A DNA stretch of 59,054 nt from Cyanobacteria bacterium RYN_339 (GTDB lineage Bacteria > Cyanobacteriota > Sericytochromatia > S15B-MN24 > JAQBPE01). Where the stretch lies: positions 1 through 59,054 of the forward strand of contig JAQBPE010000085.1 of the NCBI GenBank assembly GCA_028287685.1. The letters run 5' to 3'. A model generated the notes under the pieces. The model was not told where the DNA came from, ran no database searches, and saw only the letters and a program-made list of their open reading frames with translations. The translations under genes were made by a program, and so were the position numbers. Below, piece by piece: positions 1-59,054 of this stretch. The stretch's first letter is position 1; each line of letters starts with the position of its first letter.

Positions 1-1
1 G

Positions 2-364
2 ATCGACCTCGAGCACATCGACCGCGCCAAGCACGACAGCGACTCCGACGTCTTCGACGAGACCGGCAACGTGGTGCAGGCCAACTTCGACGCGATGTTC
101 ACGAAGTACGACGCGGACAAGAACAACTCGCTCGACGCCAACGAGTTCACCAAGATGCGCCAGCAGCGCGGCGAGTCCACGCTGGGCAAGGTCGCCTCCG
201 CCGGCGAGTTCGGCCTGCTGACCAAGATTGCCCCCGACAGCAAGGTCAAGGTGGCCGGCAAGGACGTCAACGCCATCAGCCGCGACCGCCTGCAGCAGTT
301 CTACAACGGCACGCTGTTCGACACGATTGCCGCCGAGCGCGCCGCCGCCGTTAAGACGAAGTAG
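2..364 (+). CDS. Caleosin-like EF-hand protein, C-terminal part (5' end outside window)
   Basis: Frame +2 is open from the left edge: IDLEHIDRAKHDSDSDVFDETGNVVQANFDAMFTKYDADKNNSLDANEF...GKVASAGEFGLLTKIA...ISRDRLQQFYNGTLFDTIAAER. Matches the order of caleosin landmarks as I recall them (HRAKHGSD-VYD-EG--NFE-IF-KY / ASK-EW--L--LA / F-GSLF). ORF-track start at 71 is an internal GTG. Confidence 0.7.
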   Translation: MDLEHIDRAKHDSDSDVFDETGNVVQANFDAMFTKYDADKNNSLDANEFTKMRQQRGESTLGKVASAGEFGLLTKIAPDSKVKVAGKDVNAISRDRLQQFYNGTLFDTIAAERAAAVKTK

Positions 365-1268
365 CCAGTCTCCACCAGCGAGACGTCACGTAATCCACCG
401 CGAACCCGTTGTTGGCGTAAAGCCGGACAGCGGGTTCATTGGTGCTCATGACCAGCAACTTGATCGTGGTCGCGCCCTGCGCTTGCAACCGCTCGATCGC
501 GACGGGGAGCATGCGGCGACCGATGCCGCGGCCTTGCAGTTCCGGAGACACGGCGATCGCCTCGATCCAGCCTTCCTCGCCCTGCACGGCCAGCTCGAAC
601 GCAGCGGCGGGCTTGTCGCCCAGCCAGGCCAGGCCCAGCAAGCTGGGGTGCGAAATTTCCGCCATCAGCTCCCGGATCTGCTCCATGTCCACGGTCGCGC
701 CGTTGGGCGAGTTGCGGAAGGCGCTGTCGAGCACCCAGCGATATGGCTCGCAGTTCGCCTCGTCGACCGTTTCCACGCGCCAGGCAGGCTCGGCGCCCAG
801 CGCGAACTCCGCACCCCGGTAGGTCATGACCAGGCCGTCATAGCCCACCACGAAGCCTTGAGCGGCGGCCATCGTCTCGATGTCCGGCTTGGAGGGCTGG
901 ATGCCCATATGCACGGCCACCCCGTCCAGCGGCGGCATGCAGGCGAAGGTGCGGTCCAGCAGCGGCTTGAAGATATCTTCGTGCCCGGGTTCGATCGCCA
1001 CGGCCGTGATGAAGATCTCGCCGCGTTCCTTGGCTTCGCGGATGACGGCGCCCATCGCGCCCACCAGCTCCTCGCCGCGCCAAACCGTGAACTGCGAGGC
1101 GCCATGCTCGAAGGCAGCGCTGTGGTAGCACAGCTCCATGATGCCCGCGTCGTGGAAGCGCTCCGGGTCGTGGCGGCGCGTGAACGCGTACAACTGCGCG
1201 CGCTGGCCTTCGCTCAGGTCGCAGTAGGGGCGGATGACGTCTTGGCCGTGAACAGGAAGCATCGTCAA
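351..1268 (-). CDS. GNAT family N-acetyltransferase (double GNAT-like)
   Basis: 305 aa; C-terminal IEAIAVSPELQGRGIGRRMLPVAIERLQAQGATTIKLLVMSTNEPAVRLYANNGF is a classic acetyl-CoA-binding GNAT motif. Confidence 0.87.
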   Translation of the reverse strand: MTMLPVHGQDVIRPYCDLSEGQRAQLYAFTRRHDPERFHDAGIMELCYHSAAFEHGASQFTVWRGEELVGAMGAVIREAKERGEIFITAVAIEPGHEDIFKPLLDRTFACMPPLDGVAVHMGIQPSKPDIETMAAAQGFVVGYDGLVMTYRGAEFALGAEPAWRVETVDEANCEPYRWVLDSAFRNSPNGATVDMEQIRELMAEISHPSLLGLAWLGDKPAAAFELAVQGEEGWIEAIAVSPELQGRGIGRRMLPVAIERLQAQGATTIKLLVMSTNEPAVRLYANNGFAVDYVTSRWWRLATSS

Positions 1269-1327
1269 ACGTTACCCGGAAACCTAGCAGATCGTCCAAC
1301 CCGCCCGATGGTGGTTGAACGGGGGCA

Positions 1328-1801
1328 CTATCTGGCGCGCGGGCGCCGCGGATGCGGGATTAACTGTGACGTGGCGCTGGGTGCCGGCTCGATCCGCGCG
1401 GCCGCCTTGGGCATCTCAGCGTTGGCGCCTTCGTGGGCGCGGCTGTTGAGGTACACATGCAGTTCCGCGATCGTGGTTGTCCAGCTATTGCCCACCTTGA
1501 TGGCCGTCAAACGCTGGCGCTCGACGGCCTTCCTCAGCGCGATGGCCGTGATGCCAGCTACCGCGGCCGCATCGGCCAGGCTGATCGGCACGTCGTAGCG
1601 GGCCGGGTGCGCCTTGAGCATCTCCACCGGGTACTTCTTGCTGGCGTCCTGAATCTCCAGCGCCAGGATCGTGCCATCATCCGCAAGGTCCGCGTAGGCG
1701 CCGCCAAAGGGGAGATGGTCCCCCTGGCTGCGGCGTGCCTTCACGTCCTCCGCCAGGTAAACCATGAGGATGTCGACCTCTGCATCGTACGAGAACCGCA
1801 T
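1328..1801 (-). CDS. DUF2283-like protein with C-terminal excisionase/MerR-like HTH
   Basis: ATG at 1801 gives MRFSYDAEVDILMVYLAEDVKA...GAYADLADDGTILALEIQDASK (DUF2283-like), then SLADAAAVAGITAIALRKAVERQRLTAIKVGNSW (HTH-like). ORF-track start at 1948 is upstream read-through. Confidence 0.65.
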   Translation of the reverse strand: MRFSYDAEVDILMVYLAEDVKARRSQGDHLPFGGAYADLADDGTILALEIQDASKKYPVEMLKAHPARYDVPISLADAAAVAGITAIALRKAVERQRLTAIKVGNSWTTTIAELHVYLNSRAHEGANAEMPKAAARIEPAPSATSQLIPHPRRPRAR

Positions 1802-1803
1802 GT

Positions 1804-2072
1804 CTACCTCCTCTTGTCTTTGTCGATCACGGTGATCACCCGCAACACCGCGATCACCTTGCGGGGCTTCCGGCCCGCTCCCGTCTCCGTTGTCTCGATG
1901 AAGGCCACGCCGATTCGCTGGCCTGGAGGTCCTCCGAAGGCTAGCCACTTCGGCTCGCCCTGCGTGCCTGAACCGTGGCCTCCCAGGCGCCGGCCCGTAT
2001 CATCTGCTCGGCCTCAGGCACGGTGACCTTCCGCTGCTCCAAGCGCCCTAGCGCGTGAAGTGTGAAGCGCAC
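1804..2072 (-). pseudogene. DUF4258-like gene with internal frameshift
   Basis: N-part (GTG 2072) VRFTLHALGRLEQRKVTVPEAEQMIRAGAWEATV; plausible continuation in another frame GSGTQGEPKWLAFGGPPGQRIGVAFIETTETGAGRKPRKVIAVLRVITVIDKDKRR*, ending at 1804, 2 nt before the DUF2283 ATG. Confidence 0.55.
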
Positions 2073-2287
2073 GAGGCGGTTTTCGCCGCGAGGCTTGCCT
2101 ATTGTATCGCTGACGCGACATGGTTTCAAGCGCTATTTCGCTGGCACCCGATTCCATATTCGATCATCACCGACTGGCGTGTCGCGGCTGCTTCAACGGT
2201 ATCGAGGTGACCTCGTCCAAAATCGGTCGGATTTCTTTTGCTACCTTACAGGGTGACGGCTGGAACTGGAAAGCATTTCCGTTCAAC

Positions 2288-3283
2288 TTACTGAACAGGA
2301 ACCTTTGTCGCCTCGCTCTTTCCAACCTTCCAGGTGAGCGAGGAATCGTTTACAACCCCCAAATACTCGACAATTCGGAGACTGCGCCCGCCGTTCCCGG
2401 GCAATTGGACGATTTCACTGGCGCTCAACTTTGGACTGCCATAGCCCGAGCGTGTAGTGTCGTAGATTACCTGTCCAAAGTCGCGTACTTCACGAATCTG
2501 TTCACCCGGTCCCAACTGGACCAAGCGGCAGCGAACCAGTGATATGCCTTGGGACATGTGGCCGGAGCCGATAACCAGCATGTCCGGTGTACCGTCAATT
2601 CGGAGCTTTCCAAGGATGGCGTCTGAGAGTTCCAGTTCAACCGGCCCCCAGACCTTCTTACTCCCTTCTGCAACGAGGAAATAGTAACGGTGCCATTCCC
2701 TTGGATGACCTAGCGTTTGATCCTCACGAGCGGCCAAATACGCTACCTGGTCTTGTCCTGGCTGAAGAAAGGCGCCGTCAAGCCGACCACGAAGCTCCGG
2801 TTCATGCTCGTCTGGTACTGAACGCAGAAAGTTACCTCGGGCGTCGTATTCGCGCGGAAAGAACCAACGATGCACGCGTACTGTCTCATCTTGCGGTAAT
2901 TCCACTTTGACTAGGGCACTTCCGTTTGCCATCGGTGGACCGTCTTCGGAGTCTGGCTTTACGAGTTGCCGGAAGTCATATCGAAAGGGGACGATTGGCG
3001 CCGTTGTGGTCAATGCACCCAAATACACCCATGCGACAATGCCCGCAGTGGCTATGCTTACGGCTAAACATAGGCCCAGCGATAATCTAAGCGTCGAGAT
3101 CGAGCCACTGGGTGACGGCGTGTGGTTGGACGCAGAATGTGCGGCGTTCGCAGGCTCCTCGTGTTCCTCGCCCGTTTTTGGTTCGCCCGCATTGAGCCAC
3201 TCGTTGCACCATCGACACTTTTTTGCCGTCGCAAGGATTGTCTCGCCACAGATCGGGCAAGGAGTCCGTTTGTTATCGGAGAC
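2288..3283 (-). CDS. Zinc-ribbon, single-TM hypothetical protein
   Basis: CPICGETILATAKKCRWCNEWL zinc ribbon, then hydrophobic helix LSLGLCLAVSIATAGIVAWVYLGAL. Start uncertain (GTG about 3283; longest ORF to 3514). Confidence 0.55.
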   Translation of the reverse strand, partial: VSDNKRTPCPICGETILATAKKCRWCNEWLNAGEPKTGEEHEEPANAAHSASNHTPSPSGSISTLRLSLGLCLAVSIATAGIVAWVYLGALTTTAPIVPFRYDFRQLVKPDSEDGPPMANGSALVKVELPQDETVRVHRWFFPREYDARGNFLRSVPDEHEPELRGRLDGAFLQPGQDQVAYLAAREDQTLGHPREWHRYYFLVAEGSKKVWGPVELELSDAILGKLRIDGTPDMLVIGSGHMSQGISLVRCRLVQLGPGEQIREVRDFGQVIYDTTRSGYGSPKLSASEIVQLPGNGGRSLRIVEYLGVVNDSSLTWKVGKSEATKVPVQ

Positions 3284-3709
3284 TTCAGGTTCGAGACCGT
3301 TGGCGTCCACAGAATTGCCTCCCGGTGGCGCAATAACTCCTGCCACTTGTACCCTTGCCTGGTTTAAGGACACCAACTGTGACGCCGTGCCCTTTTTAGT
3401 GGCCACGGAGTTGGTGCGCTGGAAGGTGCTCGCCCCGGCTTTGAGCTTGACGAAGCCATCACCGCCGATGAAGTTGCAGCGCTCCATGACCTGGCCGGCA
3501 TGCTGGAGCGACACGGGATGAAGCTGGACACGGACGGCCGTCTATTCTTGCGGCTGGGTAAGCATCCGGCCGTGGTAATCCACCAATTAGAGGTCGGCGA
3601 CCTGCTCGCCATACTCGGAGTAGGTGGGCCGCCGTCCCGTGCCAATCACGGCGAGGTAAGCTCTGGAAGAGCGTCCGGCGCCGCGAGTTGATTTATTGAT
3701 GCGCCTGGT

Positions 3710-4285
3710 TTGATCAAATCATTTGTTCGGTATAAGCTACCGAGCGAGGGTGGAAGTTGCCGACTAATATACGGGCAATGGAGCGGCGTGAGCAGTACAG
3801 ATGATGAGCCCCACTGGGGCGCGGTTGTTGGCACCGTGGCACTCCTGGGCTTGTTAGCTGGCCTGACTTGGAGCCAGCGCGAGAAGAGCCCCGCCCAGCC
3901 TCCGGCGCCGTTCGTTGGTTCGGTGTCTAATTCTCCAGCTTCGCCAATTCCTTTGGATACCCAGCCTCAACAGGCTTTCGTCCCTTTCGTTCCGGCGTAT
4001 GCGTATGAGGAAGGCGAGTCGCGGGAAGCCAAGCCGGGGGACGACGACGAGGACGGCAAATTGGATGACGGAAGCTACATGGCAACCGTCGAAAATACCT
4101 CGACCGGCAATGGACCCTACGAGCTCGAAGTCGAGAAGTCGGGAGACGAGGTAACCATCAACTTCTCGAACGGTGGATTCATCGTCACGGACGTGAACAG
4201 TCAAGACTTCGACGGATCATCGTGGCAACTCGACACGAGCCACTCGTCAGAGAGCGAAGACTGGGAAGTTACAATTACCCCTTAA
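3710..4285 (+). CDS. Hypothetical single-TM protein
   Basis: 191 aa; hydrophobic segment WGAVVGTVALLGLLAGLTW then low-complexity acidic linker. GTG at 3788 is an alternative start. Confidence 0.5.
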   Translation: MIKSFVRYKLPSEGGSCRLIYGQWSGVSSTDDEPHWGAVVGTVALLGLLAGLTWSQREKSPAQPPAPFVGSVSNSPASPIPLDTQPQQAFVPFVPAYAYEEGESREAKPGDDDEDGKLDDGSYMATVENTSTGNGPYELEVEKSGDEVTINFSNGGFIVTDVNSQDFDGSSWQLDTSHSSESEDWEVTITP

Positions 4286-4303
4286 GCAAACAGGAGAGCC
4301 AAC

Positions 4304-4687
4304 TTGCCTCGATTAGTCGCCTGCGTTCTTGTTGTCGCCTGCCTCCACGGTGGGCCTGCGTTCGCGAAAGGAGGCGGCCACAGCGGCGGCACAACACACA
4401 ACACGGGTCCCGTGCACGTGAATGGCTATTACACCAAGAACGGGACCTATGTGTCGCCGTACGACCGCACCGCGCCAAACGGGACGAAGAACGACAACTG
4501 GTCTACCCAGGGGAACGTGAATCCGGAAACAGGGCAGCCTGGCACAAAGCCCGGTGATGCGGGCAACTTCGGAGGGCAACCTCCTGTCATTGGCGAATGC
4601 CGCTGGATTCGTTACAGCAACGGTGAAGAAATTTGGTGTACTTGGAACGGGACTCGATGGGTTCGTTATGCCGGCGCGACTCCGTAA
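4304..4687 (+). CDS. Secreted hypothetical protein with GYYTKNGTYV-PYDRTAPNGTKNDNWSTQGNVNPETGQPG motif
   Basis: Signal-like N-terminus, then a motif resembling the GY-RKDGTYV-P--R--P-----DNWS--GNVNP-TG pattern seen in many small bacterial secreted proteins. Confidence 0.55.
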   Translation: MPRLVACVLVVACLHGGPAFAKGGGHSGGTTHNTGPVHVNGYYTKNGTYVSPYDRTAPNGTKNDNWSTQGNVNPETGQPGTKPGDAGNFGGQPPVIGECRWIRYSNGEEIWCTWNGTRWVRYAGATP

Positions 4688-4699
4688 GTTCGCGCCTAG

Positions 4700-4981
4700 G
4701 TGAGTGATCCGATCGTATTTGGCTTCTACTATTTTTGCTGGTGGTTCTGTGGCTTCCTGAGCCTGCTTGGCGCGTTCTTGACCTATGTAAACATCCGGGG
4801 CCTGATGATCATGGCCGGCGGCGAGACCAACGTGGGAAACGACTTGGCCACAAGAATTATCGGGGTCTTCGCTGGCCTTCCGTTCCTTGGTGGATCCTGC
4901 GCTCTCTGTCTTTCAACGGGCGGCTTTTTCTTGGACGGCATCTTATTCGCCTTAAGGGCGCAGCATTGGTGCCTTTGGTAA
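4700..4981 (+). CDS. Small membrane protein
   Basis: 93 aa with two hydrophobic segments; no family recognised. Confidence 0.4.
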   Translation: MSDPIVFGFYYFCWWFCGFLSLLGAFLTYVNIRGLMIMAGGETNVGNDLATRIIGVFAGLPFLGGSCALCLSTGGFFLDGILFALRAQHWCLW

Positions 4982-5024
4982 CTTCTCCGTGCCCTCCCCA
5001 ACGCTAACGAAGGAACCCAGTCCG

Positions 5025-5312
5025 ATGCGCCTGCTATTAGGGCTCGCTGCTGTCAACGCCTGCCTCGCCCCAACTGCGGTGAGAGTTCTAGAAATTGACG
5101 ATGCATCACCCGTTCCGCCGTCCGTATACCAGTACTGGGCAACCGTTCCTGCAGTGAGTAAGCCGGCCCCTGTGCAGGCCGCACGCAGGCCTGCGCATCC
5201 AAAGCCGCTGGCGCAACCCCAGGGCGCCGCCACAACCGTCAACTTCAACACGAGTTCGCACAAGTACCACGAGCCCAGCTGCCAGTTTTACGACTGTGTG
5301 CACTGCGCATAG
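5025..5312 (+). CDS. Small secreted hypothetical protein
   Basis: ATG 5025 gives MRLLLGLAAVNACLAPTAV signal-like N-terminus; C-terminus NFNTSSHKYHEPSCQFYDCVHCA. Confidence 0.4.
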   Translation: MRLLLGLAAVNACLAPTAVRVLEIDDASPVPPSVYQYWATVPAVSKPAPVQAARRPAHPKPLAQPQGAATTVNFNTSSHKYHEPSCQFYDCVHCA

Positions 5313-5383
5313 ATGCCGCTGAGCCAGGTGCTGGCTCAGGGAGGCGTACCCGGTAAGAAATGCCACTAGAAAGGGAGTTAAAC

Positions 5384-5554
5384 ATGGACCCACGTATGCA
5401 AATGGCTACCGAGCTTTTCCGCACCGTCATGACCGTGCAGGAGATTGGCAAGCTGAGCGTAAAGTCAGCTGATCCCAAGGCGATTACCCAAGCCGTGTTT
5501 GAGGTCTTTGACCTGTGCCTTGCGAAGGTTGACGAAGTTACGGGGAAGAAGTAG
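5384..5554 (+). CDS. Small hypothetical protein
   Basis: MDPRMQMATELFRTVMTVQEIGKLSVKSADPKAITQAVFEVFDLCLAKVDEVTGKK; purine-rich AGGGAGTT upstream. Confidence 0.45.
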   Translation: MDPRMQMATELFRTVMTVQEIGKLSVKSADPKAITQAVFEVFDLCLAKVDEVTGKK

Positions 5555-5613
5555 AAATCTTGTCCTTTGTGCTACATCGAGGCACGTAGCCTCTTTGGGG
5601 CGCGGCCTCTATA

Positions 5614-5946
5614 ATGCGCCGGATGAACTACGTCAGCTTTATCGTCGGATTTGTAGTGGTGGGCTTCCTAGGCGGCGCCGCATTAGGCCTGGAGAGCCGC
5701 TTTGACGGCTTGTTTGCTTCGATGTACGGCATCGTCCTAATGGCGTTGCTCCTTTGGGCAATCCTATCCAGCCGTCCTGACACGGAGAGTGCAACTCCAG
5801 TCTCAGACTCCCTCGCCGAGGCACCGGAGCCAGACACGAATACGAGCGCGGAGGTGGCGACAGTTGTTGAGTCACCCGCCGCGTGCAACGAAAGTGGCGA
5901 CTCGCCGACCATCGGCGGTAGCCGACACGTGCCTATGCCAGAGTAG
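5614..5946 (+). CDS. Small membrane hypothetical protein
   Basis: 110 aa with two hydrophobic segments at the N-terminus. Confidence 0.4.
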   Translation: MRRMNYVSFIVGFVVVGFLGGAALGLESRFDGLFASMYGIVLMALLLWAILSSRPDTESATPVSDSLAEAPEPDTNTSAEVATVVESPAACNESGDSPTIGGSRHVPMPE

Positions 5947-6155
5947 GATGGTGCACTCAGCCTGGCGCCCTCAGTTGCAAGCAGTTCGTACGAGAGCACG
6001 CCCGCTGATTCCAATAAGGTCAACCTGCCGGCCGCCTACCTCCGCAAAGTAGGTCCGTTGTTCGACCGGACGCTTGACAGCTGCGAGATTCTTAAACCGG
6101 GGCTAATAGTGGTTTGCGTGCTGGCCGTAATTGGGATTCGGCCGCCGGTCCGCAG

Positions 6156-6464
6156 TCATAGCGGGAAAGCCCTACTCACCCAACGGCGCGGCATCTGGTC
6201 AACCACACCGTCTGGAAACCGCACCCAGACACGATCGGGGTCGTCGTCGACTGGCCCGAGATACACTGGGTGGTTGCCGTCCCATGCAGGACCCGCACTG
6301 TCTGAAGGCGCGTATACGGTCACAACTTCGCCTGCGCCAATCCCGCGCAAATGGTCGTCGTCTGCCATGTCCTCGATCGGAGCTTCGTTCTTCACGCGGC
6401 CCCCAACCTGCCAAACTGACGCCACCGACCCTGAGGTAGGTGCGCGCGGAACAATTGACGCCAC
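6156..6464 (-). CDS. Hypothetical protein
   Basis: 102 aa ORF, same strand and just downstream of the 7001-6486 gene; no family recognised. Confidence 0.35.
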   Translation of the reverse strand: MASIVPRAPTSGSVASVWQVGGRVKNEAPIEDMADDDHLRGIGAGEVVTVYAPSDSAGPAWDGNHPVYLGPVDDDPDRVWVRFPDGVVDQMPRRWVSRAFPL

Positions 6465-6485
6465 TCCACTGGTTGCAGTACCCGG

Positions 6486-7001
6486 CTAATTGGCCGTTGG
6501 AGGCGGTGTGGACGGAGGCGACGCAGATGCAGCCTTGGCAGCTCTCGCCAATAGTTGCTCTTGCCGATACTTGTAGTCCCCAACACGCTTGTCCCTCAAG
6601 ACAATTGCGAGATCCGCATCGGCTTGCTCAAGTCTGGTTGCGAATTGGCCAGTAGGGAATCGATACTCAGATTTTGGCCGGTATCGCGCGTCCCAGCTCA
6701 TGTCCATCAAGGCGGTGTAGGCGTGAAAGATGTCCTGACGATTGGGCGCGTATCCGGCTTTCCTCAATGCTTCCTTGAACCTTGCCTTGAAATCCTGGTG
6801 GTTGTCGGCAAGCAGGAGATCCGGGACCAGGTCTCCGAAGGCCCCTGCTACCCAATTGCGCGCCTCGTAGAACTTAATTATTACCGCCCAGTCCTCCCGT
6901 GAGAGGAAGTGATCGTGAAACGGGGCCTGAAAGCAGGCTTCAGCATGAACGGCCCGCGCCCCCACCCCCTTTACGTAGTAAAAAGGAACGGGCTCACTCA
7001 C
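6486..7001 (-). CDS. Hypothetical protein (third gene of coupled operon)
   Basis: 171 aa; start overlaps the stop of the upstream gene by 4 nt (6998-7001). Confidence 0.55.
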   Translation of the reverse strand: MSEPVPFYYVKGVGARAVHAEACFQAPFHDHFLSREDWAVIIKFYEARNWVAGAFGDLVPDLLLADNHQDFKARFKEALRKAGYAPNRQDIFHAYTALMDMSWDARYRPKSEYRFPTGQFATRLEQADADLAIVLRDKRVGDYKYRQEQLLARAAKAASASPPSTPPPTAN

Positions 7002-7741
7002 TGGAAGAGCACTTCAGGGTTACCACGGGTCAGTTCGCTCCGCTGGTCACCTCGCCCGACGATTTCGTAAACGAAACAGACATCGGGATGCTCGATTTCA
7101 AACTCGACCAGCTGATGGACAACCTCGTTGCGTGCCTCGCGTACGCTCGGATGCTCGATCCAGAGCGTCGGGCAATCTGCCTCGCCAGTTGCCAACACCC
7201 GGCTGACCCCCAAGCCCCTGAGGCTCGGGAGTAGATGCGAGATGATCATTGGGTTGATCTTCATTGCATCAGCCTCACCCGTCCTTGTCTCCTCGACGCC
7301 AGGCGTGTGAACACCAAGGCCTTCATACCCATGACGCCAGACAGTCGGTTTTGGTTGTGTTTCGGTGATCACAAAAGATTGTGAAGTTTCTTCTGTGATC
7401 ACCGTTAGGAGGTCTTGCACCATCTTCACTATCGGCACATTTCCCGCGCGATGGTAATACGCCATGAGCTCGCCGTTGTTCCTGGCGAATTGCTCCAGTA
7501 GGTGGTCGGTGATATTTGGCTCTTGAACGTCCGCAAGAACAAATTCAACGTCGGGAATCGCCTCGATTCCAGCACGAGCAGCTAAAATCTCGTCGATGAA
7601 TAAACGAGCAAGTTCGTCGGCGTCCTCGGCCGAAACCTGCTCGACGTCGCTTCGAAATGCATTTACGTCCGTCCAGTTCTTCTTTGGGTTCAAGACCTTT
7701 GGCGAGACGCCTTTCGTAAGGAAACTAGGAGGAAGGTTCAT
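6998..7741 (-). CDS. Hypothetical protein (second gene of coupled operon)
   Basis: 247 aa; 4-nt overlaps with both neighbours; no family recognised. Confidence 0.6.
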   Translation of the reverse strand: MNLPPSFLTKGVSPKVLNPKKNWTDVNAFRSDVEQVSAEDADELARLFIDEILAARAGIEAIPDVEFVLADVQEPNITDHLLEQFARNNGELMAYYHRAGNVPIVKMVQDLLTVITEETSQSFVITETQPKPTVWRHGYEGLGVHTPGVEETRTGEADAMKINPMIISHLLPSLRGLGVSRVLATGEADCPTLWIEHPSVREARNEVVHQLVEFEIEHPDVCFVYEIVGRGDQRSELTRGNPEVLFQ

Positions 7742-8112
7742 TTCTTCTTTGCCTTGCTGGGCTTGGAATAGCCGATCTTCGCGAGCTGCCGAAGGATATT
7801 TTGCGCGAGGCGGAACGCGACATCTGGTGTCATCGCGGCACGGTGCACTGGCTGAACTTCCGTGTATGGAATCTTCACGCGGATTTGTATTCCCTTAGGA
7901 ACACTCTTGTCCGTGAAATACTTCAACGAAAACATGTCAACAAGTACCATTCCTACTTCATCCATCAAGACTGCGTTGAAATTTACATAAGACATTTCCA
8001 TGTCATCAACCAGCAACGGATGGTCGTCCATGCTCATCGTGGGTGTCAGACGCCCAGGCGTGTTGACATCCATTTCGAGGTCAAAAACTTCGTCGTTTTC
8101 CGGGGTGAGCAA
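7738..8112 (-). CDS. Hypothetical protein, possibly DUF3467-like (first gene of coupled operon)
   Basis: 124 aa; SYVNFNAVLMDEVGMVLVDMFSL...RAAMTPDVAFRLAQNILRQLAKIG weakly resembles the DUF3467 layout (Y-N--V...MSP-HAK-LA--L). Confidence 0.55.
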   Translation of the reverse strand: MLTPENDEVFDLEMDVNTPGRLTPTMSMDDHPLLVDDMEMSYVNFNAVLMDEVGMVLVDMFSLKYFTDKSVPKGIQIRVKIPYTEVQPVHRAAMTPDVAFRLAQNILRQLAKIGYSKPSKAKKK

Positions 8113-8233
8113 AGCATGGCTCCTGACAATTGGCGATGAATTACTTTGCGAGATACCGAATACTCGCCGTGATTTCCTCTAACATTACCCCAATTTTGAT
8201 CTTTGGTCACACAGGTTTATGAAACCCGCTAAC

Positions 8234-8695
8234 TTAGCCTATGTCGCCATCGGCTATCACCCCGTGTTTTGCCGTGAACAAGAAGCAATGGCAGTATCCG
8301 GGATGGTAGGAAGTCAGGGTGACGGTGCCGTCAGGATTATCCGTGATCGTGCCGCGATCCGGCCAGCCCGTGGTCTTGGCTTCCATCTCTTCGCGGTTGG
8401 CGTAGGTCACGCTGCCAGGCACGTCCAGCACGCGGGCGGGCTCGCACGGGCAGTTGACCTTGAGGTTCTTCTTGGGCGGGTCCTGCGTGAAGTTGCCGTC
8501 CGCGTCCCGCTGGTGATAGCTCAGGAAGCTGTAGCAGGGACAGGCCTGGAAGCCATACTCGACGCGATTCTTGGCCAGGCCGTCGCGCACGAGGCCCGTG
8601 ACCTCCTCGTTGGTGTAGAGGTCCCAGCCCAGCTTGTCGCAGGTGTTGTGGACGAACGCCTCGATCTTGGCGCGTTCTGCGGCGAAATCCGCCAT
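8234..8695 (-). CDS. Ferredoxin-thioredoxin reductase catalytic-chain-like protein
   Basis: GFQACPCYSF...VNCPCEPARV...GYCHCFLF: the CPC / CPC / CHC triad of FTR catalytic subunits, with expanded spacers. Confidence 0.7.
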   Translation of the reverse strand: MADFAAERAKIEAFVHNTCDKLGWDLYTNEEVTGLVRDGLAKNRVEYGFQACPCYSFLSYHQRDADGNFTQDPPKKNLKVNCPCEPARVLDVPGSVTYANREEMEAKTTGWPDRGTITDNPDGTVTLTSYHPGYCHCFLFTAKHGVIADGDIG

Positions 8696-8698
8696 GCC

Positions 8699-10264
8699 CT
8701 ACCTCCGGCTCTTGAGGAACTTCCCGAGCCCGCTCAGGCGCTGCCCGATGCTGCTCCCATGCATCACGTCCACGCCGGCGGAGACGAAATCGACCATCGC
8801 CGGCCAGGTCGGGTACCACCATAATTTGGGCTTGCCGTGCACCGCAACGTCTACCAGCTTGGCGTTGACCATCTCCAACAAGCCGTGACGGCCGCCAATC
8901 TTGCCGATGCCGCTTTCCTTGTAGCCACCACGCGGTGTGAGCGGGTTGCCGTAGCTGGCAAGGCCGGTGTTGATCCAGACGGAACCCGCCTGGATTTGTC
9001 TCGCCAGGCGCTTGCCCGCGTCCAGGTCGGCGGTCCAAATGGTGGCCGAGAGGCCGAAAGGCGAGTCGTTGGCGGCGGCGAGCATGGCGGCCTCATCCGG
9101 GACGCTGATGATGGGCAGCAGGGGGCCAAACGTCTCGTCTTGCATCACCAGCATGTCCGGCGTCACGTCGACCAGCACGGTGGGCGGGTAGAAGGTGCCG
9201 GGGCCCGGCAGCCGCTGGCCGCCCGTGAGCACGCGCGCGCCCTTGGCGACGGCGTCGGCCACCTGGGCCTCGATGCGCTCCAGCGCCGGCTGGTTGATCA
9301 ACGGGCCGACCTCGGTCTTGGGATCCAGGCCGTTGCCCACCACCAGCGCCTTCGCGCGCTCCACGACCTTGGCGATCAGCGGCTCGGCAATGCGCTGGTG
9401 GACGTAGGCGCGCTCGACGGAAGCGCAGACCTGGCCCGCGTTGGTGAAGGCGCCCCAGACCAGGCCTTGGGCCGCGAAGTCGAGGTCGGCGTCCGGCAAG
9501 ACCAACGCCGGGTCCTTGCCGCCCAACTCGAGCGTGACGGGCACCAGGTGCGCCATGGCGGCTTGACCGACCTTGGTGCCGGTTGCCACGCTGCCCGTGA
9601 AGCAGACCCGGTCGACGGGTGCCGCGGTCAGGGCGGCGCCGGTGCGGCCATCGCCCGTGACGACGGCGAAGATGCCGGCGGGTAGCCCGGCCTCGCGCGC
9701 CAGCTCGCCCAGCTTCACGCCCAGCAGTGGCGTCAACTCGGAGGGCTTGAGCACCACGGCGTTGCCGGCGGCCAGCGCGGCGCTGATTTCGGCCATGGCC
9801 AGCAGCAGCGGGTAGTTCCAGGGCGAGATCACGGCCACCACGCCCTTGGCCTCGTAAGTCAGGAAGGTCTCGTGGTTCTTCTGGAGGGGGTTCGAGACGT
9901 GGATGGGCTCGTCTGCCAGCAGCCCGGCCGCATGCTTGGCGTAGTACGCCAGGAAGTCGCAACAGGCCAACACGGAGGTCATGGCCTCGGCCAGGGGCTT
10001 GCCGTTCTCGCGCGTGTAGAGGCGCGCCACGTCGTCCTTGTGACGGACCAGCGTGTCGCGCAGGGCCAACAGCTTGCGGCGGCGACCCTCGAAGCCGAGA
10101 TCGCGCCAGGCGGGGAAGGCCTCGCGGGCCAGGGCAACCGCCGCCCCCACTTGCTCCGGGCCCATGATCGGGACGGTGCCCAGCACCTCGCCGGTGGCGG
10201 GATCAAAGGAGGTCAGCGTCGGCAGCTCCGTGGCGCCGGGCGTGGTGCGGTCGAGCTCCTGCAT
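8699..10264 (-). CDS. Aldehyde dehydrogenase family protein
   Basis: MQELDRTTPG start; SPWNYPLLLAMAEISAALAAGNAVVLKPSELTP, FTGSVATGTKVG, VTLELGGKDPALVLPDADLD, NAGQVCASVERAYV, ETFGPLLPI motifs. Confidence 0.93.
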   Translation of the reverse strand: MQELDRTTPGATELPTLTSFDPATGEVLGTVPIMGPEQVGAAVALAREAFPAWRDLGFEGRRRKLLALRDTLVRHKDDVARLYTRENGKPLAEAMTSVLACCDFLAYYAKHAAGLLADEPIHVSNPLQKNHETFLTYEAKGVVAVISPWNYPLLLAMAEISAALAAGNAVVLKPSELTPLLGVKLGELAREAGLPAGIFAVVTGDGRTGAALTAAPVDRVCFTGSVATGTKVGQAAMAHLVPVTLELGGKDPALVLPDADLDFAAQGLVWGAFTNAGQVCASVERAYVHQRIAEPLIAKVVERAKALVVGNGLDPKTEVGPLINQPALERIEAQVADAVAKGARVLTGGQRLPGPGTFYPPTVLVDVTPDMLVMQDETFGPLLPIISVPDEAAMLAAANDSPFGLSATIWTADLDAGKRLARQIQAGSVWINTGLASYGNPLTPRGGYKESGIGKIGGRHGLLEMVNAKLVDVAVHGKPKLWWYPTWPAMVDFVSAGVDVMHGSSIGQRLSGLGKFLKSRR

Positions 10265-10367
10265 GGGCGATCCTCCTTGGGCTTCCATCATATCACCCAG
10301 CGTCCGAGCGGGCCTTGAGCGCCGACCCGGCCCGGACCTACAATCCGGAAGGGGCGAAGGAGGGTGT

Positions 10368-10895
10368 ATGCGCGCATGGATGGCGGCCGTCTTGGCGGCA
10401 ACGTTGGTGATGGGCTGTGATCGTTTGCAGGGCGGCGGGGGCGGCTCCGCGACGGCGCCCAGCGACAACCGGCCGGCAGAGGTGCATGGCACCAACCCCC
10501 AGCTGAGCCGTGACTTCCTGGGCGACGCGTTGGTGGCCGCGGCCCGGGTGCACCAGGCCCTGGCCGTTGGGCGGACGGATTTGGCCCGCCCGGCCCTCAA
10601 GGAGCTGCGCGATCGCCTCGCCAAGGCCGGCCAGGCCGGCACCTTGGAGCAACAGCGGCTGGTGAACGGGCTCGACGCCGCGTCGATCGAAATCGAAGGC
10701 TTCATGGAACGGCAAATGCCCGAAGCGGTCGCCGCCAACTCGACCCTGGTCAAGCGGCTGCTCGAGAACTTCGACCAGCTCGCGAGCGTCTCACCGGCCG
10801 GCGGCGGTGGCGGCGGTCCTACCCCAACCCCCGCCCCGACGGCGGGCTTCGACGAGTTGGACCCGGGCCAGCTGCTGGAGAACAAACCGCGCTGA
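10368..10895 (+). CDS. Putative lipoprotein
   Basis: ATG 10368: MRAWMAAVLAATLVMGCDR lipobox-like N-terminus; in frame with ORF-track 10053..10895. Confidence 0.6.
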   Translation: MRAWMAAVLAATLVMGCDRLQGGGGGSATAPSDNRPAEVHGTNPQLSRDFLGDALVAAARVHQALAVGRTDLARPALKELRDRLAKAGQAGTLEQQRLVNGLDAASIEIEGFMERQMPEAVAANSTLVKRLLENFDQLASVSPAGGGGGGPTPTPAPTAGFDELDPGQLLENKPR

Positions 10896-10911
10896 CGGGT
10901 AAGGAAGGCAC

Positions 10912-12537
10912 ATGCCTCCTTCCATCCGTCCTTGGCTGGTCCTGGCTGCCCTCCTGGCCGCTGCATGCCGCGCGCCCGTTGCCTCGACGCCCACGCCCGC
11001 GGTCCGCAAGGCCTCGCCCGTGCCGTCGAGCGCCCCGGCTTCCGCGGTGTCGGCGGCGCCGGTCAAGCTGGAAGCGCCCACCGGCGCCACGGCCGAGCTA
11101 TCCGGCACGGTCTTGGTGGCGCCGGGCTACATGGTGGCGCAGGGGTTCGGCAAGATCGTTGCCCAGGGCGGCGGCAACGTGGTGGCCGCGGGCAAGAGTA
11201 GCCTCATTACGAACGATGGCGGATCCTTGATCACCAACGATGGTGGGTCGATCGTCGCCCAGGGGGGCGGCAACATCGTGGCCTCCGGCGCGGGCAACAT
11301 CGTGGCCCAGGGCGGCGGCAACGCGGTGTCCACGAGCGCCGGCAACATCGTGGCACAGGGCGGTGGCAATGCCGTGGCCCCGGGCGCCGGGACCATCAGC
11401 ACCAACGGCGGCGGCATCGTAGCCCAGGGCGGTGGCAACCACCACTTACTGGAGGCCTCCCAGGCCCAGGATATGTTGCCCGGCGCCGGCATGCTGGTGG
11501 CCGCCGTCTCCCTGCGCACCCACCAGTACCTGCCCGTGGGCTCCTACCTGGACGCCGCGGGCAAGCGCCAGCTGGCCTATTCGATCTACTCCAACGCGGA
11601 AGGCAAGTACCGGCTCTTCCTCCCCAAGGAAGAGCAAGGCAACGTGATGATCGTCGCCAACGTGCCCGGCTCGCTCGACGATCGCCTGGTCTACAACGTG
11701 GTCACACCCAACGCGGCGACGGAGCTGGGGGTGGTGGATGAAGACACCGCGCTGGCAAGCCGCTTCGTCCACTTCGCGTTCGTGGAGCGCATGATGGGCA
11801 TCCTGGCGGCGGACGACAACGGGCTGGCGCACATCTCCGAGATCGTGACGTTCAAGGACAGCAGCATCCCGGAGGCGTTGAAGCTCGCCATCGACGGCCT
11901 GCTCCGCGAGATGAACCAGGCCGCCCGGCCCTACCCGATGGCGCGCTGGAAGGATCCCGGCTTGTTGCGGGAGTTGGCCATCCGCGTGTGCGACCGCGCG
12001 CTCTCGGAGACCCCCGGCGACCCCATCATCACCAAGGAGGCGTCCACGGATTGGACGGGGCCGGACGAGCCCGCCTACGCGACGCTGGGGAAATGCCTGC
12101 GGACCTTGAGGCAGGCCACCTCCAACCGCCTGGCCACCGAGCCGGGTTATTTCCTGGCCCACGACTTCGATTTCGCCGGCGACTGCCACAACCATTACCT
12201 TGCCAAGATCCCGGTGCTCAAGCCCACCGACCCCGGCGACTACATCTTCAGCAACTTCCTGGGCAAGAACGCCACCAGCGCGATCGCCGAAATCGACACG
12301 GTCTACATCGCGTTGGGCGTGCCCAAGTTCCGCGGCGAGCTCGACAACGCGGCGGCGATCGGGTCGGCGTGCCAGGCGGTGCTGGCGGAGATCATCAAGG
12401 TCCTGCTCGGCAACCAGGCCGTGCATGACGCCGTTCTCCTGGATCTCAAGGCCTTCGGCGATCGGCACAAGGACGCCGAGCTGTCCGACGCCCCGACCTA
12501 CACCACCGCCAGCCCTTGCGCGCCGGTGGTAAAATAG
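10912..12537 (+). CDS. Putative surface lipoprotein with octapeptide repeats
   Basis: MPPSIRPWLVLAALLAAACRAP lipobox; 12 consecutive 8-residue units (IVAQGGGN / SLITNDGG type), then a 370-residue C-terminal region. Confidence 0.75.
   Translation: MPPSIRPWLVLAALLAAACRAPVASTPTPAVRKASPVPSSAPASAVSAAPVKLEAPTGATAELSGTVLVAPGYMVAQGFGKIVAQGGGNVVAAGKSSLITNDGGSLITNDGGSIVAQGGGNIVASGAGNIVAQGGGNAVSTSAGNIVAQGGGNAVAPGAGTISTNGGGIVAQGGGNHHLLEASQAQDMLPGAGMLVAAVSLRTHQYLPVGSYLDAAGKRQLAYSIYSNAEGKYRLFLPKEEQGNVMIVANVPGSLDDRLVYNVVTPNAATELGVVDEDTALASRFVHFAFVERMMGILAADDNGLAHISEIVTFKDSSIPEALKLAIDGLLREMNQAARPYPMARWKDPGLLRELAIRVCDRALSETPGDPIITKEASTDWTGPDEPAYATLGKCLRTLRQATSNRLATEPGYFLAHDFDFAGDCHNHYLAKIPVLKPTDPGDYIFSNFLGKNATSAIAEIDTVYIALGVPKFRGELDNAAAIGSACQAVLAEIIKVLLGNQAVHDAVLLDLKAFGDRHKDAELSDAPTYTTASPCAPVVK
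11152..11439 (+). repeat. 12 x 24-bp coding repeat (octapeptide array)
   Basis: KIVAQGGG NVVAAGKS SLITNDGG SLITNDGG SIVAQGGG NIVASGAG NIVAQGGG NAVSTSAG NIVAQGGG NAVAPGAG TISTNGGG IVAQGGGN. Confidence 0.85.
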
Positions 12538-12565
12538 CGGGTTCCCCCTCCCACAGGACCCCGTC

Positions 12566-15500
12566 ATGAGCCTTGCCAACCTGCCCGCCTGGCTAAACGC
12601 CCAGGCCATCCCCGCCCGCATCGCCAAGCTCCTGGAGGAGAAGCCCGCCGCGGAGCCCGTGGTCATCAGCGGGCTGGGTGCGCCCGCCCGCGCCTTCCTG
12701 GTGGCCGGCCTGGCGGCGCCGGGCTCGTCGGGCCTCATCGTGGCCCGCAACCCGGACGACGCAAAGCGTTGGCAGGCCGATCTCGAGTCCTTCGGGCTGT
12801 ACGCCTGTTACTTCCCCGCGATCGAGGTCTCGCCCTACGACATGGTGTCGCCGGAGCCGGAGCTGATGTCGCAGCGGCAAGCCGCGTTGGCCTCGTTGGT
12901 GGCCGGCCAGGTGAATTGGGTGGTGACGACGCAAAAGGCCCTGACGCTGAGGTTGCCGGATCGCCAGCGCTGGAGCGGCGGCGCGCAGCGGCTGAAGCTG
13001 GGCATGGAGCTGGCGCCTCAAGAGCTGGTGGGCCAACTGGTGCGCCTGGGCTTCCGGCCCGCCGCCACGGTCGCGGAGCGCGGCGAGTTCAGCCGCCGCG
13101 GCGGCATCATCGACGTCTTCCCGCCCCATTCGGACGACCCCGTGCGCCTGGAGTGGTTCGGCGACGAGCTCGACAGCATGCGGCTCTTCGACGCGGAGAC
13201 CCAGCGTTCCGGCGAGGCCGTCCAGGAGCTGAACCTCTACCCCACCCGCGAGCTGCTGCTGCCCGAGGAGGGCTGGGACACCATCGCGGAGCGCATCCGC
13301 GACGCCTTCAAGCGCGCCCAGAAGAAGTTGGACTTCGTGGCCAACAAGCTCAAGGCCCGCACGGAACAAGACCTCCAGAAGTTCGCCAGCTTCGGCGCCT
13401 TCGAAGGCGCGGAATTCTATTCGCCCTTCTTCTCCGAGCAGATGGGCACGCTCTTCGACTACCTGCCCCTGGAGGCCACCGTCTGGTGGGACGACCGGGA
13501 GCACCTGCTGGGCGAGCTCGCCAAGTGGACCAAGCTGCAAGACGAGACCTACGCCAAGCAGCTCAAGGCCGGCGAGATCCTGCCGCTGCCCTACTACCTG
13601 CACCTCAACCCCACGGAGGCGCTGGCCGGGCTGGGGGGCCGCAAGCAGGTGGACCTGACCACCAAGACGGGCGGCGACCTGGCCCTGGAAGCGCCGGCCA
13701 GCCCCCGCTTCCACGGCGAGTTCGACAAGATCGCCATCCAGATCAACCAGTGGCAGCACGCCGGCGAGCGCGTGGTGATCGTGACGCAGCAGCCCCAGCG
13801 CGCCTTCGCGATCCTCGACGAGCGCGGCGTGAACGCGGCGCTGGCGGCCCCGCCGGACCAACCCGAGGGGGTGGTTGGCGGCGTGTGGGTGGTGCGCGAA
13901 GACCTGCTGGACGGCTTCAGCTGGCCGGGGCTGCGGCTCGTTATCCTGACGGACCTCGAGCTGTTCGGCCAGCACCGCCGGGCCAGCTCCAAGAGCTACA
14001 AGAAGTTCAGCTACCAGGGCACGGCCTTCACCAGCGCCGAGCAGCTGAAGCCGGGCGACTACGTGGTGCACCAGAAGCACGGCATCGGCCGCTTCATCAC
14101 GCTCGCGAAGCTGAGCGTGGACAACCAGGAGCGCGAGTATCTCCAGCTCTCCTACCAGAACGATGACCGATTGTATGTGCCGGTCGATCAAATCAACTTC
14201 CTGCACCGCTACCGCGCCAGCGGCGAGGGGACGGCGCCCAAGCTGCACAAGATGGGCGGCGTGGAGTGGGAGAACTCCAAGAAGCGGGTCAAGAAGGGCC
14301 TCAAGGAGCTGGCAGAAGACCTGGTCAAGCTCTATGCCTCGCGCGCCAGCATGGAAGGGTATTCCTACCCCGACGACACGATCTGGCAGCGCGAGATGGA
14401 GGAGGCCTTCCCCTACGTCCCGACCATCGACCAGCTCAAGGCGATCGAGGAGACCAAGCGCGACATGGAGCGCGCCCGCCCGATGGATCGCCTGATTTGC
14501 GGCGACGTGGGCTTCGGCAAGACGGAGGTGGCGCTGCGGGCCGCCTTCAAGGCCCTGATGGCCGGCAAGCAGGTGGCGGTGCTCGCGCCCACCACCGTGC
14601 TCGCGCAGCAGCACTATCATGTGTTCCGAGAACGGTATGCTCCGTACCCCGTGCGCGTGGGCCTGCTCTCGCGCTTCCGCTCCGCCAAGGAGCAGCGCGA
14701 GGTGATCGCGAAGCTGAAATCGGGCGAGATGGACCTGGTCATCGGCACCCACCGCCTGCTGGGCAAGGATTTGGGCTTCAAGGACCTCGGCCTGCTGATC
14801 ATCGACGAGGAGCACCGCTTCGGCGTGGCCAACAAGGAGCGCCTCAAGCAGGTCAAGCAGCTGGTGGACGTGATCACGATGTCTGCCACGCCGATCCCGC
14901 GCACGCTCTACATGGCGCTGTCCGGCGCGCGCGACATGAGCCTGATCACCACGCCCCCGCGCAACCGCCAGCCGGTCAAGACGACGGTGGGCCCCTACGA
15001 GCCGGAAGCCGTGCGCACCGCGATCCTGCACGAGCTGGAGCGTGGCGGCCAGGTCTTCTTCCTCCACAACCGCGTCGAGAGCATCGGCCGGATCCTGATC
15101 GAGCTGCAGCAGCTGGTGCCGGAAGCGCGCGTGAAGGTGGCCCATGGCCAGTTGCCGGAGGACGCGCTCGAGGACATGATGCTGGGCTTCAAGGACCACG
15201 ACTTCGACATCCTGCTCTCCACCACCATCATCGAGAGCGGGCTCGACATCCCGCGCGCCAACACCATGATCATCGACGACGCCGACAACCTGGGCCTGGC
15301 GCAGCTCTACCAGCTGCGCGGCCGCGTGGGCCGCTCGGAGGTCAAGGCATACTGCCACTGCTTCTACCGCAAGGACAAGCAGCTGACGGATGACGCGCGC
15401 GACCGCTTGCAGGCCCTGCAACAATTCACCGCCCTGGGCAGCGGCTACCAGATCGCCCTGCGCGACCTGGAAATCCGCGGCGTGGGCAACCTGCTGGGCC

Positions 15501-16054
15501 CGGAGCAGCATGGCCATATGATCAGCGTGGGCATGGACTTCTACACCCAGATGCTGGAGGAGGCCGTGGAAGAGGCGCGCGGCAACCCCGTGCAGGCCGG
15601 CCCGGACCCCGCCACCGTCGACCTCAACGTGGCCGCCTTCATCCCGGAGGAGTGGCTGGGCGAGGGCGGCGACAAGATGGCGCAATACCGCCGCCTGGCG
15701 GGCGTCACCGGCGAGAAGGAGCTGCAAATCCTGGAGGCCGAGTGGCGCGATCGCTTCGGCCAGCCGCCCACCAGCGTGGCCAACTTGCTGCGCATCGTGC
15801 GGCTCAAGCTCTGGGCCACGGAGATCGGCGTCACGGCCATCCGCAGCGATCCCAAGCTGCTGAGGGTGGTGGGTCCCGTGCCGGGCCAAGCCTTCTACAA
15901 GTGCCAGGCGAAGGACAAGAGCCTGGTGGGCTGGGCCTGGAGCGTCAGCGAGCTCACGATCAACCGCGAGCGGATGCGTCCGGAAGACCAATTGGCAGCC
16001 CTGGAGAAATTGCTCAAGGCGCTAGGCGACTGTATACTGGCGCCTGCATCATAG
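12566..16054 (+). CDS. mfd: Transcription-repair coupling factor Mfd
   Basis: 1162 aa; PGDYVVHQKHGIGRF (CarD-like RID), DRLICGDVGFGKTEVALRAAFKAL, IGTHRLLGKDLGFKDLGLLIIDEEHRFGV, ATPIPRTLYMALSGARDMSLITTPP, QLRGRVGRSEVKAYCH. Confidence 0.98.
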   Translation: MSLANLPAWLNAQAIPARIAKLLEEKPAAEPVVISGLGAPARAFLVAGLAAPGSSGLIVARNPDDAKRWQADLESFGLYACYFPAIEVSPYDMVSPEPELMSQRQAALASLVAGQVNWVVTTQKALTLRLPDRQRWSGGAQRLKLGMELAPQELVGQLVRLGFRPAATVAERGEFSRRGGIIDVFPPHSDDPVRLEWFGDELDSMRLFDAETQRSGEAVQELNLYPTRELLLPEEGWDTIAERIRDAFKRAQKKLDFVANKLKARTEQDLQKFASFGAFEGAEFYSPFFSEQMGTLFDYLPLEATVWWDDREHLLGELAKWTKLQDETYAKQLKAGEILPLPYYLHLNPTEALAGLGGRKQVDLTTKTGGDLALEAPASPRFHGEFDKIAIQINQWQHAGERVVIVTQQPQRAFAILDERGVNAALAAPPDQPEGVVGGVWVVREDLLDGFSWPGLRLVILTDLELFGQHRRASSKSYKKFSYQGTAFTSAEQLKPGDYVVHQKHGIGRFITLAKLSVDNQEREYLQLSYQNDDRLYVPVDQINFLHRYRASGEGTAPKLHKMGGVEWENSKKRVKKGLKELAEDLVKLYASRASMEGYSYPDDTIWQREMEEAFPYVPTIDQLKAIEETKRDMERARPMDRLICGDVGFGKTEVALRAAFKALMAGKQVAVLAPTTVLAQQHYHVFRERYAPYPVRVGLLSRFRSAKEQREVIAKLKSGEMDLVIGTHRLLGKDLGFKDLGLLIIDEEHRFGVANKERLKQVKQLVDVITMSATPIPRTLYMALSGARDMSLITTPPRNRQPVKTTVGPYEPEAVRTAILHELERGGQVFFLHNRVESIGRILIELQQLVPEARVKVAHGQLPEDALEDMMLGFKDHDFDILLSTTIIESGLDIPRANTMIIDDADNLGLAQLYQLRGRVGRSEVKAYCHCFYRKDKQLTDDARDRLQALQQFTALGSGYQIALRDLEIRGVGNLLGPEQHGHMISVGMDFYTQMLEEAVEEARGNPVQAGPDPATVDLNVAAFIPEEWLGEGGDKMAQYRRLAGVTGEKELQILEAEWRDRFGQPPTSVANLLRIVRLKLWATEIGVTAIRSDPKLLRVVGPVPGQAFYKCQAKDKSLVGWAWSVSELTINRERMRPEDQLAALEKLLKALGDCILAPAS

Positions 16055-16063
16055 GAGAACAAC

Positions 16064-17185
16064 GTGGACGAAGCTAACAAGAAGGCCGTGTACGGCATCG
16101 GTGCCGCGATCGTCATTGGGGCGGTGGCGACGTGCATTGCCTACTTCGCCACGGAGACGCAGAACTACGTCGTCAAGGTCGACGGCACGCGCGTGACGTC
16201 CGAGGAGTACGACAAGGAGTTCCAGCGGGTGAAGGGCAGCCCGATGGGCCAGATGCAGGCCGAGGACATGGTCAAGCATGGCGTCGTGTCCCAGCTGATC
16301 GATCGCCAGTTGCTCATGTCGGAGGCCGCCAAGCGCCACATCGCGCCGACCGCCGACCAGGAGAAGGCCAAGTACGAAGACATCCGCAAGCCGTACGTCG
16401 ATCCGCAGAACCCCACCAGCGAAGACAAGTTCAACAAGGTGCTGGAAGCCAACCACATGACCTCGGCGGAGCTGAAGGCGCGCATCCACGAGAGCGCCGT
16501 GGTCGAGGCCTTCGGCAAGGATCTCGCCAAGGCCAGCGTGCCGACGGAGACCGAGGTCAAGCAGTACTTCGACAAGAACCCCCAGTTCTTCAAGAACGAG
16601 GAAGAGGTGCGCGCGAGCCACATCCTGGTAAAGGACGAGGCGAAGGCCAAGGAGCTGCTCGCCAAGGTCAAGGGCGGCGCGGACTTCGCGGAAGTCGCCA
16701 AGGCCAACTCGATGGACGGCTCGAAGGAGAAGGGCGGCGACCTGGGCTTCTTCAAGCGCGGCGCCATGGTGCCCGAGTTCGAGGCCGCGGCCTTCTCGTT
16801 GAAGCCCGGCGAGATCTCCAACTTGGTGAAAAGCCAGTTCGGCTTCCACATCATCAAGGTGACGGAGAAGCACCCGGCCATCACCAAGACCTTCGAGCAG
16901 GTCAAGGCGGACGCCACGGAGCGCCTGACCAAGGAGCGCACCAGCGAAGCGCTGCAAAAGTGGATCACGGACGCGCGCAAGGGCGCCAAGCTGGAGTACA
17001 AGGAAGGCTTCGCGCCCGCCCCGACGCCCGGCCCCAGCACGACGCCCGCCGCTAGCGCCGCCCCCGCGGCATCCGGCGCGGCTGCCGCCTCCGGCGCGGC
17101 GATGCCCATCCAGACCATCAAGCCCGGGGAGACGCCGGCCAACAGCACGAAGGGCCACGCGCCCACGGCCGCCCCCTCGAAATGA
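16064..17185 (+). CDS. Parvulin-type peptidyl-prolyl isomerase (PrsA/SurA-like)
   Basis: N-terminal TM, SurA_N-like segment, and parvulin domain RASHILVKDEAKAKELLAKVKGGADFAEVAKANSMDGSKEKGGDLGFFKRGAMVPEFEAAAFSLKPGEISNLVKSQFGFHIIKV. Confidence 0.88.
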   Translation: MDEANKKAVYGIGAAIVIGAVATCIAYFATETQNYVVKVDGTRVTSEEYDKEFQRVKGSPMGQMQAEDMVKHGVVSQLIDRQLLMSEAAKRHIAPTADQEKAKYEDIRKPYVDPQNPTSEDKFNKVLEANHMTSAELKARIHESAVVEAFGKDLAKASVPTETEVKQYFDKNPQFFKNEEEVRASHILVKDEAKAKELLAKVKGGADFAEVAKANSMDGSKEKGGDLGFFKRGAMVPEFEAAAFSLKPGEISNLVKSQFGFHIIKVTEKHPAITKTFEQVKADATERLTKERTSEALQKWITDARKGAKLEYKEGFAPAPTPGPSTTPAASAAPAASGAAAASGAAMPIQTIKPGETPANSTKGHAPTAAPSK

Positions 17186-18609
17186 CCATCCACATCGTCG
17201 GCCTCGGCCCCGGGGACCCGGCCCTGCTCACCATGGCGGCCCACCAGGCCCTGGAGCAGGCGCCGGAGGTGGTGCTGCGCACGCGCAAGCACCCCACCGT
17301 GACGTTGCTGGAGCAATGGGGCAAGCCCATGCACAGCTACGACCACCTCTACGATAGCTTCCCCTCGTTCGAGGCGCTGTACCGCGCGATCGTGGACGAC
17401 TTGATCGCCCGGGGCAAGCAGGGCGACGTCTACTACGGCGTGCCCGGCCACCCGCTGGTCGCGGAGATCACGGTGCAGCTGTTGCTGGCCCAGCAGGAAG
17501 TCCCCGTCCGCATCTTGGCGGGCCTGTCGGGCGTCGAAGCTACCTACGCCTGCATCGGCGTTGACCCCACCCATGGGCTGCAGTTGCTGGATGGCCTGGC
17601 CCTCGAGAACGTGCAGATCAACCCGGAGCTGGGCGCGCTGGTGGTGCAGATCTACAACCGGAAGGTGGCGGCCCAGGCCAAGATCGCGCTGATGCGCAGC
17701 TACCCGGACGAACACGAGGTCGTGCTGGTGCGCGCGGCCGGCGTGCCAGGCGAGGAGACGATCGAGCGGTTGCCGCTGTTCGAGCTGGACCGCCGCCCGG
17801 AAATCGACCACCTGACCAGCGTCTACCTGCCTCCCGCACCGGCCGTGGGCCTGGAGCGCCTCCGCCAGGTCGTCGCCAAGCTGCGCGACCCCGACGGTGG
17901 CTGTCCCTGGGACCTCGAACAGACGCCCCAGTCGCTGCGGAAGTTCATCCTCGAAGAGGCCTACGAGACCGTCGAGGCGATCGACGAGGACGACGAGGAC
18001 AAGATCGTCGAGGAGCTGGGCGACTTGCTGCTGCAAGTCTTCCTGCAGTCCCAAATCGCCCAGGACGAGGAGCGCTTCGACCTGCAAGAGGTGGCCGAAG
18101 GGATTTCCGACAAGCTGGTCTTCCGCCACCCCCACGTCTTCGGCACCGAAGCCGTCGAGGACAGCGCCCACGTGCTGCGCAATTGGGACGTGCTGAAGGC
18201 GCAGGAGAAGGCCGCCAAGGGCGAGGTCGTGACCTCGCGCCTGGGCCAGGTGCCGCCGATGGCCGCGCTGATGTACGCGGACAAGGTCATGGGCCGCGCC
18301 GGCAAGGCCGGCTTCGACTGGCCGACCCTGGACGAGGCCCTCGCGAAAATCGACGAGGAATGGCTGGAACTGCGCGAGGCCCTGCGCGAGGGCCGCGAGC
18401 ACGAGATCTTCCACGAGCTCGGGGATTTGTTGTACGCCCTGGTCAACGTGGCGCGCCGCGCCAAGCTGGACCCGGAGGACGCCCTGCGCCAGGCCGTGCG
18501 CCGGTTCATGCACCGCTTCCACGCGATGGAGGCGATCGCCGGCGAGAACTGGGAGCAGCTCTCGCTCGACGACCGCAAGCAGCTCTGGGAACAAGCCAAG
18601 CGGACCTAG
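17182..18609 (+). CDS. mazG: Tetrapyrrole methylase-MazG fusion (YabN-like NTP pyrophosphohydrolase)
   Basis: N-term MTIHIVGLGPGDPALLTM (methylase), then LRDPDGGCPWDLEQTPQSLRKFILEEAYETVEAIDEDDEDKIVEELGDLLLQVFLQSQIA (MazG). 4-nt overlap with upstream gene. Confidence 0.94.
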   Translation: MTIHIVGLGPGDPALLTMAAHQALEQAPEVVLRTRKHPTVTLLEQWGKPMHSYDHLYDSFPSFEALYRAIVDDLIARGKQGDVYYGVPGHPLVAEITVQLLLAQQEVPVRILAGLSGVEATYACIGVDPTHGLQLLDGLALENVQINPELGALVVQIYNRKVAAQAKIALMRSYPDEHEVVLVRAAGVPGEETIERLPLFELDRRPEIDHLTSVYLPPAPAVGLERLRQVVAKLRDPDGGCPWDLEQTPQSLRKFILEEAYETVEAIDEDDEDKIVEELGDLLLQVFLQSQIAQDEERFDLQEVAEGISDKLVFRHPHVFGTEAVEDSAHVLRNWDVLKAQEKAAKGEVVTSRLGQVPPMAALMYADKVMGRAGKAGFDWPTLDEALAKIDEEWLELREALREGREHEIFHELGDLLYALVNVARRAKLDPEDALRQAVRRFMHRFHAMEAIAGENWEQLSLDDRKQLWEQAKRT

Positions 18610-20157
18610 CTAGGGCTTCTGGAACGACATCGCGTCGATGCGGTTCATGAACTCCTGCTGGCCCATCGACTCCTGGTCGCCGTGGGGGTTGGAGTAGAAG
18701 ACGCGGCCGCCCTCGATCTTCGTCACCAAGATTTCGTGGCCCATCGGATCGGTGGTGCCGTCCGGCTTGAACTCGCCCCACTTCAGGCCCACCGGCACGC
18801 CGCCCGGGTTGGCCTTGAGGCCGTCCTGCATCGACTGCACCATCTTCTGGTCGTAGGTGACCATGCTCAGGGTCGGCTCGGCCTTCGGCCCGTGGCCGTA
18901 GGTGGCATGCAGGCGATCGCGGAACTTGTCCGCCGCCATGGTGGCCTCCTTGCCGTCGGCCCCCTTGTACGTCACGGTGCCGTCCGCCGCCACGCCCGTC
19001 ACGGTGACGCGCTGGGTGCTCTCCGAGCCCTGCTTGTTGAACTTGCCGGTGCCCAGATCCACGTCGATGGCCACCTTGCGGGCCGCGACCGCCTTGACCT
19101 GATCGATCATGTCTTCCTGGATGCCGCCGCGGTTGGCCATGGCGTACTTCTTGCCGGTGGCGGCTTCCTCCGCGGTGGTAAGCTCCGCGTCGGAGATGGT
19201 GGTCAGGTCGCTGCCATCGGCCTCTTTGAGCGTGTTCTCGCCGTCGTTGAAGGTGCCGGTCCGCACGTTGTAGATCTTGGTCGCGTTCGGATCGGTCTGG
19301 CTCGCCGCGAAGGCCATCATGTTGTTCTGCCACAAGCGCGCCGACACGGAGCGGCCGGTGCCGTCCTCGGCGCCGGAGCCGAACTGGCGGACCATGTGCG
19401 TGCCGTTGGCCAGCTCCACCTCCGGCGCGGTGCCCGTGGCGCCGGGCTTGCCGTCCTTGCCAATGGCCGGCGCCGCCATCCCGGCCACGATGCGCACGTA
19501 CTCGGCGGGGTTGGAGCGCGCCGTCATGATTTGCAGCGAGGTGACGGTACAGGTGTTGCGGCTGCCCTGCTTGATCGTGGTCGGCTGGGCGGTCTCGCGC
19601 AGCAGGCTGCCCAGCAGCTCTTTCTTGTCGAGCGTGGGGTCCAGCGGACCATCGTGGACCTTCGCGAGGCCGTCCAGCAAGGTCTGGCCCTTGCCATCCG
19701 GCTTGAGCGTCTTGGGGTCGCCCGTGAGCTTGCCCTCCAGCAGCAAGACTTGCAACGCCATGTGGGCCTGCGGGTTGTCTTCCACGTCTTTTGCCAGCTT
19801 CTTGTACTGCGCCTGCTGGGCGGGCGGCAGCTTGGCGAGCGCGTCGTGCTCCAGCTTCTCGTTGGCCTGGACCTGCTTGAGCGCGTTGAGGTCGGCCGCG
19901 CCGTCGTGGTTGTCGACGGCGCGCTGGCTAACGTCGCCTTGCTCCTTGTAGTTGGCCAGGTCGCCTTGCAGGAAGATCTGGTCGGCGAGCTTGCGTGCGC
20001 CTTCCGGGGAGGCGTTGGGCTCCGCCGTGACGGGGACCGGGGCGGGAGCTGCCGGGGCCGCCGCAACCGGGGCTTCCGGCGGCGGAGCGGGCGGCGGCGG
20101 CGGCGGGACGGGCGGCGGGCTGAACAGGCTCTTGATGCCGCTGACGCTGAAGTCCAT
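18610..20157 (-). CDS. Putative cysteine-peptidase-like protein with Pro-rich N-terminus
   Basis: 515 aa; SPPPVPPPPPPAPPPEAP N-term; QGSRNTCTVTSLQIM (candidate catalytic Cys) and PMGHEILVTKIEGGRVFYSNPHGD (candidate His/Asn/Asp). Confidence 0.55.
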   Translation of the reverse strand: MDFSVSGIKSLFSPPPVPPPPPPAPPPEAPVAAAPAAPAPVPVTAEPNASPEGARKLADQIFLQGDLANYKEQGDVSQRAVDNHDGAADLNALKQVQANEKLEHDALAKLPPAQQAQYKKLAKDVEDNPQAHMALQVLLLEGKLTGDPKTLKPDGKGQTLLDGLAKVHDGPLDPTLDKKELLGSLLRETAQPTTIKQGSRNTCTVTSLQIMTARSNPAEYVRIVAGMAAPAIGKDGKPGATGTAPEVELANGTHMVRQFGSGAEDGTGRSVSARLWQNNMMAFAASQTDPNATKIYNVRTGTFNDGENTLKEADGSDLTTISDAELTTAEEAATGKKYAMANRGGIQEDMIDQVKAVAARKVAIDVDLGTGKFNKQGSESTQRVTVTGVAADGTVTYKGADGKEATMAADKFRDRLHATYGHGPKAEPTLSMVTYDQKMVQSMQDGLKANPGGVPVGLKWGEFKPDGTTDPMGHEILVTKIEGGRVFYSNPHGDQESMGQQEFMNRIDAMSFQKP

Positions 20158-20166
20158 CGTGCGCTC

Positions 20167-21516
20167 CTATGGGGTGACGGGTCCTCCTTTTATACCGTCG
20201 CCGGCGCGGTTTGACACCGCCAGCCAGCCCGCCGACAGCACCGCCGCGACGCTCAGCGTAAGTCCCGTGTGATCCAACAGCAGCGCCAGCAGTGGCAGGG
20301 CCGCCGCCACGAAGGTGGCCACCACCGCGCGCGTCCGTCCTTCGAGCGCGTAGGCTAGCGCCAACAGCCCGGCCGCCACCAACACCCAGGCCACCAGCGC
20401 GGGCATGGCACGCGAGAGGTAGCCCAGCGTCAGGATCATGGAGAAAAAGCCGATCACGGCCACCGGCAGCTGGCGGAGCGACGGCGGAGCGCTCAGGTAA
20501 AGCACCAGCAGCCACCAGGCGCAGATGCCGGGGGCCAGGAAGAGCAAGCGCGGCACCACGCCGGCGTGGTCGACCGGCGCGATCGCGGTGAAGACGCCGA
20601 AGGGGTTGGCGACGGCGACGTTCTCCTTGAAGTCCCAGGTGAAGACGGTCCCACCGAGCTCGTTGCTCGTGGTTGAAGGCGCCACGCCGCTGGCGAAGCG
20701 CGCACCGCCGAACTTGGCGTGGGTCGTCAGCTTGAAGTTGCTGAGCGCCTGGCCCTGGGCGTCGAAGATCCAGCGCGGGCCGCCCTGCGCCTCGTAGGTG
20801 ATGGTGTAGCGCTTGCGCTCGTTGGGCGCCAGGTCCACGGCGTAGGCGTTGGCGTCGTCCGCGACCGGCGTCAGGCGCTGGCCGTTGGCCTCGACCTTGA
20901 AGCCGGACAGCACCGTGGTGCCGCTGGGCCGTGGCAGGACGACCTCGAAGTGGTGGGGCTCGATAAGAGGGTTGGTGACCTCGAAGTCGCCCTTGAACGC
21001 CATCTTGTAGGTGACTTTGCCCGGCGTGACCGGGTCGGGCAGCTGCTCCAGCACCACGTCGACGGCCGAGCCGGCCAGCGGGACGGTGCGGCGCAGCGTG
21101 CGCGTGCGCTTCAGCTCGACCGGCTTGCCGGCTTGGACCACCTGCACGGTGTACGGCTCCTCGATCGCGTAGCGCACCGTGGGCACGGGCTGCTCCATCC
21201 GGCCGCCGTCCACCTGGCGTGCGTGCGCCGCGATGTGGTCCTGCTCCCAGTGGTGGGCCCGGTTGGCCAGGGTGGAACAGACGGCACCCAGGCCGCCCAG
21301 CAGCACCAGCGCCAGGGCGGCATGGGGCAGGGCGCGCAGCAGCTGGTCATAGCCGCGGGCCCAGGCCGGTGCGGGGTCGGCCCCGCCGAGGGCGCGCGCG
21401 AACAGCGCCAGCACCAGGCCGAGGGCGAGCAGGGCGATCGCCACGCCCACCGCGCCCTTCCCGACCAATTCGGCGAACGCGACGAGCTCCAGGGGGTGAG
21501 TCAAATCGGGCAACAT
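20167..21516 (-). CDS. Polytopic membrane protein, unknown function
   Basis: ATG 21516 MLPDLTHPLELV; N-terminal TM helices, soluble domain, C-terminal TM cluster. Confidence 0.7.
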   Translation of the reverse strand: MLPDLTHPLELVAFAELVGKGAVGVAIALLALGLVLALFARALGGADPAPAWARGYDQLLRALPHAALALVLLGGLGAVCSTLANRAHHWEQDHIAAHARQVDGGRMEQPVPTVRYAIEEPYTVQVVQAGKPVELKRTRTLRRTVPLAGSAVDVVLEQLPDPVTPGKVTYKMAFKGDFEVTNPLIEPHHFEVVLPRPSGTTVLSGFKVEANGQRLTPVADDANAYAVDLAPNERKRYTITYEAQGGPRWIFDAQGQALSNFKLTTHAKFGGARFASGVAPSTTSNELGGTVFTWDFKENVAVANPFGVFTAIAPVDHAGVVPRLLFLAPGICAWWLLVLYLSAPPSLRQLPVAVIGFFSMILTLGYLSRAMPALVAWVLVAAGLLALAYALEGRTRAVVATFVAAALPLLALLLDHTGLTLSVAAVLSAGWLAVSNRAGDGIKGGPVTP

Positions 21517-21570
21517 GGCAATCCCTCCGCCGCCTGGACGACAACCAAGCAAGGGATGTTCCCATGGGGC

Positions 21571-22656
21571 TCAATATTTGCCCAGCCGGCCCCCCGCCGC
21601 ATCCGGCGCCACGCCGCCTTCATCATGAATCGTGTGGAGCACCTTGGCCTCCATGCAGGTCCACGCATCGAGCCCGGTATACTCGCCGGTGTTCACGAAG
21701 ACCACCCCGTTGCTGCGTCGGCAGAACGGCCGATCCGCGCAGGTCCCACAGGTCGGGTAATCCTCCATGGTGAGCCCCCGGATCTTGTTCAACACGGGCG
21801 ATCCGCGCCAGATCTCGCGGAATGACGCGTCTCGCAGGTTGCCGGACGGCAAGGGCGCGCCGATGCAGGGATAGACCTCGCCCGTGGCGGAGACGCCGAC
21901 CACGGCCTGCGCGCAAGAGCAGGCCATGTCGCGGTCCGGCTTGCAGGCCGGGCCGCCCAGGTGCTGGCGCAGGGGACCGCGGTAGAGCGCCTCCAGGGTG
22001 GCTTCGTCCACGCGGTGGTCCAACGAGCTGGTCGTGCCGTCGTAGCGCGCCGTCAGCTGGGGGTCGAGCGTGTATTGCACGCCCAGCTCCTGGGCCAGCT
22101 CGACCATGCGCGCGATCTCGTGGGTGTTGCCGCGCGTGATGCAGAAGCTCAGCGACACGCGCAGCTTGGCCGCGACGGCGGCGCGCACGCCCGCGAGCGT
22201 CAGTTCGAACGAGCCCGGACGGCCGGTCAGGGCCTCATGCGTGGCGGCAGAGGCCCCGTAGACGCTGACGTCGACCGCATAGACGCCGGCGTCCGACAGG
22301 CGCTGGGCGCGATCGCCGAGCAGCATGCCGTTGCTCTTCACGCGCACGGCGAAGTCCTTGGCGCGGGCGTGGCGCACGAAGTCCTCCAGGTGCGGGTGCA
22401 CCAGGGCTTCGCCGCCGGAGAAGGAGATCTCCAGCCCGCCCTCCGCGGCCAGATCGTCGATCAAGGCCAAGATCTGGGGCGGAGATAATTCTTTGGCCAC
22501 CTGATCGGGCGTGAGCGGCACGTCGCGATCGAAGTTGTAGCAATGCTTGCAGCGGAGGTTGCAGCGCAAGGTCAGCTCTACCGTTGCGAACAACGGTACG
22601 AACTGTTGGTAAGCCAGGTCCACCAGCGGGATGTCTCCCAACGTGCTTGCCTCCAA
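21571..22656 (-). CDS. Radical SAM/SPASM domain protein
   Basis: LRCNLRCKHCYNF (CX3CX2C); C-terminal SPASM-like cysteines ACSC, YPCIG, CGTCADRPFC. Confidence 0.9.
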   Translation of the reverse strand: MEASTLGDIPLVDLAYQQFVPLFATVELTLRCNLRCKHCYNFDRDVPLTPDQVAKELSPPQILALIDDLAAEGGLEISFSGGEALVHPHLEDFVRHARAKDFAVRVKSNGMLLGDRAQRLSDAGVYAVDVSVYGASAATHEALTGRPGSFELTLAGVRAAVAAKLRVSLSFCITRGNTHEIARMVELAQELGVQYTLDPQLTARYDGTTSSLDHRVDEATLEALYRGPLRQHLGGPACKPDRDMACSCAQAVVGVSATGEVYPCIGAPLPSGNLRDASFREIWRGSPVLNKIRGLTMEDYPTCGTCADRPFCRRSNGVVFVNTGEYTGLDAWTCMEAKVLHTIHDEGGVAPDAAGGRLGKY

Positions 22657-22781
22657 ATCCAGTATACCCGCACCACATAACCATCCACATTACGTAAGGC
22701 TCGCTTGTTACCTTGGTTTAAAGGGATCGGGCAGGCGTTTTTCCGGGTAAAAGGGAATAGCATCCCTTAGTCCAATGGAGT

Positions 22782-24119
22782 GTGACTACGGTGAAACCTT
22801 TCGCCTACCTGCTTGCCGCCGCGTTGTTGATGAGTGCTGCCCCCGCCTGGGCCTGCACCTCCGACGATCTGACCACCGCCGATATCGAGGAACAAATCCA
22901 GGCCGGCTACTTCCTCGATCGCCAGGGCGAGTACCAGTTGGCTATCGACAAGTTCCAGGGGATCATCAAGGCCCACCCGGACAACCGCAAGGCCCATTAC
23001 TTCCTGGCCAATACCTATTGGCGCGACAACAACTTCATCGAGTCGTCCAAGCAGTGGGCCACCGTGCTGCGCATGGAGCCCACCGACCGCATCGGTCGCG
23101 AGGCCCGCGAGTGGCTGGACGCCAACGGCAAGTACATCAAGACGGGCGCCGTGGTCCAGACCGTGACCGGCGGCCAGCCCGGCTTCGCCGATGGCACGAT
23201 GTCCACCGCGCGCTTCCGTAGCCCCTCCGGCATGGTGCTCTCGCCCACCGGCAACCTTTACATCGCGGACACCGGCAACCACCGCATCCGCCGCATCACG
23301 CCGGACGGCCGGGTCTTGACCGTGGCCGGCAACGGCACCGCTGGGTATGCCGATGGCCAGGCCCGCACCGCCCTGCTGGACGCCCCGCACGGCCTGGCCT
23401 TGGACCCCGTCGGCAACCTGTACTTCTGCGACGGCCCGCGCGTCCGCTTCGTCACCCCGGACGGCAAGGTGGGCACGGCGGCCGGCGGCGCCGATCGCGC
23501 CTTCATCGACGGCACCTATGACCGCGCCCGCTTCCGGAACCCGCGCGCGATCTCGTGCGACGACAAGGGCAACGTCTTCGTGGCCGACGACGGCACCGCC
23601 CTGCGCGTGATCCAGCCGAACGGCGAGGTGCACCTGCTGGCCGGCAGCGCCCGCGCGGACTTCACCGACGGCCAGGGCGAGGGCGCCCGCTTCAAGAACA
23701 TCACCGCGCTCAAGTGGACCAAGGACCGCGTGTTGGTCGTGGTCGACGCCGGCGCCAACCGCCTGCGCGCCGTCGACATGCTCGGCCGCGTGAAGAGCCT
23801 GCCGGGCTGCATGCAGGTCGGCTACGTCGACGGCCCGATCGGCAGCGCCCACTTCAGCAAGGTCGGCGGCCTGGCCGTGGACCAGCGCGGCAACGTGCTG
23901 TTGGCCGACACGGGGAACTTCGCGATCCGGCGCGTCAACGACAAGCTCGAGGTCGAGACCCTGGCGGGCGGCGCCGGCGCCGGGGCCCAGGACGGCCTGG
24001 GCGTCAACGCCCACTTCCGCGAGCCGTCCGACATCGCCGTCTGGAACAACACGGTCTTCGTGTTGGACCGCCAGCTGCACGGCGTCCGCCGCATCACCCT
24101 GAGCGCCAAGGAGCTCTAG
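22782..24119 (+). CDS. TPR + NHL-repeat secreted protein
   Basis: Signal peptide; TPR GEYQLAIDKFQGIIKAHPDNRKAHYFLANTYW; NHL SPSGMVLSPTGNLYIADTGNHRIRRITPDGRVLTVAGNGTAGYADG repeats. Confidence 0.9.
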   Translation: MTTVKPFAYLLAAALLMSAAPAWACTSDDLTTADIEEQIQAGYFLDRQGEYQLAIDKFQGIIKAHPDNRKAHYFLANTYWRDNNFIESSKQWATVLRMEPTDRIGREAREWLDANGKYIKTGAVVQTVTGGQPGFADGTMSTARFRSPSGMVLSPTGNLYIADTGNHRIRRITPDGRVLTVAGNGTAGYADGQARTALLDAPHGLALDPVGNLYFCDGPRVRFVTPDGKVGTAAGGADRAFIDGTYDRARFRNPRAISCDDKGNVFVADDGTALRVIQPNGEVHLLAGSARADFTDGQGEGARFKNITALKWTKDRVLVVVDAGANRLRAVDMLGRVKSLPGCMQVGYVDGPIGSAHFSKVGGLAVDQRGNVLLADTGNFAIRRVNDKLEVETLAGGAGAGAQDGLGVNAHFREPSDIAVWNNTVFVLDRQLHGVRRITLSAKEL

Positions 24120-25304
24120 TTGGACCTCCCGGAGGAGCCTGGCCTCGCGCCAACGGTCCCGCCGGATCCGCGTCCACTCGAGGCTAACCCCAACGACCCC
24201 GACCTGGGCGGCATCCACGCCACCCTGGCCGCGGCGCGCCGGGCGCCGGCCCGCACGGCCCGCCTGGAGGCCCTGATCCGCCTGGGGCGCCAGAAGGACG
24301 ACCGGGCCTTCGACACGCTGGTGCGCGCGGCGGAAGACCCCGACTGGATCGCGCGCAAGTACGCCCTGAGCGGCTTGGGCGCCCTGGGGCTGCCCGATGC
24401 CTTGCCGCTGGTGCTGGGGGGCCTGCGCGACCCCCACCTGGAGGTGCGGCGCACGGCCACGCGGGCGCTGGCCGCCCTCGACAATGGGTTGCACGCCGCG
24501 GAATGGCTGGCCGCCGCCCAGGACGCGGACTACCTCATCCGCGCCAGCGCCATCGCCGCCTTGGCGCGCTACCCGGACGAGGTCGCGGTCGATGCCGCGC
24601 TGGGGCTCCTGACGGACGCGGCCTGGCTGGTGCGCTACCGCGCCGTGCAAGCGCTGGAAGCGCGCCCGGACCCCCGCATCACGCCGGCCCTGTTGCAATG
24701 CCTGGCGACGGACGCCACGCTGGCGTCGGCTTGTGGCTACGCCCTGGCCGCGCGCGGCGTGCTTGCGCCGCTGCTTGCGTTGCTGCCGCTGAGCCCGCCC
24801 TGGCGGCACCTGGCCATCGCCGCGGCCTTTGGCCGCATCGATCACCCGGACGCCCGGACGGCGCTGCTCGCCATGGTCGGGCACCCGGACGACGAGGTGG
24901 ACCAGGCGATCTTGGCGCAGGGCACCGCGATGGTGGCCCCCCTCTGCCTGGTGCTGGCCGACGAGGCCTGGGGCCGCCGGTGGCATGCGGCGCAGCTGTT
25001 GGGCCGGCTGGGCGACCGGGCCGCGGCCGTGCCGCTGCTGCCGCTGGTGGACGACCCCCACCCGGAGGTGAAGCTCGCCGCGATCGAGGCGTTGGCCTTG
25101 CTGGGCGACGCCGTGGCGTTGTCCGATCTGGTGGCCTGCACCCAGGACCCATCCTGGCGCGTGCGCGAGTCGGCCTTGCTGGCCTTGGGGCGGCTGGGCG
25201 TGGCGGAGGCGCGGCCCGTGCTCGAAGCGGCCCTGCAAGACCCGCGCCTGGAGGTGCGGGACGCGGCGCTGGCGGCGTTGGCCGGTGGACAAGCGCCGGC
25301 CTAG
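24120..25304 (+). CDS. HEAT-repeat domain protein
   Basis: Repeated DPDWIARKYALSGLGALGLPDALPLVL / DPHLEVRRTATRALAAL / DPSWRVRESALLALGRLG units; TTG start adjacent to upstream stop. Confidence 0.82.
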   Translation: MDLPEEPGLAPTVPPDPRPLEANPNDPDLGGIHATLAAARRAPARTARLEALIRLGRQKDDRAFDTLVRAAEDPDWIARKYALSGLGALGLPDALPLVLGGLRDPHLEVRRTATRALAALDNGLHAAEWLAAAQDADYLIRASAIAALARYPDEVAVDAALGLLTDAAWLVRYRAVQALEARPDPRITPALLQCLATDATLASACGYALAARGVLAPLLALLPLSPPWRHLAIAAAFGRIDHPDARTALLAMVGHPDDEVDQAILAQGTAMVAPLCLVLADEAWGRRWHAAQLLGRLGDRAAAVPLLPLVDDPHPEVKLAAIEALALLGDAVALSDLVACTQDPSWRVRESALLALGRLGVAEARPVLEAALQDPRLEVRDAALAALAGGQAPA

Positions 25305-25995
25305 GCCGCATCATGGTCCCGTCCCCATCCACGAGGTGCCCGTGCCCGACCCGCAGACCAAACGCGGCTTCTTCCAGCGCTTCCGCGGCTCGTCCGACGA
25401 GCTGTACGGCCACCTGACGCAGCTGGGCCGCAACCTCGAAGAGGCGGTCTTCCGCTTCGACGCCATGGTCACCCACTGGGACGAGCGCGAGGGCCGGTTG
25501 CAGAGCATCCGCGAGACGGAGCACAACGGCGATCGCCTCCTGCGGGAGCTGCACGACTACCTGCGCGACACCTTCTTCGTGCCGGGCGACCGCGAGTCGA
25601 TCCTGGCGCTCACGAACGAGCTGGACGACGTGGTCGACAAGACCCTGAAGATCGGCATGACGCTGATGCTGTACCGCGTGGAGGAGCCGCCGTCGGCGTT
25701 CCTGGAAATGGTGCGGCTGTTGCGGGAGTGCGCCTCCAACTTGCGGCAGGCCTTCGACCTGATGCCCCAGCGGGGGCGCCGCAAGGCGATCGACGAGCAC
25801 TGCTTGCGCGTGATCGCGCTGGAAGACGAGGCGGACGCGGTGTACCGCTCCGGCCTCGAGGCGCTGTTCGACCACCCGACCGACATGCTCCACTTGTTGA
25901 AGTGGAAGGACCTGCTGGACTGGACGGACGACGCGGTTGACCACGCCAACCACGTGGCCTACCGGCTGATGAGCTTGAACCAGGACCTACACTAG
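25285..25995 (+). CDS. DUF47/PhoU-like family protein
   Basis: FFQRFRGSSDELYGHLTQLGRNLEEAVFRFDAMV...LRDTFFVPGDRESILALTNELDDVVDKTLKIGMTLMLYRVEEPP is typical of the TIGR00153/DUF47 Pit-accessory family. Start may be a later GTG. Confidence 0.85.
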   Translation: MDKRRPRPHHGPVPIHEVPVPDPQTKRGFFQRFRGSSDELYGHLTQLGRNLEEAVFRFDAMVTHWDEREGRLQSIRETEHNGDRLLRELHDYLRDTFFVPGDRESILALTNELDDVVDKTLKIGMTLMLYRVEEPPSAFLEMVRLLRECASNLRQAFDLMPQRGRRKAIDEHCLRVIALEDEADAVYRSGLEALFDHPTDMLHLLKWKDLLDWTDDAVDHANHVAYRLMSLNQDLH

Positions 25996-27647
25996 AAGAG
26001 GTTCTCTTCGCCGATAGGCACCGCCGCCGGCAACGGCCCCTGCGACTTGCGCTGCGTATAGATCTCGCCATCCAACGGCACGGTGTCGATGCGGTGGATG
26101 CCGTTCTTGTCCAGGATCACGCGGATGCGGTGGTAGAAGGGCGCCTCCTTGCGGTTGCGCTCGTCCCAATGCGTGAGCCGGAAGACCACGTTCAGGTGGT
26201 AGACCTTGGGCGCGCGCACGCGGCAGAAGATCCGGCTGGACGGGTCGTAGAACTGGACGCGGGCGGTGGGGTTGTCGAGCCTGGCCAGCAGCTCTTCCAC
26301 GCTGAAGCGCAGGATGTGCTTGATGTCCGTGCGGCGCTTGTGCTCGCTCAGGATCTCGCGGGCGTAGAGCTTGAGGTCGTTTTGGTACAGGATCACGGTC
26401 TCCTTCCGCTCCTGATCAAGATCTACGACGTGTTGGGTGTTTCGAACTTTCAGAACGTCGGCTGGAACGCTCGGCTTCGTCAGGTAAATCACGCGCTCCT
26501 TGCACTTGCCCACGTCGATGTCGGAGGTGGGGTCGTGGATCAGCAGCTTGTTGTCCGGGAAGTAGCGCGAGATCTTCGACCACAGCGACTCGCGCAAGAG
26601 CTCCTTGATGCGGTCCTTGACCACATAGGCAATCGCGAAGATCGTCATCGCCAGCAGCAAGTTGGTGGCGTATAGGCGCAAGATGAAGCCGGTGTTCGTC
26701 AGGGCCGCGAAGTAGGCCGCCACCAGCGCGCCCATCATCGCGGCGAAGTTCTTCCAGCGGTTGGTCTCTTGGATCGTCTTCACGTCCAGGTAGAGCACCT
26801 GGTCGATCAGCTTCTTCAAGGCGCCGGAGCGGTAGGTGTAGAGCGCCAGGGCGTCGTCGTCGCCGGGGGCCAGGGAGACGTAGCCTTGCCGCGCGCGGTG
26901 TTCACCCTCCCGCTCCGCGACGGCGTGCAGGCGGTCGCTGACCTTGGCGAGGCGGGTCGGGGCCTCCCAGGTGCTTTGCAGCTGGAAGTGCAGGTCCGCG
27001 AGCGTGTGGTCGAAGCGGTAGGTCAGGAACTCGTCCACCTGGCCCAGGCGGGACAGCGTGGTTGGCGCCAGGCGAGACTCCAGGGTGCGGAACTCCGCGA
27101 CCAGCCCGCGGTAACGCTCGAGCAGCTCCGGCAGATCGCTCAGGAAGTCCCCCAGGGCGCCTTCCAGCTCGCGCCAGGCGGCGTTGTCGCCAGGACGGGA
27201 CTTGGCGGCTTGCATGCGCTCGTCCAGGTCCTTGGCGCGCGCGCGCAGCAGGCTGCTCACGATGCAGCCGAACAGCCGCGCCTCGTTGACGGCCTTGTCC
27301 TCCGCCGAGGCGTCGCCCGAGTCGATCTGCTTCACGTGGAACGAGATCGCGTTCAAGGGCGATTGGCGGCTGAGCGGATCCAGCAGCGTCAGCTCCGAGA
27401 TCTCCGGCGTCTTGAAGCGGATGTAGCCGTACAGGCTGCGGTAGAAGGTCTCGCGCGGGAAGCTTAGCTGCGAGATGCCCATGTTCGACGGGAAGAAGTA
27501 GTACGCCTCGACGCGGTAGTGCTCGACGGCCTGGCCGTCCGAGAGGTTGTCGGCCGCGACGTCGTAGTTGAACTGCACCTCGAACTGCGATCGGTCGTGG
27601 ATCGTGCAGTGGGCGCTCAGGTTGTCGTTGCCGTAGTCCTGACGCAT
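25992..27647 (-). CDS. Membrane protein of unknown function
   Basis: 551 aa with two adjacent TM helices (FAAMMGALVAAYFAALTNTGFIL, LYATNLLLAMTIFAIAYVV). Confidence 0.72.
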   Translation of the reverse strand: MRQDYGNDNLSAHCTIHDRSQFEVQFNYDVAADNLSDGQAVEHYRVEAYYFFPSNMGISQLSFPRETFYRSLYGYIRFKTPEISELTLLDPLSRQSPLNAISFHVKQIDSGDASAEDKAVNEARLFGCIVSSLLRARAKDLDERMQAAKSRPGDNAAWRELEGALGDFLSDLPELLERYRGLVAEFRTLESRLAPTTLSRLGQVDEFLTYRFDHTLADLHFQLQSTWEAPTRLAKVSDRLHAVAEREGEHRARQGYVSLAPGDDDALALYTYRSGALKKLIDQVLYLDVKTIQETNRWKNFAAMMGALVAAYFAALTNTGFILRLYATNLLLAMTIFAIAYVVKDRIKELLRESLWSKISRYFPDNKLLIHDPTSDIDVGKCKERVIYLTKPSVPADVLKVRNTQHVVDLDQERKETVILYQNDLKLYAREILSEHKRRTDIKHILRFSVEELLARLDNPTARVQFYDPSSRIFCRVRAPKVYHLNVVFRLTHWDERNRKEAPFYHRIRVILDKNGIHRIDTVPLDGEIYTQRKSQGPLPAAVPIGEENLF

Positions 27648-27706
27648 GAAATCCGCTCTCCTCCCTCCTTATGCCCACTTGGACGAAACTGCTTGTGATT
27701 TTCTCC

Positions 27707-27736
27707 TTTACAATTGTTCATATACTTTCGTAATAT
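27707..27736 (+). promoter_or_regulatory. Candidate sigma70 promoter
   Basis: TTTACA - 18 bp - TAATAT in AT-rich divergent intergenic region. Confidence 0.4.
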
Positions 27737-27804
27737 CAACGTATGCCGGGCGGAAAGACCCTCGCCAGGCCGCTGATGAGGCGATCGCAGTCCAGGAGGA
27801 AGGT

Positions 27805-28332
27805 ATGCAGCAGTTTCCGTTGTTCCAAACACGGTTCACCCGGGGCCTGCTAGCGATTGCCGCTTGCGCGCTCGTCACCTTTCCTGCCTTGCCTGCCGCC
27901 GCGCAGGTGGGCATGACGCTCTCCGACTTCGAAAAGGTCAGCGGCAAGTCAATTGACAACTACAAGACGGAAGAGGGCGCCAAGGGCCTGATTTACCGGG
28001 ATACCTGGTACTCCGAGAAGTCGAAGAAGCAGTTCCTGGGCCGCACGGCCATCGAGATGGACACGGACGACAAGGTCGCGAAGGAGGTCTTCTTCTTCGA
28101 CGATCCCCTGCCCAACACGCCGGAAGGCGCCGTGGACGCGGTGGGCATCGCGTTCAACCTGATGCCCAAGGGCACGCCCACGAAGTTCGTGAACAACGGC
28201 CGCCGCCAGTACGAGCACGGCTGGGTGCTGTGGTTCGACTACGGCGAGGGCCGCTACATCAACTTCTTCCTCGACAAGGAAGAGACGAAGATCGAGGCGG
28301 TCGTCGGCGGCGTCGAGGCCACCAACATCTAG
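27805..28332 (+). CDS. Secreted hypothetical protein
   Basis: ATG 27805 preceded by GGAGGAAGGT; signal peptide MQQFPLFQTRFTRGLLAIAACALVTFPALPAAAQ. Confidence 0.7.
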   Translation: MQQFPLFQTRFTRGLLAIAACALVTFPALPAAAQVGMTLSDFEKVSGKSIDNYKTEEGAKGLIYRDTWYSEKSKKQFLGRTAIEMDTDDKVAKEVFFFDDPLPNTPEGAVDAVGIAFNLMPKGTPTKFVNNGRRQYEHGWVLWFDYGEGRYINFFLDKEETKIEAVVGGVEATNI

Positions 28333-28853
28333 GTCGTAGCGGCCACCGGCGCCGGGGGATCATTGCCCTGGCGCAGTTGCAACTCTACCAACGCGGCGAG
28401 CTTCAGGCGGTACTGGGTAATCCGGTACAGCATGTCGCTTGCCGTTGCGTCGGGGCCCAGCACCTCGCCCGCGAGCGGGTGGTGCTTGTCGAACTCCGCC
28501 AGCGCGGCCGTAGCCGCCGGGGTGTTGGCACCCGCCAAGCGGGTGGCGATCGCCGCCGTGTCGAGGTCGAGCTGTTGGAGCAACGGCACCAGGCCCGTCG
28601 TCAGGCTCTTGGCGCGCGCGGGCGTGAGCTTCCGGCCGGCGGCCGTGTCCAGGCTCAGCGTGTGGAAGGCGGCGTCGATCGCATCGAGGTCGGCGTGGGC
28701 GGCCTGCGCCGCATCCACCAGGACGTCACCGGTGTCACGGATGGCGGCGTGCTGGGCCACGCGGGCGCGGGCAGCCACGGGGGCGCTGGGGACGGCATGG
28801 CAGCCGGCCAGGGTAACCATCAGCAACAACGCCGCGAGAGCTCGCAAGGACAC
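28329..28853 (-). CDS. Putative lipoprotein
   Basis: MSLRALAALLLMVTLAGCHAVPSAP lipobox. Confidence 0.62.
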   Translation of the reverse strand: MSLRALAALLLMVTLAGCHAVPSAPVAARARVAQHAAIRDTGDVLVDAAQAAHADLDAIDAAFHTLSLDTAAGRKLTPARAKSLTTGLVPLLQQLDLDTAAIATRLAGANTPAATAALAEFDKHHPLAGEVLGPDATASDMLYRITQYRLKLAALVELQLRQGNDPPAPVAATT

Positions 28854-28924
28854 CTCCTGTTAAGGAGTTGTCGGCGAGGTTGGCGCGAACTTGCGTAGAA
28901 CTTTTACGCGGTCTTTACGCGCCC

Positions 28925-29635
28925 TTATCCGTGCGAGATCAGCCTCAGCACGGTCTCGAGCATGCGGCGGTCTTCGTCTGCGGCGCAGAGGTCCTCCACC
29001 ACCTGACGCTTGCCCGTTGGGGCGAGGTACTCCAGGCGCGGGCGGCCGTCTTCCTCGAAGCGGCGGACCAGCTGCAGCTTGCCCTGCTTCTCCAGCAACG
29101 AGGTGAGCAGCTGCTTCAACACCCCCTGCACCACGGAGCTGACATCGGCGGGCGCGGGCGGCGCGCCGGCGGCGAAGGGCTCGTCGGCCTGGTCTTCGGG
29201 ACCGAGGCTGGTGCGGATGGCCTCCAGCTGGTCTTGGAGCGCCTTGCGCTGCACCTGGAAGCTGTCCATGATGTCGCGGTGCTTGTCCAGCAGCGCTTCT
29301 TCCTGGCTTTGCAGCTCGCGCAGGTGGCGGTAGCCGGCGCGCAGCTCGATGCGTGGGTCGAACGGGCCGTCGCCCTGGCGCTCGCGGCGGTATTCCTTGA
29401 GCGTGTGGCCCTCGTCCAGCCAGGCCTTGAGCGACTTGAGCTGCTCGACGTCGGCCACGGAGAAGATGCGGTGGCCATCCGCGCTGCGGCGGACCTCCCA
29501 GTTCATGTACGCGATCCACGTGCGCACGAGCGAGGGCGAGACCCCCAGGTCCTTGGCCACCTCGGAGGTGCTCCAGTGCTCGTTCGGCTGCGCGGTCGTC
29601 GGCTCGTCCATCATGATCACCGTGCTCGGGGCCAT
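28925..29635 (-). CDS. MerR-family transcriptional regulator
   Basis: HWSTSEVAKDLGVSPSLVRTWIAYMNWEVRRSADGHRIFSVADVEQLKSLKAWLDEGHTLKEYRRE: MerR HTH; C-terminal coiled coil. Confidence 0.82.
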   Translation of the reverse strand: MAPSTVIMMDEPTTAQPNEHWSTSEVAKDLGVSPSLVRTWIAYMNWEVRRSADGHRIFSVADVEQLKSLKAWLDEGHTLKEYRRERQGDGPFDPRIELRAGYRHLRELQSQEEALLDKHRDIMDSFQVQRKALQDQLEAIRTSLGPEDQADEPFAAGAPPAPADVSSVVQGVLKQLLTSLLEKQGKLQLVRRFEEDGRPRLEYLAPTGKRQVVEDLCAADEDRRMLETVLRLISHG

Positions 29636-29719
29636 GGTCGGGGCTCCTTCCGGGTTGGGGGAATGTCGCCGATCATGACATAATCCGGCCGTGGCGGCTG
29701 TGACGCATGCCCGCCGGGC

Positions 29720-30658
29720 TCAGGGCGAGAACGCGTCCAACTCCGCCCGGGTGGGCAAGGCGGCGATCGCCCCCGTCCGCGTGCACACCAGCCCACCCAC
29801 CGCGCTCGCTCGCGTCAGCACCCGGGTCCAGCCAGCGGCATCCAGGCGGTCGGGCACCGCCGCCAGGCGCTCGTCGGCACGCTTCAAGGCCGTCAACTCT
29901 GCCAACACGCCCGCCACGAAGCCGTCCCCGGCGCCGGTGGTGTCGACCACGTCCACGGCCGGCGCCGCGACCCGCACCTGGCCGCCAGCCCAGCGCACCT
30001 CCGCGCCCTGCGCGCCGTGCGTCGTCAAGACCGTGATCCCGGGGCCCAGCGTGCCCAGCAGCGCCAGCTCGTCCTCGCCCAGCTTCACGACCGTGGCCAC
30101 GGTCAGGGCCGCCTCCAACACGCGCAGCAGCTTCTGCCGATCCGGCCACAGCACGAGCCGCACGTTGGGATCGAACATGACCAGTCCACCGGCGGCACGC
30201 ACGCGCGCGGCGGCTTCCAACACGGCGCCCCGCGCGGGCGCGCCTTGCAGGATCAGCGAGCCGAAGTAGAAGGCATCGAGGTGGTCGAGCGTGGCGACCG
30301 GCAGGTCGGACGGGGCGATCGCCGCGTCGGCGCAGGCCACGCGGGAGAAGGCCGCGAGCTCCCGATCGCCGTCCGCGCGGGTGGTGACGTAGGCCATGCG
30401 CGTCTGACAGCCCATCACGCGGCGGACCAACGAGGCGTCCACGCCCTCGGCCGCCAGGAGCGCGGCCAGGGCGTCGCCGAAGGGGTCTTCCGCCAGGCAG
30501 CCCGCGAAGCCCGCACGCACGCCCAGCCGCGCCAGCCCCACCGCCACGTTCAGCGGTGCGCCGCCGGGGGCCCGCTCGAAGTGCCGCGCAGCAGCCAGGG
30601 TTGCGCCGCGCTCGCGGCTCACCCAGTCGATCAGCGCTTCCCCGGCCGTCAGGATCAT
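29720..30658 (-). CDS. PfkB-family carbohydrate kinase (fructokinase-like)
   Basis: ATG 30658 MILTAGEALIDWV; GGAPLNVAVGLARLG and VVDTTGAGDGFVAGVLAEL. Confidence 0.92.
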   Translation of the reverse strand: MILTAGEALIDWVSRERGATLAAARHFERAPGGAPLNVAVGLARLGVRAGFAGCLAEDPFGDALAALLAAEGVDASLVRRVMGCQTRMAYVTTRADGDRELAAFSRVACADAAIAPSDLPVATLDHLDAFYFGSLILQGAPARGAVLEAAARVRAAGGLVMFDPNVRLVLWPDRQKLLRVLEAALTVATVVKLGEDELALLGTLGPGITVLTTHGAQGAEVRWAGGQVRVAAPAVDVVDTTGAGDGFVAGVLAELTALKRADERLAAVPDRLDAAGWTRVLTRASAVGGLVCTRTGAIAALPTRAELDAFSP

Positions 30659-31692
30659 GGCTGCGGCGGGCGGCCCAGCTTGGCGATCTCGCCGCCTTGC
30701 AGGGCCTCGCCGGCGATCGCCAGCCAGGCCGTCTTGTTGCTGGCCGGCAGCTTGATGCCCAGCTCCTTGAAGCGGTAGATCACCTTGCGGCGGAAGGCGC
30801 GGCCCACCACCCACTGCTCTAACGGGCGCGTCTTGAGTTGCAGCTTGATCTGCACCTCGCCCTCCTTGAAGGCTTCCACGCCCAACACCTCCACCGGCTC
30901 CAGCACCTTGTCCGGCATCTCGGCCTGGATCTCCGCGCCGCACTGCTCGAGGGCCGCGATCACGCGGTCGGGGTCCTCGTCGTAGGAGACGGAGATCTCG
31001 AGCACCGCGCGGGCCCACTCCTTGGAGTGGTTGGTCACGGCCAGGATTTGGCCGTTGGGGATCGTGATCAGCTGGCCGTGCTGGTTGCGCAGCTGCGTGA
31101 TGCGCAGGTTCATCTTCTCGACGAGGCCGATCTTGGTGTCCACCTCGATCACGTCGCCGATGCCGAACTGGTCCTCCGTGAGGATGAAGAAGCCGCTGAT
31201 CACGTCCTTGACCAGGCTCTGGGCGCCGAAGCCTACCGCGAGGCCCGCAATGCCGGCCGAGGCCAGCAGCGGCGCCACGTTCACCCCGATCTTGGCCAGG
31301 ATCAAGGTCAGCCCCAGGAACAGGATCAGCACCTTGCCCGCGCTCGCCAGCATGCCGGAGAGCGTGTTGCTGCGCTGCGAGACGCGCATGGCGGCATCCG
31401 GTTTGAGGTTGGAGTTGATGATCAGGAAGATGTTGTTCAGGAAGATCTGGTAGAACTTCAGGCCCAGCAACGTCATGGCGATGACCAGCAGCACCACCAG
31501 CCCGGTGTCCAGCGCCCAGGCCGTGACATGGGGGACCACCGTCCAGGGGCTCACGCGGCCCGCCATGATCCCGGCCACGTCGATCGAGACCAGGTGCGCG
31601 GGCGGAACCATCAGCGGGACCGGCGAGGTCTGCGGCAGCTGCAACATGGGGATGGGGATGGGGGTGGCAGGGACGGCTGGCATGCCAGTCAT
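30655..31692 (-). CDS. MscS-family mechanosensitive ion channel
   Basis: LASAGIAGLAVGFGAQSLVKDVISGFFILTEDQFGIGDVIEV...NQHGQLITIPNGQILAVTNHSK. Confidence 0.93.
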   Translation of the reverse strand: MTGMPAVPATPIPIPMLQLPQTSPVPLMVPPAHLVSIDVAGIMAGRVSPWTVVPHVTAWALDTGLVVLLVIAMTLLGLKFYQIFLNNIFLIINSNLKPDAAMRVSQRSNTLSGMLASAGKVLILFLGLTLILAKIGVNVAPLLASAGIAGLAVGFGAQSLVKDVISGFFILTEDQFGIGDVIEVDTKIGLVEKMNLRITQLRNQHGQLITIPNGQILAVTNHSKEWARAVLEISVSYDEDPDRVIAALEQCGAEIQAEMPDKVLEPVEVLGVEAFKEGEVQIKLQLKTRPLEQWVVGRAFRRKVIYRFKELGIKLPASNKTAWLAIAGEALQGGEIAKLGRPPQP

Positions 31693-31696
31693 CCTA

Positions 31697-32560
31697 TCAC
31701 AGGGCGGTGGTGTCGCCTGCCGAGAGCATGTCCAGCCGCACGCCGCGCAGCGACATGGGCGCCTTGACCGCCTGCGCGGGCACGTGGATCAGCGAGACCG
31801 TGCCGTGGCCGCGCACCGTGACGGAGCCGTCCGGCTTCACGATCGCGGTGGTCTCCGGATCGACGCCCAGGCCGATGCTGCCGGGCTGCTTCGCGACGGC
31901 GTACGTCAGGCGCGGCACGCGGCCACGCTGGGAGAAGTGGGTGTCTACCACCAGGTCGGGCGCGAAGCCGAGGCCGGCCCCCAGTTGGACGCCGTCCTTG
32001 GCCGGGTCCTCGCCGGACCAGGCCGTGGCCATCGGGTCGCCGCCGAGAATGGCCGTCTTGCCCCAGACCATGGCGCCGGCACTGGTGCCGGCGACGACGG
32101 CGCCGTGGTGCCAGGCGCCGGCGATCGCCGCGCGCCAGCCCGGCGTGAGGGCCGCAAAGATGCGCGCCTGGTCGCCGCCGGACCAGAACATGCCGTGGCT
32201 GGACGCCACTTCCGCCGCTTCCGCCGCCGTGGGCTCGCCATGGGGCACCAGGAACTTCACGTGGGTGGCGCCCAGCTGCCCGAGGTAATCGACGTAAGCC
32301 TTGCCGCTCTTGGCGGGGTCGTCGGAAGCGAGCGGGAAGATCAGCACGGGCTGGTCGTTACCGCCGGCCAATTCCATGAACGCCTTCATGATCTCGTCTT
32401 GGTCCTTGCCGCCGCCGATGAACATCAGCGGCCCGCCGGCCAGCGTGACGGAGGCGGCATGGGCCACGCCGGCTTGGCGCACGGCGGCTGCAGAGGGCGA
32501 AACCCCGCAGCCCACGAGGGCGAAGGAGGCGAGTACGACGAGCAGGTTACGACGCAGCAT
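31697..32560 (-). CDS. Cyanophycinase-like peptidase S51 lipoprotein
   Basis: Lipobox LVGCGV; MFIGGGKD; SGGDQARIF; VVAGTSAGAMVWG nucleophile Ser motif. Confidence 0.85.
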   Translation of the reverse strand: MLRRNLLVVLASFALVGCGVSPSAAAVRQAGVAHAASVTLAGGPLMFIGGGKDQDEIMKAFMELAGGNDQPVLIFPLASDDPAKSGKAYVDYLGQLGATHVKFLVPHGEPTAAEAAEVASSHGMFWSGGDQARIFAALTPGWRAAIAGAWHHGAVVAGTSAGAMVWGKTAILGGDPMATAWSGEDPAKDGVQLGAGLGFAPDLVVDTHFSQRGRVPRLTYAVAKQPGSIGLGVDPETTAIVKPDGSVTVRGHGTVSLIHVPAQAVKAPMSLRGVRLDMLSAGDTTAL

Positions 32561-32598
32561 CTTCGCCTTATCGCCACCTTAACCTTGAAACGTGCGTT

Positions 32599-33396
32599 TT
32601 ACAGCCGCCAATCCTTGAGGTCCAGCCGCTGACCGCTGGAAACGACCGCCACGCGCGCGGCGCCGGCTTCGGGCTTGATCACGGTGACGGCGCCGATGCC
32701 GAAGACCTCCATCGGGCCCTGGTTGGGCAGATAGGCCGCGGTCTCCGGGTCGATACCGATGCCCAGCGCGTCCTGCGCGCCACAGGCGGTCCAGAGCCGG
32801 GTAAAACGGGCGCGTTCGCTGAAGTGTGGGTCGAAGATCGTGTTCCCCAGCAAGCCCACGCCGTCTTCGATGGCCAGGGCGGCCTTGCCCTTGGCGATCA
32901 CATCAGACGATTCGCCTTTCACGATCACGCCCGTGCCCCAAATCATGCTGCCGGCGCTGTGTCCGCCAATCGCGGCCCCGGCCTGGCGGGCAGCGCGCAC
33001 GTCGTCGAAGAAGGGCTTGAAGGCCGTCAACAGCTTGTCCGGCGAGCCACCGGCGAACCAGAGGCCCGCGGCGCCGCGCACGACCGCATGGTCCGCCGCC
33101 ACGCCGGTCATGACCGTGAGGTTGGTGGCGCCGCGGTCCTTGAAGTAGGCCAGGTAGCGGTCACCCTGCGCGTCGCCGCCCGCGAAGGGCACGATCACGA
33201 TCGGCGCGGCCTTGCCGCCGGCCAGGTCCAGGAAGCGGCCCAGCAGGGCCGGCGAGTCATCCCCGCCGCCGACCAGGAACAGGGGCCCCGGTCCGTCGGC
33301 CTGGCGCAGCTGATAGTGGCCGGCGGGCTTCCGCACGGGTTCGTCGTGGCCGCACCCGGCCACCATTACCGCCAGCAAGATCGCCACACAACGCAT
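32599..33396 (-). CDS. Cyanophycinase-like peptidase S51 lipoprotein (tandem paralogue)
   Basis: MRCVAILLAVMVAGCGH lipobox; LFLVGGGDDSPALLGRFLDLAGG; FAGGSPDKLL; AIGGHSAGSMIWG. Confidence 0.83.
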   Translation of the reverse strand: MRCVAILLAVMVAGCGHDEPVRKPAGHYQLRQADGPGPLFLVGGGDDSPALLGRFLDLAGGKAAPIVIVPFAGGDAQGDRYLAYFKDRGATNLTVMTGVAADHAVVRGAAGLWFAGGSPDKLLTAFKPFFDDVRAARQAGAAIGGHSAGSMIWGTGVIVKGESSDVIAKGKAALAIEDGVGLLGNTIFDPHFSERARFTRLWTACGAQDALGIGIDPETAAYLPNQGPMEVFGIGAVTVIKPEAGAARVAVVSSGQRLDLKDWRL

Positions 33397-33453
33397 CGTT
33401 CCAGCGTAGCCCGCCGAAGCGAGCTGTCCCAAGGCGGTTTTGCACCAAGCGCT

Positions 33454-35439
33454 TTAGCGCCCGGCCGCGAGCCCCACGTTCACCACGGCGCCGGCCTTGG
33501 CCGTGACCGCCGCGGCGGAAGGCTTGGTGGTGTACCCGGCCCGCGAGGCCGTGACCTTGTAGCGGCCGGGCGGCAGGTCCCCCACGGCGTAGCGGCCGTC
33601 GGAGCCCGTGATCGTGAGGACGGTCAGGTCGCCGCCCTCCACCACGATCTTCACGCCGGCCAGCGGCCGCTTGGTGCCGGCATCGACCACCGTGCCCGCG
33701 ATCTGGCCGGCCTTGCTGCCCGGTTGGGCCACCTCGGCGGCGGAGACCGTGACGTTCTCCGTGGTGGTCTCGTCGGAGCGGATGCGTACCAGCGTGGTGG
33801 AGACCCGGCGCTGGCCCTGCGTCACGATCAGCTCGTGTTGGCCGGGCGGCAGGTCCGCGAAGAGGTAGGCGCCCAGCCGGTCCGTGGCCGCGGTCAGCTG
33901 CAGCTTGGGGATGGCCACCGTCACGCCGGGTTGGCCCTGGCCCTTGAGGTTCGTCACCTTGCCGGCCAGCGACCCCGACTTGGGCTCCAGCGCCACGACC
34001 ATGCTGCGCTCTTGCTTGGCCGCCAGCGCGAAGGTCCCCTCGAAGGCCTTGTAGCGCGAGCGCGTGACCACGATGCGGTACTCGCCGGCCGGCAGGTCTG
34101 CGGAGCGGAAGGCGCCGTTGTCGCGCCCCGTCAGGGCATAGGTTTCGCCGGCGCGGAATAGCTGGATCGTGGCGTCGCTGATGCCCTGCTTGGTGGCCTT
34201 GTCGATCACCATGCCCTTGAGGTCGCCCACCGGCAGGCTCACGACCAGCGGTAGGTCCATGCCTTGCGGCGTGACCAGGCGGATCGGCTTCGTGAGGTAG
34301 ACCTTGCCCTGGGCGTCGCGCACCGTGAGCTCGTAGGGGCCGAGCGGCAGCTCGAGGATATAGCGGCCCTTCAGGTCGGTGGGCGCCCAATGGTTGGCCC
34401 CGGGCACGCCCACGCTCCAACCGGTCAGGGCGCGGCCCTTGTCGTCGAGCAGCGTGCCACGCAAGCTGGCAGTGGCGTCGGCCGCGGGCGTGGGCTGCGG
34501 CGTCGGCGCCGGGGTGGGCGTGGCGACGGGCAGGAAGCCGAAGCGCAGCGCCGGGGAAGGCGTGGGGCTAGGCTTGGCGCTGGGCTTCGGCGTCGCCGCG
34601 GGCGGCTTGCCACTGGGCTTGGCGCTCGGCTTGGCGCTGGGTCGGGGGGTGGGAGAGGACGGAACCGCCCCGACGCGGTCACCGGCCTCCTGGGGTTTTC
34701 CCAGGATGTTCCCCCAGTAGCTGATGCCCACGCAGTAGTCGCGGTCAGTCAGCGCCCCGCCGGGGTTGCCCATCGTATAGGCGCGCACCTGCCACTCCCT
34801 CAGCGGCCGGTAGGCGGCCCCCACGTTGAAGTACCCGCCGGCGGTGCCCAGCGGCCCCATGTAGTCGCCGAACAGGCTCGCGGTATTGCCCAGCGGCAAC
34901 TCCAGCCCGGCCATCAGCCGTGCGCCGGTCAGGTTGCCCTCGAAGCCGAAGTGCGCCGTCGCCAGCGTGAAGGCCGCGCCGTTGATGTTGGTGTTGAGGT
35001 CCTGGCTGACCACCATGTAGAGGTCGTTGCCTTCGACGAAGCGATCCACCCCGTTCACGCCGATCAGGTTGAGGCCCACGGCGACGGCGGTGGGCCGCTC
35101 CTTGGTGGGCCGGATCAACTGGTACTTGGCGCTGCCGGAAAGCCCGGAGAAGCCGGCCAGCGGCACGCCGTAGAGCACGGTGGCTTCCAGCCCGTCGAAG
35201 ATGCCGGCGGAGACGAAGGGCACGGCGGCGAAGGTGGGCGTCTTGGTCATCACCGCCGCGCCCACGGAGAAGTCGCGGAAGCCGTGCACCGCCGCCGTGG
35301 GCATCAACACCAGCCCGGAGTAGCCCCACACGGAGGTGGTGGCCGGCGGGCCGTCCGCGACGGCGGGCGCCGCCGCGAGCAGGAGCGCGACGGCCGTCAG
35401 GCAGGCTAGGCTATTGCGGGTGGGCACGGGGTTCTCCAT
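33454..35439 (-). CDS. Outer-membrane beta-barrel-like protein with Pro/Lys linker and carboxypeptidase-regulatory-like domains
   Basis: ATG 35439; YjbH-like N-term VWGYSGLVLMPTAAVHGFRDFSVG...; PSAKPSAKPSGKP linker; repeated GAYLFADLPPGQHELIVTQ / GRYAVGDLPPGRYKVTASRAGY units. Confidence 0.78.
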   Translation of the reverse strand: MENPVPTRNSLACLTAVALLLAAAPAVADGPPATTSVWGYSGLVLMPTAAVHGFRDFSVGAAVMTKTPTFAAVPFVSAGIFDGLEATVLYGVPLAGFSGLSGSAKYQLIRPTKERPTAVAVGLNLIGVNGVDRFVEGNDLYMVVSQDLNTNINGAAFTLATAHFGFEGNLTGARLMAGLELPLGNTASLFGDYMGPLGTAGGYFNVGAAYRPLREWQVRAYTMGNPGGALTDRDYCVGISYWGNILGKPQEAGDRVGAVPSSPTPRPSAKPSAKPSGKPPAATPKPSAKPSPTPSPALRFGFLPVATPTPAPTPQPTPAADATASLRGTLLDDKGRALTGWSVGVPGANHWAPTDLKGRYILELPLGPYELTVRDAQGKVYLTKPIRLVTPQGMDLPLVVSLPVGDLKGMVIDKATKQGISDATIQLFRAGETYALTGRDNGAFRSADLPAGEYRIVVTRSRYKAFEGTFALAAKQERSMVVALEPKSGSLAGKVTNLKGQGQPGVTVAIPKLQLTAATDRLGAYLFADLPPGQHELIVTQGQRRVSTTLVRIRSDETTTENVTVSAAEVAQPGSKAGQIAGTVVDAGTKRPLAGVKIVVEGGDLTVLTITGSDGRYAVGDLPPGRYKVTASRAGYTTKPSAAAVTAKAGAVVNVGLAAGR

Positions 35440-35858
35440 CAGGGATGCGGTGAAGGTGTCGGGTACGGGGCGGCGGCGTTGAACGCATCCACGACGGACC
35501 AACCCTTGATGCCCAGGTTGACCGTATAGCTGAACAGGCGGCCATAGGCGCGGCCCGTCAGGGCATCGAAGCCATAGGCCAACGGGAAGGTGAGCCAACC
35601 GGCCATCATGCCGTAGCCCTTCTCCGGTTCCTCGTTGTAAAGCTGCCCCAGGCCATTGAAGCCCATGGAAAGCGAGGCCGCGAACCACCGGTTGCCGCGC
35701 GGCAGCCAAAAGAAGCTGCCCGTGTGGACCGGCGCGGGCGGCGCGGTGGGCGTGGCCGCAGCACTGGCAGCCGGGTCCGCCGCTTGTGCCGCGGGCGACC
35801 AACCAACCAGGACCAGGCAAGCGAAGAGCAACGAGCAACTTCGGCGCATGGCAAGCAT
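35439..35858 (-). CDS. Secreted hypothetical protein coupled to downstream barrel protein
   Basis: Signal peptide SLLFACLVLVGWSPAAQA; stop overlaps the next ATG (TGATGG). Confidence 0.65.
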   Translation of the reverse strand: MLAMRRSCSLLFACLVLVGWSPAAQAADPAASAAATPTAPPAPVHTGSFFWLPRGNRWFAASLSMGFNGLGQLYNEEPEKGYGMMAGWLTFPLAYGFDALTGRAYGRLFSYTVNLGIKGWSVVDAFNAAAPYPTPSPHP

Positions 35859-36049
35859 TGTAGCAGAGCCCGCGCCGATTTTCGGTGATCTAAAAGCGCC
35901 GTTAGCGCGCCTTCCTTGCCGGGTGCCCGCCGCCGCAGCGGAGGGGACCGCACCCGGAACTGGTGAGATAGAAGGCGGTTAAAGCGCTAAGGGCCTGACA
36001 GGGCGCGTGGTAGACGAACGAAAGCCGTTCCGCCGATAGAATCCGCGTT

Positions 36050-36640
36050 CTAGAAGCTCAGGTTGGCGCCGACAAAATCGCCGCGGCCGTTGATGCCGAG
36101 CGTCGCTTCCACGTTGGGCAGAAACTTGTATCCAACTTCCAACCCGGAGGATGGGGGCCCGCCCAAGAACAACAGCGTCTCGCCACCCTTCGCGTAGTCG
36201 TATAACGCCGCGTAAGTCAGGTCCAGGCGGAGGTTGATCCGATCGTTGATCGGGTAAGCCAACGCGAAGCCCAGGTAGGGCGCCACGCCCAGCGGGCTGG
36301 AGAAGCCGGCCAACCCAGGGGCGCCCCAGACGCCGGCGATCGCCGCGACAGCCGGCGTGAGCTGGCTGCCGTCCACGAAGCGGTAGGTGCCGCGCAAGTC
36401 ATAGTTCAGGCCACCGGCCAGCGTGGTGTTCAACGCGCCGCCCAGCGCCAGGCCGGGATAGACGGGCATGTCGAGCGCCAGGCTGCCGCCCGCGCTCCAG
36501 GTCCGGTTGCCGCCCAGGCCCACGCCCAAGATGGGGCGATCGCCGAAATCCGCCCGCGGCAAGCTGGAGGCCAAAGCCTCCGTGGCAGGCAACACGGCCA
36601 ACGCCAACGCCAGGGTGATCAACCGCAACTTCATGGACAC
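36050..36640 (-). CDS. Outer-membrane beta-barrel-like protein
   Basis: Signal peptide; alternating strands, terminal ...GDFVGANLSF (C-terminal Phe). Confidence 0.65.
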   Translation of the reverse strand: MSMKLRLITLALALAVLPATEALASSLPRADFGDRPILGVGLGGNRTWSAGGSLALDMPVYPGLALGGALNTTLAGGLNYDLRGTYRFVDGSQLTPAVAAIAGVWGAPGLAGFSSPLGVAPYLGFALAYPINDRINLRLDLTYAALYDYAKGGETLLFLGGPPSSGLEVGYKFLPNVEATLGINGRGDFVGANLSF

Positions 36641-36689
36641 CTCCTCGCTTTAAGCCCAGTATAGGCAGGGCGCGGGCCGGGAGGAACAG

Positions 36690-37256
36690 TCAACCGGCGG
36701 CTGGTTGCGGTGCGCCGGCATCCGGCTCGGGGCCGGGCTCGTGGTTGCGCCAGAAGCGCTCGACGGCGTCCACCTGCTCATCGCGGTTGGCGGGTGCCAA
36801 TTCGAAGACCACGTTCTGCCACCAGCCGCGCGCATCCTCGAAGCGCACGCGCAGGAATTGGCCGTCCGGTTCACCCGCCTCGACCGCCCCGCGTGCGAGC
36901 CCGCGCATGGACCCGGCCGCCATCTCCATCTGGGCGCGGTCCAACAACTTCACGTGTTCCACCTTGGACCAGGGGATCAGAAAGATCTTGGCACCCCAGC
37001 GCCGGGCGAAGACGGCCAGGTGGCGCGTCGTCAGCAGCACGAAGGGGTGGCCGACGGGACCGGCGGCCGACGGGTGCCCCCCCACGTAGCGCGAGAAGGT
37101 CATTGACACGGACGAGCCCGGGTCCGGCTGGTAGCCCAGCTCCATGTTCAGCCGGCGCGGCGCGCGCGCGCCCTTGAGCACCACCATGGTGGCCACCGCG
37201 GTTGCGGCGATCACGAGGGGCGTCAACAAGATGCCGATGGGCAGGGGCGTGGGCAT
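36690..37256 (-). CDS. Hypothetical single-TM protein
   Basis: ILLTPLVIAATAVATMVVLK TM segment, soluble domain. Confidence 0.6.
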   Translation of the reverse strand: MPTPLPIGILLTPLVIAATAVATMVVLKGARAPRRLNMELGYQPDPGSSVSMTFSRYVGGHPSAAGPVGHPFVLLTTRHLAVFARRWGAKIFLIPWSKVEHVKLLDRAQMEMAAGSMRGLARGAVEAGEPDGQFLRVRFEDARGWWQNVVFELAPANRDEQVDAVERFWRNHEPGPEPDAGAPQPAAG

Positions 37257-37271
37257 GAGGCCTTTATGATA

Positions 37272-38537
37272 TCACCCGGGGTTGGTGGCGCGCTCGACCA
37301 GCGTGCCCGTCCCGGGCGGCTCCAAGGGCCCGGTGCCCTGCTTCCGGAGTGCGCTGGTAGGAGATTTCACGGGCACCTGCCAATGGTGCAGCGGGGCCGT
37401 CTTGGGGTTGCGCGAGGCCTGCGCGGCCAGTGCCGACTGGTTTTGGGTGAAGCGTTCCAAATCCATGTCGGGTGACAGCTGCGCCACCATGCCGAGCTGG
37501 AAGCGCGCCCGCAGGAGATCGTTCTCCTGCAACGAGACCTGGGCCAGGTAGAACCGTGCGACCACACATTGTGGGTCCAGCTGCACGGCCTTCTGGAGAT
37601 GCGGCGTGGCCTGCTCGATCTCGCCCTGTTCGTAATAGGCGACGCCCAGCTGCGCCTCCGCGTCCGTGTGCTGGGGGTTGCGGGCGATCGCCTTCTTGAA
37701 GGCCTCGATGGCCAGCTGCGGCTGCCCCATCTCGAGGTACAGCTCGCCCAGGGCCACCTGGGGCCCGGCCTTCTTGGGCGCCAGTTCGTCCGCCTCCAAG
37801 AGCGTCCACTCCGCCTGGGCGTAGTGCCCTTCGTCCGCCAGCATGCGGCCCAAGTCCAGCTTGATCTTGGCGCTCTTGGGATCCTTGTCGGCGGCCGCTT
37901 CCAGAGCGTCCAAGGCGGCGGCCGGCTGGTTCTCCTCCCACAGCTTCATGCCCTTGCGGTGCAGGCTGGCGGCGCTGTTGGTGCTGCCGCGCAGCTGGTC
38001 GATCGCCGCGCCGAAGAGCGACTCCGGCTTGGTGGGCACCGCGCCGCCCTTGTTCCCGGCGAACCCCAGGCCCATGTCGAGGTTCCGGCGCAAAAGCCTT
38101 TCCAGCAGCGCATCGACGCGTCCGGTCTGCACCTGCACCTGCTCGGCGGTGGGGCCCTGCTGGGCCTGTTGGAAGAACCACTGGCGCAGTTGCCGCTGGG
38201 CCTGGCGCAAGGCGTTGACGTTGGGCTGCCCGTCGGCGGCGAGCTGGGTGGTGGCGTCGATCAGCGTTTGCCAGACGCCCGCGCTGCCGCCTGCCTTGCT
38301 GGCGAGCTCGCGCCACTCCTTGCTCAGCTGGAGCACATCCCGCTGGTTCCGGCGGCGACGTCCCTGCCGGCCCACGGCGTCGAGCGCCAGGCGCGAGCGC
38401 GATCCCTGGTTCAGCCGCAGCGCTTCCAGCTCGTACGGGTTGAAGGCGGCCGCATCCGGACGCCACGAGCTCTGATCGAGGGCCGGTTCCGTCGAGGTCG
38501 GAACGCCGGCGGGCGGGACATACCGGATGCGAATCAC
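37272..38537 (-). CDS. TPR-repeat protein
   Basis: AQAEWTLLEADELAPKKAGPQVALGELYLEMGQPQLAIEAFKKAIARNPQHTDAEAQLGVAYYEQGEIEQATPHLQKAVQLDPQ. Confidence 0.85.
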   Translation of the reverse strand: MIRIRYVPPAGVPTSTEPALDQSSWRPDAAAFNPYELEALRLNQGSRSRLALDAVGRQGRRRRNQRDVLQLSKEWRELASKAGGSAGVWQTLIDATTQLAADGQPNVNALRQAQRQLRQWFFQQAQQGPTAEQVQVQTGRVDALLERLLRRNLDMGLGFAGNKGGAVPTKPESLFGAAIDQLRGSTNSAASLHRKGMKLWEENQPAAALDALEAAADKDPKSAKIKLDLGRMLADEGHYAQAEWTLLEADELAPKKAGPQVALGELYLEMGQPQLAIEAFKKAIARNPQHTDAEAQLGVAYYEQGEIEQATPHLQKAVQLDPQCVVARFYLAQVSLQENDLLRARFQLGMVAQLSPDMDLERFTQNQSALAAQASRNPKTAPLHHWQVPVKSPTSALRKQGTGPLEPPGTGTLVERATNPG

Positions 38538-38698
38538 AGCGCCCGCCTCCTGTTGGAGTTGCTTGCCTGGCGACGATCATAACATACCCAAACTTGCCGA
38601 GTTGAGCCCTTTTCGGACCCAACAAGCGCCGGACCCTAAAGATCGCAGCCAGCCCTTCCGAAAGTAGGGACAGGCACCCCTCGAAACGAGAACGAACG

Positions 38699-38887
38699 AT
38701 GAGAATCGACACTTCGATCCCAACCCCAGCCAACTACACGCCCGCCCAGGCTCCTGCCACGGCGAAGGTCCCCGACATCCGTGTCAGCTTTGACCCGGTG
38801 ATGCGGGAAGACATGAGCAGCAAGGGCATGCTCAGTTGGATGCAACGGCAGCTGGGCGTCGGCGCACAGGTCGACCTGCGGGTCTAG
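38699..38887 (+). CDS. Small hypothetical protein
   Basis: 62 aa MRIDTSIPTPANYTPAQAPATAKVPDIRVSFDPVMREDMSSKGMLSWMQRQLGVGAQVDLRV; isolated, no overlapping better ORF. Confidence 0.45.
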   Translation: MRIDTSIPTPANYTPAQAPATAKVPDIRVSFDPVMREDMSSKGMLSWMQRQLGVGAQVDLRV

Positions 38888-38910
38888 ATTCCGCAACGCG
38901 CGGGCGGTGA

Positions 38911-38960
38911 TATAATGTCCCGCCCGTCCCAACGCCCCGACGGCCCCCGTCGGGGCGTTG
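38911..38960 (+). promoter_or_regulatory. Candidate -10 (TATAAT, 38911-38916) followed by perfect 14-bp hairpin (38930-38960) in the lgt leader
   Basis: CAACGCCCCGACGG-CCC-CCGTCGGGGCGTTG; 14 of 14 pairs, 3-nt loop, no T-tract after it. Confidence 0.6.
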
Positions 38961-38980
38961 CTGTTGCCAAGGAATAAACC

Positions 38981-39817
38981 GTGATCACCTACCCGCAGAT
39001 CGACCCCGTCCTGATCCACGCCGGCCCCTTGCAGATCCGGTGGTACGGGCTGATGTACATCATGGGGTTCATGCTGGGCTACCAGATCCTGCGTAAGCGC
39101 AGCGCCGAAACCAAGCTGAACTTCGACCAGACCGTCCTGATGGACTTCGCCTTCTACCTCTTCGTGGGCGTGTTGCTGGGCGGGCGCATCGGCTACATCT
39201 TGTTCTACAACCCCGTCATGTTCCTCAAGAACCCGATGGAGATGGCGGCGCTCTGGCACGGCGGCATGTCGTTCCACGGCGGCATGATCGGCACGATCCT
39301 CAGCGGCTGGTTCTTCTGCTACCAGAAGAAGGTCTCCTTCTACCGGCTGGCCGACACCGTGATCCCCGCCATCCCCGTGGGCCTGGGGCTGGGCCGCCTG
39401 GGCAACTTCATCAACGGCGAGCTGTGGGGCCGCGAAACCAACGTGCCCTGGGCGATGATCTTCCCGCAGGACATCTCCGGCCACCCGCGCCACCCGTCGC
39501 AACTCTACGAGTTCGTCATGGAAGGCGTGCTGCTCTTCGCCATCTTGTGGATCGGGCGCCGGTTCAACCTGCCCAAGGGCAACCTGTTCTGGCTCTTCAT
39601 CACGTTCTACGGCCTGTTCCGCCTGATCGGCGAGCAGTTCCGCGAGCCGGACGCCCAGCTGATGTACCTGCTGCCGAACATGCTGCCCAACGTCACCGCG
39701 GGCATGGTGCTGAGCCTGCCGATGTTCGTGGGCGGCCTGGTCATGTTCGTGCTAGGCTACTCCTCCCGCTGGCGTCGGGCCTCGGCGCCGGTGCAGCCGG
39801 CCGAAGCGGCCGTGTGA
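38981..39817 (+). CDS. lgt: Prolipoprotein diacylglyceryl transferase
   Basis: IRWYGLMYIMGFMLGY; LLGGRIGYILFYNP; GGMSFHGGMIG; GRLGNFINGELWGRET; RHPSQLYEFVMEGVLLF. Confidence 0.97.
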   Translation: MITYPQIDPVLIHAGPLQIRWYGLMYIMGFMLGYQILRKRSAETKLNFDQTVLMDFAFYLFVGVLLGGRIGYILFYNPVMFLKNPMEMAALWHGGMSFHGGMIGTILSGWFFCYQKKVSFYRLADTVIPAIPVGLGLGRLGNFINGELWGRETNVPWAMIFPQDISGHPRHPSQLYEFVMEGVLLFAILWIGRRFNLPKGNLFWLFITFYGLFRLIGEQFREPDAQLMYLLPNMLPNVTAGMVLSLPMFVGGLVMFVLGYSSRWRRASAPVQPAEAAV

Positions 39818-39824
39818 AGAAACA

Positions 39825-39853
39825 TTGTCCATTGTGAAGAAGCGTCGTATAAT
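39825..39853 (+). promoter_or_regulatory. Sigma70-type promoter for response regulator gene
   Basis: TTGTCC - 17 bp - TATAAT, about 52 nt upstream of ATG 39905. Confidence 0.65.
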
Positions 39854-39904
39854 GCGAGCGTTGGCCCAAGTCGGGTCGTCGCGTAACCCGGGGGTTCACT
39901 CCAC

Positions 39905-40270
39905 ATGAAAAAAATCCTTGTCGTCGAAGATGAAGTAACCAATCAAGAAGTGGCGGAGGTCATCCTCAAGAATCAGGGATTTGTCACCTTCGTCGCCAGC
40001 AACGGGAAGGAAGGCATCGAGAAAGCCATTAGCGAGCAGCCCGACCTGATCCTGATGGACATCCTGATGCCCGTCCTGGACGGCCTCTCCGCTACGGAAA
40101 TCCTCAAGAAGGACGACCGCACGCGCCACATCCCGATCGTCGCCGTGACGGCCAAGGCCTCGAACACGGATCGCCGCGAGGCCGAAACCGCCGGATGTGA
40201 CGGGTTCCTGACCAAGCCTTTCCGGAACCGGACCCTGGTGGAAGTCGTCCGCCAGTTCCTGCCCGAATAG
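39905..40270 (+). CDS. Single-domain response regulator (CheY-like receiver)
   Basis: MKKILVVEDEVTNQEV...DLILMDILMPVLDG...IPIVAVTAKA...GFLTKPF. Confidence 0.95.
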   Translation: MKKILVVEDEVTNQEVAEVILKNQGFVTFVASNGKEGIEKAISEQPDLILMDILMPVLDGLSATEILKKDDRTRHIPIVAVTAKASNTDRREAETAGCDGFLTKPFRNRTLVEVVRQFLPE

Positions 40271-40282
40271 CCAAAGCTTCGA

Positions 40283-40315
40283 AGACCCCCCGCCAGCTTG
40301 GCGGGGGGTCTTTCT
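40283..40315 (+). terminator. Rho-independent terminator of response regulator gene; intron insertion target
   Basis: AGACCCCCCGCC-AGCTT-GGCGGGGGGTCT-TTCT, 12-bp perfect stem. Confidence 0.92.
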
Positions 40316-40555
40316 GTGTGCGCCCGGCACGGGCGCGGACTCGGAGGTGAAAGTCCTCTGCGGGGGGTGGTCCCCCTAACCGCTAGCCAAAGGCAAGGGC
40401 GTCACCGCGAGGTGGGGTCTGAAGGAAGCCCGGGGCAAAGCCTCGACCCGAGGCACACGAACCTGGTAACCAGGCCATCCAGACCGGACGAGCGGGCATA
40501 GTGTCGCGAAGTCCACGGGACCAAGGGGCTGGATGGTGCACCAGGCGGGTGCGAG

Positions 40556-42134
40556 GTGAAAGTCCGCGTTCTTACCCGGGGAGATCTCCCGGTGGTCGGT
40601 CGAGGACCGACAACGCCCGTCGAGAGGCGGGTGTCGAACCAGGAGAAGTCAGCAGAGGTCGTAGTACCCGAGGGGTCGCTCCCCGGAGGGAAGGGCCGAA
40701 CGTCAGTCAGGGAACCGACAGTGGAAGGCTCGACGGAATCGTATAGACAGCTGAAATTGCCATTTGGCGAGCCGGAGCGGGGGGTAGGGGTGAAGCCCCA
40801 AGAGCCCGTGACGGTGCCGAGCGATACCGCGGCGCCCCTACAAGAAGAACCCGACGCAACCGAATCAGCCCTGCTGGAGCAGGTGCTGGACCGAGAAAAC
40901 CTGCTTCGGGCGTTGAAGCGCGTCAAGGCCAACCGGGGAGCGCCCGGAATCGACGGCATGACGGTCATGGAGCTACCAAAATATCTTTTGGAAGCCTGGC
41001 CTGCCATCCGCGAGGCGTTGCGCGCGGGCACCTACCGACCGCAGGCCGTCAGGCGGGTCGAAATTCCGAAACCCGGAGGCGGCGTGCGGCTGTTGGGAAT
41101 TCCCACGGCGCTCGACAGGCTTATTCAACAGGCAATGGCCCAGGTTCTGGGGCCACTCTTCGACCCGTCCTTTTCCGACCATAGCTATGGCTTCCGCCCC
41201 GGACGAAGCGCCCACCAGGCCGTGCAAGCGGCCCGCGGCCCGGGCGTTCATCCAGGAGGGGAGGCGCTTCGTGGTGGATGTGGACCTCGCGCGGTTCTTT
41301 GACCGCGTGAACCACGACATCCTCATGGCGCGGGTAGCGCGGAAGGTGAAGGACAAGCACGTGCTCAAGCTCGTACGGGCCTACCTCGAATCCGGGGTCA
41401 TGGTCGACGGGGTGCACGTCCGGACGGAGGAGGGGACGCCGCAAGGCGGTCCGCTCTCGCCGCTCCTGGCGAACATCCTGCTCGACGATCTGGACAAGGA
41501 GCTCGAAGGGCGCGGGCACACGTTCTGCCGCTACGCCGACGACTGCAACATCTATGTTCGCAGCCGCCGCGCGGGCGAGCGGGTGATGGAGAGCGTGAAA
41601 CGGTTCTTGCAAGAGCGCTTGCGGTTGGTCGTCAACGAGGAAAAGAGCGCGGTGGATCGCCCGTGGAAGCGGAAGTTTCTAGGCTTCAGCTTCACCCACG
41701 GGAAGGACACCACGCGCATCCGCATTGCGACCCCGTCACTCGCCCGCGCGAAGACCCGTATCCGGCAACTAACCTGGCGCTGGAAGGGCCAATCCATGGA
41801 CCGGACGATGACCGACCTCAACGCGTATCTGCGCGGTTGGGGGAACTACTTCGCGCTGACCCAGGCGCCCAGACCTCTTTCGGATCTGGACGAGTGGGTG
41901 AGGCGGAGGCTACGGGCCATCGTCTGGCACCAGTGGAAGAAACCCAAGGCCCGCGCCCGCAACATGATCCGCCTGGGTATCCCGGCGAACAAGGCGTGGG
42001 AGTGGGCCTACTCCGGCAAGAAGGCCTGGAGGATCAGCGGTTCGGCGCCCTTACACAGAGCCCTGGGCAACGCCTATTGGCGTGCCCAGGGGCTTGTGAG
42101 TCTAAAAGAGCTGCAACGCGCGCGTTATAGCTGA
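40556..42134 (+). pseudogene. Group II intron reverse transcriptase/maturase, frameshifted
   Basis: N-part (40556-41302) ...NRGAPGIDGMTV...YGFRPGRSAHQAVQAAR; C-part (ORF 41187-42134) ARAFIQEGRRFVVDVDLARFFDRVNHDIL...GTPQGGPLSPLLANILLDDLD...RYADDCNIYV...LRGWGNYF. Frames join on removing one copy of CGGCCCG (41229-41242). Exact start uncertain. Confidence 0.92.
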
Positions 42135-42135
42135 T

Positions 42136-42172
42136 GAACCGCCGGATGCGGACCCGCACGTCCGGTGGTGTG
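42136..42172 (+). ncRNA. Group II intron domain V (catalytic hairpin)
   Basis: GAACCGCCGGATGCGGACCCGCACGTCCGGTGGTGTG folds like D5 and sits just after the RT stop. Confidence 0.75.
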
Positions 42173-42211
42173 AGAGGGGAGGGGGCGACCCCCTCCCCTA
42201 CTCTATGGCGG

Positions 42212-43042
42212 TTATAGGGGCTGGTCTTCGGGTGGGCGCTGCATCGTGATCACGCGCGGCAGCAGGGGCTCCACGTCCGGCGAGGCCGGCGGGGGCGCCT
42301 GGCCCGGCCAATAACCGCCGCGGTGGAAGGCCGCGAGGCCCAGCCCCAGCATGACGATGGAGCCGGCCGCGACCCACCCGAGGTGCGTTTCCACGCCCGT
42401 TCCCAGGTTCGCGACCACCAGGCCCCAGCTGTTGTTCAAGGCATGCGCCAGGGTGCTGGCCCACAGCGAGCCGCTGCGCCAGAACAGCAGGCCGAACCAG
42501 GCGCCCATCAGCAACCGCGGCACGAAGCCCACCGTCTCGGCGTGGATGAACGAGAAGACCGCGGCCGCTACCAAAATGCCCCAACGCACGCCGAGGCGCG
42601 CCACGGCCGCCTGTTGCACCATGCCGCGGAAGATCAGCTCTTCCGCCAGCGCCGGCAGCAGGGCGATCGCGATCCAGATCCCCACGAAGGCGGGTCCGCT
42701 GCCGGCCACCAAGGCCCCGGGGGTGCCGGAGCCGTGCACGCGCATGTGCATGCCGATGGCCACCTGCATCAGGGCCAACAGCACGTAAACGGGCAACGAG
42801 CAGCAAGCCACGCCGATCGCGAACCAGCGCGAGAGCGGCTGGTAAGGGGGATCGCCGGGCGCCCCGGCGGTGGGCCGGTAGAACGCCACCAACGCGGGCA
42901 CGCCGATGGCCAACGAGGTGATCACGGAGGCCCAGGTCACGGGCGTCTCGCCGGTGTTGTACAGCGCCGCCAGCGCGGTCGCGCCCATCAACAGGCCCGC
43001 GCCGAGCGCGCCTGCCGCGCGTCCCGGCGACGGCGCGTTCAT
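42212..43042 (-). CDS. CPBP-family intramembrane metalloprotease (CAAX/Abi)
   Basis: LAEELIFRGMVQQAAV, FSFIHAETVGFVPRLLMGAWFGLLFWRSGSLWASTLAHALNNSWG. Confidence 0.93.
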   Translation of the reverse strand: MNAPSPGRAAGALGAGLLMGATALAALYNTGETPVTWASVITSLAIGVPALVAFYRPTAGAPGDPPYQPLSRWFAIGVACCSLPVYVLLALMQVAIGMHMRVHGSGTPGALVAGSGPAFVGIWIAIALLPALAEELIFRGMVQQAAVARLGVRWGILVAAAVFSFIHAETVGFVPRLLMGAWFGLLFWRSGSLWASTLAHALNNSWGLVVANLGTGVETHLGWVAAGSIVMLGLGLAAFHRGGYWPGQAPPPASPDVEPLLPRVITMQRPPEDQPL

Positions 43043-43857
43043 CGCGCGACCGCCATGATGGCGGCCTGCATGCGGCCGGTGCGGCCCTGGTCACGGCGCC
43101 AGGAGAAGTAGTGGTCTGCGTCGCAGCTGGTGCAGGCGTGGCTGACGAAGACGTTCTCCGCGCGCAGGCCGAAGGCCAGGAGCTGGTCCCGGTTGGCGGC
43201 GAAGAGGTCGACATGCGGCTTGGGACGGGCGTCACGCACGATCGCGCGTTCCCAGCCGGGCCACCCCTGGGCGGCGATCGCCGCCGCCACTTCCTCGCCC
43301 ACTTCGAAGCAACAAGGCCCGATCGCGGGCCCGATCGCCGCGCGCAGCCGCGCCGGATCGCCGCCCAGCTCGTCCACCATGCGCTGCGCGGCGTTCATGA
43401 CGACGCGTGCCACGGTGCCGCGCCAGCCCGCATGCACGGCCCCCACCGCGCCCGTGCCCGGATCATGCAGGAGGATCGGCGTGCAATCCGCGGTGTAGAT
43501 GCCGATCGGCAGGCCGGGCGTGGCGGAGACGATCGCGTCGCCATAGAGGGTCTCCTGGGCGCGTTGGGCAACCGCCTGCACGTCGCCCCCGTGAATTTGG
43601 TGCATGCCCTGGATCGGGCCGGTCATGCCGAGCGCCGTTGCCCAGGCGGCGCGGTTCCGCCGCACGGTCGCTTCGTCGTCGCCCGCGGAAACGCCCAGGT
43701 TGAGGGCCGCGAACGGACCCTCGCTCTCGCCGCCGCGGCGGGTCGAGAAGCCGTGAGGCGTGCCCAGGGGCGGGCACGCCAACCATGTGACCCCGTTGGG
43801 GGCTGTTTCCAGGCGAAAGGGCTCGTTCATCATGACCAAGGGGGTGACCTGGTCCAT
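43039..43857 (-). CDS. pgeF: Polyphenol oxidase/YfiH-family (peptidoglycan editing factor PgeF-like)
   Basis: GFSTRRGGESEGPFAALNLG; TADCTPILL; GAVHAGWRGTVARVV; IGPAIGPCCFEVGEEV; CTSCDADHYFSWRRDQGRTGRM. Confidence 0.93.
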   Translation of the reverse strand: MDQVTPLVMMNEPFRLETAPNGVTWLACPPLGTPHGFSTRRGGESEGPFAALNLGVSAGDDEATVRRNRAAWATALGMTGPIQGMHQIHGGDVQAVAQRAQETLYGDAIVSATPGLPIGIYTADCTPILLHDPGTGAVGAVHAGWRGTVARVVMNAAQRMVDELGGDPARLRAAIGPAIGPCCFEVGEEVAAAIAAQGWPGWERAIVRDARPKPHVDLFAANRDQLLAFGLRAENVFVSHACTSCDADHYFSWRRDQGRTGRMQAAIMAVAR

Positions 43858-43886
43858 TATACGCGCGCCGCGCCCCGTTGACGTTG

Positions 43887-44630
43887 CTAAAGCGTGAACT
43901 TGTCCGAAGAGATGGTCGGGTTCAGGTTCAGCTTCGTGAACTTGCGGGTGTGGATCACCTGGCCGCGCTCCGTCATCTCGAAGTAAACCGGCAGGTTCCG
44001 GGCGTCGAGCGTGACGCGCATCGCGTCGATGCCGGGGTACTTCGCCGGCTTTGCCAACTCCAGGGTGTTGGCCTTGCCGGTGGCCAGCTTCAACGCGGCC
44101 GGGTTCGCCAGCAACACGCCGACCTGGGTGGCGTAGTCGGTCTGGTCCAGCGTATAGCCGCGCACGGACTTCGAGCGGGCGTCATCCAGGGTGCCGTCCA
44201 GCTTCACGAAGGAGAGGGCGCCGCCCGGGCGCGAGCTGATCTTGCGGGTGCGGGTGCTGAAGACGGACTTGCTGCCCTTCTTGATCGCTTCCGTGGCGTC
44301 CGAAACTTCCAGGCGGTAGCTGCCGGGCTTCTGGAACCAGACGTCGACCTTGGCGATCTCCGTCTCGCTGCCGTTCTTCTCCCAGAAATCGTAGTGACCG
44401 CTCAGCGACTTCACGCCGCCCCAGGCGGCCTGGAAGGCCTGCACCAGTTGGGCCGCGTTGCCGGCAGCGGGACCGCCGGGGACGTTCGGCTGCGGGATGG
44501 TCGGGCCGGTCGGCAGGGAGGGGGTGGTGCCGCCATCGCTGCCGGTGTCCAGCGAAGCATGGTTCCCGGAGGAACCACAACCGGTGGCAACCAGCGCCAC
44601 GAGCGCGATGAAGGGAAGCAAACGGCTCAT
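43887..44630 (-). CDS. LolA-like lipoprotein
   Basis: ATG 44630 MSRLLPFIALVALVATGCGSSG lipobox; LVQAFQAAWGGVKSLSGHYDFWEKNGSETEIAKVDVWFQKPGSYRLEV resembles LolA-type folds. Confidence 0.7.
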   Translation of the reverse strand: MSRLLPFIALVALVATGCGSSGNHASLDTGSDGGTTPSLPTGPTIPQPNVPGGPAAGNAAQLVQAFQAAWGGVKSLSGHYDFWEKNGSETEIAKVDVWFQKPGSYRLEVSDATEAIKKGSKSVFSTRTRKISSRPGGALSFVKLDGTLDDARSKSVRGYTLDQTDYATQVGVLLANPAALKLATGKANTLELAKPAKYPGIDAMRVTLDARNLPVYFEMTERGQVIHTRKFTKLNLNPTISSDKFTL

Positions 44631-44808
44631 CGGGGAGCTCCTTATAGTAAAGAAGTTGTTAAATCTGGTCAGGGGTTTGGTTAAATGCCTATCGAGGAAA
44701 TCCGTCCGGACTTGCTTACTTCTGTTCAGGATGGTTAAGGAAAGATTTAGCCATTGCAAAGCTATGATTAAATGGCTTAACATACGAGGGCGTCCCCCAG
44801 GAGGAACC

Positions 44809-46080
44809 ATGGCCAACCATCGCTTCGTCGCCCCTGCCCTCGCCGCCGCCGTTATCTTGGCTGGTTGTGCCCACCCCGTCACCTCGACGGGTACGATCAA
44901 GGCCGCCACGTCGGCCGCCGCGAAGCTGGCCGCCAGCCGCTTCCCCGTCGGTGACTACGACAACGGCGGGGCTTCGCGCCGCCTGATGGTGGTCAAGTTG
45001 GCCGGTCGCGAGCTGCCTTTGGCGCTGACCCGCCAGACCCGCGGCGGCCCGCGCGTCGTGCAGCGCATCCCCCAATTGGGCGTGGTGGTGGTCGAGATCG
45101 GCCCCGGCCTGGACGTGGCGGACGCCGTGGCGGACTTCAAGATCGACCGCGCCGTGCGCTACGCGGAGCCGGTGAACCTCGTGACCCTCGAGCGCGAGGT
45201 CAACGACCCGCGCGCCGGCGAGCAGTACGCCACCCAGATCACGCACGTCCGCGAGGCGTGGGACGTGCAGATGGGCACGCCCAACACCGTCGTCTGCATC
45301 ATCGACTCCGGCATCGACGTGGGCCACCCGGATCTCAAGGCCAAGATCGTGCCCGAGAGCTACAACGTGCTGGACCACAACAACAAGCCGAACGACGACC
45401 ACGGCCACGGGACCCACTGCGCGGGCATCGCGGCCGCGCTGGCCGACAACAACGAGGGCGGCACGGGCGTGGCGCCCGGCGTCGGCCTGATGTCCGTGAA
45501 GGTGTTGGACGCCGCCGGCCGCGGCAACGACGCGTCGATCGCGGAAGGCATCGTGTACGCCGCCGATCATGGCGCCAAGGTCGCCTCGATGAGCCTGGGC
45601 CTCTACAAGCGCTCCAAGGTGATCGAGGACGCGCTGCAGTATGCCTTGGACCACGACGTCGTGCTGGTAGCCTCCGCCGGCAACAACAACGCGGAGAACG
45701 ACCCCACCACGGCGCCGCACCTGCCCTCCACCTACCCCGGCGTGATCGAGGTGGCCGCGACCGATGGCAAGGATCAGAAGGCGTCGTTCTCGAACTTCGG
45801 CAAGACGGTCTCCGTGGCCGCCCCTGGCGTCGACATCCTCTCGACCTTGCCCACCTACGACGTGGGCCGGCCGCTGAGCTACGGCAAGATGAGCGGGACC
45901 TCGATGGCCTCGCCCTTCGTAGCCGGCCTGGCGGGCCTGGTGCGCAGCCAGTTCCCAGAGCTGAACCGCGAGCAGGTGCGCGCGCGCATCGAGGCTTCGG
46001 CGGACGACCTGGGCACGCCGGGCATCGACAAGGTCTTCGGCCACGGCCGCGTCAACGGCTTCAAGGCCGTTACCCCGTAG
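44809..46080 (+). CDS. Subtilisin-like serine protease (S8), lipoprotein
   Basis: ATG 44809 with AGGAGGAACC; lipobox LAGCAH; CIIDSGIDVGHPDL, HGHGTHCAGIAAA, GKMSGTSMASPFVAG. Confidence 0.95.
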   Translation: MANHRFVAPALAAAVILAGCAHPVTSTGTIKAATSAAAKLAASRFPVGDYDNGGASRRLMVVKLAGRELPLALTRQTRGGPRVVQRIPQLGVVVVEIGPGLDVADAVADFKIDRAVRYAEPVNLVTLEREVNDPRAGEQYATQITHVREAWDVQMGTPNTVVCIIDSGIDVGHPDLKAKIVPESYNVLDHNNKPNDDHGHGTHCAGIAAALADNNEGGTGVAPGVGLMSVKVLDAAGRGNDASIAEGIVYAADHGAKVASMSLGLYKRSKVIEDALQYALDHDVVLVASAGNNNAENDPTTAPHLPSTYPGVIEVAATDGKDQKASFSNFGKTVSVAAPGVDILSTLPTYDVGRPLSYGKMSGTSMASPFVAGLAGLVRSQFPELNREQVRARIEASADDLGTPGIDKVFGHGRVNGFKAVTP

Positions 46081-46097
46081 CCCCGAAGAGTTGATCT

Positions 46098-46132
46098 GAC
46101 GGCCCTCCCGGTTGGGAGGGCCGTCGTTTTTT
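46098..46132 (+). terminator. Rho-independent terminator of S8 protease gene
   Basis: GACGGCCCTCCC-GGTT-GGGAGGGCCGTC-G-TTTTTT. Confidence 0.95.
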
Positions 46133-46144
46133 GGCTATCGCAAT

Positions 46145-46452
46145 GATCTGGATCGGCAATACATAACAACTGCATCCAGATCCGATCTGGTGATCGGCTT
46201 CCGGTTTTATGTTTAAATGGATCTGGATCGGACAATCATCGATCTGAATCCCGGTTCAGATCTTTAAACTTACATAATGCATCATCAGATCAAATCGAAG
46301 CTGTGTTATGTTATTGATCAAGCAGGACCTGGATCTCACCCGTTCACGCTGCCATCGCAAGACGGCATTATGTAGCTAGATCCGCATTGTATCTTGATCA
46401 CAGAAGCTCTGAATTCGAGCGATCGTGGTCACAAGGTCCACTCCAACCGATC
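46145..46452. repeat. GATC-dense intergenic element with TTATGT-N-GATC composite motifs and dyads
   Basis: 16 GATC sites in 308 bp; five TTATGT/ACATAA; 12-bp direct repeat GATCTGGATCGG (46145, 46220); dyads CCAGATC-C-GATCTGG, CCGATC-TGGT-GATCGG, GATCTGAA-TCCCGG-TTCAGATC. Confidence 0.85.
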
Positions 46453-46633
46453 GGGGGAACCCAATTAGGACGCGCTTCTAACGTGGGTATCCGAAAAGCC
46501 TTGATGGTGTGTTAAAGCGCACGGTCAGCCAGTTCCCGGCGATGCTACGATGATTCTGTTAGTTGAAACGGCCTTCCCAATCTGCCACTCCACCTAACGC
46601 CTCTAATGTAAAAACCGGGAAAGGATTCTCCGA

Positions 46634-47560
46634 TTGCCCACCATGTCTCTGGCTTTGGCCCCAGGCAAATGTGAACAGGTGAAATTGACAAGGATGCAGC
46701 AGAAGATTCGAGAATTTCTGGACCACTTGTTGGTGGAGCGTGGGCTGGCGGAAAACACCATCTCCGCGTACCACAACGACTTGACCCAGTACTTCCACTT
46801 TTTGGAAATTCAGGGCGTCGGCTCGTGGACCGAGACCACACAGGAGCGCATCGGCGACTTCCTGCAGTCCTTGAAGGAGCGGGGGTTGTCCAGCTCCAGT
46901 GCGGCCCGCAAACTGGCCGCATTGAAGACCTTCTACCATTATCTGCTGCAAACGCAGGTGATCACGGAGAACCCCACCATCAGCTTGGAGCGTCCCAAGA
47001 CGGGCCGCTACCTGCCCAAGGTGCTCAACCAACACGAGGTGCAACAACTCCTGGACCAGCCGTCGCTGGCCCCCCGCGAGCGGGCGATCCTGGAGTTGCT
47101 CTACTCCGGCGGCCTGCGCGTCAGCGAGCTGACCAAGGTCAACATCTCCGACGTGAACCTCCACGAAGGCCACCTGCGCATGGTCGGCAAGGAAGGTAAG
47201 GAGCGGATCATCCCGCTCTCCGAGACCGCCATCCAGGCGATCGAGGTCTACCTCAAGCAGGTGCGCCCCACCCAGAAGAGCCGCCCGCAAGAGCGCGCCC
47301 TGTTCCTCAACTACGCTGGCCGGCGCCTGAGCCGGCAGTGCATCTGGAAGATCGTCAAGGAAGCGGCCCGCACGGCGGCCATCTCCATCGACATCACGCC
47401 GCACACGTTGCGCCACTCCTTCGCCATCCACCTGCTGGAGAAGGGCGTGGACATCCGCTCGGTCCAGGAGCTGCTCGGCCACGCCGACATCTCCACCACC
47501 CAAATCTACGCCCATGTGTCGAAGCGGCGCATGAAGGGTGGCGTGGAACGCTCGGCCTAA
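46634..47560 (+). CDS. xerD: XerC/XerD-type tyrosine recombinase
   Basis: SGGLRVSELTKV, HTLRHSFAIHLLEKGVDIRSVQELLGHADISTTQIYAHVS: R, H-x-x-R, H and Y catalytic residues. XerC vs XerD not certain; start may be ATG about 46694. Confidence 0.93.
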   Translation: MPTMSLALAPGKCEQVKLTRMQQKIREFLDHLLVERGLAENTISAYHNDLTQYFHFLEIQGVGSWTETTQERIGDFLQSLKERGLSSSSAARKLAALKTFYHYLLQTQVITENPTISLERPKTGRYLPKVLNQHEVQQLLDQPSLAPRERAILELLYSGGLRVSELTKVNISDVNLHEGHLRMVGKEGKERIIPLSETAIQAIEVYLKQVRPTQKSRPQERALFLNYAGRRLSRQCIWKIVKEAARTAAISIDITPHTLRHSFAIHLLEKGVDIRSVQELLGHADISTTQIYAHVSKRRMKGGVERSA

Positions 47561-47574
47561 CGGCCAACGCAATC

Positions 47575-47606
47575 AGGGCCGGTTCCTACGGGAACCGGCC
47601 CTTTTC
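47575..47606 (+). terminator. Rho-independent terminator of xer gene
   Basis: AGGGCCGGTTCC-TACG-GGAACCGGCCCT-TTTCGTT. Confidence 0.85.
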
Positions 47607-47615
47607 GTTAGCGCT

Positions 47616-48137
47616 TCAGGAGCCCGTCAGCTCTTCGATGATGGCCTCGTAGAAGTCGTGGATGGACTCGTTCTCGCCCAAGCGGAAGCGCTTGCGCAGC
47701 TTGTGCATCGGGAAGACCGCCATGCCCGTGCGCGGGAAGAAGACGCAGGCGTGGTCGAGATCCGTGCGGAACTGCCAGTGGCCGCCCACGTTGTGGATCA
47801 GCGCGGCACCCAGGTAGGCGCCCCAGTTGGTGGAGATGGCGTCCAGCACGTCCTGCTCTTCCGGGGGGGTCCGCCCCCAGACCTGCGTCACCAGGCGGTC
47901 CAGGTCCTCCAGGCTCTCCTGCGAGAAGTCGAGGTCCACGACCTCCTCGTCGAACATGGCCGAGACCTCCATGATCATCTTGTCGACCAACTCCGCCATC
48001 TCGCGGTCGAAGGACAGGTTCTCCACATCCCCCTTGGCAACGGGGCCGTACAGGGCGTCCGCCTCGCCTTCGAAGAGAATTTCCGGCAGGCGGGCGATGG
48101 CGGCGTCGTCGATTTTTTGGTCGGTCATGGAACTCAT
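47616..48137 (-). CDS. Hypothetical protein
   Basis: 173 aa; 4-nt overlap with upstream GT9 gene. Confidence 0.65.
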   Translation of the reverse strand: MSSMTDQKIDDAAIARLPEILFEGEADALYGPVAKGDVENLSFDREMAELVDKMIMEVSAMFDEEVVDLDFSQESLEDLDRLVTQVWGRTPPEEQDVLDAISTNWGAYLGAALIHNVGGHWQFRTDLDHACVFFPRTGMAVFPMHKLRKRFRLGENESIHDFYEAIIEELTGS

Positions 48138-49207
48138 CCGGGCACGTGGGGGGTGGGCAGGATCTTGAGCACGGCGGCTTCCACCGCGTCGACGCTAAGG
48201 TCCTTGAGGCAGGTCAGCTCGTCGCAGGAGGTTTGGCGCTTGTCCCACAGGCAGGGCCGGCAGCCGAGGCCTTCGACAACGACCGGCTGGTGGACCGTGC
48301 CGGTGGGGATCAGCTTGGCCGGGTCCGTGGGGCCGAAGATCGCCACCGTGGGCGTGCCCACGGCCACACCCACGTGCATCGGCGCGGAATCCACGGCCAC
48401 CAGCGCGTCGGCCTGCTCGATCAAGGCGGCCAGCTGGCCGAGCCCCTTCGTCTTGCCGTAGGCCTCCGTGTAAGGGAAGCCGCCGGTCTCGCGGATCAGG
48501 CGGATGATGTCCTCGTCGTCCGGGCCGCCCGCGAGCACCACCTGGGCGCCCTGGCTGGAGAGCCGGCGGCCCAACTCGACCCAACGCTCCGGTGCCCAGC
48601 CCTTGATGATCTTCTTCTCGATCGACAGCTTGCTCACGCCGGGATGGAAGACCACCACGGGGCGGCGCGCGTTCGCCAGGAAGTCACGCGCCCACTCCCG
48701 GTCCGCCGGGTTGACGGTCATCTGGGGCAGGCGCGGCTGCTTGCCCAGGTAGCCCACCAGGTCGTGGTACATGTGGGCCGCGTATTGCTGCTTGTTCAGC
48801 GGCACCGCCAGCGTCAACAGGCGGGTCCACTTGTGGGTGGCGTAGCCCACGCGGTATTTGGCGCCCGTCAGCCAGACCAGCATCGCCATGATCGGGCTCG
48901 AGCCCGCCGTGATGGCCAGGTCGAACTTCTCCTTGCGCAGCTTGCGGACCAGCCCGAGGAACTCGAAGGGGCTGGGGTCATGCTTGGCGTCGAAGGTGAA
49001 GACCTCGTCGATCGCCGCGTTGAAGCGCATGATGCCTTCACAACGGGGCTCTACCAATGCCGCGAGATGCGCGTGGGGGTAAGCCTCGCGCAGCGACTGG
49101 ATCACAGGGAAGAACAGGATCTCGTCCCCGATCCCGCCGAAGTTCACGACGAGGATGCGCTGGATCGACCTATCCATGGGAATGGTGTCCACCGGGATGT
49201 TGGCCAT
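48134..49207 (-). CDS. Glycosyltransferase family 9 (ADP-heptose:LPS heptosyltransferase-like)
   Basis: RILVVNFGGIGDEILFFPVIQSLREAYPHAHL; VVLAGGPDDEDIIR; ALVAVDSAPMHVGVAVGTPTVAIFGPTDPAK. Confidence 0.93.
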   Translation of the reverse strand: MANIPVDTIPMDRSIQRILVVNFGGIGDEILFFPVIQSLREAYPHAHLAALVEPRCEGIMRFNAAIDEVFTFDAKHDPSPFEFLGLVRKLRKEKFDLAITAGSSPIMAMLVWLTGAKYRVGYATHKWTRLLTLAVPLNKQQYAAHMYHDLVGYLGKQPRLPQMTVNPADREWARDFLANARRPVVVFHPGVSKLSIEKKIIKGWAPERWVELGRRLSSQGAQVVLAGGPDDEDIIRLIRETGGFPYTEAYGKTKGLGQLAALIEQADALVAVDSAPMHVGVAVGTPTVAIFGPTDPAKLIPTGTVHQPVVVEGLGCRPCLWDKRQTSCDELTCLKDLSVDAVEAAVLKILPTPHVPG

Positions 49208-49211
49208 GGAT

Positions 49212-50633
49212 CTATTTTACCGGATCGCGGCGCGATGGCGAGATCGCGATGGTCATCGCCAGCAACAGCCAGAACTGGAGCTGCACGGCGGGCCGGTAGA
49301 AGACCGTGTCGACCATGCCCATGACGCCCATGCCCACCAGCGCGGCCAGCACGGCCACGGCCCACCAGCGGCTTTCGCCCTGGCCCAGCCAGTACGTCCA
49401 GGCGTTGCGGGCCAGGTAGGCCACCAACAGCCAGCTGAAGAGGAAGAGGCCGACCACGCCCATCTCCGCGAGCACCTCGAGCCAGATGTTGTACGCGCCC
49501 AGCGCTTCGAAACCGCTCACCATGTAGAGCGAGTACACCTTGCGGAAGGCCGTGTTGCCGACGCCCACGCCGATGAGCCAGTTGTCGTGCACCATCCTCA
49601 GCACGCCCTCCCACACGTTCACGCGGAAAGAGTTGGAAGAGTGGCCGCGCAGCGTGAAGATGGAGAGCAGGCGGGTTTGCAGCGAGGGGCTGGTGGCGAT
49701 GCGCAGGGCCGCCAGGGCCAACACGCCGACCACGCCCAGGACCAGCCCGCCCATCAGCTGGCGGCTCTGCCGCAGCCGATCGCGGATCAGCCAGGCGCCC
49801 ATACCGCCGAAGATCACCAGCACGAAGACGACCGCCACGTAGGCGCTGCGGCAATACGTGAAGTAGATGCACAGCGGCACCACCGCCAGGCCGGCCGCGG
49901 GCAGCAGCCGGAAGGGCATGCGCCAGCGCGCGGCGGCCGTCAGGGCCAGCGGGAAGATCGGCAGCAGGTAGCCCGCCAGGAGGTTGGGGTTCATGAGGGT
50001 CGAATAGACGCGGGTGAGGGGGTCCAGCGTCTCCGGGTCTTCCCAGTTGGCCAGCGGCTCGACGCCGATCTTCCACTGGAACACGCCATAGGCGGCCTCC
50101 AACGTGCCCGCGAGGAACAGCGCCGCCAGGACCGCGAAGAGCGCGCGCCGAGACTGGAGAACTTGCCTGAACGAGAAGTAGGCCAGCCAATAGACCACCA
50201 TCTTGGCGAGGCCCTTGGCGCTGGCGACCAGGTTGGGCGAGAAGCCCGTGGCGATCACGTGGACGGCGATGAAGCCCAGCACCAGGCCGTCCAGGGTGGA
50301 GAACTCCGCGCGGGTGTCGGGCTGGGCCAACAGGCGGACCAGCACCATGCCGAAGGCCAGCAGCACCAAGGCGGCGTTGATGGCCGTGCCCACGAAGGGC
50401 GACGCCAGGAAGAGCAGGCAGACCGCGAAGATCGAGAGCGTCTCGGCGTTGCGGGCCACGACGCTGCCCTGGATCCAGCCGCGGAAGCGGTCATAGAACC
50501 AATCCGTGAGACGGCGCAGCACGCGCAGCAGGACGCTGTCTCCCATGCCGGCGCCCAGGCGGCCGCGCTCGCCCGCCAGCGCCAGGCGCTCCAGCCAGTG
50601 CGGCGGCGGGATCAACAGGGGGCCGGAGCTCAT
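49212..50633 (-). CDS. O-antigen ligase family (Wzy/IctB-like) membrane protein
   Basis: Polytopic; YFTYCRSAYVAVVFVLVIFGGMGAWL; NWLIGVGVGNTAFRKVY; YNIWLEVLAEMGVVGLFLF. Confidence 0.88.
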   Translation of the reverse strand: MSSGPLLIPPPHWLERLALAGERGRLGAGMGDSVLLRVLRRLTDWFYDRFRGWIQGSVVARNAETLSIFAVCLLFLASPFVGTAINAALVLLAFGMVLVRLLAQPDTRAEFSTLDGLVLGFIAVHVIATGFSPNLVASAKGLAKMVVYWLAYFSFRQVLQSRRALFAVLAALFLAGTLEAAYGVFQWKIGVEPLANWEDPETLDPLTRVYSTLMNPNLLAGYLLPIFPLALTAAARWRMPFRLLPAAGLAVVPLCIYFTYCRSAYVAVVFVLVIFGGMGAWLIRDRLRQSRQLMGGLVLGVVGVLALAALRIATSPSLQTRLLSIFTLRGHSSNSFRVNVWEGVLRMVHDNWLIGVGVGNTAFRKVYSLYMVSGFEALGAYNIWLEVLAEMGVVGLFLFSWLLVAYLARNAWTYWLGQGESRWWAVAVLAALVGMGVMGMVDTVFYRPAVQLQFWLLLAMTIAISPSRRDPVK

Positions 50634-51184
50634 GGCGTGGTGCTAGGGCTCGCCGCCGGGGCGGGCGCGGCGGTATCGACCATGCGGACGTCCAGCACGG
50701 AGCCGCGCAGGCGGTACTTGAACCCCTCGACGTCGATGGGCACGCCCACCTTGAGCTTCTGGCCGCCCCACACGATGCCGTCCTCCGTCTGGGCCGCCTT
50801 GTCGCGCAGCGTCAGCACGACCTCCGTGCTGTAGGGGTTGGCGGGGTCCGTCGTCAGGCGGAAGTCCTTGCCGTCGTTGATGGGGACGGAGATGATGGAG
50901 CGCTTCGTGAGCACGTTGGCGATCTCCACCTTGTCGTAGGGTTGGTTGCGGATCGTCACGAAGGCCTTGTCGCCCTTCTTGAACATCGCCAGATCCTCGA
51001 AGTTGGCCTTGATGAAGAGGTCGATCTCCGCCGGACCCTCCTTCTCGATGATCTTGGAGAGCGAGGTGGCGCCGCTCTTCACGGCAGCCACGCCCAGCAC
51101 GCTCAGGATCGTGGTGGCCACGATCAGGCCGTCCAACACGTTGACGGCGCCGAAGAGCTTGCCGCGGGAGTCGATCAGGGGCAT
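50630..51184 (-). CDS. DUF4330-like protein
   Basis: MPLIDSRGKLFGAVNVLDGLIVATTILSVLGVAAVKSG N-terminal pattern. Confidence 0.7.
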   Translation of the reverse strand: MPLIDSRGKLFGAVNVLDGLIVATTILSVLGVAAVKSGATSLSKIIEKEGPAEIDLFIKANFEDLAMFKKGDKAFVTIRNQPYDKVEIANVLTKRSIISVPINDGKDFRLTTDPANPYSTEVVLTLRDKAAQTEDGIVWGGQKLKVGVPIDVEGFKYRLRGSVLDVRMVDTAAPAPAASPSTTP

Positions 51185-51666
51185 CAGGGGGTCCTTTCAG
51201 GGGATGTAGCGAGGATCCGGGCGATCAGGCTGGTGGTGGATCGGCCCGGGACGAAGGCCAGGATCTCGATCCGGCCGCCATACGCGCGGACGGTGGGGGC
51301 CTCGGGCAGGGAGTCTGGCGTGTAGTCGCCGCCCTTGCAGTAAACATGCGGTTTCAGGGCGGCCAACACGGCGTCGGCCGTGGGCTCGTCGAAGATGGTC
51401 ACGAAGTCCACACAGGCGAGGCCGGCCAACAGCTCCGCGCGCTCGGCTTCGGGGAGGATGGGGCGGTCGGGGCCCTTGTTCAGGCGCTTGACGCTGCTGT
51501 CGGCATTCACGCCTACGACGAGGCGATCGCCCAACGCCCGCGCGGCCTGCAGGTAACGCAAGTGGCCCACGTGCATGAGGTCGAAGACCCCGTTGGTGAA
51601 GACGGTCGTGCCAGGCAGGGCCGCCAACGTGGCGGCCAGGGCCTCGCGGCCTTGGAGCTTGCTCAT
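51184..51666 (-). CDS. D-glycero-beta-D-manno-heptose 1-phosphate adenylyltransferase (RfaE domain II)
   Basis: ATG 51666; TVFTNGVFDLMHVGHLRYLQAARALGDRLVVGVNAD...EAERAELLAGLACVDFV...HVYCKGGDYTPDSLPEA. Confidence 0.93.
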   Translation of the reverse strand: MSKLQGREALAATLAALPGTTVFTNGVFDLMHVGHLRYLQAARALGDRLVVGVNADSSVKRLNKGPDRPILPEAERAELLAGLACVDFVTIFDEPTADAVLAALKPHVYCKGGDYTPDSLPEAPTVRAYGGRIEILAFVPGRSTTSLIARILATSPERTP

Positions 51667-52679
51667 AGGGCGTCCCACGCCTCGCGCATCTCCTGGACGT
51701 TGGTCACGCTGGTGCCGAAGCGGCGCACCACGATCGAGGCGGCCAGGTTGGCGAGCACCACGGCTTCGCGCGGGGTCGCGCCGGCGGCCAGCGCCATGGT
51801 CAGCGTGCCGACGACGGTGTCGCCGGCGCCCGTCACGTCGAAGACGTCCGACCGGTTGAAGGCCGGGATCTCCGTGAGGCCGCCTTCGCGCTCGAACAGC
51901 GCCATCCCGGCCCCGCCCCGCGTGATCAGCACGCTGCGCAGCGAGGTGCCGGCGAGGATCTTGGCGCCGGCGGCGCGCAGCGTGGCGTCGTCCGTGATCG
52001 TGAAGCCCACCTCGGCCTCGGCCTCCGGTTGGTTGGGCGTCACCACCCAGGCGCCCGGGAAGCGGCTGAGGTCGCCCTGGGAGTCTACCGTCAGCACCTT
52101 GCCGGCCCGCCCGACCAGCTCGCACATGCGGGCGATCAAGCTGGGCGTCAGCACGCCGTTGCCGTAGTCGGAAAGCAGCACGGCGTCGTAGCCCGGCAGC
52201 CGCGCCTCGATCGCCGCCAGCAAACGAGCTTCCAGGTCCGCGTCGAGCGGGTGGCGCTTCTCGCGGTCCACGCGCACGATTTGCTGGGTGACGGACTGTT
52301 GGCTGGAGGCGGAGATCCGGCTCTTGGTGGTGGTAGGGCGGCTGGGGTCGGGCAGCGATAGGTCGGTGCCCACGCCGCGTTGGTTCAGCTCCGCCTTGAG
52401 CTGCCCGGCCATCAGGTCCTCGCCGACCACGCCGGCCATGTCGACGGCGCCGCCCAGGCTCGCGATGTTGGCCGCCGCGTTGGCCGCGCCGCCCGGGAAG
52501 ACGGTGGCGTTGCTGTGTTGGAGGATCAGGACCGGCGCCTCGCGCGAGATCCTGGCCACCTCGCCCGTGACGTACTCGTCGGCGAAGAGGTCCCCTACCA
52601 CCAGCACCTTGGCGCGCGCGAAGCCGGCCAACAGCGCTTCCAGGCGCGGGGTGCTCAATTCCAGGTGAATTGTGGACAT
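51663..52679 (-). CDS. D-glycero-beta-D-manno-heptose-7-phosphate kinase (RfaE domain I, PfkB family)
   Basis: VLVVGDLFADEYVTGEVARISREAPVLIL...FPGGAANAAANIASLGG...FDVTGAGDTVVGTLTMALAAG. Confidence 0.93.
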   Translation of the reverse strand: MSTIHLELSTPRLEALLAGFARAKVLVVGDLFADEYVTGEVARISREAPVLILQHSNATVFPGGAANAAANIASLGGAVDMAGVVGEDLMAGQLKAELNQRGVGTDLSLPDPSRPTTTKSRISASSQQSVTQQIVRVDREKRHPLDADLEARLLAAIEARLPGYDAVLLSDYGNGVLTPSLIARMCELVGRAGKVLTVDSQGDLSRFPGAWVVTPNQPEAEAEVGFTITDDATLRAAGAKILAGTSLRSVLITRGGAGMALFEREGGLTEIPAFNRSDVFDVTGAGDTVVGTLTMALAAGATPREAVVLANLAASIVVRRFGTSVTNVQEMREAWDAL

Positions 52680-52737
52680 AACGCTTGATTATACACGTTG
52701 CGCCCTGGCGCGCCGCGTGCGCGGCGTCACCGCCTCG

Positions 52738-55518
52738 TCAATACGAGCCGGCAGGCAGGATCCGGACCAGGTTGGCGCCGGGGTCCAGGATGGCCATGCG
52801 CCCGTCCGCGGCGATATCGATGCCGATGGGCAGCACCAGGCCGTCCTCCGCGTTGGGGTCCGGGAAGAACTTGCCGCCCGGGCCCGCCAACGTGGTGATC
52901 GTCCCGTCGGGCGTGATCTTCCGGATGCGGGCGTACGTGCGGGGCAAATTCTGCGTCACGCCTTCGCGCAAGCCGCCTTCCAGGCCGGCGATCAGGGGGA
53001 TGCCGACCGTGCCCATCTCGCCGAGGTACACGTTGCCGGCCGCGTCTACCGCGACGCCCGCCGGCATCACGATCGTGGCTTCGCGTGCGATGTGATCGAT
53101 GGGCAGCGTGCCGTCCTCCGGGATCTGTCCGATCCAGGCCGCTGTGGCCTTGCCGGCCAGGGCCTCCAGGCGCGGATCCGGTCCGTCCAGGCCGGTGATC
53201 TTGTGGATCTTGCCGGAGATGGTGTCGGCCACCAGCAGGTTGCCCTGGCGGTCGAAGGCCAGGCCCTGGGGATCGGAGAGCACGCCCGTCAGGGCCGAGA
53301 CGCCCTCCACCGGGTTCAGGATCACGGAGAGGGCCAGCGAGTCCGCCTGCCCTACGTTGTCGGTATGGCCCACGCCGCACACCAGCTCGACCATGCCGTC
53401 CTCCGCAAGGCGCATGACCTGGTTGTCCAACGTGCTCCAGTAGATGCGGCCGCGGGCGTCCACTGCCAGCCCGCTGCCGGTGACCTTGGCCTCGGTGGCG
53501 GGCAGGCGCTCGCCGGCCTTGAACTGGAGCTTGGGATTCACGCCGCCGCCGACGAGCGTGTGCACGATGCCGTCCTCGCCGATGGCGCGGATGCGGCCGT
53601 TGCCCAGATCCGTAAAGATGATTTCCTTGCCGCGGAAGGCCAGTCCCGACGGCAACTTCATCTGGAGCCCGGCCACCGGCCCGCCGTCGCCGGCGAACCC
53701 GGCCGTCCCGCCGGCCACGGTGGTGAGCAGGCCGCCGGAGAATCGTCGGATGGCATGGCTGGCGGACTCCGTGATCAAGAGGTCGCCGTTGGGCGCGAAG
53801 GCACAGGTCGCCGGCGCGTTGAGCGGCAATGCGTTGGGGTCGATCGGCAAGGACTCGTCCACCCCCGCGCGCACGCTCCAGGCCCCGGCCGGCGTGAGCG
53901 CGTGCACGAGGTTGGTGGCGGCATCGCAGACCAACAGCGCCCCGTTCGCATCCACCGCCAGGCCGGAAGGCGCCACGAGGTCGGCCCCGATCCCCGCGGG
54001 CGCCCCTTGCTTGCCGTCCGGCGTGATCGCCACGATGCGCTTTCGACCAGGGTCCGAGACATACAGCGTGCCGTTCTCGGCGCGAGCCAGGTCTGGTTTT
54101 GCCCCGCTGGCGTCCGCGATCGCATCCGCCACCAGCACGGTGCCCTTGCCGGGGCGGTAGCGGTACAGGCTTGCGGCCCCCGTATCGAGGGTCCACAGCA
54201 CGTCCAGCTCGCCGTCCGGGCCGAGCGCGAGGCCCAGGAAGCCGCCGTGCGCGGTGCCTACATCGATCGGGATGCGGTGAAGCACGCCGTCCGGCGTGAT
54301 CGAGAGCAACCGGCCCGGGTCCGTGGGCTGTACCCAGGTGGACTCCGCCACGTAAACCGTGCCGTCGGCCGCCACGGCCAGGCGCCGGGGATAGATGGGC
54401 GTCGTCGTCGCCGGGACGTCCACGGCGCCAGGGGCCTTCGCTTCGCCGGTTCCCGCGAAGATCGAGACCTTGCCCTCGGCCGTCAGCTTGAAGATGGTCT
54501 GGTTGGTGGCCACCAGCACGCTGCCGTCCGGCATGCGCGCCATGTCTTGTGTGGGCCTGAAGTTCTGCTTCACTTGCCCGCGCACCACGTCGGCGTAGGT
54601 GGAAATGGTCCCCGTGCTGGAGACCTTCCGGATGCGACCCATGCCGGCTTCCGCAATGAGGACGCCGCCATCCGGAAGCGGCACCAGTCCGACCGGGTCG
54701 AAGATGGCCACCCCGTTTGCTTGCCGGCCGTCCCCCAGGAAGGCCTGGCCCAAGAGCAAGGCGCGGATCGCCTCCAGCGTCTTGGCCACCGCGGGAGCCT
54801 TGCCGCGCAGCTCCTCCGTGGCGGCCACCAGGTCGGCCGGCGCGTAGCTGGGCACGCGGCCCAACAGCGCGCGCGCGGCATCCAGGTCATCATGCAGGCG
54901 CTGGGCCTCCGCGGTGGGCAGCTTGTCGAGCGCGCTCTGTTGGCCCTGCACGTACTTGCCCAGCACGTAAGCCGTCCCCAGGGCGGAGGCCGTGTCGATC
55001 GGCAGCGACGCCACGGCGGGCGTCTTGAGCGCGCTCAGCTCGCCGCCATGCAGCAGGCCGCCCGCGTGGAGCTTGATGCGCAGGACGGCGTTCTTGCCGG
55101 GTACGGCCGTGAAGCGGTAGCTGCCCGTTGCGTCCGTGGTGGCGACGAGCGCCTTGCCGGCGGCGTCCAGCACGGGGTTGCCGGCGGCGTCGACCACTTC
55201 CACGACGGCGTCGGCCAGGAAGTATTCACCGGGCTCGTCGTCCTGCACGGCATACTTGGTCTTGCCCGTCAGCCCACCGCTGTTGTTGGCGATGATGGCG
55301 CCGCCGTTGTTGGAGATGAGGTTGCCGCTGTTGTTCGAGATGACGCCGCCGCCATGGTCGCTCACGAGCTTGACCTTGCCGGTCAGGGCCGTCGCGGCCG
55401 TCACCAAGACCGGCCCTTGCTCGAGCGGCTTCCGCCCTGTCACGGGCTTCGTGGGGGTGGAGCAGGCAACGAGCATCGCTGCTGCAACCGCCGAAGACAA
55501 CCAGCCGAATGAACGCAT
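52738..55518 (-). CDS. NHL-repeat lipoprotein with octapeptide repeats and carboxypeptidase-regulatory-like segment
   Basis: Lipobox MLVACSTPTK; four octapeptides; VEVVDAAGNPVLDAAGKALVATTDATGSYRFTAVP; many NHL units (PSGLAVDANGALLVCDAATNLVHALTP). Confidence 0.9.
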   Translation of the reverse strand: MRSFGWLSSAVAAAMLVACSTPTKPVTGRKPLEQGPVLVTAATALTGKVKLVSDHGGGVISNNSGNLISNNGGAIIANNSGGLTGKTKYAVQDDEPGEYFLADAVVEVVDAAGNPVLDAAGKALVATTDATGSYRFTAVPGKNAVLRIKLHAGGLLHGGELSALKTPAVASLPIDTASALGTAYVLGKYVQGQQSALDKLPTAEAQRLHDDLDAARALLGRVPSYAPADLVAATEELRGKAPAVAKTLEAIRALLLGQAFLGDGRQANGVAIFDPVGLVPLPDGGVLIAEAGMGRIRKVSSTGTISTYADVVRGQVKQNFRPTQDMARMPDGSVLVATNQTIFKLTAEGKVSIFAGTGEAKAPGAVDVPATTTPIYPRRLAVAADGTVYVAESTWVQPTDPGRLLSITPDGVLHRIPIDVGTAHGGFLGLALGPDGELDVLWTLDTGAASLYRYRPGKGTVLVADAIADASGAKPDLARAENGTLYVSDPGRKRIVAITPDGKQGAPAGIGADLVAPSGLAVDANGALLVCDAATNLVHALTPAGAWSVRAGVDESLPIDPNALPLNAPATCAFAPNGDLLITESASHAIRRFSGGLLTTVAGGTAGFAGDGGPVAGLQMKLPSGLAFRGKEIIFTDLGNGRIRAIGEDGIVHTLVGGGVNPKLQFKAGERLPATEAKVTGSGLAVDARGRIYWSTLDNQVMRLAEDGMVELVCGVGHTDNVGQADSLALSVILNPVEGVSALTGVLSDPQGLAFDRQGNLLVADTISGKIHKITGLDGPDPRLEALAGKATAAWIGQIPEDGTLPIDHIAREATIVMPAGVAVDAAGNVYLGEMGTVGIPLIAGLEGGLREGVTQNLPRTYARIRKITPDGTITTLAGPGGKFFPDPNAEDGLVLPIGIDIAADGRMAILDPGANLVRILPAGSY
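55276..55371 (-). repeat. 4 x 24-bp coding repeat (octapeptide array)
   Basis: KLVSDHGG GVISNNSG NLISNNGG AIIANNSG. Confidence 0.8.
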
Positions 55519-55542
55519 GGTTGTTATCTTACCCGCAGCGGG

Positions 55543-56668
55543 TCATACCTCGTCGGTCGCCCCGGCCGTTGCCAGCTCGCCCTTGGCCCGCGCGCGCAAG
55601 AAGGCGTCGATGAACACGTCCAGCTCACCGTCCATGACCGCTTGCACCTGGCTGGTCTCCGCGCCGGTGCGGTGGTCCTTGACCATGGAGTAGGGGTGGA
55701 AGACGTAGGAGCGAATCTGGTGGCCCCAGGCGGCGTCCGTCTGGGGACCCTTGATGTCTTCCAGCTTGGCGGCATGTTCCAGCACCATGCGGTCGTAGAG
55801 CTTGGCCTTCAGCACCCGCATGGCCGTCTCGCGGTTTTGCAGCTGGGAGCGCTCGTTCTGGCAGTTCACGACCGTGTTGGTGGGCAGGTGCGTGATGCGG
55901 ATGGCCGTTTCCACTTTGTTCACGTTCTGGCCGCCGGCGCCGCCCGACCGGAAGGTGTCGATGCGCAGCTCCTTGGGGTCGATCTCGATGTTGATTTCCT
56001 GGTCCAGCTCCGGGATCACGTCCACGCCCGCGAAGGCCGTCTGACGCTTGCCCGCGGCGTTGAACGGCGAAATACGCACCAGCCGGTGCGTGCCCTTCTC
56101 CGCGATCAGCCGCCCGTAGGCGTAGGGCCCCGTGATGATCAGGGTGGCGCCCTTGATGCCGGCTTCGTCGTTCTCGCTCATGTCGGTCAGCTCGGCCTTG
56201 TAGCCGTGCTGCTCCGCCCAGCGGCTGTACATGCGGAAGAGCATCAGGGCCCAGTCGGCCGCATCCGTGCCGCCCGCGCCCGCCGACACGGACAGGATCG
56301 CGGGGCTGTTGTCGTATTGGCCGGAGAGCAACTGGTTCAACTCCCAGTTATCCAGCTCCTTGACCACCTCTTGGAGCGTCCGCTCCATCTCGGCTTCCAT
56401 GTCCGCATCGCCCAGCTCCAGGGCCACGCCGATGTCTTCCACGGCGCTTTCCCAGCGGGTAATCAGGTTGGCCTGCCCCCGGACCTGGTCCAGCTCCTGC
56501 ATGATCTTCTGGGCCTTCTGCTGGTCGTTCCAGAAGTCCGGCGCGCTGGCTTGGTGCTCCAGTAGTTCTACGCGTTGCTTGAGGCGGTCGGGGTCAAAGA
56601 TGCCTCCTGGCCGCGGCCACGCGATCGCCCATGACGCGTATTTCGGGCTTGAGGTCGGCGAGGGCCAT
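55543..56668 (-). CDS. prfB: Peptide chain release factor 2, with +1 programmed frameshift
   Basis: MALADLKPEIRVMGDRVAAARRHL(UGA)DPDRLKQRVELLEHQA...FRSGGAGGQNVNKVETAIRITHLPTNTVV. Length 1126 = 3n+1, as expected for one +1 shift. Confidence 0.95.
56593..56608 (-). promoter_or_regulatory. prfB programmed +1 frameshift site
   Basis: Reverse strand AGGAGG CAT CTT TGA C: SD-like hexamer, CUU slippery codon, UGA stop, C context. Confidence 0.95.
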
Positions 56669-56669
56669 C

Positions 56670-59054
<2,385 letters not shown>

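What the first reader, a model, noticed from the sequence alone, without database searches (positions are those of the whole stretch)
40316..42206. Class C-like group II intron inserted exactly behind a rho-independent terminator
The intron starts (GTGTG) directly after AGACCCCCCGCC-AGCTT-GGCGGGGGGTCT-TTCT and ends 5 nt before the stop codon of the converging CPBP gene. Insertion after terminator hairpins is the known preference of group IIC introns, and the ORF has RT and maturase regions without an HNH domain, as expected for that class. It now lies between two convergent genes, so CPBP read-through would be antisense to the intron.
Basis: partly seen in the sequence, partly recalled or inferred. 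Interest (0 to 1): 0.6.

Follow-up and report, generated by a model that had tools for sequence, protein, structure and literature searches.

The report
Group IIC intron behind a terminator
This is an ordinary bacterial self-splicing mobile intron of the IIC type, sitting where that type usually inserts, just behind a transcription terminator; its own reverse-transcriptase gene is interrupted here by a 7-base duplication.

Summary
The finding is right in substance. Rfam models hit domains 1-4 and 5-6. D5 and D6 fold with the branch-point A bulged. The encoded protein is a GsI-IIC-type RT/maturase with no HNH domain. A 15-bp terminator hairpin stands immediately upstream.

Three points to correct or add:
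(1) The 5' end is most likely 40318 (GTGCG), not 40316 (GTGTG). In 62 related introns the EBS1 loop pairs fully with the last four exon bases in 40 cases at this boundary, and in 3 cases two bases upstream. The intron is therefore 40318-42206, 1889 nt.
(2) The RT gene is not intact. A 7-nt tandem duplication (CGGCCCG twice, 41229-41242) shifts the frame. Neither frame has other stops and dN/dS is about 0.2, so the break is recent or an assembly error. A second copy in the same genome (85% identical) has an intact RT.
(3) Both other copies in the host genome, four copies or fragments in relatives of its class, and all other relatives that could be scored also lie behind hairpins.

The host class lacks photosystem genes and looks like part of the Cyanobacteriota. 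Terminator insertion by IIC introns is already known. This is a new member of a known kind and of low interest.

The parts
39905..40270 (+). CheY-like receiver-domain gene whose terminator was the target
   Evidence: Pfam Response_reg E 3e-27; ORF
40281..40313 (+). Intrinsic terminator hairpin, 15 bp stem, 3-nt loop
   Evidence: fold -30.8 kcal/mol, z -5.6
40314..40317 (+). IBS1 (CTGT), last four bases of the 5' exon
   Evidence: pairs with EBS1 AUAG (one G-U); boundary set by 62 scored copies
40318..42206 (+). Group IIC intron, corrected boundaries, 1889 nt
40401..40570 (+). Part of domain I
   Evidence: Rfam RF02001, 120 bits, E 4e-24
40498..40501 (+). EBS1 (ATAG) in its loop
   Evidence: EBS1 covaries with the upstream exon over 62 copies
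40611..40696 (+). Group II core segment upstream of the RT domain (Rfam D1-D4-1)
   Evidence: Rfam RF01998, 58.4 bits
40721..41236 (+). RT gene, first part
   Evidence: TIGR04416 positions 2-115; 84% identical to the intact copy
41229..41242 (+). 7-nt tandem duplication CGGCCCG CGGCCCG that breaks the RT frame
   Evidence: compared with the intact copy in L002
41235..42134 (+). RT gene, second part: RT active site YADD and maturase domain
   Evidence: TIGR04416 positions 114-353; GIIM E 4e-20
42137..42206 (+). Domains V and VI, CGC triad, branch-point A at 42200
   Evidence: Rfam RF00029 45.8 bits; fold z -5.45
42212..43042 (-). Convergent CPBP (Rce1-like) protease gene
   Evidence: Pfam PF02517 E 1e-18

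Best explanation
A bacterial group IIC (class C) retrointron that inserted by reverse splicing into the 3' tail of the intrinsic terminator behind a receiver-domain gene. Target choice combined the terminator hairpin with a 4-bp EBS1-IBS1 pairing. Read-through transcripts of the receiver gene could splice it out. Its own RT/maturase is disrupted by a 7-nt duplication, so efficient splicing and mobility of this copy would now need protein in trans, for instance from the intact copy on contig C393. Shown: anatomy, class, target, frameshift in the assembled sequence. Inferred: splicing, reverse splicing, trans-complementation.
For: Three Rfam group II hits over gathering score. GsI-IIC RT is the best solved structure, E 4e-164 with the intact sister copy as query. 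The tree places it with class C. D5 CGC triad, with D5 pairs kept through two-sided changes among 44 distinct sequences. D6 with bulged A. A hairpin stands upstream of every copy scored. EBS1-IBS1 covariation: 3.55 of 4 pairs against 2.23 shuffled, 0 of 2000 shuffles reach it. No intron in the same-family genome with the same neighbouring genes.
Against: No exact empty-site allele was available: the same-family relative lacks the receiver gene too. EBS1-IBS1 pairing of the two sister copies is imperfect (2 and 3 of 4). There is no evidence of splicing. The frameshift could be an assembly error in a fragmented genome of 506 contigs.
Confidence: 0.96

Rival explanations
1. The same IIC intron but with the reader's boundary at 40316 (GTGTG).
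For: GTGTG also fits the GUGYG consensus; the sister copy in C393 also reads GTGTGCG.
Against: Relatives align at GTGYG-CCCGGCA, which leaves GT outside. The third copy has TT there, and within one species these two bases vary (GT or GC in Bacillus massiliglaciei). Full EBS1 pairing is 40 of 62 at 40318 and 3 of 62 at 40316.
Confidence: 0.05
2. An IIC-attC intron, that is, inserted at an integron attC site rather than at a terminator.
For: Same class C, and attC sites are also hairpins.
Against: The hairpin is a perfect 15-bp stem, mostly G-C, followed by a short T-rich tail at the end of an ordinary gene. The RT of an integron-borne intron on a Klebsiella plasmid (L134) sits on a separate long branch.
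Confidence: 0.02
3. The RT frameshift is an assembly or sequencing error and the element is fully intact.
For: Contig from a 506-contig genome; a GC-rich 7-nt tandem repeat; no other stops; dN/dS about 0.2 on both sides.
Against: Short tandem duplications are also common real mutations.
Confidence: 0.3

Closest known systems
GsI-IIC, Geobacillus stearothermophilus group IIC intron RT (PDB 6AR1)
   Same: RT plus maturase domain, no endonuclease; near full-length match, E 4e-164 with the intact sister copy
   Different: The window copy has a broken frame
B.h.I1 and other terminator-inserting class C introns (Robart 2007, cited in PMC4424553)
   Same: Insertion directly behind intrinsic terminators, class C protein
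   Different: Other host lineage; otherwise the same kind
Intron copy on contig C393 of the same genome (L002)
   Same: 85% identical, same boundary, behind another terminator
   Different: Intact 468-aa RT
IIC-attC introns of integrons (S.ma.I2 type)
   Same: Class C protein
   Different: Target is attC, not a terminator

Membership tests
Group II introns | Conserved D1-D4 core and D5-D6 | tested here: met
   Three Rfam families over gathering score; D6 bulged A
Group II introns | Splices as a lariat | not testable with these tools
   Needs RNA
Group IIC (class C) | RT in the class C clade | tested here: met
   Best PDB match GsI-IIC, then the E. rectale and R. intestinalis RTs; nine other-class rows split off with 100/99 support; the tree is midpoint-rooted and classes A, B, E and F are not represented by name
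Group IIC (class C) | No HNH endonuclease domain | tested here: met
   Only RVT_1 and GIIM found
Group IIC (class C) | CGC triad in D5 | tested here: met
   CCGC paired with GUGG in the window and in 42 of 44 D5s; that CGC marks IIC is from own knowledge
Group IIC (class C) | Insertion behind an intrinsic terminator | tested here: met
   Hairpin at 40281-40313; hairpin upstream of 64 of 64 scored copies, against 32% of random positions under the same loose criterion
Group IIC (class C) | 5' exon recognised by EBS1 alone, no EBS2; 3' exon by EBS3 | tested here: inconclusive
   EBS1-IBS1 shown; absence of EBS2, and EBS3, not tested
Autonomous mobile intron | Intact RT/maturase gene | tested here: not met
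   7-nt duplication shifts the frame

The most novel reading that the evidence does not exclude
A non-autonomous IIC copy, with its own RT broken, that still splices and moves using protein from an intact sister copy diverged by about 15%, in a non-photosynthetic lineage that looks like Cyanobacteriota.
Probability: 0.12. Interest if true: 0.25.

Novelty: new member of a known kind. Interest (0 to 1): 0.12.

Why it matters
It adds a clean example of a known behaviour in a little-studied lineage, and shows how EBS1-IBS1 covariation across relatives fixes an intron boundary that the GUGYG consensus leaves ambiguous. It changes no general view.

Tried and rejected
Start at 40316: rejected by EBS1-IBS1 covariation. 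attC-type insertion: the site is an ordinary terminator; no integron was seen next to it, though the whole window was not searched for one. A consensus terminator scan did not list this hairpin, probably because the extended stem uses up some of the T tail. The hairpin criterion with 7 pairs is loose (32% of random positions pass); the folding energies (-21.7 against -9.4 kcal/mol on average) are the better contrast. An exact empty site could not be found for lack of close relatives: no same-genus genome was returned and the nearest was same-family.

Full report
Observation. The window holds a group II intron at 40318-42206. Rfam finds RF02001 at 40401-40570 (120 bits), RF01998 at 40611-40696 (58 bits) and the D5-D6 model at 42137-42206 (46 bits), all above gathering score. 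D5-D6 alone folds at -47.8 kcal/mol, z -5.45, with A42200 bulged, the seventh base from the 3' end. Upstream stands a 15-bp hairpin, 40281-40313, -30.8 kcal/mol, z -5.6, behind a receiver-domain gene. Downstream, five bases after the intron, lies the stop codon of a convergent CPBP protease gene.

The 5' boundary. Relatives of the RT were fetched (80 loci) and aligned at the conserved GTGYG-CCCGGCA start. On that register the window starts at GTGCG, 40318, and the exon ends in CTGT. The loop taken as EBS1 by position reads AUAG in the window (40498-40501) and pairs with CUGU with one G-U. Over 62 scored copies the mean pairing is 3.55 of 4 at this boundary, 2.48 two bases upstream, and 2.23 after shuffling partners, with no shuffle of 2000 reaching the observed value. 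The copies are not all independent, since some come from one genome. The two bases before GTGCG vary within single species, as exon sequence should. The two sister copies in the host pair less well (2 and 3 of 4), so this rests on the family and not on each copy.

Class. With the intact sister protein as query, the best solved structure is the GsI-IIC RT, E 4e-164, followed by the RTs of Eubacterium rectale and Roseburia intestinalis, which are class C by own knowledge; T.el4h and LtrA score far lower. A tree of 28 RTs sets nine other-class rows, including T.el4h, apart with 100/99 support, and the window stays on the GsI-IIC side. No HNH domain was found. D5 shows the CGC triad, and four D5 pairs change on both sides with pairing kept in 44 of 44 distinct sequences.

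The RT gene is broken. The two reading frames (ORFs 40556-41302 and 41187-42134) together cover the TIGR04416 model. They are separated by a tandem duplication CGGCCCG CGGCCCG at 41229-41242 that is absent from the sister copy. Neither frame contains a stop on its own side, and dN/dS against the sister copy is 0.26 before and 0.18 after the break. The break is therefore young or an assembly error.

Other copies. The host genome has a complete copy 85% identical on C393, behind AACAGCCACCGGCCC-CA-GGGCCGGTGGCTGTT, with an intact 468-aa RT, and a 5' part on C239 behind GCGCCCCGC-TTGAT-GCGGGGCGC-TTTTTT. Both lie at contig ends, so more copies may be collapsed. In the same class, two copies in G010 and 5' fragments in G002 and G006 also follow hairpins. 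All 64 intron copies with readable flanks, from several phyla, follow a hairpin, with a mean folding energy of -21.7 against -9.4 kcal/mol at random positions. The complete copy in G010 groups with an E. coli plasmid intron and a Thiotrichaceae intron rather than with the window's, which suggests separate acquisitions.

Site before insertion. In G001, same family, the order lgt (+), CPBP (-), laccase (-), then a further gene like the one at 43887-44909 (-), is the same as in the window, with about 12 bases between lgt and CPBP and no intron. The receiver gene is missing there as well, so this is not an exact empty site.

Host. Five relatives of the same phylum carry the photosystem reaction-centre family and none of the host's own class does.

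How it would work. Reverse splicing of the intron RNA-protein complex into the terminator tail, guided by the hairpin and EBS1-IBS1, then copying by the RT, is the established model for this class and is inferred here, not shown. Neither was measured.

Known background. Insertion of IIC introns behind intrinsic terminators, lack of the endonuclease domain in class C, and the IIC/class C correspondence are all described (PMC4424553, citing Robart 2007). The finding is a new member of a known kind.

Noticed in passing
window 41229-41242: 7-nt tandem duplication breaks the RT frame; no other stops on either side.
   Followed up: yes
window 38981-44909; L014: The gene order lgt, CPBP, laccase and one more gene is kept in a same-family genome, but the receiver-domain gene between lgt and CPBP is absent there, so gene, terminator and intron all lie in a variable slot.
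   Followed up: partly
L005, L006, L008, L010: Relatives G002 and G006 carry isolated fragments of related IIC introns (5' ends or D5-D6 only), signs of past turnover in this order.
   Followed up: partly
L114 3029-3408: The complete IIC intron in G010 follows a hairpin shortly behind a tRNA gene.
   Followed up: no
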